DNA of 41,533 nucleotides, from the NCBI GenBank assembly GCA_902766975.1, contig CACXFH010000074.1, forward strand, positions 1 to 41,533, given 5' to 3'. This document shows, in pieces, positions 1 through 41,533 of the stretch (position 1 is its first letter; each line of letters starts with the position of its first letter). The stretch is from an uncultured bacterium. GTDB lineage: Bacteria; Cyanobacteriota; Vampirovibrionia; Gastranaerophilales; Gastranaerophilaceae. Below the pieces are notes generated by a model. The model did not search any database. It saw only the letters and a program-made list of their open reading frames with translations, and had not been told where the DNA came from. Made by a program: the position numbers and the translations under genes.

Positions 1-1232
1 TCGACTGTCATGACCTGAGCCGCAATATCAGGATAATAATATATAAACTTTAATTCACTCTTAGTTAAAGGCTTTTGAGTGTGGACATTTGCATATCGAA
101 CAAGTTCAAGGATATTTCTTGCTTCGTGCTCATCTTTGAATTCAAGTTCAAGATTGTTATATACGTTTCTGAATCCTTTGATTCCACCGTATTCGCCGGT
201 TGTAATCATTCTTCCGGTTTCAATGATTTCAGGTTCGCCTCTGCCGAGTTCTTCAAAATCATAGAGCTCATAATTCCTTCTGTCTTTCAATGCACCGTCA
301 GCATGTATTCCTGACTCATGAGCAAAAGCATTGTCACCAACTGCAGGCTGATTCATAGGAATCGGAACTCCAAAGGCATAGGCGGTATATTTTGCAATCT
401 GCCATGCCTTATCAAGCCTTATATTTTCATCAATTTTGTATTTGCCTCTAAACCCTGCAGATTTTAAACAGCCCAAAAGGCAGGAAACCAAATCAGCATT
501 GCCGGCGCGCTCACCCATACCGTTTATTGCGGTATTTATATACGCATCAACACCGGCATCAATTGCAGCCTTTGCACCAATTATAGAACAAGCGGCAGCC
601 ATACCCAAATCATTGTGAAAATGCATTTCAATCGGCATTTCAATGGCTTTTGCAATTGTATAAATTCTGTCATAAGTTGTTAACGGATCTTCGCTGCCTA
701 AAGTATCACAATATCTGAAGCGATGAGCGCCTGATTTTTTTGCTTCTTTGCCATATTTAATAAGAAAATCAATATCACTTCTTGAAGCATCTTCAGCGTT
801 TACTCCTATTATCCTTGCTCCTTTATCAACGGCACATTCGACAGCTTCTTTTGTCATTCTGATTATGTCATCAGGGGTCTTTTTCCCGCCATATTTTCCA
901 TTAATCATTTGTTCCGATGTGGATTGAGAAAGGTTTACATATTGCAAATCAGGGACATTTTTGAATGACAATTCTACATCGTCCGCAATCCCGCGCATCC
1001 AACCTGACAATTTTGTTTTTGTGATAACACCGCGTTTTACAAGCTCCAAATTACCGTTAAGATAATTCAACTCGTGTTTTGTTGTCGGGAATCCGAATTC
1101 AGATTGTGTTATTCCCATACTGTTGAGCATTAAATTAATTATTGTTTTTTGAAGTTTTGCAAGCCCTAAGCGGGAAGTCTGCACACCGTCACGATTTGTT
1201 ACATCCACAAAATATATTCTGTTATCGCTCAT
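1..1232 (-). CDS. Homocitrate/2-isopropylmalate synthase family protein (3' end outside window)
   Basis: About 410 codons are visible before the frame leaves the left edge without a stop. The protein is a DRE-TIM metallolyase, which condenses acetyl-CoA with a 2-oxoacid. Seen: the catalytic DVTNRDG motif near residue 10, the metal-binding MHFHNDLG, NGMGERAGN, and HESGIHADG. These are diagnostic of the LeuA/NifV/CimA family. The N-terminal form (DVTNRDGVQTSRLGL) resembles proteins usually annotated as homocitrate synthase (NifV-like) more than classical LeuA. No C-terminal LeuA regulatory domain is seen, but the end is missing. The start ATG has an AAAGGGGAC ribosome site just upstream. The substrate (2-oxoglutarate, 2-oxoisovalerate or pyruvate) cannot be decided from the sequence, so no symbol is given. 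Confidence 0.85.
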   Translation of the reverse strand, partial: MSDNRIYFVDVTNRDGVQTSRLGLAKLQKTIINLMLNSMGITQSEFGFPTTKHELNYLNGNLELVKRGVITKTKLSGWMRGIADDVELSFKNVPDLQYVNLSQSTSEQMINGKYGGKKTPDDIIRMTKEAVECAVDKGARIIGVNAEDASRSDIDFLIKYGKEAKKSGAHRFRYCDTLGSEDPLTTYDRIYTIAKAIEMPIEMHFHNDLGMAAACSIIGAKAAIDAGVDAYINTAINGMGERAGNADLVSCLLGCLKSAGFRGKYKIDENIRLDKAWQIAKYTAYAFGVPIPMNQPAVGDNAFAHESGIHADGALKDRRNYELYDFEELGRGEPEIIETGRMITTGEYGGIKGFRNVYNNLELEFKDEHEARNILELVRYANVHTQKPLTKSELKFIYYYPDIAAQVMTV

Positions 1233-1255
1233 TTTTGTCCCCTTTTGTCTACATT

Positions 1256-1282
1256 ATTATAGTATAAAAATATCTTAATCAA
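1256..1282 (-). promoter_or_regulatory. Putative sigma-70 promoter of the homocitrate synthase-like gene
   Basis: On the minus strand, TTGATT (1277-1282) and TATAAT (1256-1261) are separated by 15 bases, about 24 bases upstream of the start codon. The -10 box is perfect, the spacer is short. The same roughly 95-base gap must also contain the promoter of the rightward TPR gene. Confidence 0.45.
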
Positions 1283-1328
1283 CTTGATTTTTTATATATA
1301 ATTAATTAAAATGGTGTAAAGAGCGCTT

Positions 1329-2921
1329 ATGAAAAACGATACAAGCATATTAGATAAAAAAATAGCAAAAGAAGTTAAAACAGGGAATGTAAAATCTGCA
1401 ATTGAATTATGTCAGGTAGGATTGGCTAAAGACCCGACAAATGCACAATTGCATCTTCGTTTGGGCGATTTATATCTTGCATGGCATTTAGATATTTATT
1501 CATCAAGCCAATATATTGATGAAGCAATAACTGAATACCAAATGGCACTTGAATCTATTGATACTCCGGAATTGTATTATAAAATCGGAATTGCTCAATA
1601 TCATAAAGGGGACTTGGACAAGGCTGTAAATTATTTTAATACTGCGATTAGAAAAAATCCAAAATATGCCAAAGCTTATTATATGTTAGCCGAAACTTAT
1701 ACAAAAAAGGCAAGGTTCACAGATGCTACGGATAACGCAAAACTTGCAATAAAATATTCCCCTTTTTCAAGTTCTTGCGCACATAATTTACTCAAAAGCC
1801 TGTATCAGGTATCCTCATTTAGAGTTTTTAAAAATAAAATAATGGCATTTTACGAACACATAATGTCAATTTTGACATTGCCGTTTGATGTTGAAGCGAT
1901 AAAAAGAGTAAAAGAATCATTATCATACGCAAAATTTTTGCCTATATTATTAAAAGGCTATATCGCAGTTCAGACAAAAGGTATAGATAATGCGCTTGAT
2001 ATATATATAGAAGCGGTAGACAAGGCTCCGGGGTTTGTACCGTTATATTGCCTTTTAGGGGACATATATTCATCATTGGGCAGATTTGAAGATGCAATAA
2101 CAGAATATAAAATGGCAATATGGCTTGACAGTCTGAACATTCCCGCATATCGTCACCTTTGCAGAGCTTATGAAGATTTAGGCGATTACGATAATGCTGT
2201 TGAAATTTATAACAAATTAATTCAGATTATGCCTAACATGCCGGAATTCCACTCCGGTTTGGCAAATATTTTGTATATTAAAGGGGATGTTGATGGTGCG
2301 GTTTCACATTTCCAAACAGCAATTACCCTTAATCCGAACAAGGAATGGACAAGTGTTGTCAATCAAACTTTAGGATTTGTTTTTCAAGAATCTAAAAAAG
2401 ATCTTGATGCTGCAATCACATCTTATCAAAGTGCATACCTTTTAACCCCTGAGGATATTGATATATATGTAAATTTAGGCAGCGCTTTTTATGATAAAGA
2501 AGATTTTGAAAATGCGCTTACAGTCTATCGCAATGCTCTTGAACTTGACCCTAAAAATGCAAAAATTCATTGCAATTTAGGATTTTTGTATTGGGGTAAA
2601 GGAGATACACAAGAAGCGATAAGAGAGTATGAGCATGCCATTGAATATGACCAAACTTATGCAATTGCGTATAATAATTTAGGAGTAATTTATCTTGATG
2701 ATTTGGGGCGGGTAGCACAGGCTATTGAAATGTTTAAAAAAGCTGTTGAAAATAACCCTAATTATGCCCTTGCACATTTCAACCTTGCTCGTTCCGTTGC
2801 AATTACAGGAGATAAAATTGAAGCGGCGAAATTATATCAGATTGCGCAGGATGTAAATAAAATTACACAAGAAATTGATCCGCAAGATATTACGGACAAG
2901 ATTAACGCATTATTTGATTAG
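1329..2921 (+). CDS. Tetratricopeptide-repeat protein
   Basis: A 530-residue protein made mainly of TPR units, which form helical scaffolds for protein-protein contacts. Typical TPR positions (A-x-x-Y/F-x-x-L/A-x-x-x-x-P) recur from about residue 35 to 150 and again from about 215 to 510, for example the units ending LDPKNAKIHCNLG and NNPNYALAHFNLA. A segment around residues 155-205 lacks the repeat and may be a linker. There is no signal peptide or membrane segment, so it is probably cytoplasmic. The gene is transcribed away from the synthase gene and its stop lies 4 bases from the stop of the convergent dehydrogenase. No specific partner can be inferred. Confidence 0.85.
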   Translation: MKNDTSILDKKIAKEVKTGNVKSAIELCQVGLAKDPTNAQLHLRLGDLYLAWHLDIYSSSQYIDEAITEYQMALESIDTPELYYKIGIAQYHKGDLDKAVNYFNTAIRKNPKYAKAYYMLAETYTKKARFTDATDNAKLAIKYSPFSSSCAHNLLKSLYQVSSFRVFKNKIMAFYEHIMSILTLPFDVEAIKRVKESLSYAKFLPILLKGYIAVQTKGIDNALDIYIEAVDKAPGFVPLYCLLGDIYSSLGRFEDAITEYKMAIWLDSLNIPAYRHLCRAYEDLGDYDNAVEIYNKLIQIMPNMPEFHSGLANILYIKGDVDGAVSHFQTAITLNPNKEWTSVVNQTLGFVFQESKKDLDAAITSYQSAYLLTPEDIDIYVNLGSAFYDKEDFENALTVYRNALELDPKNAKIHCNLGFLYWGKGDTQEAIREYEHAIEYDQTYAIAYNNLGVIYLDDLGRVAQAIEMFKKAVENNPNYALAHFNLARSVAITGDKIEAAKLYQIAQDVNKITQEIDPQDITDKINALFD

Positions 2922-2925
2922 CCCT

Positions 2926-3891
2926 TTACATTTTCAAAAGAACTTTAAGAGTATCTTTTTCCTTATTCTTTTCAAATGCTTTTTCAGCATCATCCATTGA
3001 ATATATACCTGAAATCAACGGAGAAAAATCAACTTTTTCTGATTTCAAAAGTCTTAGTGCCGGCGGAAATTGACCGCATCTTGAGCCTAAAACGGTAATT
3101 TCATCAATAACAATCGGAGCAAGATTTAGTTCTTTTCCTGTTGCGACCGTGCTTTTTAATACTAATACCCCGCGAGGCTTAGTCAAAGCAAGCGAAGTTT
3201 CAAAACCGTTCACAGAGCCGGTTGCTTCAACAACAACATTATATTTTTTCTCGATTGGGAAATTACTTAATAATGATGTATTTACCCCTTGTGCTCTTGC
3301 AATATCCAACTTATTTTGATGTTTACCAACCAGAGTTACATTAAGATTTTGCGCATTTAATGCCAAAGCCGTAATTAAACCCAATTTGCCATCCCCAAGC
3401 ACTACAACTTCATCCATAGGTTTTATATGTAATTGTTCATTTATTTCCAAAGCCGCAGCAAGCGGTTCAACAAATACAGCCTGAGTATCCGGTACATTAT
3501 CCGGCACCTCAAACAAAACTTCAACCGGCATAGTAAAATATTGAGCAAAAACTCCGTCCTTGCGCCAAATTCCTAAAGTGTGTCTGTTCGGACAATGACG
3601 GTAATTTTTCTTTGCACACCATTCACAATCAGGTTCCTTGCACCCGTAGCTGATTTCAGGCACTACTCTTTTACCGATTAGCGATTTATCGTCAGAATTC
3701 ACATCTTCAACCACTCCGACGGCTTCGTGCCCTAAAATCCCGACATATCCCATATAACCTTTAGTTATTTCATAGTCAGTATTACAAATGCCTGCCATTG
3801 TAACACGCACAAGAGCTTCCCCTTTTTGTGGGACAGGCTTTTCGTAATTTTCAACAAATTTTAATTCTTTATCAAATACCAATGCTTTCAT
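2926..3891 (-). CDS. Zinc-dependent medium-chain alcohol dehydrogenase
   Basis: A 321-residue member of the medium-chain dehydrogenase/reductase superfamily, oxidising an alcohol or polyol with NAD(P). The catalytic zinc site is visible as C36 (GICNTDY), H55-E56 (GHEAVG) and a later glutamate in VEPLAAALE. The structural zinc lobe is present as C84, C89, C92 and C100. The Rossmann glycine motif is VVLGDGKLG, a variant of GxGxxG. The start has an AAGGAG ribosome site. At 321 residues it is slightly shorter than typical 340-350-residue members. The threonine/sorbitol dehydrogenase-like group is the closest match by eye, but the substrate cannot be named. Confidence 0.85.
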   Translation of the reverse strand: MKALVFDKELKFVENYEKPVPQKGEALVRVTMAGICNTDYEITKGYMGYVGILGHEAVGVVEDVNSDDKSLIGKRVVPEISYGCKEPDCEWCAKKNYRHCPNRHTLGIWRKDGVFAQYFTMPVEVLFEVPDNVPDTQAVFVEPLAAALEINEQLHIKPMDEVVVLGDGKLGLITALALNAQNLNVTLVGKHQNKLDIARAQGVNTSLLSNFPIEKKYNVVVEATGSVNGFETSLALTKPRGVLVLKSTVATGKELNLAPIVIDEITVLGSRCGQFPPALRLLKSEKVDFSPLISGIYSMDDAEKAFEKNKEKDTLKVLLKM

Positions 3892-4140
3892 AATTTCTCC
3901 TTATATATAACCGAACGCATTACCGGCGGCTTTAATTAAGTTTACTTACAAAATATTATACCTATATATAATACCATAGTCAGAATTTAAATTGTAAACA
4001 GTTTGTATGCAACCATTAATGCAGATTATAGTCATAGACAAATAATTGGCATTTTTCAAACAAGTTTTCCTATGGCAGAATTTTTGTATAAATCTTTGTT
4101 CACTCTTAAATTTTATTAATAATCAGGTGCAAAAAATATA

Positions 4141-4848
4141 TTGTTCTGTTTTAATATAAGCATGACTTTTGAGATATTGAGAAAACAACCAGTGAAATTC
4201 TATCATCAAAACGGACTCAAAATTTTTGAACCGTTCAAAGCCGTTGACAAAAATAAAAAAACTCTTGAACTTTCGTGGAATTTAAAACCTGATTATTCAT
4301 CAATCATGGCTAAAAGTACATATAACAACGACATGAGTATTTATAATATCGATACAACACACAACGGCTTCAAAGGAATTTCACTTGTTGCAAATCCTCA
4401 AAAAAAAGAAATCGGTGAAGTTCTTAACCTTGCCTCTCTGATTACATTTAAAGAAAATAATATAAGTCATTTCGATGTTTTTGCACTCAGAGATTATATT
4501 CAATTTTATGCGAAATACGGTTTTAATATTTTTTCGAATAATATAAATGAAATATTACATAATTTGAAATATTTGGCAAAGAGCAAAGAAGAAAAATTTT
4601 CTGATATGGTTTATTCCGCTAAGTACTTTAGAAGTCAACTTGAAAAAAATGCAACCACAGATAATAAACTACTAAGTAACAATTTAATAAGCGATTATTT
4701 AAGAACACTTTCAAGAAACGGTAGAAAAATTGATGCGGATGATTTGTATTCTCATACGCACATGCGATTTTCATCTCTTGACGAAATCAGAAACAGGGAT
4801 TATCTGAACGAACTTTTAGATAAACATGAAATAAATTACAAGATATAA
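4141..4848 (+). CDS. Hypothetical protein, cotranscribed with an aminotransferase
   Basis: About 228-235 residues, family not recognised. Two starts are possible. A TTG at 4141 has AGGTG 11 bases upstream. An ATG at 4162 has no obvious ribosome site. The protein is Lys/Asn/Tyr-rich with no signal peptide or transmembrane segment. A central stretch resembles a mixed alpha/beta domain, but no motif is diagnostic. It ends 2 bases before the aminotransferase start, so the two are almost certainly translated together, which suggests a shared small-molecule pathway. This is an inference from spacing only. Confidence 0.65.
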   Translation: MFCFNISMTFEILRKQPVKFYHQNGLKIFEPFKAVDKNKKTLELSWNLKPDYSSIMAKSTYNNDMSIYNIDTTHNGFKGISLVANPQKKEIGEVLNLASLITFKENNISHFDVFALRDYIQFYAKYGFNIFSNNINEILHNLKYLAKSKEEKFSDMVYSAKYFRSQLEKNATTDNKLLSNNLISDYLRTLSRNGRKIDADDLYSHTHMRFSSLDEIRNRDYLNELLDKHEINYKI

Positions 4849-4850
4849 AT

Positions 4851-5957
4851 ATGAAAATAGATAAATTTAAAGTAGAGGAGTGGTTTAATAAGTACGAACA
4901 CAAGGCAATATACGATCTTGCAGACACTTGTGTTGAATCTTTATCCGTAAATGAACTGCTTGATATTACAAATGCAAATTTAACGGAACTGTACACAAGA
5001 AAACTGAATTACGGAGATATTCACGGCTCAAACAAATTAAAGGACTCAATTTGCACAATGTATAAAAAGCAAAGTCGTGAAAATATTACAATTACCCACG
5101 GCACAATCGGTGCAAATCAACTTGTAATGCTTTCTTTAATAGACTCAGGCGATAAAGTAGTTTCTATAATCCCTACATATCAACAACATTATTCAATTCC
5201 AAAATCTATTGGCGCAAATGTCAATATACTTTATCTCAGAGAAAAGAACAACTGGCTCCCTGATTTAGACGAATTGGAAAAACTTGTAGGACATGATACG
5301 AAAATCATTTGTATGAATAATCCCAATAACCCTACAGGTGCAGTTATACCTGACGATATGCTTGAGGGAATTGCACAAATTGCGCGTAGAGCAAATGCAT
5401 TCATCTTATGCGATGAAGTGTACCGAGGACTCGAACACAACGGGGAAATCTCAAAATCAATTGCAGACATTTATGAAAAAGGAATTTCAACAAGCAGTGT
5501 TTCTAAAGTATTCTCTCTTGCCGGTTTGCGACTTGGGTGGATAGCAGCACCAAAGGAGGTTATTAAAGAAGTTAATCATCAAAGAGAATACAACACAATA
5601 AGCGTCGGAATATTGGATGATTATTTTGCATCCGTTGCAATTGAAAATAAAGAAAAAATTATAAAAAGAAATCTGAATAAAATCTTAGAAGGGAAAAAAG
5701 TCCTCACTAATTGGCTAAAAAACGAAAAGTACTGTCATTGTTCTATCCCGCAGGGTGGAACAACCGCATTTGTAAAATATGATATTGATATGAAATCAAC
5801 AGACTTATGCAAAAAATTGCAGCAAGATACAGGTGTAATGATTCTCCCCGGTGAAACTATGGAACTTGACGGTTATTTGAGAATCGGATATGGTAATAAT
5901 CCCGACAAATTAAAAAAAGCTCTTTATATATTTTCAGATTGGCTTGAACATCAATAA
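4851..5957 (+). CDS. PLP-dependent aminotransferase, class I/II
   Basis: A 368-residue fold-type I aminotransferase that moves an amino group between an amino acid and a 2-oxoacid using pyridoxal phosphate. Seen: NNPNNPTGA at 156-164, DEVYRG from D188 (D188 and Y191 contact PLP), the Schiff-base lysine K219 in SVSKVFSLAG, and the following RLGW. A C-terminal arginine for the substrate carboxylate is probably in YLRIGYG. It follows the unknown gene at 4141 with 2 bases between them and is followed by a hairpin. Substrate specificity cannot be read from the motifs. The sequence resembles the broad group that includes capreomycidine synthase-like enzymes, but this is not secure. Confidence 0.88.
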   Translation: MKIDKFKVEEWFNKYEHKAIYDLADTCVESLSVNELLDITNANLTELYTRKLNYGDIHGSNKLKDSICTMYKKQSRENITITHGTIGANQLVMLSLIDSGDKVVSIIPTYQQHYSIPKSIGANVNILYLREKNNWLPDLDELEKLVGHDTKIICMNNPNNPTGAVIPDDMLEGIAQIARRANAFILCDEVYRGLEHNGEISKSIADIYEKGISTSSVSKVFSLAGLRLGWIAAPKEVIKEVNHQREYNTISVGILDDYFASVAIENKEKIIKRNLNKILEGKKVLTNWLKNEKYCHCSIPQGGTTAFVKYDIDMKSTDLCKKLQQDTGVMILPGETMELDGYLRIGYGNNPDKLKKALYIFSDWLEHQ

Positions 5958-5958
5958 A

Positions 5959-5985
5959 CCCTTACTTTAATAATCAGAGTAAGGG
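5959..5985 (+). terminator. Putative terminator after the aminotransferase gene
   Basis: An 8-bp perfect stem, CCCTTACT (5959-5966) with AGTAAGGG (5978-5985), and an 11-base loop, starting 2 bases after the stop codon. The downstream T-run is weak (CAAAACTTTTAT), so efficiency is uncertain. Confidence 0.5.
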
Positions 5986-6040
5986 CAAAACTTTTATATT
6001 TCGGCTTATATTATAAGTCGGCATCGCTATACCAACTATA

Positions 6041-6244
6041 TTAATTGTTACTTAGGACCAATCTTAATGTTGCCAAGCTTTCAATTGATAACATTACATG
6101 ACGATTATGTTGTTCTTCTGAAATATCAAAAATTCTGATAATTCTTTGGATTTCTGCCAAATCTTTATATGAATCGATTTTATAAACATTTTCAATTGGA
6201 TCTGAAACTACCGACATCATTGCATTTAATTCTTGTTCTTTCAT
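6041..6244 (-). CDS. Small hypothetical protein (67 aa)
   Basis: A 67-residue acidic, probably helical protein starting MKEQELNAMMSVV. No family is recognised and no membrane segment or signal peptide is seen. An AGAGGA sequence lies about 12 bases before the ATG and could serve as the ribosome site. It stands alone between the aminotransferase terminator and the fabZ terminator. Coding is likely from codon usage and the ribosome site, but not proven. Confidence 0.5.
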   Translation of the reverse strand: MKEQELNAMMSVVSDPIENVYKIDSYKDLAEIQRIIRIFDISEEQHNRHVMLSIESLATLRLVLSNN

Positions 6245-6364
6245 AATAACCGAGTATCCTCTTTATTCCTATATACATTTATATAAAGTATTTTTTTATG
6301 AAAGAATTGCCTTTTTTGCTATATTTACATTAATATTTCGTTACATTTTGTTCTAAAACCCGTA

Positions 6365-6402
6365 AAATAAGGACGATGCAAATATCTGTATCGTCCTTAT
6401 TT
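6365..6402 (-). terminator. Intrinsic terminator downstream of fabZ
   Basis: A perfect 13-bp stem, AAATAAGGACGAT (6365-6377) with ATCGTCCTTATTT (6390-6402), and a 12-base loop. A/T tracts at both ends allow termination in either direction. It sits 24 bases beyond the fabZ stop and closes the lpxD-lpxC-fabZ operon. Confidence 0.8.
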
Positions 6403-6425
6403 AATTTAGTTTTAATTAAAACTTT

Positions 6426-6878
6426 TTATGTCAGAGCAAATGTCATATCAGCTTCGACACAAATTTTACCGTCAACTGAGCCAACTCCGTGAGCTTTGCA
6501 GATGGGTCCTTTGAGTTTTGTTAATTCAACTGTCATCTCAAATTTATCGCCCGGTCTTACGATATTTTTAAATCTTACCCCATCAACGCCAGCATACAAA
6601 GCAAGTTTACCTTTATTTTGAGGCAACGACAGCAAAACAGGAGCAGAGCATTGAGCCAATGCCTCAAGCTGTAAAACTCCGGGCATAATCGGATTTCCGG
6701 GGAAATGCCCCTGAAAGAATGCTTCATTCATTGTCAAGTTTTTGTAACCTTTTGAATACTTGCCGGGTACGCATTCTGTAATTCTGTCCACCAATAAAAA
6801 CGGATATCTGTGTGGCAACATTTCCATTATTTCCATAATATCCATTGAAACAGTTTCTTCTTTAATTTCTTCTGTCAT
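6426..6878 (-). CDS. fabZ: 3-hydroxyacyl-[ACP] dehydratase FabZ
   Basis: A 150-residue hot-dog-fold enzyme that dehydrates (3R)-hydroxyacyl-ACP in fatty acid elongation. The catalytic His is H23 in LPHRYPFLLVDR and the catalytic Glu is E72 in GVLQLEALAQ, after the conserved GHFPGNPIMPG. Length is normal for the family. A GAAAGGG ribosome site precedes the ATG. FabZ competes with LpxA for 3-hydroxyacyl-ACP, and its position after lpxD and lpxC is the usual lipid A arrangement. Here, however, an S23-type ORF separates it from lpxC, and lpxA does not follow. Confidence 0.96.
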   Translation of the reverse strand: MTEEIKEETVSMDIMEIMEMLPHRYPFLLVDRITECVPGKYSKGYKNLTMNEAFFQGHFPGNPIMPGVLQLEALAQCSAPVLLSLPQNKGKLALYAGVDGVRFKNIVRPGDKFEMTVELTKLKGPICKAHGVGSVDGKICVEADMTFALT

Positions 6879-6904
6879 TTTTTTCCCTTTCTGCTCTATG
6901 TAAG

Positions 6905-6934
6905 GAAGTAAGAAAGTAAGTATGTTAGTAAGAA
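6905..6934 (+). repeat. Left inverted-repeat arm of the S23 element
   Basis: Four-base phased GTAA/GAAA/GTAA/GTAT/GTTA/GTAA repeat. The inner end encodes the last codons and stop of the internal ORF (Ser-Tyr-stop on the minus strand). It pairs imperfectly with 7287-7323. Confidence 0.6.
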
Positions 6935-7275
6935 TTTACAACTTGTTTCCTTAATCCTAATACTAAAGCTTTAATTTTATTATGTTCCTGAATTATATTT
7001 TCTATATTTTGAATATATTTAAGTCTCTGAGCTATTATCAAATGTGTTTCTATTTCAGCAATAGAACCTATTGCAATATCAAGAAATCTTGAAGTGTCTT
7101 TGTATGATGAGCGTGCGCAACCTTCTGCAATATTTGAAGGGATTGATACGGCAGCCCTTTGCATTTGTGAGCTTAACCCATAGGTTTCATTTTTGAAAAA
7201 ACCTGCAGTTAGTTCGTATATATGTATAACAAAGTCAATTGATTGTTTCCACGCTTCAAGTTCTGTATGATGCAT
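6925..7275 (-). CDS. Four-helix bundle protein, S23/IVS-encoded family
   Basis: A 116-residue protein matching the 23S rRNA intervening-sequence (S23) family. Seen: an N-terminal LEAWKQSIDF helix, YGLSSQMQRAAVSIPSNIAEG, the SRFLDIAIGS helix, and a C-terminal helix beginning around LRKQ. The family also includes Avd accessory proteins of diversity-generating retroelements, but no reverse transcriptase or variable repeat is seen here. The molecular function of stand-alone members is unknown, though a nucleic-acid-associated role is often assumed. A GAGGT ribosome site at the edge of the repeat arm precedes the ATG. The gene lies in the same direction as lpxC and fabZ, so it is probably cotranscribed with them. 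Confidence 0.9.
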   Translation of the reverse strand: MHHTELEAWKQSIDFVIHIYELTAGFFKNETYGLSSQMQRAAVSIPSNIAEGCARSSYKDTSRFLDIAIGSIAEIETHLIIAQRLKYIQNIENIIQEHNKIKALVLGLRKQVVNSY

Positions 7276-7286
7276 TATCTGTAACC

Positions 7287-7323
7287 TCTTACTAACTTAC
7301 TCACCTATTTACCCACTTACTTC
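7287..7323 (-). repeat. Right inverted-repeat arm, overlapping the lpxC stop
   Basis: On the minus strand this reads GAAGTAAGTGGGTAA, followed by further GTNA units and GTTAGTAAGA. The first 15 bases (7309-7323) are the last four codons (Glu-Val-Ser-Gly) and stop of lpxC. Confidence 0.6.
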
Positions 7324-8136
7324 TATAATTTTCTCTCTCAAAATCTTTGCTGTCTTGACATGGACTGCATGCCCTGCTTCTTTTGCAATAATTTGGCATT
7401 TTAAATCCAACGGATTTATTCCTATTAAATATAAATCTCCTATCAAATCAAGCATCTTATGCTTAATCGGTTCACAATCAGAGCGCAAATCAACAGAATA
7501 TGTTCCGTCATCCATAAAACCCAAAGTGTTATCAATGTTTGCTCCTTGAGCAAAACCAAGCATCTGATATTTCTTCAAATCACGATAAAACCCAAATGTT
7601 CTGGCTTCAATAATTTCATCCTGATTTTTTGGATTGTAATTCACAAATCGTCTTTGAAGTCCGTTATGTTCATAATTAACCGCATAGGAAATAAAAAGTT
7701 CTTTATCTGGCAAAATTACCAAACTGGTCTTACCGTTTAAATAATAAACAGGCTCAGATACCGTGTATTTTTTTTCTTTCGCAAACAACGGTTTATCGAT
7801 ACCTGCTTTTTTAAAGGCTTCAACCCACGGCTTTGAACTTCCGTCTAATATTGGGACTTCTTCTTCACTCAGACATATATCAACAGAATTGATATGACAA
7901 AATGCAAGAGCCGCCGTCAAATGCTCTGTTAGCATAGCTTTTGATTTTTTATTCCCCAAAACAACACAATGGTCTGTCGCAAGAACATTATCCACATTTG
8001 CAACAAAAGCTTCTTGCCCTTTTACAAAATACCTTATTTGACCGGAATCAGACGGGAATATATTAACCTCGCACGGCTTGTTTTTCATCAAACCGTTTCC
8101 GCTGATTTTTACTTCTTTTTTTAAAGTAATTGCCAT
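7309..8136 (-). CDS. lpxC: UDP-3-O-acyl-N-acetylglucosamine deacetylase LpxC
   Basis: A 275-residue zinc deacetylase, the committed step of lipid A synthesis. Seen: the general base E71 and zinc ligand H72 in LTEHLTAAL, zinc ligands H226 and D230 in HKMLDLIGDLYL, and catalytic H256 in AGHAVH. The N-terminal GxGLHSG motif of most LpxC proteins is altered to GNGLMKNK. The gene begins 3 bases after the lpxD stop. Its last four codons and stop fall inside the repeat arm of the neighbouring element, so the C-terminus was probably altered by insertion. All catalytic residues are upstream of this, so activity is expected. Confidence 0.95.
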   Translation of the reverse strand: MAITLKKEVKISGNGLMKNKPCEVNIFPSDSGQIRYFVKGQEAFVANVDNVLATDHCVVLGNKKSKAMLTEHLTAALAFCHINSVDICLSEEEVPILDGSSKPWVEAFKKAGIDKPLFAKEKKYTVSEPVYYLNGKTSLVILPDKELFISYAVNYEHNGLQRRFVNYNPKNQDEIIEARTFGFYRDLKKYQMLGFAQGANIDNTLGFMDDGTYSVDLRSDCEPIKHKMLDLIGDLYLIGINPLDLKCQIIAKEAGHAVHVKTAKILREKIIEVSG

Positions 8137-8139
8137 TTA

Positions 8140-9237
8140 TTATTTAGCCTCTTGCTGAGATTCTTCAAATTCTTTCAATAACGGTTCAAATTTACGGAAT
8201 TTTGCAAATATATCCTGAGCATCTCTCATAGTTTTCATTTGTTTTAGGAAATCTTTTCTCGGAACAGCCGGAATACCTATTATAATAGATTTTTCAGGGA
8301 ACGATTTTGTTACCCCTGCCTTAGCTGTAATAATGGTATCAGAACCGATTTCAATATGATCAGCCAAACCTGCTTGTCCTGCAATAACTACCCTATCACC
8401 GATTACACAGCTGCCGGCAATACCGACTTGAGAAACAATTAAACAGCCTTGACCGACTTTACAGTTGTGACCAATCATTACAAGATCATCGATCTTTGTG
8501 TTATCCCCAATTACTGTATTTTCAATTGTCCCGCGATCAATTGCCGAATTCGCACCGATTTCTACATTGTTACCGATTACAACAGAACCGATTGACGGGA
8601 TTTTGAAAATGACTTGAGAAGAATTGTCTTTTTTAATTTCTCCATCTTGTCTTGCATTTTCTATATTATTCGGATTTTCCGTTACAAAGCTGAAACCGTC
8701 AGCACCCAATGAAACCCCGTGATTTAATATAACATCATTCCCGATTTGAACTCTGTCACCAATATTTACACCTGGGTGGAAAAAGCAGTTATTACCGATT
8801 TTAACATCACTACCGATATAAGAATTGGCTAAAATCTTTGTATTATCTCCAATTACGGCATTTGGAGAAACTACTACATTCGGACCTATACAAACATTTG
8901 CGCCCAATTTGGCACTCGGGTCAACAACGGCAGTCGGGTGAATATCTTTATTTACAACAGGAGGAACGTAGAATAGATTTAACAACTTCATCATTGCAAG
9001 TCTTGGTCGTTCAACTTCAATTGTTGTCAATCCGTCAATTTGTACACCTAAAGGTACAAGTGCCGCTTTGGCTTTTGATTTTGAGAGATTTGCAATTTCT
9101 TCTTCCCCTAACGCCAACGCCAATGTATTTTCATCACTTAATAACGGCGGAGCTATTTTTGTAATTTCAGGACTTGCCGCCTTTGTTAACATCCCGCCTA
9201 CTATTTGTGTAATTTCATCTACCGTGAATGATTTCAT
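8140..9237 (-). CDS. lpxD: UDP-3-O-acylglucosamine N-acyltransferase LpxD
   Basis: A 365-residue left-handed beta-helix acyltransferase that adds the second 3-hydroxyacyl chain in lipid A synthesis. An N-terminal uridine-binding domain occupies about residues 1-95. Hexapeptide repeats (such as [11 protein letters not shown] and VIGDNTKI) run from about 95 to 310. The catalytic His is in MIGHNCKVG, and ADGFSF and GQAGLADH are typical LpxD signatures. A C-terminal helix follows. A strong AAGGAG ribosome site precedes the ATG. It is the first gene of the lpxD-lpxC-(S23 ORF)-fabZ operon. The lpxA gene usual in this position is not in the window. Confidence 0.95.
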
Positions 9238-9409
9238 ATATATCTCTCCTTATTCATAACATCCCTATATATTTATATTACAAAAAATAAGCTAAATTAG
9301 CCCGTATTATTGCAAATTGTTACAATTAAGAATTGTAAAGATTTTTTTAAGAGTAAATTTTCACTGCATAAATATCTTTATACAAGTATAGGGGAAAGGA
9401 GAAATTTAC

Positions 9410-9715
9410 ATGTCTATCACAACAAAACTCGGCAGTTTAATTATTGATGTCGGAAGCAATACCAAATGGATAAAATTCACATCAAAAAACAAAGCGTGTA
9501 ATAAATGGGGATTGCGCGAAATTATCAAAGAACGTACACCTGAGAATAAATTATCAAATGTAACCTATATTTTTTCAACGAATCCTCTTTTGGGGTATCA
9601 AAGGGTGACAGGAAGCCCTGATAAAATGTGCAAATTATGGCGGTCTGTTACAAACTTGGATAATAAAGAAGCAGTAAGCGATTTACTTAACTTTTTAGAA
9701 AAAATAGGTTGGTAA
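9410..9715 (+). CDS. Hypothetical protein (101 aa)
   Basis: A 101-residue soluble protein, family not recognised, starting MSITTKLGSLIIDVGSN. It is basic in the middle, contains two cysteines (KACNKW and DKMCKL), and has a helical C-terminus ending LEKIGW. A strong AAAGGAG ribosome site 8 bases before the ATG supports translation. It is a single gene running rightward, divergent from lpxD, and its stop is 1 base from the stop of the convergent CstA gene. No function can be proposed. Confidence 0.7.
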   Translation: MSITTKLGSLIIDVGSNTKWIKFTSKNKACNKWGLREIIKERTPENKLSNVTYIFSTNPLLGYQRVTGSPDKMCKLWRSVTNLDNKEAVSDLLNFLEKIGW

Positions 9716-9716
9716 A

Positions 9717-11150
9717 CTAACCGACATTTTTAATTTTTTTTAACAGATAGACAAAAGTCGCTATTACTAATATTATCGCTATAATTTCTGCATATTTTAG
9801 CGGAAGACTAAAACCGATTTTTTCACTAAAAATAAATGACATGGTAATAAAAACGTAAAATAATGCGGGTATTAATGCGACAAGGTAATTTTTCTTTGCT
9901 TTTGCTAAAAATATAACGGCACAACACAATGTCGGAATTGCTATCAATTGATTAAAGAAAGTAAAATATCGCCATATCAGAGAAAAACTGTCGGCATTTA
10001 TTTTTGACCATACAAGGATTCCAAAAACACACAATACAATAGGAATAACAATAATCAATCTTTTATGGACACTTTTTTGCTCAATATGCAAGGCTTCCGC
10101 AATTGTAATACGCAATCCTCTTAATGCCGTATCGCCTGAAGTTACGGGCAAAATTATAATTGCGATTGTAACCAGAAATGCCAAATTTAGCGGCACAAAT
10201 TTATTTGCGATAATATTTACAACATTTACGGATCCTATCAAATTTTGAGGGACCAAATTTGTACTATACACATCCATTGCAGCAGCTGCCCATATAATTG
10301 CAATTAGTGATTCAAGACACATCATTCCGTAAAAAACCAATCGCCCGTCTTTTTCTTTATCAAGCGCTCTTGAAATTATTGTCGCTTGCGTGGAATGAAA
10401 ACCCGATAATAAACCGCAACTCACAGTCATAAAAAACATCGGTATAAGAGGTAATTTATTGGGATGAATATTGAAATTTGATAAGCTCAAATTCTCCAGA
10501 TTTACTCCTTTTACCATAAAACCAATCAGTAAAAATCCGGTACCCGCAATTAACAGAATGCCTAATATCGGATAAAATTTTCCTATTATTTTATCAATAG
10601 GAAACAAAGTAGCAATAATAAAATATCCTAAAATTACAATGTATGTACAAAAAACTTTTGGATCTGTTATTACAAAATCTTTTACCCCCATAAATCTATC
10701 AACAAAAATGTCACCCGCGGTATATACAAAAACCGCTGCAAGCAACAACAGCATTATTGAAACTATTACCATAAAAATTTTAAAAGCATTTTGCCCCAGA
10801 TATTTTTGAATTAATCCCGTAATTTGGGCGCCCTTATTGCGCACAGACAACATTCCCGCAAAATAATCATGAACCCCGCCCGCAAAAATACAGCCAATCG
10901 GAATTAGTATAAACGCAATCGGTCCGAATAAAATTCCTTGAATTGCCCCTATAATAGGACCCATGCCTGCAATATTTAACAGATGAATAAGAGCATTCCT
11001 CTTTTTTGACATAGGAATAAAATCCACTCCATCATTATCATTGTGAGCGGGCGTTGCATTATCACTCGGCGCAAATATCCTCTCAATATACTTTGAATAA
11101 AATAAATAACCCAAGATTAATATTACTATACTCAGAATAAATGTAACCAT
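9717..11150 (-). CDS. cstA: CstA-family carbon starvation protein (peptide/pyruvate transporter)
   Basis: A polytopic inner-membrane protein of about 477 residues with at least 12 hydrophobic segments. Seen: family signatures NIAGMGPIIGAIQGILFGP near the N-terminus and PVTSGDTALRGLR in the C-terminal half, plus FAGGVHDYFAGMLS. CstA proteins import peptides or pyruvate, often under carbon limitation. The open frame extends to 11231, but I place the start at the ATG at 11150, because the extension is hydrophobic without family resemblance and this start begins with the expected first membrane helix. No clear ribosome site is seen for either start. It is the last gene of the leftward cluster starting at msbA, or has its own promoter. 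It is shorter than E. coli CstA (about 700 residues), as in the short CstA subgroup. Confidence 0.88.
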   Translation of the reverse strand: MVTFILSIVILILGYLFYSKYIERIFAPSDNATPAHNDNDGVDFIPMSKKRNALIHLLNIAGMGPIIGAIQGILFGPIAFILIPIGCIFAGGVHDYFAGMLSVRNKGAQITGLIQKYLGQNAFKIFMVIVSIMLLLLAAVFVYTAGDIFVDRFMGVKDFVITDPKVFCTYIVILGYFIIATLFPIDKIIGKFYPILGILLIAGTGFLLIGFMVKGVNLENLSLSNFNIHPNKLPLIPMFFMTVSCGLLSGFHSTQATIISRALDKEKDGRLVFYGMMCLESLIAIIWAAAAMDVYSTNLVPQNLIGSVNVVNIIANKFVPLNLAFLVTIAIIILPVTSGDTALRGLRITIAEALHIEQKSVHKRLIIVIPIVLCVFGILVWSKINADSFSLIWRYFTFFNQLIAIPTLCCAVIFLAKAKKNYLVALIPALFYVFITMSFIFSEKIGFSLPLKYAEIIAIILVIATFVYLLKKIKNVG

Positions 11151-11243
11151 ATTAAATATTATATATGCACTATTATATTTAAGCAAAATTATTAATATTA
11201 TAAATCTATATTTACTGAAATTTTCAAACAATTTTTATTTTTA

Positions 11244-12647
11244 TTAAAACTTGAAATAAATAAAAGGACTGTACGTCGAAGCAGCAATAGAAGAAATTGA
11301 TAAAATCAGCAGCAATATTAGACATATATCCACACATATATTTGTTTTGGGGTTATTTTTAAACGGGACTTTTAAGAAATTTTTAAATATGGATAATGCG
11401 CCTAAAATAGCAACCGTAAGAATTATAAATTCATAACCGCTCAAATAATAAACAATTGTATACTTTGCTTCAGCGGATGAATCAATAAAAAACAGTTTCT
11501 TTAAAAATGATATGGTGTATGAAAAATCAGGAGAACGCAAAAAGAAGTATGACACCGCCAAAACAGGTATCATATACAAATGATGCAGGGCTTTTTTGAA
11601 ATTTCCCGTAACATCGTTACTCCAACCTGTAAGTTTTTCAAGTATTACTACAATTGCATTATACAAACCTAACATAAGCATATTCATATTTGCACCATGC
11701 CATATACCAATAATAAAAAACGCAATAAAGAGATTAAAATAATGGCGAACGGTACTGCACCTGCTACCTCCCAATGGTATATATATATATTCCTTTACCC
11801 AAGTACCCAATGAAATGTGCCACCTATGCCAAAATTCCGTATATGATTTTGACAAAAGAGGAAAATTAAAATTCCCCTTTATTTCAAAACCGAACATTTT
11901 ACACAAGCCCACTGCCATATCCGCATAACCGCCAAAATCATTATAAATTTGAAATCCGAAACAAATGACACATAACCAAGCCTCAATATAAGTCAGCCCT
12001 GAAACAGGTTCATAAATAATTTTATCAACGGCAACACCCAATGTGTTGGCAATTAAAACTTTCCTTGCTAATCCGAGAATAAATAGCCGCAACCCTTCAT
12101 AAAATTTATCTAATGTTTCAACCCTGGAATCAATTTGCTCAGCAATGTCATGATATTTTACGATAGGACCTGCTATTAATTGAGGGAACAAAGTAATATA
12201 CAAAGCCAATTTATACAGATTTTCTTGCGGTTTAATGTTACCTCTGTATACGTCCACCGTATAACTAATTGCCTGAAAGGTATAAAACGATATACCCAAC
12301 GGCAATGCAACATGTATGATATCAGCATTTGTCTTAAAAACAGCATTAAAACTTTCCAAAAGAAAATCCGCATATTTGAAATAACACAAAAATCCAAGGT
12401 CAGTTATTACTGTTAAAGTCAAAAAGACTTTTTTATACCTCTCGTATTTACAGATTAAAATTGTACCCGCATAATTAACCAAAATAGTTGCAAACATTAC
12501 AAACAAAAATTTTGGTTCACCCCAGGCATAAAATACAATGCTTGCCAAAAGTAAAATTGCATTGCGAAATTTTTTAGGCGATAAATAATATAAGCCTAAA
12601 ACAACAGGTAAAAATACAAATATGAAAGTTATTGATGAAAATAGCAC
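11244..12647 (-). CDS. MBOAT-family membrane O-acyltransferase (AlgI/DltB/PatA-like)
   Basis: A 467-residue polytopic membrane protein of the MBOAT family, which moves acyl groups onto extracytoplasmic polymers. The family signature is clear: FGGYADMAVGLCKMFGF, FWHRWHISLGTWV, YIYIPLGGSR and the catalytic His in GIWHGANMN. The start is the GTG at 12647, preceded by AGGAG at 6-base spacing; the longer frame to 12698 lacks a ribosome site and does not resemble the family. It sits downstream of an AlgJ/AlgX-like gene, the standard partner pairing for acetylation of alginate, cellulose or peptidoglycan. The acceptor polymer is unknown. Confidence 0.93.
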   Translation of the reverse strand: MLFSSITFIFVFLPVVLGLYYLSPKKFRNAILLLASIVFYAWGEPKFLFVMFATILVNYAGTILICKYERYKKVFLTLTVITDLGFLCYFKYADFLLESFNAVFKTNADIIHVALPLGISFYTFQAISYTVDVYRGNIKPQENLYKLALYITLFPQLIAGPIVKYHDIAEQIDSRVETLDKFYEGLRLFILGLARKVLIANTLGVAVDKIIYEPVSGLTYIEAWLCVICFGFQIYNDFGGYADMAVGLCKMFGFEIKGNFNFPLLSKSYTEFWHRWHISLGTWVKEYIYIPLGGSRCSTVRHYFNLFIAFFIIGIWHGANMNMLMLGLYNAIVVILEKLTGWSNDVTGNFKKALHHLYMIPVLAVSYFFLRSPDFSYTISFLKKLFFIDSSAEAKYTIVYYLSGYEFIILTVAILGALSIFKNFLKVPFKNNPKTNICVDICLILLLILSISSIAASTYSPFIYFKF

Positions 12648-12722
12648 TATATACTCCTGACAATTGTATTTTACATTAGTATAAAATACACAAATCAATA
12701 AGACAAAATTTATGCAAATACC

Positions 12723-14198
12723 TTAATTTAAATCATTTAATACCCCCAGTTTTTTGATGAATGTATATCCTATGTAAATTACAAAAATATCCGGATTATA
12801 ATTGTCTAATTCCTTGCCGTAATACTTGAAGAATTTAAATTGTTCAAAATCATCTTTTGGAATATTTTTAGGACCGTTCAATCTTATTTTTCGGACATTT
12901 CTGAATGAATACGGAAGAATATCCATCAAATTTTCACTAAAAGAATCTCCAAATACCAAAACTTTTAAATTGCTGCCTTGCGGATAATAATACTCATTTT
13001 TTATTAACATATCCGTTTCAGTACTTGAAGTTTTTAATTTTGCTTTATTTTTATGCGTATAGTACCTGTAATCCGTATCAAGGAACTTATTACACAATTG
13101 ACTCGGGAATGCGGCATATTCACACTCGTTCCCTTCAACTAAAACTCTACGTCTTTCAACTAGAACTTTTTTTCCGTATGTATAATGAAAATCCTCCGGC
13201 TTCACGATTTTTACCCCATGAAAATCTTTTTTTATTTCGGACATCAGAGCATTATAAGCAACAAAAGCACCGTCACAAGTAGCATGAGTATCAGTCTTAT
13301 AAAATAAAAGGTATTTTTGATGTTTAGAAGCAGCCTGAAATTCTTTCAAAGGAAAAATTAAATTTACATCATATTTTTTGTTTAACGCTGACAGTATTTT
13401 TCCTGTTTTTTCATAATTTTTCAAATTCGCTATATTTGAACCGTAAATCATACCTTTTTTAGGGACAATAACAATATAAAATTTAATATTATGTTTTTTA
13501 CAATATTTATCAAACGCACTTAACTGTTTATATATTTTATGCTGATCTATTTTATTGTTAAAAGTACTTATTCGCAAAAGAGAATACATAAATTTATTTT
13601 TTTTATCAGCAACAACTTCATTAAAATGAGCGAACCGACCAGGGAAATAATATTTTATATGACTGTTAAGGTAAATTAACTGCATTCGCCCTAAAAAACG
13701 ATCTTTTATCCAACTTTCAAAATTCTTACCATAATTGAGATTTAATTTATGATTATTTTTATTATAAATAGGGATATATAATGCCAAGTCCCGTTCCTCT
13801 GCAATAGATTTGTTTAATTTATTTATGTATATAGCAGGAAAAATTATAATTAATATAAATATGACCGTAAATATTTTATACCAAGCTTTACCGGAACTTG
13901 AAAATATCGGGGTTAAGATTTTTTTATTTATATAACCTGCAGATAACAAAGCTGTTACAAAAGTCAATATTGATATTAAAATTAAAAAATCACATTTAAA
14001 TAAAAAAGCATAATTTGTGGCAGCATGTACAAATTTCGGGTAATAAATATAAACAAATTTGTTATTTTCTGCGATACTTTCAACAATCTGCACAGTATTG
14101 TAATTTAGCCAAAAATTGCACGAAAATATAATAACCAAAAAGGTTGTCAGTAATGAGATAAACAGTCTTTTTTTTAAAGTGATTTGATTTATTTCCAT
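12723..14198 (-). CDS. AlgJ/AlgX-like SGNH acyltransferase-partner protein
   Basis: A 491-residue protein with three N-terminal hydrophobic segments (about residues 12-32, 62-85 and 105-125), then a large extracytoplasmic domain. This domain has the SGNH/AlgX-like motifs: TDTHAT (the Asp-His pair) around residue 303 and GDSFSENL (the catalytic Ser block) around 418. AlgJ, AlgX and related proteins work with MBOAT proteins to transfer acetyl groups to a polysaccharide. The N-terminal multi-helix form differs from soluble AlgX and resembles membrane-anchored versions. It lies between a BioG-like gene and the MBOAT gene, all in one direction with short gaps. No strong ribosome site is visible. 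Confidence 0.82.
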   Translation of the reverse strand: MEINQITLKKRLFISLLTTFLVIIFSCNFWLNYNTVQIVESIAENNKFVYIYYPKFVHAATNYAFLFKCDFLILISILTFVTALLSAGYINKKILTPIFSSSGKAWYKIFTVIFILIIIFPAIYINKLNKSIAEERDLALYIPIYNKNNHKLNLNYGKNFESWIKDRFLGRMQLIYLNSHIKYYFPGRFAHFNEVVADKKNKFMYSLLRISTFNNKIDQHKIYKQLSAFDKYCKKHNIKFYIVIVPKKGMIYGSNIANLKNYEKTGKILSALNKKYDVNLIFPLKEFQAASKHQKYLLFYKTDTHATCDGAFVAYNALMSEIKKDFHGVKIVKPEDFHYTYGKKVLVERRRVLVEGNECEYAAFPSQLCNKFLDTDYRYYTHKNKAKLKTSSTETDMLIKNEYYYPQGSNLKVLVFGDSFSENLMDILPYSFRNVRKIRLNGPKNIPKDDFEQFKFFKYYGKELDNYNPDIFVIYIGYTFIKKLGVLNDLN

Positions 14199-14219
14199 AT
14201 AATTTATATTGTTATTCTG

Positions 14220-14861
14220 TTAATAATATAGTATATCCTCAAAATTTTGTATTCTAAAAAACAAATTATGACGGGCATTTTTCACAATCTTCAGCCTTTG
14301 GGCATAGAAATCTTTTTGAGCTTTCACATTGAATATCGGGTCATTTTCGCCTATTATTGCCCAATCAAAAATATCTTTTATACTGTGTTTTTTCGCTGAA
14401 TACAATTTTTTTAGAGATTTAAATTCTTTTTTGCAGCTATCGATTGTCCTGTGTGAATGATGGAATTTGCTGAATTCTTCATCTGTTTTTATCAGATAAT
14501 TTCGTGCAAAATCATCTGCTGTTTCTTCCGTAATATTACACAAAACATCTTGCATCTCTTTAGTAATGCCGTAATGTTCATCAAACAAGTACGGATTACC
14601 GCTCAGTGCTATTTTTCGTTTCATTTCAAAATTAAAATTAAAAACTGAAGCTACAAATACACCTGCTGAAAAGCCGATTAAATTTACTTCTTTATACTTT
14701 GAAAAATCAAAATTTAAACTCAAATCCATATCGGAATAGTCATATAACAATAAAATATCACTTTTTGACTTTAAGTGTTCAAACTCATACTCATCACACC
14801 CATAACCGGTGAAAAATAATATTATGCTATCCGAATCATTATCAATTAAATACATTTTCAT
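14220..14861 (-). CDS. BioG-like (DUF452) alpha/beta hydrolase
   Basis: A 213-residue alpha/beta hydrolase resembling BioG, a pimeloyl-ACP methyl ester esterase. Seen: ILFFTGYGCDE near the N-terminus (oxyanion region), LLLYDYSDMDL, the nucleophile elbow GFSAGV, a probable acid in IGENDPIF, and the catalytic His in ARHNLF. This order matches BioG/DUF452 proteins. No other biotin gene is adjacent. The start is 9 bases after the msbA-like stop and the stop is about 20 bases before the AlgJ-like gene, so it belongs to the envelope cluster. It could be a true BioG inserted in this operon, or a thioesterase/esterase acting with the acyltransferases. The family call is secure, the role is not. Confidence 0.8.
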   Translation of the reverse strand: MKMYLIDNDSDSIILFFTGYGCDEYEFEHLKSKSDILLLYDYSDMDLSLNFDFSKYKEVNLIGFSAGVFVASVFNFNFEMKRKIALSGNPYLFDEHYGITKEMQDVLCNITEETADDFARNYLIKTDEEFSKFHHSHRTIDSCKKEFKSLKKLYSAKKHSIKDIFDWAIIGENDPIFNVKAQKDFYAQRLKIVKNARHNLFFRIQNFEDILYY

Positions 14862-14870
14862 ATTTGATAA

Positions 14871-16694
14871 TTATACCGCAGCCTCTTGTTTTTTAAATTG
14901 CATTTCATAAAGAGCTTTGTATTGACCGTTTTCAATATTCATCAATTCTTCATGGGTTCCGAGTTCTACAAGTTCACCTTCATTTATAACAGCAATTCTG
15001 TCCGCATTTTTAATTGTTGATAATCTGTGGGCAATAATGAATACCGTTCTGTCTTTCATTAAATTATCCATTGCCTTTTGAACAATTGCCTCTGATTCAT
15101 TATCGAGAGCAGAAGTTGCCTCATCTAAAATGACAATAGGAGCATTCCTCAGCATAGCTCTTGCTATGGCAACTCTCTGTCTTTGACCGCCTGACAATGT
15201 TAACCCTTTTTCTCCCAGTTGTGTATCAAGTCCTTGCGGGAGTTCTGAAAGCATATCTTGCAGGTGAGCAAATGAGATAGCCTGATTTAATTCATCATCT
15301 GAAGCCTTATAATTTCCCATCATTATATTTTCACGAATAGTACCCGTATATAAGAAATTATCCTGAAAGACCATCGAAATATTTTTCCTTAAAGATTCAA
15401 TCGTATACTCTTTAATATCGACATCATCTATTTTTATGGCTCCGAATTGAATATCATAAAAACGCGGAATGAGATTTACCAATGTGGTTTTACCCCCTCC
15501 GGAATTCCCGACAATTGCCAGTGTTTCATTTTTAGCGACTGACAAATTCAAATTTTTTAACACAGGTTGATTTGAAACATATTCAAAATTAACATTTTCA
15601 AATTTTATTGAGTCACTTATTCCTTTTAATTCTTTTGCATTTGGAGAATTAACAATTTCAGATTTTAAATCAAACAATTCAAAAACCCTGCCTAATGCAA
15701 CGAAAATATTTTGGATGCTGGTCAAGGTATTACCAAGTGTTTTTACAGGTTTATACAAAAGTAATAAAGAAGTTACAAAAGAGGCGAAACTCCCTGCTGT
15801 CATATCACCGCTATTAATCAGATATGTTCCGACTCCGAGCACGGTTGCAATACCTAATGAAGCAATTATATACATAATAGGGGACATCCAACCGGAGCGC
15901 TTGTATAAAGACATATTTACATTAAAAGAATTCCAAATTTGCTCTTTAAAATATTTACTTTGTCTTTCCTGTAAACCGTACGCAGCCATTACTTTGTTGC
16001 CGGCATAAGTTTCATTAATGTTTGTTGTGATATTCCCGCCAATAACCATATTTTTATTGGAAGCACTTTTTATTCTTTTACGAATAAGAGCAACAGGCAA
16101 AAATGCGGCACAAAGAACAACAACACCAATTATTGCAAGTTTCCAAGAGCTGTATAGCATTACTGCTATCAATCCTAATGCACCGAATAAACTTGTTGTT
16201 ATTGATTTTATATTATCTATAATCCCGTCTGATGCTGTCGCAGGGTCATTCATATATCTCGTAATAATAACCCCCGATGAATTTTCATCAAAAAATTGCG
16301 GATGCATATGAATTAATCTGTCAAACAAATCAAATTTTATATCATTTGTTATACGCTGTGATGTCCAGGTTGACAAATACCCGTTTAAGTATCTCAAAAT
16401 ACCTTGAAATGCCGCAAACAACACGACACCAAAAGGAATAATCAATGCCATTTGCATAGAAGTAATTGTAAAATGAATATTATGCCAGTTTAAAGTAAAT
16501 TCTCGACCACCTATAACATAGTCCATATAAGGTTTCAGTGCAAAAGCGGTTACACCGTCCAAAAGTCCTAAGGGAACTGCAACGAGAAAACCTAAAAATA
16601 TTCTGAATAAATATGGTTTTACATACGGAAATACTCTTGATAATAACCATCCGTATTTAAATGAATTTTGCGCTGTTGTAGTTTCTAATTTCAT
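14871..16694 (-). CDS. MsbA-like ABC exporter (fused permease and ATPase)
   Basis: A 607-residue type IV ABC half-transporter acting as a homodimer. The membrane domain has six helices in about residues 25-330. The nucleotide-binding domain has Walker A GNSGGGKTT near 396, the ABC signature LSGGQRQRVAIARA near 500, Walker B IVILDEATSALD near 521, and the H-loop IIAHRLS. By family resemblance and by proximity to lpxD/lpxC it could be the MsbA lipid A flippase, but the order with an MBOAT/AlgJ pair also fits export of another lipid-linked substrate. It is the first gene of the leftward cluster to bioG-like, AlgJ-like and MBOAT. Confidence 0.88.
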   Translation of the reverse strand: MKLETTTAQNSFKYGWLLSRVFPYVKPYLFRIFLGFLVAVPLGLLDGVTAFALKPYMDYVIGGREFTLNWHNIHFTITSMQMALIIPFGVVLFAAFQGILRYLNGYLSTWTSQRITNDIKFDLFDRLIHMHPQFFDENSSGVIITRYMNDPATASDGIIDNIKSITTSLFGALGLIAVMLYSSWKLAIIGVVVLCAAFLPVALIRKRIKSASNKNMVIGGNITTNINETYAGNKVMAAYGLQERQSKYFKEQIWNSFNVNMSLYKRSGWMSPIMYIIASLGIATVLGVGTYLINSGDMTAGSFASFVTSLLLLYKPVKTLGNTLTSIQNIFVALGRVFELFDLKSEIVNSPNAKELKGISDSIKFENVNFEYVSNQPVLKNLNLSVAKNETLAIVGNSGGGKTTLVNLIPRFYDIQFGAIKIDDVDIKEYTIESLRKNISMVFQDNFLYTGTIRENIMMGNYKASDDELNQAISFAHLQDMLSELPQGLDTQLGEKGLTLSGGQRQRVAIARAMLRNAPIVILDEATSALDNESEAIVQKAMDNLMKDRTVFIIAHRLSTIKNADRIAVINEGELVELGTHEELMNIENGQYKALYEMQFKKQEAAV

Positions 16695-16817
16695 AAAATT
16701 TTCCTTTTAAGTATTACAAAGATAATTTAAAGATTCCAAGACATGAATATTGCATATCCCTAATGTAAAAATTGTACCACAAAATTATTTTTTAGCTCTT
16801 GATTCAATTATTTATTT

Positions 16818-17819
16818 TTATATCAAATATGGTACCGGCTGCAGATTACATTGAGTCACAATATCACGACAATACTGCTCATTCGGGTAAAATCTTTTGG
16901 GCGAATATATAGAATATTTTTGTTGAAATTCGTCAGGTGTTCCGTCATGAATCGTGACAGTATTACAACCGGCTAACAAGCCGTTAAGCTGTCCGTTAAC
17001 ACCACGTGATGCAAGCGAAGTTGTTGATGGTATTAGTGCATCCGGTTTAAGAATTCTGAGAATTGCAAGATAATTAAGAGTTAAATTCAAATCACCGTTT
17101 TCATAAATTCGAAATACAGATTGGGGATTGGATATAAATCTTGTGGCGCTAACCATTGTTAAGTCAATTTTATTTATCAAAACTAAATCTTCATACAGAT
17201 TTTCGAATGTTTGCTCGGGTAGACCGACAATATTGCCTGAGCCGACTTTAAAACCTAAATCAATAAGCATTTTAATATGATTTAATCTGTTTTCAATACT
17301 GTCTGTCGGACGACAAAATTTATGATGCTCACTGTTTGATGTTTCAAACTTTAATATATATCTTGAGGCTCCTGATTCTCTGAGCAATTTGTATTGTGCA
17401 TAAGACAAGTTACCCATGCATAGAATAATTCTTAAATCAGGATATTTTTCAATTGATTTATTACAACAGTATGCAACATTTTCTATGAATTTTTTGTTGT
17501 TATTCTCACCCGATTGAAGTAAAAAAGTTTTTCTTCCTATATCTGCCAATTGAGATATACGCTCTATGACAGATTCTTTTTCTAATGTATAAAAAGAATC
17601 TTTATCTTTGGATATAGAACAATAATTACATTTTTGAGAACAAATATTGGATAATTCTATAACACTCCTTAATTCAACTTTTTTACCGAATTTACCGTTG
17701 TTTCTCATCTCCCGAGCAATGCTAAACAACTGCTGTTGTTTCTCATCGGAATATTGCAAAATTTTAATAATAGCATTTTTATTTAAGGATTTTATGCTGT
17801 CAATTATATCATTACCCAT
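16818..17819 (-). CDS. HydE/BioB-type radical SAM protein (HydE-like)
   Basis: A radical SAM enzyme of about 333 residues. The cluster motif is C60-x3-C64-x2-C67 (CSQKCNYC), preceded by VIELSN as in HydE and PylB. Other HydE-like blocks: FLLQSGE, ILKFETSNSEHHKFCRP, SIENRLNHI and VGLPEQTFENLYEDL. The BioB motif NLDTSPEFY is absent, so biotin synthase is less likely. The C-terminal half differs from characterised HydE (for example TRFISNPQS replaces GPFIPHPDT), so it may be a paralogue with another substrate. The open frame reaches 17882, but its first residues are a hydrophobic AT-rich string over a likely -10 box. I prefer the ATG at 17819; the ATG at 17846 is possible. It faces the PaaK-like gene across a short divergent gap. 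Confidence 0.8.
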   Translation of the reverse strand: MGNDIIDSIKSLNKNAIIKILQYSDEKQQQLFSIAREMRNNGKFGKKVELRSVIELSNICSQKCNYCSISKDKDSFYTLEKESVIERISQLADIGRKTFLLQSGENNNKKFIENVAYCCNKSIEKYPDLRIILCMGNLSYAQYKLLRESGASRYILKFETSNSEHHKFCRPTDSIENRLNHIKMLIDLGFKVGSGNIVGLPEQTFENLYEDLVLINKIDLTMVSATRFISNPQSVFRIYENGDLNLTLNYLAILRILKPDALIPSTTSLASRGVNGQLNGLLAGCNTVTIHDGTPDEFQQKYSIYSPKRFYPNEQYCRDIVTQCNLQPVPYLI

Positions 17820-17916
17820 TTTAATCCGGAAGTTGTTATGTTGCATTGAAATTATACGATAATATATTATAATTATAAACACATTTTACGGTTTTTTGAA
17901 GAAAGAAACATAAATC

Positions 17917-19167
17917 ATGTATCACAAAATTGAAACATTAAATGAAAAAGAGCTGAAAAAATACCAATTAGAACAAATTAACAAAATTTTATCAGCAGTT
18001 AAACATACACCATATTACGCAGGCAAATTACCTGAATATATCGATTCTTTTGATACCTTTGCAAAAATTCCGTTTTTAACAAAAAAAGATTTAAGAGATG
18101 CATTTCCTTACGGATTACTCTCATGCCCTAAGGAAAAACTTGTCAGAATAAGCGCTTCAAGCGGAATGACAGGAATTCCTACATTATCCTATTGCAGCGA
18201 GTATGATTTGAATGAATACACAAAAAATGAAATGCTCCACCTATCCCATACCGGATTATGTAAAAATGACATAATTCAATGTATGATGGGTTTCAACTTA
18301 TTTACGGGAGGATGGGGTTGTTATCACGGAAGCATTGGGTTAGGAGCAACCGTCATCCCATCCGGTCCGGGGAACACCCAAAGACAAATTGAATTACTTA
18401 AGCAATTAAAAGCTCGGTATTGTTTTTCTACCCCCGGCTATCTTCAACATTTGCTGGGTAATATTTCGGATAAAGATTGGGAACAAATGAATTTAAAAAT
18501 TGCAATGACAGGAGGGGAACCTTTAACAAAGGAATTTCAGAAATTAGCAAAAGAAAAATATGATATTGAAATTTATAATTTCTATGGAATGACGGAATTT
18601 TCGACTCATATTGCCAGTGAATGCAATTTACACAACGGACTGCATATAAATGAAAATTATTTTTATGCTGAAATTGTTGACCCCGAAACCGGAGATATAC
18701 TTCCTGACGGTGAATACGGCGAACTGATATTAACGAATTTAAAACGGGAAGCCATGCCGCTTATCAGGTACAAAACTCGCGATATTACAAGAATTATACC
18801 GGATAAGTGTATCTGTGGCAGGACAAGTAGAAGAATTGAGCCAATTTCGCATCGCTTGGATGACATGCTGATAATCAATGGGGTCAATATTTATCCTTCC
18901 CAAATTGAAGAATGTATTTTTAAATGCTTTTCATCTGTAACGAATTATTTAATTAAAATTAATACAAAAAATGCGATTAAAAAATTAAATATAGATATAG
19001 AAATTCCTGACGATATAATAAACAATGAGAACAAAATTAATAAACTTAAAGAAAAATTAATCAAAACACTAAAATCGTATATTACGATAACACCGGCGCT
19101 GAATTTTGTTCCTAAACATACACTCCCTGAGATTCAAGGAAAAACCAAACGAGTGAAGTACATATAA
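17917..19167 (+). CDS. Phenylacetate-CoA ligase (PaaK)-like adenylate-forming enzyme
   Basis: A 416-residue ANL-superfamily enzyme that activates a carboxylate as an acyl-adenylate and probably passes it to CoA or a carrier. Seen: the phosphate-binding loop SASSGMTGIPT, the MTGGEPL region, the adenine motif NFYGMTEFS, YKTRDITR, a CxC pair in KCICGRTSRR, the hinge DDMLIINGVNIYPSQIEE, and the C-terminal catalytic Lys in QGKTKRV. Order and length match the PaaK family. There is no phenylacetate pathway in the window, so the substrate is open. It is divergent from the HydE-like radical SAM gene, about 70-100 bases start to start, suggesting shared control. Confidence 0.85.
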   Translation: MYHKIETLNEKELKKYQLEQINKILSAVKHTPYYAGKLPEYIDSFDTFAKIPFLTKKDLRDAFPYGLLSCPKEKLVRISASSGMTGIPTLSYCSEYDLNEYTKNEMLHLSHTGLCKNDIIQCMMGFNLFTGGWGCYHGSIGLGATVIPSGPGNTQRQIELLKQLKARYCFSTPGYLQHLLGNISDKDWEQMNLKIAMTGGEPLTKEFQKLAKEKYDIEIYNFYGMTEFSTHIASECNLHNGLHINENYFYAEIVDPETGDILPDGEYGELILTNLKREAMPLIRYKTRDITRIIPDKCICGRTSRRIEPISHRLDDMLIINGVNIYPSQIEECIFKCFSSVTNYLIKINTKNAIKKLNIDIEIPDDIINNENKINKLKEKLIKTLKSYITITPALNFVPKHTLPEIQGKTKRVKYI

Positions 19168-19193
19168 TTTTTACATATTATCCAAATAAAAAA

Positions 19194-19265
19194 AGCGGAA
19201 GACGAGACTCGAACTCGCGACAGCCTGCTTGGAAGGCAGGAACTCTACCACTGAGTTACTTCCGC
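19194..19265 (-). tRNA. tRNA-Gly (UCC)
   Basis: A 72-base cloverleaf on the minus strand: acceptor GCGGAAG pairs with CTTCCGC, the D arm includes CTCAGTGGTAGAG, and the anticodon stem CCTGC/GCAGG encloses loop CTTCCAA, giving anticodon TCC for glycine. The T arm is CGCGAGTTCGAGTCTCG, with one non-canonical closing pair. CCA is not encoded; a run of T follows at once, serving as a terminator. Confidence 0.95.
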
Positions 19266-19412
19266 TTAACAAAGTCATATTAGCATGACCTTTTTTTAAA
19301 ATCAAGATTAATTACGGCAATTAAGAATCAAAAATTTATTAGAATGAACATAATCTTATGTTTCAATTGTTACGATTTATGTTAAAAAATGTAATTATTT
19401 TATAATAATAGT

Positions 19413-19439
19413 CAAAGTTTTAGGCAATTATGCCGTAAT
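19413..19439 (+). promoter_or_regulatory. Sigma-28-like promoter or palindromic operator
   Basis: CAAAGTTT (19413-19420), an 11-base spacer, then GCCGTAAT (19432-19439), compared with the flagellar sigma consensus TAAAGTTT-N11-GCCGATAA. The -35-like box matches in 7 of 8 bases, and the -10-like box keeps the GCCG core. A start near 19446 would give a leader of about 30 bases with an AAGG ribosome site. The site also holds the palindrome GGCAATTATGCC, so an operator is an alternative. Confidence 0.35.
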
Positions 19440-19476
19440 ACATAATAGTGTAAGTAGAACAAATAAGGTAAACATC

Positions 19477-20289
19477 ATGTCCGGTTTTCCAATTAATCCC
19501 CCGCGGAGAAACAAAATTGAATCAATAATAAAAAATCATACAGTGCATCAGCCCGATGCACTGGCAGTACAAAAAATGCCAATTTTTAGCACTCTTAAAT
19601 TAAAAAAAGAGTACACTAAAGAAGAAAAAAAATTGCATAATGCAATAAATGCTATTAAATACATAATGAACAACGATAAAGATTGTAAAGGTATAAACAA
19701 ACAAGCTCTGGCAGAAAAAATTGCAGCAATAGCAATAGACGTCGGAGTTCATCCCGAAGTCGCAGGCGCAATAATTAAGCAAGAAACGCATTTTTCAACT
19801 GATTCCGCAGAAATGAACAAAGGCACAGGCATCGGTCCGATGCAAATTGTCCCTATTGTAATACATGATATGTTTGTCAGACCGGAATTCTATGACCCCG
19901 AATTAAAATCAATTATAGGGGCAAAAAAAGAATATAAAACTTTTGAAAATGCACTGAATGCAAAATTAAATAATCCTAAAATTGATTTAGGGAAATTCGG
20001 AAATAAATTTTTTGAATTTTATAAGCAAAACAAAACATATTTTGACAAAGAGTGCTATAAAAAAAGACTTAACGATTTACCTGAAAAAATACGAAATGAT
20101 TATAACAGAACGCTGTCAAATTACGATATGAACGTTTATTTGGGATGTTTTTTGTATAAAGCACACAGAAGAACTAACAGTGAAAAGCAAGCAATTATAA
20201 ATTATAACAACAGCTCGATTAAGTATAGTTATGAAGCGGAAGTATCACGAACTATCAAACAAGCCCGCAAAAACGCCCCCGAAATTTAA
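19477..20289 (+). CDS. Lysozyme-like/SLT-fold transglycosylase protein
   Basis: A 270-residue protein with a lysozyme-fold core. The catalytic Glu is in AIIKQETHFS (about residue 106), followed by GTGIGPMQIVP, the usual GxxQ/Mxx pocket loop of soluble lytic transglycosylases. A later YLGCFLYKAHRR helix and an asparagine-rich NYNNSS (compare the family's AYN) complete the fold. Such enzymes cleave peptidoglycan between MurNAc and GlcNAc. There is no Sec signal peptide, and the first 70 residues are an unrecognised extension with FPINPPRR. Export could therefore use a non-Sec route. A hairpin terminator follows the stop. Confidence 0.72.
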   Translation: MSGFPINPPRRNKIESIIKNHTVHQPDALAVQKMPIFSTLKLKKEYTKEEKKLHNAINAIKYIMNNDKDCKGINKQALAEKIAAIAIDVGVHPEVAGAIIKQETHFSTDSAEMNKGTGIGPMQIVPIVIHDMFVRPEFYDPELKSIIGAKKEYKTFENALNAKLNNPKIDLGKFGNKFFEFYKQNKTYFDKECYKKRLNDLPEKIRNDYNRTLSNYDMNVYLGCFLYKAHRRTNSEKQAIINYNNSSIKYSYEAEVSRTIKQARKNAPEI

Positions 20290-20302
20290 TTAACGATAAA
20301 AC

Positions 20303-20335
20303 AAAGCACGGCATAATTTATTTCTACCGTGCTTT
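20303..20335 (+). terminator. Intrinsic terminator after the SLT-fold gene
   Basis: A 9-bp stem, AAAGCACGG (20303-20311) with CCGTGCTTT (20327-20335), and a 15-base loop. It lies between the convergent stops at 20289 and 20364 and may act in both directions. Confidence 0.7.
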
Positions 20336-20363
20336 ATAATCTGAAAAAATATGTAATTACATT

Positions 20364-21410
20364 TTAGAATGTAATATTGTATACGGCTCCGTTTGTAAAT
20401 TTAACATTGAAGTTGAGAGGTTTTGGATCATCTTTATATTTCAAAACCAAAATTCTCATGTCAGCTTGTGATTTAAGTTCATAATTTTCAGGCAAAGCGT
20501 TAGAAAATCTTTTTGATTCTGCTGTGATTCTTGCTAATCTTATCCAGTTTGGAACACTTAATAAAGCTGAAGTACCCGCAGAAAGGACCAAAACAGGCGG
20601 GAATGTTCCGACGGTATCAATTAAGTCAAGTCTGTCTAAATCAACAAATGATTCTGTTGTAACATCTTTAAGCGCTGCAAGTCGTTCACTTGTTGCAGTA
20701 ACAGATGCCGCATAATTATTTTTATTAGTTAAAACATATTCATAAGCATGTACATATTTATTTTCTTTTTGTTTTAGACGATATTCCTTTTGAATAATCG
20801 CAATTTTTGCATTTTGGTCATAATAGGTTAAAGTGTCGACACAATCTAAATCAATTGGCTCGGTATCCGGAGTATATGGGAACACCGATGTTTTTTTATT
20901 ACCTTTAGCCATATGATTATTTAATTTTTTCATTCCGGTTTTTAACGGTTTAACCAAATCCGGTGAAATATAGAAATTCCCCAATTCCTGTTTTCTTGCT
21001 AAAGCAAAGAAATCGAATTTATATTCTTTTAAGGCAGCTTTGTCCTCCAATTTGGAAAATTTATAACCGCTTTTTGTTAATAAGTCAGTCAACTCATTAT
21101 TTTCAACATCATATTTTTCGTTTGAAACAACATAGATATTAGTATTTTGATTAGCAGGATATAATTTCACAAAATAGCTGCAATTTTCATCAGTGTATAA
21201 ATATGCATTATTGACATTTTCCAGCGGTTGAAATTTGTCTGTCCCTCGATATGAGGCAATTGCATTGTTTACTTCAGACGAAAATTCTCGGATATTAACA
21301 TTTTGAATCTGATAGCCATAAAAATTCTTTGCTAATTCAGCCGAAACAACACCGGAATTTACCAATGTCACCAACAATGCAAAAATAAATAATTTTAAAA
21401 ATTTTTTCAT
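20364..21410 (-). CDS. Secreted hypothetical protein
   Basis: A 348-residue protein with a clear Sec signal peptide: MKKFLK, a hydrophobic core to about residue 22, and a probable cleavage after VVSA. The mature part is about 320 residues, mixed alpha/beta, with no cysteine pair or motif that I recognise. It is likely periplasmic or surface located. A strong AAAGGGTGAG ribosome site precedes the ATG. Single gene, with a convergent terminator shared with the SLT-fold gene. Confidence 0.75.
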   Translation of the reverse strand: MKKFLKLFIFALLVTLVNSGVVSAELAKNFYGYQIQNVNIREFSSEVNNAIASYRGTDKFQPLENVNNAYLYTDENCSYFVKLYPANQNTNIYVVSNEKYDVENNELTDLLTKSGYKFSKLEDKAALKEYKFDFFALARKQELGNFYISPDLVKPLKTGMKKLNNHMAKGNKKTSVFPYTPDTEPIDLDCVDTLTYYDQNAKIAIIQKEYRLKQKENKYVHAYEYVLTNKNNYAASVTATSERLAALKDVTTESFVDLDRLDLIDTVGTFPPVLVLSAGTSALLSVPNWIRLARITAESKRFSNALPENYELKSQADMRILVLKYKDDPKPLNFNVKFTNGAVYNITF

Positions 21411-21767
21411 TTCTCACCCTTTCTTTATTACAATTATTACTTTATTTATCCATTCTTTCAAATATAATTCCTTAATAAGCATACAAGCAGCCAAAAAATA
21501 GGATTGCAACCTTAATGTTTTTGATTCATTTTATATAATTTTAAGAGTATTTTACATAAAAAATTCAATCTTGCAACATGTTTTTATGCACTTCAAATAT
21601 GATAAACCCCGAAAACTAAAACTGAAAATATAATTTGAATTACTTTATGAAGCGCATTACTAATTTACAGTAGCGTGATTCTGCAATGCAACGTTTGTTC
21701 CCTTTGCATCGGGAGAATAGAGGGCATTAGTATTTACATGCCTGCAACTTTGGCTTAAACTTGTATT
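21411..21767. other. Intergenic region upstream of trmFO, possibly structured
   Basis: About 357 bases with no gene. The first 230 bases are very AT-rich and must contain the promoter of the leftward secreted-protein gene. The last 120 bases before trmFO are less AT-rich and contain short complementary segments: ATGCAA with TTGCAT around 21688-21710, CCCT with AGGG around 21702-21725, and CGC..TACT with AGTAGCG around 21652-21676. This could be an RNA leader, but I do not recognise a known class. There is no ribosome site directly before the trmFO ATG. Confidence 0.3.
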
Positions 21768-23087
21768 ATGGAAGTGAACGTAATAGGAGCAGGACTTGCG
21801 GGGTCGGAAGCGGCTTTGCAACTTGCAAAGAATGGGATTAATGTCAATTTATTTGAAATGCGTCCGAAAACCAAGACAGGTGCGCATACTACACAGGATT
21901 GCGCAGAATTTGTCTGTTCAAATTCGCTTGGAAGTTGCGATATAACAAACGGCAGCGGTCTTTTAAAGCATGAAATGGAAATCTTAGGCGGAGAACTTAT
22001 TAAAATTGCAAAAAATTGTGCCGTTCCTGCAGGAAATGCTCTTGCGATTGACAGGCACAAGTTTTCCCGAACCGTAACGGAAAAAATCACATCAAACTCG
22101 AATATAAATTTAATAAGAGAAGAAGTAACACAAATCCCTGAAAATCCGACTATTATCGCTTCCGGTCCTTTAACAAGTGATAAATTTGCAGATAGTATAA
22201 AAGAATTTACCCAAAGTGAATATTTGCATTTTTTTGATGCAATAGCTCCGATTGTAGAATGCGACAGCATAAATTTTGAGGTTGCATTTTGGGCAAGCAG
22301 ATATGATAAAGGGGAAGCATCTTATATAAATTGCCCGATGAATAAAGAGCAGTATGAAAAATTTTATAACATTCTAATAAATGCTCCAAGAATTGAACGG
22401 CATGACTTTGAAAAAGGCGCAAAGTTTTTTGAAAGTTGCCTGCCGATTGAAGTTTTGGCTTCCCGTGGGGAGGATACCCTGCGTTTTGGTCCGATGAAAC
22501 CTGTCGGACTGATAGATAAACGAACAAACGAAAAAAATTATGCCGTTGTACAATTAAGGCAAGATAACAGCGCAAAAACCCTTTTTAATCTTGTCGGATT
22601 TCAAACAAATTTAAAATGGGGCGCGCAAAAAGAATTACTGCAGTCTATTCCAGGTCTTGAAGATTGCAATATAGTAAGATACGGAGTCATGCACAGAAAT
22701 ACTTTCATTAATTCCCCCAAACTCTTGCATCCCACACTCCAAACAAGAAACAGGAAAGATTTGTTCTTTGCGGGGCAAATAACAGGCACTGAGGGTTATA
22801 CGGAATCTATTGCCTCCGGACTCTTGGCAGGGATAAACATGGTAAAATTTCTTAATAATGAACCGCTACTTGAACTGCCTCAAGAAACCATGCTCGGAGC
22901 ATTGACTCATTATATTACAAATCCTGGAAATGACCGTTTTCAGCCGATAAATTCAAATTGGGGAATTATTCCGCCTGTGGATTTACCTAAAAAAGAGCGT
23001 AAAAACAAAAAACTCAAAGGCGAATTGATGTCGCAAAGAGCCGTTGAAACCCTCAAGAATTACCTTATTTTACATATAAATAAATAA
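21768..23087 (+). CDS. trmFO: tRNA (uracil-54-C5)-methyltransferase, folate/FAD-dependent, TrmFO
   Basis: A 439-residue flavoprotein that makes ribothymidine at position 54 of tRNA using methylenetetrahydrofolate and FAD. The FAD-binding GAGLAGSEAA is at residues 7-16. Further family blocks are FEMRP, AEFVCSNSLGS, ASRYDKGEA (DKGE..Y motif), YAVVQLRQDN, LVGFQTNLKWG and GTEGYTESIASGLLAG. Length is standard. No ribosome site is seen upstream of the ATG at 21768, but no other in-frame start fits. Distinguished from GidA/MnmG by its length and the folate-type motifs. Confidence 0.96.
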   Translation: MEVNVIGAGLAGSEAALQLAKNGINVNLFEMRPKTKTGAHTTQDCAEFVCSNSLGSCDITNGSGLLKHEMEILGGELIKIAKNCAVPAGNALAIDRHKFSRTVTEKITSNSNINLIREEVTQIPENPTIIASGPLTSDKFADSIKEFTQSEYLHFFDAIAPIVECDSINFEVAFWASRYDKGEASYINCPMNKEQYEKFYNILINAPRIERHDFEKGAKFFESCLPIEVLASRGEDTLRFGPMKPVGLIDKRTNEKNYAVVQLRQDNSAKTLFNLVGFQTNLKWGAQKELLQSIPGLEDCNIVRYGVMHRNTFINSPKLLHPTLQTRNRKDLFFAGQITGTEGYTESIASGLLAGINMVKFLNNEPLLELPQETMLGALTHYITNPGNDRFQPINSNWGIIPPVDLPKKERKNKKLKGELMSQRAVETLKNYLILHINK

Positions 23088-23280
23088 TTTTTGTAACAGA
23101 AATGTTATAATTGTAGTAAAAAACTTGAAAAATTTTATCCGATTAAGTATAATAAGTACACTTGTTCAAAATTTTCATGTAAATGTTAAAGTTTTGAAAC
23201 ATTACGGTAAAAAAAGACAATTTTATAATGATTTTTGTTTTTATTTATCATGTAGCAGGTTTTGAAATATAGTAGGGATT

Positions 23281-25500
23281 ATGCAGGTAAACTCAATAGG
23301 TCAAAGCTTTGGTTCTAAAAACAATAATAAGAAAAGAACCGCAAATATACAAGCCCCACGCGTAAATGCGCCGGCAAATAATGTTGCATTTACCGGAGCT
23401 TTTAAAGCTCCTAATCCTATTGTTTGGTTAATGGATTTTATCGCAGCAGGCGGGTTTGCGGCATCATTTTGTATTCAGGACGGTTTAGGGTTCATTGCTC
23501 CACGTGTTTATAAAGGGCTGAAACGTGGCGGAAAGAAAAAGCATGATCAAAACGGTAATGAAATTTTAGATAAAAACGGTGAGCCTAAGCGTGAGCTAAA
23601 TTGGGCTTATGCAAGAAAAGAAGGCATAAGAGAAGTTATCACAGGTCCTAGTGCGTTTGTTATTCCATGGTTAATGCTTAAAGGTATCAATAAAAAATTC
23701 GGCACCGGCAATAGCGTAAAATTAGACTATATTGATGGATTTAAGGATATCTTTACGGATTATGCAAATAAAAATCTTGATGCGATAAGATCAAGTAATG
23801 CAGATAAACAAGTGTTCTATAAAGATGTATATAAACATATTTTAGAGCAAAGTATAAATCAACAGGAAGGTGCTGTTAAGTTATCTGCAGAAGAATTGGA
23901 TAAAATCGCAAGTGATTATGCGCAAAAACAAGTAAAAACCGAAAACATTGATAAAGAATATGAAGGTCTTAAAGGCTTATTCAAAGGTAAAGAAAAAGGT
24001 GAGAAACTTGCAAAACTTGGTTCAACAGTAGAAGATGATTACATGGCACTTCGCAAAAAACATGTCGGCGGTGCAAGTTCTGATATGGCAGTAAATATAT
24101 TATCTTCCGATAAAAAAGTAAAAACTGGGAGTATCGGTGAAATATCCAAAGCCATGAATAATTACTTTGATGACGCAGTGAAAAATCTTCATGAAGCATT
24201 AAAGAAAACATCAGATGCTAATATAACAGATATTATCAAAAAATTCTCCGGCAGAAGAATGGGGTCAAGAATTTTGACTAATTTAGGGCTGTTTGCGACT
24301 GTTGCGCTATTCTATACCCAAATTCCGAAATTATATAACATGGGAACAGGCGGTAAAAATCCTGCATTGATGAATGATGAGGAACCGGCTCTACAAAAAG
24401 GTGCAACAGAAAAAACACAGGATGTCGCAGATAACAAACAAGTTTCTTTTGGCAGTGCATCTTCAGCGGTTGAAAAACTTGGAAACAAAGTAATCGGCAG
24501 TTCAAAGTACAAAAAATTATCTGATATTTTCGAATTGAACGGACCTATTATTCAGGGTAATGCAATGGCAGTGCTGTTGTACGGTGCGTGCATTCCTCCA
24601 AGACTTATCCATGCTCAGGATAAATATGATTTTGGCGAAATTGTTGTACGTGATATGACTGCATTTACCGCATTGTTGTTTGGGGCAAAAGCATTAGCAA
24701 GGCTTTTCTCTGACGGATTTACAAAATTGACAGGACTTGCGCTAAACTCTAAAGATATTAAAGGGCGCAGTTTATTACAAAAAACTTGGGATTATTTGAA
24801 TCCTGCAGATGCAAGACATTCAATTCTTTCAAGTAAACAACTTGATTCAAAATATACTCATATTGACAAGTATAAAGATGGTATTGACGGATTTGTCGAA
24901 TTTATTGAAAAATCCGGCGGCGATATCAAAAAAGCTCTTGCAAATGATTCTAAAATTCAAAAGGCTGTTGATAATATTCTCAAAGATTCAGGCAAAACAT
25001 TTGAAAAGGCGACGGCTCAAGAAATTAAAGATGCTCTGCATAATGCAAGAATTAATAAAAACGAAATTGAAAGTTTATTGAGTCTTATTGAGCAACCAAA
25101 TGCGAATATTGAAAAAATATTTGCAAATAATCAAAAAATTAAAACAGTTGCTGATAATATATTAAAAGACGCAAATATGACATTTGAGAGTGCAACAATT
25201 GAAGATATTAAAAAAGCTCTGCAAAAATCGGATAAATTGGAAGAAGTTTATAAACTTTTCAGAGAACCTAATAAATTGCTTAACAGAGCAAAAACATGTA
25301 ACAGTTTCTTTGGAGCATTATCGACATTAGTTCTTGTACCTTTGTTAATTATCAAGTTAACAGATATATGTAAAGCCATGACAGATAAGAAAAAAGCAGA
25401 AGAAGACAGAATAAAAAACAGAACTCAAGCTCAGCAGGCTCCGTTGATTCCGTCAAGCAAACCGACTATGGCAGGGTTTTTGAATAAAAATGCAGCATAA
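23281..25500 (+). CDS. Large membrane protein of unknown function with FG/FTG motifs and an internal duplication
   Basis: A 739-residue protein, family not recognised. The N-terminus has SIGQSFGSKNNN and NVAFTGAF, an FG/FTG style also seen in other genes of this window; VSFGSASS recurs near residue 390. Likely membrane segments are near residues 45-63, 330-350, 425-445, 458-475 and 676-698. A tandem duplication of about 53 residues lies near 538-590 and 598-650: both copies share the order I-E, DIKKA/NIEKI, AN-x-KI, DNILKD, TFE-AT and IK-AL. The basic GGKKKH region follows the first membrane segment. The gene stands alone and ends before a strong terminator. It is probably lineage-specific. 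Confidence 0.75.
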   Translation: MQVNSIGQSFGSKNNNKKRTANIQAPRVNAPANNVAFTGAFKAPNPIVWLMDFIAAGGFAASFCIQDGLGFIAPRVYKGLKRGGKKKHDQNGNEILDKNGEPKRELNWAYARKEGIREVITGPSAFVIPWLMLKGINKKFGTGNSVKLDYIDGFKDIFTDYANKNLDAIRSSNADKQVFYKDVYKHILEQSINQQEGAVKLSAEELDKIASDYAQKQVKTENIDKEYEGLKGLFKGKEKGEKLAKLGSTVEDDYMALRKKHVGGASSDMAVNILSSDKKVKTGSIGEISKAMNNYFDDAVKNLHEALKKTSDANITDIIKKFSGRRMGSRILTNLGLFATVALFYTQIPKLYNMGTGGKNPALMNDEEPALQKGATEKTQDVADNKQVSFGSASSAVEKLGNKVIGSSKYKKLSDIFELNGPIIQGNAMAVLLYGACIPPRLIHAQDKYDFGEIVVRDMTAFTALLFGAKALARLFSDGFTKLTGLALNSKDIKGRSLLQKTWDYLNPADARHSILSSKQLDSKYTHIDKYKDGIDGFVEFIEKSGGDIKKALANDSKIQKAVDNILKDSGKTFEKATAQEIKDALHNARINKNEIESLLSLIEQPNANIEKIFANNQKIKTVADNILKDANMTFESATIEDIKKALQKSDKLEEVYKLFREPNKLLNRAKTCNSFFGALSTLVLVPLLIIKLTDICKAMTDKKKAEEDRIKNRTQAQQAPLIPSSKPTMAGFLNKNAA

Positions 25501-25545
25501 TGCCGCCGATTCATAAAAAATTTCAGATAATATATTATCAAATGT

Positions 25546-25582
25546 AAAAAGACATCAAGAGTTTATTTCTTGATGTCTTTTT
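25546..25582 (+). terminator. Strong bidirectional intrinsic terminator
   Basis: A perfect 15-bp stem, AAAAAGACATCAAGA (25546-25560) with TCTTGATGTCTTTTT (25568-25582), and loop GTTTATT. It serves the 739-residue gene, and the convergent DUF1858 gene from the other side. Confidence 0.88.
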
Positions 25583-25607
25583 AAAATGTCTAATATTCTA
25601 AATGAAC

Positions 25608-25635
25608 AATTCACAACTCACTATTCACGATTCAC
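25608..25635. repeat. Four-unit heptanucleotide tandem repeat
   Basis: On the minus strand, four units of GTGAATN run in exact seven-base phase (one unit is GTGAGTT) directly after the DUF1858 stop codon. Short tandem heptamers of this kind are common in cyanobacterial genomes. Confidence 0.75.
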
Positions 25636-25638
25636 TAT

Positions 25639-25857
25639 TTATGCTTCTGTTTCGTTTGCTTCAATTGCTGCGTTGATATCATTTACCATAGCATCAACAT
25701 CAAAACCGTGAACTTTAGCACCTGCTTCAAGATTTTCAAATCTTGCAGCCGCACAACCTAAACATCCCAAACCGTATTTGTGGAAAATTTCAATACTTTC
25801 AGGGTGTTTTTGAGCAATTTCAATAATGTTCATATCTTTTGTTACTAATTCTGTCAT
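25639..25857 (-). CDS. DUF1858 domain protein
   Basis: A 72-residue protein with the DUF1858 pattern: an N-terminal strand and helix (MNIIEIAQKHPE), then GLGCLGCAAA with a CxxC, and a C-terminal helix NDINAAIEANE. These proteins may bind a metal or disulfide and are often found with anaerobic redox enzymes (hybrid-cluster proteins). The role is not established. The ATG at 25857 has AAGGAG at good spacing, so the longer frame to 25911 is not used. A 53-residue ORF is divergent from it. Confidence 0.85.
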   Translation of the reverse strand: MTELVTKDMNIIEIAQKHPESIEIFHKYGLGCLGCAAARFENLEAGAKVHGFDVDAMVNDINAAIEANETEA

Positions 25858-25938
25858 AATTTTTCTCCTTTTTTTGACTTTTGTTAGAACTTTATTAAAT
25901 ATATTATACACGCTAAAAATTATAAGGAGGTTTTGGGT

Positions 25939-26100
25939 ATGGAATTGTTAAGTTTTATCTTTAAAGAAGATGTAGATGCAATAGGGTTGTGCAAATACAA
26001 AGATAAAAAGGATGAGCTTAGTGCTCTTTTAGATCAGACATTCAATTATCACAAAAAATATTTTGAACCTGATTACAGTAATAACTTTTTCTTGCTTTAA
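25939..26100 (+). CDS. Small hypothetical protein (53 aa)
   Basis: A 53-residue ORF, MELLSFIFKEDVDAIGL..., preceded by a perfect AAGGAGG ribosome site 9 bases before the ATG. It contains one cysteine (GLCKYK) and an aromatic tail ending NNFFLL. The stop overlaps the stop of the convergent SNF2 helicase gene. It is divergent from the DUF1858 gene. No family recognised. The ribosome site argues that it is translated; short length limits confidence. Confidence 0.55.
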   Translation: MELLSFIFKEDVDAIGLCKYKDKKDELSALLDQTFNYHKKYFEPDYSNNFFLL

Positions 26101-29072
26101 GCAGAAAGCGTAAAGATTTCGTAAATTTCTTCGTCGGTGAGTTCTGTTATAATCTTTTCGCCTTCGTAAACCGCCATATCGGCAAGTTCTTTTTTGGATT
26201 TTAACATTTCATCAATTTTTTCTTCAAAAGTCCCTAATGTAATCATTCTGTGAACCATTACATTTTTATCCTGACCGATACGGTAAGTTCTGTCGGTTGC
26301 CTGATCCTCAACCGCAGGATTCCACCACAAATCGTAATGAATTACATTTGTTGCACTTGTAAGGTTTAACCCTGTTCCGCCGGCTTTCAACGAAAGTATC
26401 ATAACCTTTGAATCATCATTATTTTGGAACTTATCAATCAATTCCTCTCTTTGCGGGACTGTCAAACTCCCGTGGAAGAACAACGGCTCAGTATTGCATT
26501 CTTGAGCTATAACTTTGCATAAAATATCGCCCATTTCTTTATACTGCGTAAATATAAGAGTTTTTTCACCGCGTTCTAAGATACTTTGAACCAAATCTAA
26601 ACATTTTGCCATTTTACCTGAGAGCTCGACTCCCATTTCTCCTGATTTAAGGAACTGATAAGGATGGTTACAAATCTGTTTCAGAGCCGTAATAAGTTTG
26701 AAGATATTTCCTCTGCGGTTTACACCCGTAAACCCGCTGATTTTTTCCATCATTTCATTGAGAGTTTTTTCATAAAGAACAGCCTGAGGTTTGGACAGAT
26801 AACAATATTCGTTGAGTACCATTTTTTCAGGCAAATCTGATATTACATTTTTATCGGTTTTCAAACGTCTTAACACAAACGGAGAAATAGACATTTTCAA
26901 TTTGCCGGCTCTTGAATGCTCTTTAAATCTTTCAATAGGTATAGCATAACTTTTTTGAAATTCCCGCAACGAGCCTAAATATCCTTTATTAATAAAATCA
27001 AAAATACTCCATAATTCTGTCAATCTGTTTTCAACAGGGGTACCTGTCATCGCAATTTTTACATCGGATTTAAGCATTTTAATTGCAAGAGTTTGAGCAG
27101 TATCGGGGTTTTTGATATTTTGGGCTTCATCAACAATAATAACGCTCCAAGCCTGTTTTTTCAGTTCTTCAACATCAATTCTCATGATTGCGTAAGTCGT
27201 CAAAATTACATCGTGATTAACATCTAACTGTCTGTCAGTTCCGTGATAAATTACGGCATCAAGCGAAGGGGCAAACATCTGTAACTCCTTCATCCAGTTC
27301 CCCATCAACGTCGTAGGGCAAATGACAAGAACAGGTTTTTTAAGTTTCTTTTCTTCTTTCATTTTGAGTAAAAGACTGATAACCTGAATGGTTTTACCCA
27401 ACCCCATATCGTCTGCCATACAAACCCCAAAACCTTTTGCAATATTTGTCCAAAGCCATTTTAAACCTATTTGCTGATATGGCCTTAATTCGCCATTCAA
27501 ATCTTTTGGCAAAGTAATATCAACAGGTTTTGTAAAATCAGCCAAAACTCTCGCAAATGCAGCATCATAATCAAAATCATACTGATCAAATTGTTTTGAT
27601 AACGAAGCATGAATAAGCTCCATTCTTGACATGGATTTAAGATTTGTTTTTGCTATTTGTTCAAATATTTTCTTTGATTCTTCCTGATCAATTAGAACAT
27701 ATTTATTTTTAAACTTGATAAGTCCGTTGTTTTCGGATGTAAGTTTTTGAAATTCCTCCAGAGATAATTTTTCATTACCGATTGAAATTTCATAAGAAAA
27801 TTCTAATATATCATCTAAAGACAATTTGCCCGTTGAATTGCTGTTCATAATCTCCGCCAAATCACCTGCTCTTGCGGATTTCACTTTGGCATTTATGGAT
27901 GCTCTGGGGATTACAATATTTGTGAGTTCATCAGGTAAAACAACTTCTATTTGAGCTTTTTGCAAATAGTATGCGGTTTTTGTAATTATCTGATAAACTT
28001 CATTTAAGTTGAAATCAAGATATAATTTATCTTCATCATCAAATAATTGCTCTAATTCAGGCATATAGCGCAGTGCATAATTGAGCTGCTTTTCGACAAT
28101 CCTTGCTATATCACTCGCTTTGGCATCAAAAACTTCTTCATCCGTATAAAGTTTGTCTATAAGTACTTCTTCATTGCTTTTCCGATTTTTAATATATACT
28201 TTTAGACGGAAAATTTCATCTGTTTGTTTTTCAATTTTTAATAGCGGAATAACATCATATTTGCCCAAATAAAGCTCATCAAACCAATTAGTAAAACTTT
28301 CCGCCAAATCTCTGCCTTTAAACACAGATTTGCGCTCTAAATCTTTGAGTAAATATGTTCCCGACTGAACATCTTTAAAACGAAACATTTTTATCCCGAG
28401 AAATTTATAAATTACATAATTAAGATATGTATAAATAAATTCATAAATAAAATTTTTGGGCTTTTCGCCAATAATAAACAAATCATCAGGCATATTTTCT
28501 TCAAACTGATTAATAATCCTTGCCATCTGAGTGCTGTTTATAACAGGCTCGTAAACAATTCGAAACATTGTTCCGTTTCGTTTTACAGTCGGAATGAAGT
28601 ATAATTTTTCAATTAATTTCATTACAAAATAAGTTAATTTATTAAAATAGATAAAAGTCGGCGTTAGCGCTTCAAAATCAACAATATTGCCGAATCCGCC
28701 GAAATAATCCATAACCAAATCCCATGAAAGGAAATACCCTCTGGTGCCATCGGGCAACTCGCTCGGACGAATCCTAAACAATGACCCTTTTGACTTTAAA
28801 TAATATTCAAAATTATTAGTCGGAGTAACAACAAACGAATATTGACCATTTTTATTTACAAGATAAAAATTAGTATTTCTTGTCGGGGTATTTGGACTGA
28901 GAAAGACTCCGGCAAATTCATCTTCAACAATCTGATAAATCATGCTCAAGGTATAACGAAAATCTTTGTTTTTAAATCCTTCAGGACTTTCACCAAGATT
29001 AAAAAACAATTCATCCACGTCATTCTTTTTGAATGAAAAATCAATATTTAGATTATCTGCATTATTTGTCAT
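26097..29072 (-). CDS. SNF2-family DEAD/DEAH-like helicase
   Basis: A 991-residue Snf2/Rad54-type ATPase, a DNA translocase. The N-terminal half (about 1-510) is a poorly recognisable extension. The ATPase core starts at LRPYQQIGLKWL (about residue 525), with Walker A DDMGLGKT near 551 and the DEAQ box near 645, then motif III MTGTPVENR. The helicase C domain includes LIFTQYKEM, SLKAGGTGLNLT, DLWWNPAVEDQATDRTYRIGQ and ends VHRMITLGT. Bacterial SNF2 proteins of this kind are linked to chromatin or RNA polymerase remodelling or to defence, but the role here is unknown. It sits downstream of gpmI, separated by an NTase remnant. Very short 3' overlap with the 53-residue ORF. Confidence 0.92.
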   Translation of the reverse strand: MTNNADNLNIDFSFKKNDVDELFFNLGESPEGFKNKDFRYTLSMIYQIVEDEFAGVFLSPNTPTRNTNFYLVNKNGQYSFVVTPTNNFEYYLKSKGSLFRIRPSELPDGTRGYFLSWDLVMDYFGGFGNIVDFEALTPTFIYFNKLTYFVMKLIEKLYFIPTVKRNGTMFRIVYEPVINSTQMARIINQFEENMPDDLFIIGEKPKNFIYEFIYTYLNYVIYKFLGIKMFRFKDVQSGTYLLKDLERKSVFKGRDLAESFTNWFDELYLGKYDVIPLLKIEKQTDEIFRLKVYIKNRKSNEEVLIDKLYTDEEVFDAKASDIARIVEKQLNYALRYMPELEQLFDDEDKLYLDFNLNEVYQIITKTAYYLQKAQIEVVLPDELTNIVIPRASINAKVKSARAGDLAEIMNSNSTGKLSLDDILEFSYEISIGNEKLSLEEFQKLTSENNGLIKFKNKYVLIDQEESKKIFEQIAKTNLKSMSRMELIHASLSKQFDQYDFDYDAAFARVLADFTKPVDITLPKDLNGELRPYQQIGLKWLWTNIAKGFGVCMADDMGLGKTIQVISLLLKMKEEKKLKKPVLVICPTTLMGNWMKELQMFAPSLDAVIYHGTDRQLDVNHDVILTTYAIMRIDVEELKKQAWSVIIVDEAQNIKNPDTAQTLAIKMLKSDVKIAMTGTPVENRLTELWSIFDFINKGYLGSLREFQKSYAIPIERFKEHSRAGKLKMSISPFVLRRLKTDKNVISDLPEKMVLNEYCYLSKPQAVLYEKTLNEMMEKISGFTGVNRRGNIFKLITALKQICNHPYQFLKSGEMGVELSGKMAKCLDLVQSILERGEKTLIFTQYKEMGDILCKVIAQECNTEPLFFHGSLTVPQREELIDKFQNNDDSKVMILSLKAGGTGLNLTSATNVIHYDLWWNPAVEDQATDRTYRIGQDKNVMVHRMITLGTFEEKIDEMLKSKKELADMAVYEGEKIITELTDEEIYEIFTLSA

Positions 29073-29104
29073 TGTATTCCTTTTATTAAGTGTTCACAAA
29101 CTCA

Positions 29105-29340
29105 TTATTCAATTTTAACCAATTCATTTTGTATTAATTTATAAAAATGTTCATCCATAGCGTAGTAATCAGTAATATTCACAACATAAGATAATTCGCT
29201 TTTATCAAATTCATTTTTTAAATCCTCAACAACAGAAAATTCAGCGGCTTGGTTTCCTTTTATCATTATATCTAAATCCGAAAGAAATCTATAATCGCCT
29301 TTTACCTTTGAACCTATTTTATCAGCGTTTCCCCAGTCAT
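29105..29340 (-). pseudogene. 5'-truncated MNT-type nucleotidyltransferase remnant
   Basis: On the minus strand, a frame that opens after a TGA inside the end of gpmI reads GSKVKGDYRFLSDLDIMI, matching the GSRxxG...SDxD core of minimal nucleotidyltransferases, then a normal-length C-terminal part ending QNELVKIE and stop. No ATG, GTG or TTG precedes the core, and about 30 N-terminal residues are missing. The third acidic position is Asn in YVVNIT where the family has Asp (VDL). It therefore looks truncated and decayed. No partner HEPN gene is beside it. Confidence 0.65.
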
Positions 29341-30840
29341 TTCTTTCGGTTGTTCAATCCCTAATAACTGAAGTACTGTAGGAGCAACATCACAAAGTTT
29401 TCCTGATTCTTTGAGTTCAAGTTCTTTTGGTGCATTGATTAAAACAAACGGAACAGGGTTTGTTGTGTGAGCCGTATGAGGTTTACCTGTTTGTTCGTTA
29501 ACCATTGTTTCGGAATTCCCGTGATCAGCTGTCAGTAGCATAATTACACCATTATCTTTGCAAGCCTTGGCAATTTTACCTACACAATCATCAACAACTT
29601 TGCAGGCTTTAGTTGCAGCTTCCACAATCCCTGTATGCCCTACCATATCAGGGTTTGCAAAGTTTACCAAAATGAATTGGTATTTCGGGTCGTTCACTGC
29701 TTTTAAAACATTTTCACAAACTTCAGGCGCACTCATTTCCGGCTGCATATCATAAGTTGCGACTTTTGGGGACGGAACAAGAACTCTTGTTTCGTGTGGT
29801 TGAGGCTCATCTATGCCACCGTTAAAAAAGAAAGTAACATGAGCATATTTTTCGGTTTCGGCAGTTCTAAACTGATTTATTCCGTTTGCCTCCAAAACAT
29901 CCCCCAATATGTTTACAAGCTTTTCTTTCGGAAATGCAACAGGGAAATTAAATGTCGCATCATAGCTTGTCATTGTGGTATATAAAATATTCTTTAAGAC
30001 TTTCTTTCTGTTGAATCCGGTAAAATCAGCAAAGTTAATTGCCTTGGTAATTTCTCTTGCTCTGTCAGGACGGAAGTTAAAGAATATGATTGCATCGTTA
30101 TCGTGTATTCTTGATTCTTCGCCCCCTGCAATGACAGGCAGAACGAATTCGTCTGTGATTCCTTCTTCATAAGATTTCTTTACTCCTTCTATAACATTTG
30201 ATGCATGATTGCCTTCGCCGAACAACAACGCATTGTAGCCTTTTTCAACCCTTTCCCAACGATTATCTCTGTCCATAATGTAATAACGTCCGATAGCGGT
30301 TGCGACAGGCGGGAGATTGTATTTTTTAAGTTCATCTTCAACAATCTGCAAATATTCACACGCACTTGCAGGGGGAGTATCACGACCATCCAAAAATGCG
30401 TGAACATAAAATTTTTCAATTCCGTTTTGTGCTGCAAGCTGAATCAACGCTAATACATGATTTAACGATGAATGAACACCGCCTGTAGAAACAAGACCGT
30501 ATATATGCAATGCTGAACCGTGTTTTTTGACATGTTCAACAGCATTTAAAAATCTTTCGTTTTTGAAAAATGAACCATCTTTAATTGCGTTATTGATTTT
30601 TGATAAATCCTGATAAACAATTCTGCCGGCGCCTAAATTAAGGTGCCCTACTTCACTGTTACCCATTTGCCCTTCCGGCAATCCAACATTTTCACCATCT
30701 GCATGAATCTGTATAAATTTTTCTTCCTGCTCTAATTTTGGCACATTCACAGGGTGAGCCAATTTTGTAGCATCATACTTGTCTGAGCCGGATGAGATTC
30801 CCCAACCGTCCATTATACATAGTAAAACTCTTTTATCCAT
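29314..30840 (-). CDS. gpmI: 2,3-bisphosphoglycerate-independent phosphoglycerate mutase
   Basis: A 508-residue di-manganese enzyme that interconverts 3- and 2-phosphoglycerate in glycolysis. Seen: MDGWG at the N-terminus, the catalytic Ser in GNSEVGHLNLGAGR, HAFLDGRDTPP, DRDNRWERVE, FNFRPDRARE, and the metal ligands in ANPDMVGHTG and LTADHGNSE. The ATG at 30840 has AGAGGG at good spacing; the longer frame (to 30984) adds a non-family sequence. Downstream a degraded nucleotidyltransferase frame overlaps its last codons. Confidence 0.96.
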   Translation of the reverse strand: MDKRVLLCIMDGWGISSGSDKYDATKLAHPVNVPKLEQEEKFIQIHADGENVGLPEGQMGNSEVGHLNLGAGRIVYQDLSKINNAIKDGSFFKNERFLNAVEHVKKHGSALHIYGLVSTGGVHSSLNHVLALIQLAAQNGIEKFYVHAFLDGRDTPPASACEYLQIVEDELKKYNLPPVATAIGRYYIMDRDNRWERVEKGYNALLFGEGNHASNVIEGVKKSYEEGITDEFVLPVIAGGEESRIHDNDAIIFFNFRPDRAREITKAINFADFTGFNRKKVLKNILYTTMTSYDATFNFPVAFPKEKLVNILGDVLEANGINQFRTAETEKYAHVTFFFNGGIDEPQPHETRVLVPSPKVATYDMQPEMSAPEVCENVLKAVNDPKYQFILVNFANPDMVGHTGIVEAATKACKVVDDCVGKIAKACKDNGVIMLLTADHGNSETMVNEQTGKPHTAHTTNPVPFVLINAPKELELKESGKLCDVAPTVLQLLGIEQPKEMTGETLIK

Positions 30841-31063
30841 TTCTATCCCTCTTTCAATATAAATATGAATAAGGTTAACAAAAACATGAAATAATTTCAA
30901 CAAGCCTTTAAACTTGCCGGACAAAATAAATTTCACCGCTGCCTTTTGGGGATTTTTGCAAAACAAAATTTTTACTGACCACATAGCAAATAAACTACTG
31001 AATTCAATTGTAATTTAATTCCGATGTAGCAGCATTATTGCACTTATGCCTTATCGTTATTAA

Positions 31064-31762
31064 CTATAAATCCTCAAATCCGGGAGAATAAGAAGGCAAA
31101 TTTTTATACCCCGAATTTTGCATTACGGATTTTTTAATATATTTGTTTGTATAGTTCCCTTTTTCAAGCAATTTTTTAAGAGTGTTTTCACGCTTCACAA
31201 GAGAAGAACTTTCATCATTTGATTCGGGATATAATTTTAAGATTTCATCCCAAACCACGGCTTCCATTGTCCAAGCATAAGTTTCTTCCGCAAGAGAATT
31301 GAATTCATCCTGATGAAGCGCTTCGTGAGATAACAAAGCTGCCAAGGCACCGGCAGGCGCATTTCGGTGTTTTTGGTTTATATAAATGTATAACTTTTTA
31401 CCTTTTTTCCAACCCAAAGCATCGAAAGTTGCATAATCTGCGCTGATTTGACCCAAATCACGAAATTCAATTTTGACAGGTTTTTGAGATAAATTATTCC
31501 CTAAAATTGCATTTCTTGAAAACATACCTGTTGTTTCTTTTAGAATATCGAGAGCAACATAAAATATCTCGTCATTTCCGACTGATTTGTAGTTCGGGGT
31601 AATTTGCTTAATATAAACAGGAGTATATTTCGCAGGATATTGTTTGGGTACAATTTGACTTGTTAAATCCTCATTTTCTGCAAAAACACAACTTGCGATA
31701 TTTACGGATAAAAATATTCCGACCAGTAATTTAGCTGTTAACTTCCTTAAATCTAATTTCAT
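31064..31762 (-). CDS. Secreted HExxH-containing protein (putative metallopeptidase-like)
   Basis: A 232-residue protein with a Sec-type signal peptide (MKLDLRKLTAK, hydrophobic core, cleavage near CVFA at about residue 28). The mature part has HEALH, an HExxH zinc motif, at about residue 146, with LAEETYAW 10 residues later providing a possible third ligand (Glu), as in gluzincins. The rest is not recognised. Acts in the periplasm or outside the cell if real. Peptidase activity is inferred only from the motif. Confidence 0.7.
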   Translation of the reverse strand: MKLDLRKLTAKLLVGIFLSVNIASCVFAENEDLTSQIVPKQYPAKYTPVYIKQITPNYKSVGNDEIFYVALDILKETTGMFSRNAILGNNLSQKPVKIEFRDLGQISADYATFDALGWKKGKKLYIYINQKHRNAPAGALAALLSHEALHQDEFNSLAEETYAWTMEAVVWDEILKLYPESNDESSSLVKRENTLKKLLEKGNYTNKYIKKSVMQNSGYKNLPSYSPGFEDL

Positions 31763-31863
31763 ACTACTTCTATATCCCTCATAAATCTCAGATATAAATA
31801 TTATATTTATGTTTTTCTAAAAGGCAAATTTTTGTAATAAAAAAATAAAGTTTGAATTTATAA

Positions 31864-31895
31864 ATGTCATTACTGCGAACGAAATAAAGCAATCA
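31864..31895 (+). repeat. GTCATT-type dispersed repeat, diverged copy
   Basis: GTCATTACTGCGAACGAA followed by ATAAAGCAATC. Matches the widespread pattern GTCATTGCGAGCGAA...GCAATC; other copies are at 32036-32065 and 32388-32425. Confidence 0.5.
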
Positions 31896-31921
31896 ATGTT
31901 AGTTGAACGGTTGAATAGTAA

Positions 31922-31974
31922 GTTGGGGTTTTTACCCCAACACCGTCAAATGTTGGGATAAGCCCAACTTACGA
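31922..31974. repeat. Paired GTTGGG/CCCAAC palindromes
   Basis: GTTGGGGTTTTTACCCCAAC forms one hairpin, and TGTTGGGATAAGCCCAACTTA a second, with similar stems. The related GTAGGTTGGGTGAAACCC element lies at 32571-32600. Confidence 0.5.
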
Positions 31975-32035
31975 ATTGGACTGAAAGCACAACTTACAAA
32001 TTATTCAATTACGTACAACATTGAACTAATGGGAT

Positions 32036-32065
32036 TGTCACGCTCATTTCATTCGCTCACAATGA
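32036..32065 (-). repeat. GTCATT-type dispersed repeat
   Basis: On the minus strand, GTCATTGTGAGCGAATG followed by AAATGAGCGTGACAAT. Same family as the copies at 31864 and 32388. Confidence 0.5.
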
Positions 32066-32198
32066 CTGAATACCCCCTCTACCAACGGGAGAGGGTAGAA
32101 AATCACTTTGAGCTGAGGCGAAAAGTAGATTTTCGGGTGAGGGGTTAATCCCGCTAGGGAACAAATAACTGTCCGCCCCCTCGTCCGTGCTACGCACA

Positions 32199-32219
32199 CC
32201 TTCTCCCGTCGGGAGAAGG
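32199..32219. repeat. Perfect GC-rich palindrome
   Basis: CCTTCTCCC (32199-32207), loop GTC, GGGAGAAGG (32211-32219). A second, imperfect CCCTCT...AGAGGG hairpin lies at about 32074-32094. Both are typical of dispersed intergenic repeats. Confidence 0.6.
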
Positions 32220-32387
32220 GCAGAATTATTTTCGTCATCCCGTACTTTACAAAACGAACAAGCGAGGAACGAGCTTTGTGAGCTTGTATGCGTCGGCGAA
32301 GCCGTTAGCTGATACGAAATATTCTTTATAGATGTCGCATCGGAGCACGGCATGACGACACTTGAAATTCCGGTGGGGTGAATTGAC

Positions 32388-32425
32388 TGGATTGCTTCGC
32401 CTTCGCTCACAATGACAGTATCCGC
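32388..32425 (-). repeat. GTCATT-type dispersed repeat, best copy
   Basis: On the minus strand, TGTCATTGTGAGCGAAGG, then CGAAGCAATCCAGT. Third and best-preserved copy in the region. Confidence 0.55.
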
Positions 32426-32604
32426 AGGAAAGTCTGTTCCCCTCCTTGCCTCCCCCATTGGGGAGGAAATAGACACTACAAGAGAAGAACAATTTGTTCT
32501 TCTCTTATAATTTTATATTTTGTGGTGCAAAAAATTGCACCCTACAAGCTACGCTTTTAAAATTTTTGGTTATGTCGGGTTTCACCCAACCTACCGGCTA
32601 AATT

Positions 32605-33087
32605 TTATACATTGTATTTTTCTTTTATTGCTCCTTTATTTTCAAAATGATTTTGAATTGTTTTTAATGCCCCATAAGCAAGCAAACCTATTGCACCATA
32701 TTTTAAAACTACTTTACCATTTTTTTCATAAAATGCATTTGTTATCGGTCTTAAAATTTTTGTCATGAATTCACTCTCAAGTATATTTTTTACTGAGGGT
32801 TTCTTTGCAAATCCAGCTATCATATTTTCAACTTTATTAAATAATTTAGAATTATCACCTAAATATTTAAGACTTTTCCAAAAACCATCAATACCTTTAC
32901 TTGCAGCATCTACGACTGCTTTTTTAATTGACGGGTCTACTTTACCTACAACTTGTTTTGCCGCTAATGGAGTCACAGCAATTAGAGCAACATTTTTTAA
33001 TGTATTATTTCTGTTTTGAGTCTGCTCTTTTTGTCTTGCATTTCTGATTGCATTTTCATTAAAACAAATACCACTAACATTTACCAT
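32605..33087 (-). CDS. Hypothetical protein (160 aa), lineage-type
   Basis: A 160-residue basic protein starting MVNVSGICFNENAIRNA, with an N-rich N-terminus in the style of the other unknown short proteins of this window. A helical body runs about residues 35-120. One probable membrane or hydrophobic helix (AIGLLAYGAL) is near residue 135-148. Not recognised. AGTAGGT lies upstream of the ATG as a possible ribosome site. A pentanucleotide tandem repeat lies 86 bases upstream, in the likely promoter. Confidence 0.65.
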   Translation of the reverse strand: MVNVSGICFNENAIRNARQKEQTQNRNNTLKNVALIAVTPLAAKQVVGKVDPSIKKAVVDAASKGIDGFWKSLKYLGDNSKLFNKVENMIAGFAKKPSVKNILESEFMTKILRPITNAFYEKNGKVVLKYGAIGLLAYGALKTIQNHFENKGAIKEKYNV

Positions 33088-33172
33088 AATTTTACCTACT
33101 TTCTTTTTTTAAATTTTCTACTTACATTCATGTAAAAAATTTTTAGGTAAAATTATTGCCCCACCCCACCAC

Positions 33173-33192
33173 ATCATATCATATCATATCAT
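33173..33192. repeat. Pentanucleotide microsatellite (ATCAT)4
   Basis: Four exact ATCAT units, followed by ATATAG. It lies in the 203-base gap between two leftward genes, 86 bases upstream of the start at 33087, where slippage could alter promoter spacing. Confidence 0.85.
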
Positions 33193-33290
33193 ATAGCAGA
33201 TTATAACAGGGTTTCGGCAATTTTAAATTCATATTTACAATTCGTAATAAATAGCTTTCGGCATAACTTTTTCAACTTGTAAAGACTTTA

Positions 33291-34859
33291 TTATTTCTTC
33301 CTGCATAACTTTACAAGTTCAGAATATCTGAATTTGTATTCATTTGTACTATCAAGATTTTGAGCTTCGGAAATATATTCAAGTGCAGATTTATAATCCT
33401 CTTTTGCCTGATAAAATTCGCTCATTTTTGCATAATATTTTGGGTTATTTAAATCATATAAAATTGCACGTTTCATGCATTCAATTGCTTCTTCGGGGTC
33501 ATTTGTGTTTTGTCTTGAAAGCGCAAGATAATAATACCCTGAGGCGCAATTTATGTCTAATGACAGAGCGTTTTGAGCATATTCTTTTGTTTTTTCATAA
33601 TCTTGTTTATAAAATGAGGCTTTTGCCCCCAATATATATGCGCTTATATAATTTTCATTATCTTTAATTATTCCGTCAGCTATATCCGATGCTTTATCAT
33701 ATTCCTTTTGCAAAATGTAAATTTCGCCCAAATCGCAAAGTTTAGCCGGATTTTTTTGAGCAATCATTTTAGTTTGTTCAAGTATTTTTTGAGCTTTATC
33801 GTAATTCCCCAATTGCACATATATTGAGCTTAATGAAGTTTTGGCAAAATCATCCTCGGGATTTTTTGAAATACAATCTTCCAAAATTTCTACACTTTCA
33901 ATAAAATTTTTGTTGTTTGCAAGCAATAAGGCATTTATTATTTGTGCCCCCAAATGCTCCGAATCAATCCCCAAAATAGCATTTACTTCGTTTTCTGCTT
34001 TTTGATATTCTTTATTTTCATAGAACAGATATGCCAATGAGTATCTGTAATCCGCATTTTCAGGTGATAGATATATAGCTTTTGAATACGCTTGAGCAGC
34101 TTCTTTTATCCAACCGTTATAAAAATACGCATTACCCAGATTATAAAAATATTTGGGATTATTTTTATCAAGCTCACAAGCTTTTGAAAAATGTTTAATA
34201 CCTTCGACAAAATTCATATTTTCAAGATCAAAAAGTCCGAGAAAATTTAATATTTCGGAATTTTGACTATTTGATGAAATACGATTAAATATTTCTTTTG
34301 ATGCTTCAAAATCTCCTTCATCATATTTCATTTTTCCCTCTAACAGCAATACTTTCTCATCATTTTCATCGCATTTTTTCAAGAGTTCTTTTGATTTTTC
34401 GGTTTCTCCGGCTTGATAAAGGGCATTTGCACATTTTATTTTTATTTCATCTTCAAAATATTCCGAACTTTCGTATTTATCGATTTCGGTGAATAATTTC
34501 AATTTAAGCAGAATTTTAACAAGTTCATCAAGATTATTTTTACTCGGATAATTCCCGAATATTTTTTGAGCAATACCTAATGCCCCATCCAAATCTCCCA
34601 GTCTTTCTGCCACCTTACAGGATAATTTTAGCGAAGGCTCATGAGAAGAATTAATTGAAAGTGCTTTGCCAATGTACTGCTGAGCCCTTTCATAATTATT
34701 CATCAAAAAATATAGTTCTCCTATTTGATACAATATTTCTATATTATCGTTTTCTGTTTCCAATGCTTTGTAGAGCATTTCAATAGCGGGCTTATAATAT
34801 TTTTGCTCTTTTAATTCAAATGCTTGTTTTATATAATTAATCGCTTCATTGTTTTCCAT
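33291..34859 (-). CDS. Tetratricopeptide-repeat protein
   Basis: A 522-residue soluble TPR protein with about 12 or more repeats covering nearly its whole length (for example the units ending NPKYFYNLGNAYF and SPENADYRYSLAYLF). Acidic, no signal peptide. It starts 10 bases after the stop of the FtsB/DivIC-like gene, so the two are one operon; a role in cell division or envelope assembly scaffolding is possible from this context only. AGGAT lies before the ATG. It is not closely similar to the TPR protein at 1329 in its non-TPR parts. Confidence 0.88.
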   Translation of the reverse strand: MENNEAINYIKQAFELKEQKYYKPAIEMLYKALETENDNIEILYQIGELYFLMNNYERAQQYIGKALSINSSHEPSLKLSCKVAERLGDLDGALGIAQKIFGNYPSKNNLDELVKILLKLKLFTEIDKYESSEYFEDEIKIKCANALYQAGETEKSKELLKKCDENDEKVLLLEGKMKYDEGDFEASKEIFNRISSNSQNSEILNFLGLFDLENMNFVEGIKHFSKACELDKNNPKYFYNLGNAYFYNGWIKEAAQAYSKAIYLSPENADYRYSLAYLFYENKEYQKAENEVNAILGIDSEHLGAQIINALLLANNKNFIESVEILEDCISKNPEDDFAKTSLSSIYVQLGNYDKAQKILEQTKMIAQKNPAKLCDLGEIYILQKEYDKASDIADGIIKDNENYISAYILGAKASFYKQDYEKTKEYAQNALSLDINCASGYYYLALSRQNTNDPEEAIECMKRAILYDLNNPKYYAKMSEFYQAKEDYKSALEYISEAQNLDSTNEYKFRYSELVKLCRKK

Positions 34860-34869
34860 ATTTATTATC

Positions 34870-35325
34870 CTATTCTTCTTCCATTGTTTGAGGAATATAA
34901 GGAATTGAGTTCAATTCATCATCCTGAGAATTTTGTTTCAATTTAAAGATATCACCAAGTTTAAATTTCTTGTCTTTTTTTACAGGTTTTTCAACTTTTT
35001 TATTAATTATAATCAAAACCTCATCCTGTTTCGCCATTTTCAGGTTATTTCTTGCGATACCTTCAAGACTGTTATCAGACGTTACCATTTTTTTTTCGGC
35101 TTTTAGATCCTGATTATGCAATTTTGTTTGCTTTAATACCCGTTCTAAAGTAATAACTTTTGCTTTGTATGATACAATTTTACCGATATTAAGAATCGCG
35201 CCGTAACCAATTTGAATAAGACAAAAAACCAGAACAATCGTCAAAAACGAGTAATAAAAACCGGATTTTCGATTTTTTCGTTTTTCCTCATAGTTGTTTA
35301 AGTTTTCAGCCTTGATTTTACCCAT
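34870..35325 (-). CDS. FtsB/DivIC-like septum formation initiator protein
   Basis: A 151-residue single-pass membrane protein. A basic cytoplasmic N-terminus (about 1-22, KRKNRKS), one membrane helix (about 25-47), then a coiled coil (about 55-85) and the FtsB/DivIC signature SLEGIARNNLKMAKQDEVLI. A Lys-rich and acidic tail follows. In other bacteria FtsB-type proteins join FtsL and FtsQ to activate septal peptidoglycan synthesis. The tail is longer than typical FtsB. It is the first gene of an operon with the TPR gene. Confidence 0.82.
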   Translation of the reverse strand: MGKIKAENLNNYEEKRKNRKSGFYYSFLTIVLVFCLIQIGYGAILNIGKIVSYKAKVITLERVLKQTKLHNQDLKAEKKMVTSDNSLEGIARNNLKMAKQDEVLIIINKKVEKPVKKDKKFKLGDIFKLKQNSQDDELNSIPYIPQTMEEE

Positions 35326-35392
35326 AAAATACCTACTTTTAAATTATAATCAAAATCATTATCAAAGACAAAAATGTTTTACAAATTTAAAC

Positions 35393-35425
35393 AAAAAGAC
35401 GAGAATTAAAAATTCTCGCCTTTTT
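35393..35425 (-). terminator. Intrinsic terminator downstream of thrS
   Basis: AAAAAGACGAGAATT pairs with AATTCTCGCCTTTTT (one A-C mismatch) around loop AAA. A- and T-runs at the ends. It lies 20 bases after the thrS stop. Confidence 0.82.
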
Positions 35426-35444
35426 AAGCTAAATTACGGATATT

Positions 35445-37244
35445 TTATTCCTCTTTTTTGGCAAATGATTGATTTGCTCTTGATTTGATTTCTTCATTTA
35501 TTTTGGAGATAAACTCATCAACGCTGAATGTACCGATTTGTCCTATTCCTCTGGCACGAACCGCAACAGTACCTTCTTGAGCTTCTCTGTCCCCGACTAC
35601 ACAAACATAAGGAATTTTCTTATCCTGCAAGGATTCTCTGATTTTGTAGTTCATTGATTCCGAACGGTCATCTAATGAAGCTCTTATGCCCGCTTCACGC
35701 ATTTTCTTATAAACGCTTTCAGCATAATCAGTATGCTTGTCGTTTGAAATCGGAACAACATTAACCTGAGTCGGAGCAAGCCAAGTTGGGAATGCACCCG
35801 CATAGTGTTCTATTAATATTCCGTGGAATCTTTCCATTGACCCAAAAATTACTCTGTGAAGCATCAGCGGAGTTTTTAACTGACCATCTCTATCCTGATA
35901 TTTGATATCAAATCTTGCAGGCAAATTAAAGTCTAACTGAATAGTAGCACACTGCCAAGTTCTTCCGATAGCATCTTTAACTTTGAAGTCAATTTTCGGA
36001 CCATAAAACGCACCATCACCTTCGTTAATGTCGTATTTCATTCCGCGTCTTTCCATAGCTTCTTTCAGCCCTGCCTCAGCTTTATTCCAGTTTTCAATTT
36101 CACCGACAAAACTTTCCGGTCGAGTTGACAATTCGACTTCAAATTCCATATTGAATATTGCCATTGTATCCGCAACAAAATCAATAATTCCGTTGATTTC
36201 ATCAACTAATTGTTCCGGAGTACAGAAGATATGAGCATCATCTTGCGTAAAGCCCTGAACACGGGTTAAACCTGACAAAGCGCCTGATTTTTCTTTACGA
36301 TAAACCGTACCAAGTTCAGCCATTCTTAAAGGCAAGGAACGGTATGAATATCTGTTTGCCTGATAAATCAATATGTGGAACGGACAATTCATCGGTTTTA
36401 CAACATATTGATCGTCACTATCTTCATCCTTTTGCACAAAGAACATATTTTCTTTGTAATGATCCATGTGACCCGAGATTTCCCAAAGAGTAGATTTTGC
36501 AATTTGAGGAGTATTAACAATTACGTAACCTCTTTTGCGGTGTTCTTCTCTCCAGTAGTTTTCAATTTGTTCACGAACACAAGCCAAATTCGGGTGCCAC
36601 AACACAAGACCTCCGCCCATTTCTTCACGGGTTGAGAAAAGGTCTAACTGCTTGCCGAGTTTTCTGTGGTCACGTTTTTCTGCTTCTTCCAAAAATGTCA
36701 AATATGCCTGCAAATCTTCTTTATTCCAGTATGCGGTTGCATAAATTCTTTGCAACATTTTATTTTTTTCATTACCGCGCCAGTATGCACCTGCAACTTT
36801 CAATAATTTGAAAGCATTTGCTTTAATGTATGAAGTATTTGGCAAGTGAGGACCTGCACAAAGGTCATTAAACAATGCATTACCGTCTTTGTCTTTTGTA
36901 ATATATAAAGTCGGATTATCGTTTCTGTGTTCTTCTAATAACTCAGCTTTATAGATTTCACCCTGAGCTTTAAATTCATCAATTTGCGCCTGCACGTCGG
37001 GGATTTCATATCTTTCAAAAATAAGATTTTGTTTGACAATTTCTTTCATTTTTTCTTCGATTTTATCTAAATCCTCGGCAGTAAAAGCGTGCCCGTCAGT
37101 CAAATCAAAGTCGTAATAAAATCCGTCAGCAGTTGACGGTCCGATTGCTAATTTAGCAGACGGGAATAAACTTTGAACAGCCTGAGCCATAATGTGAGAA
37201 GTCGAGTGTCTTAAAATCGACAGCGTTTCGTTGTTCTTTTCCAT
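35445..37244 (-). CDS. thrS: Threonyl-tRNA synthetase lacking a TGS domain
   Basis: A 599-residue class II synthetase. Seen: the SAD/editing domain with HSTSHIMAQAV and CAGPH, motif 2 (VYRKEKSGAL), the zinc Cys in MNCPFH, motif 3 (MERFHGILIEHY) and the C-terminal anticodon-binding domain starting APTQVNVV. The protein begins directly with the editing domain: the roughly 60-residue TGS domain of most bacterial ThrRS is missing. The ATG at 37244 has AAGGA at good spacing, so the frame to 37313 is not used, and no TGS domain is encoded there. Cyanobacterial ThrRS are reported to have this shorter form. Confidence 0.95.
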   Translation of the reverse strand: MEKNNETLSILRHSTSHIMAQAVQSLFPSAKLAIGPSTADGFYYDFDLTDGHAFTAEDLDKIEEKMKEIVKQNLIFERYEIPDVQAQIDEFKAQGEIYKAELLEEHRNDNPTLYITKDKDGNALFNDLCAGPHLPNTSYIKANAFKLLKVAGAYWRGNEKNKMLQRIYATAYWNKEDLQAYLTFLEEAEKRDHRKLGKQLDLFSTREEMGGGLVLWHPNLACVREQIENYWREEHRKRGYVIVNTPQIAKSTLWEISGHMDHYKENMFFVQKDEDSDDQYVVKPMNCPFHILIYQANRYSYRSLPLRMAELGTVYRKEKSGALSGLTRVQGFTQDDAHIFCTPEQLVDEINGIIDFVADTMAIFNMEFEVELSTRPESFVGEIENWNKAEAGLKEAMERRGMKYDINEGDGAFYGPKIDFKVKDAIGRTWQCATIQLDFNLPARFDIKYQDRDGQLKTPLMLHRVIFGSMERFHGILIEHYAGAFPTWLAPTQVNVVPISNDKHTDYAESVYKKMREAGIRASLDDRSESMNYKIRESLQDKKIPYVCVVGDREAQEGTVAVRARGIGQIGTFSVDEFISKINEEIKSRANQSFAKKEE

Positions 37245-37290
37245 ATTCAATTTTCCTTTTCTATCCTTTCGGGGAAAATATAACTGAACT

Positions 37291-37391
37291 GTAACAAACA
37301 CGTTACTAATCAATTTTGCATCCTAACATCGGATAACTTCTATTTGCCCCGGGGGTGGATCCCCCAAACAAGTACTGCTATATTATATAGC
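37291..37391 (-). promoter_or_regulatory. Structured thrS leader with GC-rich hairpins
   Basis: Minus strand upstream of thrS: a palindromic box GCTATAT-T-ATATAGC at 37377-37391 containing a TATAAT, then GGGGG-ATCCA-CCCCC (37351-37365), ATCC...GGAT (37320-37334) and GTAAC...GTTAC (37291-37306). It could be a 120-base leader. The high-GC palindrome is unusual in this AT-rich setting. The gene at 37437 on the other strand is also close, so the promoter direction is uncertain. Confidence 0.35.
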
Positions 37392-37436
37392 AAAAAAATT
37401 TTTTTTGTGTTTTGTAAATAAAAAAGGAGTATAAAC

Positions 37437-37832
37437 ATGCAAACGAATTTGAGTATCAATAAGACACAACCCGCATTTGGAATAAGCGTATCGGATAATT
37501 TTGTAAAGGCTGCGCGTAATTATTTTAACGGAGTAGAATATCGTCCTTGGAGAGCAGAAATTTTTGATAAAAAGGTTGCTCAAATGTTCAATGAATTCGG
37601 TTATGACGAATTTAAAATAAGCTATAAAAAAGAAATTATCGACGGTAAAAAAGTTCATTCTTTATATGCGGGAAACGGGGAATACAAAGTTCCGCTGACT
37701 CATAAAGATAAATTCAGAAAAGTCATTGAAAAATTCCAAAGAATGAATAAAGGGGAATTATATATTAAAATTAAACAATTCAGGCATGAACATCCGGAAT
37801 TACTTCCGATTAAAGCTGATGTAAAAGCATAA
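37437..37832 (+). CDS. Hypothetical protein (131 aa) with PAFG motif
   Basis: A 131-residue basic protein starting with SINKTQPAFGIS, the same N-terminal FG-motif style seen in other unknown genes of the window. The body is mixed alpha/beta and Lys-rich, no signal peptide or membrane segment. Family not recognised. AAAAAGGAG is at good spacing before the ATG. A clear terminator follows. Probably a lineage-specific protein. Confidence 0.75.
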   Translation: MQTNLSINKTQPAFGISVSDNFVKAARNYFNGVEYRPWRAEIFDKKVAQMFNEFGYDEFKISYKKEIIDGKKVHSLYAGNGEYKVPLTHKDKFRKVIEKFQRMNKGELYIKIKQFRHEHPELLPIKADVKA

Positions 37833-37838
37833 TTCTAT

Positions 37839-37868
37839 AAAAAACTCTCCGTTTGGAGAATTTTTTTT
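37839..37868. terminator. Bidirectional intrinsic terminator
   Basis: TCTCC-GTTT-GGAGA flanked by an A-run and a run of eight T. It sits between the convergent stops of the PAFG-motif gene and hydG. Confidence 0.85.
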
Positions 37869-39291
37869 AAAATCTGAAATCACGTTGTCCTTGTTCGATT
37901 TTTTTGAGATATTCTTCTGTTTTATCTTTTACAATCTGAGTTGTTTCAAGTTCTGATAATTCTTTTTCAATAAGTTCATATCCGATTCTTTTAGTTTCGT
38001 CTGATGCATAGTCTTCAAGATATTCTTTTAATGTTATCAAGGCATTCGGATGGCAGAAATTGTGAATTTGTTTATCTTTGCAAATTTCCATAAATTTATC
38101 CCCGACTCTGCCTGCTCTGTAACAAGCGGTACAAAAACTCGGAACATAACCGATTTGCATAAGCCATTTTATCACTTCATCAAGTGTTCTGCGATCCTCG
38201 ACATCAAATTGAGCTGTATCTTCTTCGGATACATCCTGCGGGTGTGCATACCCGCCGACACTTGTTTTTGAGCCGCCTGATATTTGAGAGATTCCCAAAT
38301 CCAAAACACGTTTTCTTGTTTTTGCGCTTTCTCTTGTAGAAATAATCATTCCGGTATAAGGTACGGCTATTCTGATACAAGCAACAATTTTTGCAAAGGT
38401 ATCATCATCAATTCCGTTTTCAAAAGCGCTCGGATCTATATCATCGGCTTTTCTTATTCTCGGAACCGAAATCGTATGCGGTCCGACACCGAATCTTGCC
38501 TCTAAATGCTCAGCATGCATTAAAAGTGCCGCAAATTCATATTTGTACGTTGAAAGTCCGAATAAAACTCCCATACCGACATCATCAATTCCGCCTTCCA
38601 TTGCTCTGTCCATTGCTTCTGTATGATAATCATAATTATGTTTCGGACCTGTCGGATGAAGTTTTTCATAGCGAACCTTGTCATAAGTTTCCTGAAACAG
38701 AATATATGTTCCGATACCAGCTTCTTTTAATTTCCTGTAATTTTCAACCGTTGTTGCGGCAATATTCACATTTACTCTGCGAATTGCTCCGTTTTTATGA
38801 TTAATTGAGTATATTGTTTTAATTGAATCTAAAACATATTCAATCGGATTATTAATCGGGTCTTCACCTGTTTCAAGCGCAAGTCTTTTATGCCCCATAT
38901 CCTGCAGTGCTATAACTTCTTCTTTTATTTCTTCTTGGGTCATTTTCTTACGGGGAATATGTTTGTTTTTTGCGTGATACGGGCAATAAACACAACCGTT
39001 TACGCAATAATTTGACAGATACAAAGGAGCAAAAAGGACAATTCTGTTCCCGTAATAATCCTGCTTTATTTTTTTTGCAAGAGTGTATATTTCTTCGTTT
39101 TTTTCTTCAATTTCACAAGCAAGAAGAACGGAGGCTTCTCTGTGAGTCAAGCCGTTGCTGAGTTTTGCTTTTTTAAGTATTTTATCTATTAACCCAATAT
39201 TATTTTTATTTTCTTGCGCATATTTTAAAGTTTCCAAAACTTCATCATTATTTATAAATTCGGTTGCGTGGGGTGATTTTACGTTATACAT
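37867..39291 (-). CDS. hydG: [FeFe]-hydrogenase maturation radical SAM protein HydG
   Basis: A 474-residue radical SAM tyrosine lyase that makes CO and CN ligands of the hydrogenase H-cluster. The SAM cluster is C96-x3-C100-x2-C103 (CVNGCVYC). Further blocks: LALETGEDP, LFQETYDKVRYEKLHP and GVGPHTISVPRI. The HydG-specific C-terminal auxiliary cluster region is intact: SFCTACYRAGRVGDKFM. ThiH lacks this tail. No HydF and no hydrogenase subunit are in the window, and the HydE-like gene is 20 kb away. A ROK kinase gene is 21 bases upstream in the same direction, so the two are likely cotranscribed. AGAAGGA precedes the ATG. Confidence 0.94.
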   Translation of the reverse strand: MYNVKSPHATEFINNDEVLETLKYAQENKNNIGLIDKILKKAKLSNGLTHREASVLLACEIEEKNEEIYTLAKKIKQDYYGNRIVLFAPLYLSNYCVNGCVYCPYHAKNKHIPRKKMTQEEIKEEVIALQDMGHKRLALETGEDPINNPIEYVLDSIKTIYSINHKNGAIRRVNVNIAATTVENYRKLKEAGIGTYILFQETYDKVRYEKLHPTGPKHNYDYHTEAMDRAMEGGIDDVGMGVLFGLSTYKYEFAALLMHAEHLEARFGVGPHTISVPRIRKADDIDPSAFENGIDDDTFAKIVACIRIAVPYTGMIISTRESAKTRKRVLDLGISQISGGSKTSVGGYAHPQDVSEEDTAQFDVEDRRTLDEVIKWLMQIGYVPSFCTACYRAGRVGDKFMEICKDKQIHNFCHPNALITLKEYLEDYASDETKRIGYELIEKELSELETTQIVKDKTEEYLKKIEQGQRDFRF

Positions 39292-39312
39292 TATATCCTT
39301 CTCTCTATTATT

Positions 39313-40263
39313 TTATTCATCAATAAGCATACTTGCGCCGATAACGCCTGCACTGTTACCTAATTGTGCAGGAACTATTTCAACAGCTGAACCTGCAACA
39401 ACCATTGCTCTTTGTTTAACGGTACGGCGAATAGGGTCTAATAACAGGTCGCCACATTCAGCAACACCGCCGCCTACAATAACTTTTTCCGGATTTAGTA
39501 AATTTATTACACTTGTTAACCCGAGTCCGATATATTCGCCCATTATCTCGAAAATTCTTTTTGCAACAGGGTCACCTGCTTCTGCGGCTTTTGCAACTAT
39601 ATACGGTGTAATTTCACCATCGCTTGCAAGTTCGGCAAATTTAGCGGATTTGCCGCCTTTTAAGTACTCTTGCGCCATTGCAACTATTGAAGGACCTGAT
39701 GCATAAGCCTCCAAACATCCGGTATCACCGCAACCGCAAATTGCTCCGTCTTTTGCAACAAGTTTTATATGTCCGATTTCACCGGCTGCATTGGACGCCC
39801 CGCGAACAAGTTTACCGTTTATAACAAGTCCGGAACCGATACCTGTTCCGACAGTAATACATACAAAATTCTCACAACCTTTGCCTGCACCAAATTTTAA
39901 TTCTCCCAACGCTGCACATCTGACATCATTATCAATTTTTGTAGGAATATGAAATTCATCTTCAATCATTTGAGCTATAGGAACGTTTACCCACCCCGGA
40001 ATATTCGGAGCAAGTTTTACTATTCCGTTTTTGCAATCTATTTGCCCCGGAAAATCAAATCCTATCGCCTCAATTGATTTTTCGTCTGTTTTAGTTTCCC
40101 TCATTAAATCACGAATTGATTGAATTATATTATTAACGGTATATTCAAAACCCATTTTTGCATAAGTTGGCACACTGTTTGAATAAATAATTTTGCCTTT
40201 TTCATCCACAAGAGCAATTTTTACATTTGTACCGCCAACGTCTATTCCTATTCTTTTTCCCAT
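39313..40263 (-). CDS. ROK-family sugar kinase (glucokinase-like)
   Basis: A 316-residue ROK protein, probably a glucokinase phosphorylating glucose with ATP. Seen: the phosphate loop DVGGTNVK at 8-15, the catalytic Asp in TKIDNDVRCAALGE, CITVGTGIGSG, and the zinc-binding signature GHIKLV followed by CGCGDTGCLEAYASG. There is no N-terminal helix-turn-helix, so it is a kinase rather than a ROK repressor. The ATG at 40263 has AAGGGG upstream; the frame to 40308 is not used. It is the likely first gene before hydG. Confidence 0.9.
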   Translation of the reverse strand: MGKRIGIDVGGTNVKIALVDEKGKIIYSNSVPTYAKMGFEYTVNNIIQSIRDLMRETKTDEKSIEAIGFDFPGQIDCKNGIVKLAPNIPGWVNVPIAQMIEDEFHIPTKIDNDVRCAALGELKFGAGKGCENFVCITVGTGIGSGLVINGKLVRGASNAAGEIGHIKLVAKDGAICGCGDTGCLEAYASGPSIVAMAQEYLKGGKSAKFAELASDGEITPYIVAKAAEAGDPVAKRIFEIMGEYIGLGLTSVINLLNPEKVIVGGGVAECGDLLLDPIRRTVKQRAMVVAGSAVEIVPAQLGNSAGVIGASMLIDE

Positions 40264-40418
40264 TTTTATCCCCTTCTTATAATTGTAAATGCATATACAT
40301 GATAACACAAAATAAATTTAGGATGACACCATATTGTCATTTCGAATTCGTTTCGTAATTTCTCAATTATTTTCAATTTATAAAATGTAAACATTTGTAA
40401 CATAATAATATAAAAAAT

Positions 40419-40446
40419 TAAAGATTCCCCCCTGAAATGCCGACAA
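40419..40446 (+). promoter_or_regulatory. Sigma-28-like promoter
   Basis: TAAAGATT (40419-40426), a 12-base spacer, GCCGACAA (40439-40446), compared with the flagellar sigma consensus TAAAGTTT-N11-GCCGATAA. Both boxes match in 7 of 8 positions; the spacer is one base longer. A start near 40453 would give a leader of about 40 bases ending in AAAGGA before the ATG. Confidence 0.45.
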
Positions 40447-40492
40447 ACAACATGATAGAACATGTCTAACGCCAAAATTAGAAAGGAAAAAA

Positions 40493-41533
40493 ATGGGATT
40501 AGCGGCATCACAAGCAAGATTGTTAACAATCACAGCCAGAAAAGCTGACTGCGAATTTCAATCTATGAAATTATCTCATGAGAAAATTGCTCTATCTCGT
40601 GATATGGAGAAAATTTCTGATGAGTACCAAAACGCTATGAACAAAACAAAACTTATCTATGATTATTACGGCAGCGAAACGAGTGAAATGGCATTAAGCT
40701 ATAACTTGCTTATGACTCCGTCACTTTATAATGACTATTATCCGAAACTTTTAACAGATAATGCAAACAGAGTTGTATTATCCGATAAATATGCATTTGC
40801 TGCAAGAGCTGCAGGTATCCCGATTGAAGGATATAACGGAACTCCGTCTTCTGAAGTTCGAAACAAATTTGTTGAAGCTCTTTACGATATTGGTGTAATT
40901 TCAGCTTCAACTGCGGCAAATATAGAAAACGTACCTTATAATAATGCTATAGGTTTAGGTCAAACATTGACGGCAACCGCAGCAACTCAGGATGTAACCT
41001 ATGATGATTTATTGAACTTAATAAAACTGAATTGCGAAGATACATCTGATTACGGAGTACAACTTAGCGGAAGCAGATTCCCGAATGCAAAACAAGGAAT
41101 TTTTTGGAATGTCAAAATCAGCGATGATGATTTTGAAGATGCTAAAAAAGGATACCCTTGTGCGTGTTTAGTTGGGGGAAATAATGCGATATTAGATGTT
41201 GCAGAAAATGTTTACCCGGGGCATGATGAAAACAGAATACAGTATTTGTATAGTACGGATGGAAATGTTACATTATATGATTTGCTTTCATCAGATAAAG
41301 AATATGTATATTCCGAACGTTCATTCGCCGGAGCGTCAAACCCATTTACGCAAATTGCATATATGCAGCAATTACTCGTCGGAAATGAAAATTCTAATTC
41401 TTTCCTAAACTGGATGGTTGATCAATTCAGCACAATTTTGGGCGGCATTTCCGAAAATGATTTGGCATTAGAATATGCATACAATCAAGTGTATGATTTG
41501 TTATATCCTGATGAAGGATTGCAAGATTTTGCA
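40493..41533 (+). CDS. Large protein of unknown function, 3' end outside window
   Basis: A frame open from the ATG at 40493 to the right edge, at least 347 residues. It starts MGLAASQARLLTITARK and continues as an amphipathic, probably coiled-coil N-terminus (to about residue 65, including LSHEKIALSRD). The rest is acidic and Asn/Tyr-rich, with no catalytic motif I recognise. There is no Sec signal peptide. AGAAAGGA is a good ribosome site. The absence of a signal together with an alpha-helical amphipathic N-terminus is reminiscent of flagellar/type III export substrates, but this is only a resemblance. A sigma-28-like promoter lies upstream. Confidence 0.8.
   Translation, partial: MGLAASQARLLTITARKADCEFQSMKLSHEKIALSRDMEKISDEYQNAMNKTKLIYDYYGSETSEMALSYNLLMTPSLYNDYYPKLLTDNANRVVLSDKYAFAARAAGIPIEGYNGTPSSEVRNKFVEALYDIGVISASTAANIENVPYNNAIGLGQTLTATAATQDVTYDDLLNLIKLNCEDTSDYGVQLSGSRFPNAKQGIFWNVKISDDDFEDAKKGYPCACLVGGNNAILDVAENVYPGHDENRIQYLYSTDGNVTLYDLLSSDKEYVYSERSFAGASNPFTQIAYMQQLLVGNENSNSFLNWMVDQFSTILGGISENDLALEYAYNQVYDLLYPDEGLQDFA

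What the first reader, a model, noticed from the sequence alone, without database searches (positions are those of the whole stretch)
6905..7323. S23-type element inserted in the lpx operon and supplying the lpxC stop codon
The four-helix-bundle ORF sits between lpxC and fabZ, in the same direction, flanked by inverted arms (outer GAAGTAAG, inner GTTAGTAAGA). The last four codons and stop of lpxC (7309-7323) are inside the right arm, and the stop of the internal ORF is inside the left arm. This indicates insertion that preserved lpxC and fabZ expression. S23 proteins are known from 23S rRNA intervening sequences; a protein-coding operon site with matching arms is uncommon in what I know and hints at an RNA- or DNA-level mobile unit.
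Basis: partly seen in the sequence, partly recalled or inferred. Interest (0 to 1): 0.7.

Follow-up and report, generated by a model that had tools for sequence, protein, structure and literature searches.

The report
Mobile S23 element in lpx operon
A 0.4-kb selfish-looking DNA unit, a gene for a small four-helix protein between two short-repeat arms that match each other, has inserted at the end of lpxC in a gut bacterium; similar units sit between essential genes in many bacteria, although the protein is known mainly from ribosomal RNA genes.

Summary
An intact S23 / four-helix-bundle ORF (6925-7275, -) lies between lpxC and fabZ inside inverted arms (6900-6940 / 7280-7320) made of ~8-nt tandem units. 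It is an insertion: 29 same-genus lpxC-fabZ junctions are empty (8-49 nt), and the arm gives lpxC a new end (V-S-G-stop). It is one case of a broad class. Across 115 elements from several phyla, the arms are mostly tandem 7-9-mers whose sequence differs from element to element, yet each left arm matches its own right arm (mean score 24.4 against 11.0 permuted, z about 41). In the window's family, elements start a median 1 nt after an upstream stop codon, between same-direction genes (rimP-nusA, groES-groEL, tyrS-cysE, lpxD-lpxC). Occupancy of rimP-nusA is scattered over the species tree. In two cases arms and ORF moved together to a new site. The window's genome also holds ORF-less 120-145 bp copies. 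S23 is under purifying selection (dN/dS 0.03-0.21). Most likely: a mobile element related to 23S-rRNA intervening sequences, whose mRNA stem isolates the unit between cistrons. How it moves is unknown; no reverse transcriptase was found in the host. I found no description in the open papers searched.

The parts
6900..7320 (-). whole inserted element, about 0.42 kb (boundaries good to a few nt; no convincing target-site duplication)
   Evidence: comparison with 29 empty lpxC-fabZ junctions of the same genus
7280..7320 (-). left arm in S23 sense: GTAAGTGG GTAAATAG GTGAGTAA GTTAGTAA GAG plus inner GTTACA; G-rich, stop-rich
   Evidence: inverted repeat I1; 0 of 20000 shuffles
6900..6940 (-). right arm in S23 sense: complementary C-rich tandem units (TTACTAACATACTTACTTTCTTACTTCCTTAC)
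   Evidence: inverted repeat I1; about 37-bp stem closing the ORF loop in the predicted mRNA fold
6925..7275 (-). S23 / 23S_rRNA_IVP four-helix-bundle ORF, 116 aa
   Evidence: PF05635, TIGR02436; AF2 model pLDDT 95, TM about 0.9 to 2gsc
7309..7320 (-). last three codons and stop of lpxC (GTA AGT GGG TAA) supplied by the arm
   Evidence: lpxC C-termini of 29 empty relatives
7309..8136 (-). lpxC (upstream gene)
   Evidence: PF03331
6426..6878 (-). fabZ (downstream gene; the stretch GCAGAAAGG before its ATG is kept beyond the right arm)
   Evidence: NF000582/TIGR01750

Best explanation
This is an acquired copy of a mobile element family built as [G-rich tandem 7-9-mer arm]-[S23 gene]-[complementary C-rich arm]. 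It behaves like the S23 intervening sequences (IVS) of 23S rRNA but lives between cistrons of protein-coding operons. Shown here by comparison: it is an insertion, the arms are private to each element and complementary to each other, arms and ORF turn up together at new sites, similar sites are hit repeatedly, S23 is conserved as a protein, and ORF-less copies with the same architecture exist in the same genome. Inferred: in the polycistronic mRNA the arms form a long stem enclosing the S23 cistron, probably cut by RNase III as in rRNA IVS, so each neighbouring gene still gets a usable message. The left arm has stops in all frames in most copies, so it can end the upstream gene; the right arm has fewer stops, so it can be read into the next gene. 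S23, a fold known as a pentamer, probably binds the stem or its single-stranded DNA form and helps copies spread. The arms are probably generated or homogenised by templated copying when an element forms. Host polymerase would supply synthesis; no transposase or reverse transcriptase is carried.
For: Empty sites in 29 relatives, up to 92% lpxC identity. S23 at 3 loci of this genome and at loci of 13 relatives, at different operon sites, codirectional. Own-arm complementarity 24.4 vs 11.0 permuted over 115 elements, z 40.9; best period 7, 8 or 14 in 88 of 98; left arm G>C in 95, the reverse in 2. Arms start median 1 nt (IQR -7 to +6) after the upstream stop, next start codon median 30.5 nt after the right arm. 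Arms with ORF moved together: L007 (gpmI site) vs L093/L102 (rimP-nusA) share GGCGATAAGACTGC units and clear homology ends at the arms; L099/L100 vs L101 likewise. Recurrent use of one site by divergent S23 lineages in one genus: tyrS-cysE in g26, rimP-nusA in g27; scattered occupancy at rimP-nusA, 6 changes vs 6.4 shuffled. dN/dS 0.03-0.21 in 12 informative pairs. ORF-less hairpins of 122-143 bp in the same genome. mRNA fold with a stem of about 37 bp. Known rRNA case: RNase III excision of the S23 IVS and heptamer repeats before the ORF in Coxiella (PMC4990558).
Against: Arm mismatches show no G-U excess over A-C (78 vs 89), and sister elements show mostly one-sided arm changes (72 vs 9 two-sided), so base-by-base selection for RNA pairing is not seen. 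The antisense strand folds about as well. No consistent target duplication or fixed terminal motif was found. In Coxiella the S23 ORF seems not to be expressed (PMC4990558). No expression data here. Movement is inferred between species, not seen within a strain.
Confidence: 0.72

Rival explanations
1. A purely RNA-selected intercistronic module: the stem and the S23 gene are a host regulatory or mRNA-processing device kept by selection (for example to uncouple expression of neighbouring operon genes), spread mainly by homologous recombination and horizontal transfer of the operon region.
For: Placement between cistrons of essential, co-directional genes, strong purifying selection on S23, RNA stem predicted.
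Against: Absent from most close relatives at the same operon; arms private and fast-changing; arms plus ORF found at new sites; no G-U excess.
Confidence: 0.12
2. Retroelement-like spread: S23 acts as an Avd-like RNA chaperone and a cellular reverse transcriptase copies the excised RNA into cDNA.
For: The S23 model resembles Avd alone and in the DGR reverse transcriptase complex (4dwl, 8ube; TM 0.66-0.71); sense-strand orientation in operons fits an RNA intermediate.
Against: No RVT_1 match in the window's genome (about 89% complete) nor in several carriers (G005, G016, G031, G032, G033, G061); no sequence match of the S23 profile to Avd.
Confidence: 0.1
3. Passive cargo: an ordinary gene that landed between two pre-existing simple-repeat tracts, with complementarity arising by chance or by slippage.
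For: Heptameric tandem repeats without a stated link to S23 are common in cyanobacteria, Xanthomonas and Beggiatoaceae intergenic regions (PMC4679880, PMC4692102).
Against: Relatives have no repeat tract at the empty lpxC-fabZ site; own-arm complementarity z about 41; same-strand comparison scores far lower (12.4).
Confidence: 0.03

Closest known systems
S23-encoding intervening sequences of 23S rRNA (Leptospira, Coxiella)
   Same: S23 ORF in sense direction inside complementary arms; Coxiella has heptameric tandem repeats just before the ORF; sporadic distribution; total size about 0.4 kb (PMC4990558)
   Different: here the unit sits between protein-coding cistrons, the ORF is under purifying selection, arms differ from copy to copy, and several copies occur per genome
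ORF-less rRNA intervening sequences (Salmonella type)
   Same: short stem-loop insertions of similar size to the 120-145 bp ORF-less copies (size of the rRNA ones from my own knowledge)
   Different: the copies here lie between or beside protein genes and a tRNA, with S23-unit-like inner motifs
Heptameric simple repeats / STRR of cyanobacteria; TAACTGA repeats of Beggiatoaceae; GGGAATC repeats of Xanthomonas
   Same: 7-bp intergenic tandem repeats; in Xanthomonas often as convergent inverted pairs (PMC4692102)
   Different: no link to S23 genes was made in those papers; period here is also 8 or 9 and the unit sequence is private to the element
Avd of diversity-generating retroelements
   Same: similar four-helix fold
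   Different: no reverse transcriptase in the window's genome; no sequence match to Avd
MITE and parent transposon pairs
   Same: ORF-bearing and ORF-less copies with inverted ends and related inner motifs
   Different: ends are not a conserved sequence, no transposase, no clear target duplication

Membership tests
S23 / 23S_rRNA_IVP protein family (PF05635, TIGR02436) | profile match above curated cut-off over nearly the full length | tested here: met
   119 vs 33.8 bits and 120.5 vs 24 bits
S23 / 23S_rRNA_IVP protein family (PF05635, TIGR02436) | four-helix bundle fold as in 2gsc | tested here: met
   AF2 pLDDT 95, TM about 0.9
S23 / 23S_rRNA_IVP protein family (PF05635, TIGR02436) | homopentamer | not tested
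   Xanthomonas S23 reported as a pentamer in PMC4990558; no multimer run here
rRNA intervening sequence (IVS) | inserted in a 23S/16S rRNA helix | tested here: not met
   window site is lpxC-fabZ; the window's only Rfam hit is a tRNA; no rRNA at 20 other S23 loci
rRNA intervening sequence (IVS) | complementary arms closing the ORF into a stem | tested here: met
rRNA intervening sequence (IVS) | excised by RNase III without religation | not testable with these tools
   needs RNA
DGR accessory (Avd) | linked reverse transcriptase | tested here: not met
   no RVT_1 match in G000
DNA transposon / MITE pair | conserved terminal inverted repeat and target-site duplication | tested here: not met
   arms differ by element and no consistent duplication at filled vs empty sites
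DNA transposon / MITE pair | ORF-bearing and ORF-less copies in one genome | tested here: met

The most novel reading that the evidence does not exclude
A broad, previously undescribed class of bacterial mobile elements that carries no transposase or reverse transcriptase: a small four-helix protein (S23) mobilises itself and ORF-less partners, the inverted ends are not conserved but newly made as private tandem 7-9-mers by templated copying, and insertion is aimed at stop codons between co-transcribed genes. The 23S rRNA intervening sequences are one specialised niche of this class.
Probability: 0.35. Interest if true: 0.9.

Novelty: new variant of a known kind. Interest (0 to 1): 0.74.

Why it matters
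S23 proteins are widespread and have solved structures but no known function; rRNA intervening sequences have been treated as oddities. If S23 units are a general mobile element of operons, the function of S23, the origin of rRNA intervening sequences and at least part of the puzzling heptamer repeats of cyanobacteria and other bacteria become one testable question. Tandem arms that change in sequence from copy to copy but stay complementary also point to an unusual way of making inverted repeats.

Tried and rejected
RNA-pairing selection was tested by the G-U versus A-C asymmetry of arm mismatches: no excess. Two-sided changes between sister elements: few. Reverse transcriptase dependence: carriers often lack any RVT_1 gene. 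Target-site duplication: ATAGA flanks the window element, but a relative without the element (L026) has a similar second ATAGA, and other sites show no shared duplication. rRNA location at 20 loci of other phyla: none. Chance origin of the arms: rejected. Truncated, near-identical S23 copies of G180 were left out of the arm statistics because they look amplified as part of another repeat. Stop codon counts in arms (47 of 59 left arms vs 16 of 59 right arms with stops in all frames) are reported without a p-value because tandem units are not independent. Open-access paper searches for S23 units outside rRNA found nothing; most subscription journals and preprints were not covered. One search used a shortened made-up linker and is not used as evidence.

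Full report
OBSERVATION. The ORF at 6925-7275(-) encodes 116 aa matching PF05635 and TIGR02436 over nearly their full length. An AF2 model (pLDDT 95) superposes on the solved S23 protein 2gsc with TM about 0.9. It lies between lpxC and fabZ in the same direction. Arms 6900-6940 and 7280-7320 are 41 nt, 76% complementary and far above chance. In the predicted mRNA they close the S23 cistron into a loop with a stem of about 37 bp. The arms are not one palindrome but approximate 8-nt tandem units (S23 sense: GTAAGTGG-GTAAATAG-GTGAGTAA-GTTAGTAA), so several registers pair.

IT IS AN INSERTION. 41 of 46 genomes of the genus gave an lpxC match. In all 29 foreign junctions read, fabZ follows lpxC after 8-49 nt without S23 and without repeat tracts, and lpxC mostly ends IE-I/L-stop or EIK-stop. 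In the window the shared sequence stops after ...AAAATTATAGAA; the arm then supplies V-S-G-stop. Beyond the other arm the stretch before the fabZ start (GCAGAAAGG) is kept.

THE HOST. The nearest S23 relatives in the genome collection (62% and 61%) are in a rumen Gastranaerophilales genome and a goat-colon bacterium, between groES and groEL. The window's genome is 1.69 Mb in 136 contigs and holds three S23 loci.

A GENERAL ARCHITECTURE. In 386 genomes of the phylum 163 have an S23 match. I read the flanks of about 80 of these loci and of about 50 more from Bacteroidota, Proteobacteria, Acidobacteria and others. Over 115 non-redundant elements the left and right flanks of the same element pair with mean score 24.4; permuting partners gives 11.0 (sd 0.33), shuffling gives 9.9, same-strand comparison 12.4. 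Of 98 arms, 88 have best period 7, 8 or 14, and 6 have 9. The left arm has more G than C in 95 cases, the reverse in 2. Left arms contain stop codons in all three frames in 47 of 59 cases, right arms in 16 of 59. The units differ widely: GTGAATRA, GTTTATAA, GTAGNTAA, GGCGATAA, GGCACTAA, GTTGAAAG and others.

THE SITES. In the window's family all placed elements lie between same-direction genes: rimP-nusA (21), groES-groEL (9), tyrS-cysE (6), a cytidylyltransferase gene-lpxD (4), lpxD-lpxC (2), lpxC-fabZ (1, the window), and a few others; representative genes were checked by Pfam, the remaining names are my reading of the sequences. The left arm starts a median 1 nt after the upstream stop codon, often overlapping it; the next start codon follows the right arm by a median 30.5 nt. 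A uniform placement in the free space predicts a mean of 13.8 nt, observed 7.7 nt, reached in 0 of 10000 simulations. In L008, L094, L011 and L012 the right arm is read as the N-terminus of the next protein. In other phyla the neighbours are codirectional on both sides in at least 34 of 42, and no rRNA was found at 20 such loci.

MOBILITY. On the S23 tree labels by site need 12 changes (least possible 11), and sites recur. tyrS-cysE in genus g26 holds two very divergent S23 lineages (L096; L083/L085), as does rimP-nusA in genus g27 (L056/L058; L076/L090). L007 at gpmI is sister to L093/L102 at rimP-nusA, and all three share the distinctive GGCGATAAGACTGC unit; similarity begins and ends at the arms. 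L099/L100 and L101 repeat this. Within the genus, occupancy of rimP-nusA is scattered on the NusA tree (6 changes, shuffled mean 6.4), and the closest relatives of the window's genome (NusA 96-97%) mostly have empty sites there. The window's own S23 groups with rimP-nusA elements (96/87).

ORF-LESS COPIES. A pattern search in the window's genome found repeat tracts without S23 (the pattern is weak by itself, 18 hits against 12 for the reversed control). Four of them are hairpins of about 122-143 bp, with inner motifs like those of the S23 unit of contig C6 in the clearest ones (AAGTTCATAT...; CTGAAATGRWCTTA): contigs C18, C131, C100 (between a gatB-like gene and a glmS-like gene) and C94 (next to a tRNA). 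A two-form pattern, with and without ORF, is also known for rRNA intervening sequences (own knowledge).

S23 IS KEPT AS A PROTEIN. dN/dS is 0.03-0.21 in 12 informative sister pairs, with the PSNIAEG motif invariant in a sample over several phyla. In Coxiella, by contrast, the ORF seems to decay (PMC4990558).

MECHANISM. Known for rRNA units: RNase III cuts the paired arms and the pieces are not rejoined (PMC4990558). Between cistrons such a cut would leave both neighbours usable, and the stop-rich left arm and stop-poor right arm would protect reading of both; this is inference. What speaks against simple RNA selection is the lack of G-U excess (78 against 89 A-C) and the mainly one-sided drift of arms in sister elements. 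I therefore think complementarity is set when an element is made, or restored by templated copying, rather than kept base by base. The agent of movement is unknown. S23 is the only protein carried; a reverse transcriptase was not found in the window's genome or in several carriers, though the S23 fold resembles Avd.

COMPARISON AND NOVELTY. The protein is a plain member of the S23 family. The unit works like an S23 intervening sequence but fails the defining feature of location in rRNA. Heptamer repeats are described in cyanobacteria, Xanthomonas and Beggiatoaceae without a link to S23. In the open papers searched only the Coxiella report joins S23 with heptamer repeats. I rate it a new variant of a known kind, with a real chance that it defines a wider class.

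Noticed in passing
G000 contigs C18 (L225), C131 (L244), C100 (L243), C94 (L232): ORF-less 122-143 bp hairpins with tandem 8-mer arms and S23-unit inner motifs in the window's own genome; one lies between a gatB-like and a glmS-like gene, one next to a tRNA.
   Followed up: partly
L105-L112 (genome G180): Eight near-identical truncated S23 copies mostly share an extra 5' stretch (AACTGACGTTACGCACTTATTGATGTG...) and look amplified as part of another repeat.
   Followed up: no
L008, L094, L011, L012: The right arm is translated as a new N-terminus of the downstream protein (LpxC or an epimerase-like protein); in L011 the left arm codes the upstream C-terminus.
   Followed up: partly
L054 and L059: S23 loci whose flanking tandem repeats are in direct rather than inverted orientation.
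   Followed up: no
L118 and L127 (rimP-nusA junction): The site holds other insertions with GTCATTCAGAG-type inverted ends, in L127 next to what looks like an S23-unit arm remnant; L141 has only a short arm-like remnant.
   Followed up: no
L097 right arm: The right arm of a groES-groEL S23 unit is broken by a further insertion of GC-richer sequence.
   Followed up: no
window 19194-19265: An ordinary tRNA gene on the minus strand, the only Rfam hit of the window.
   Followed up: no
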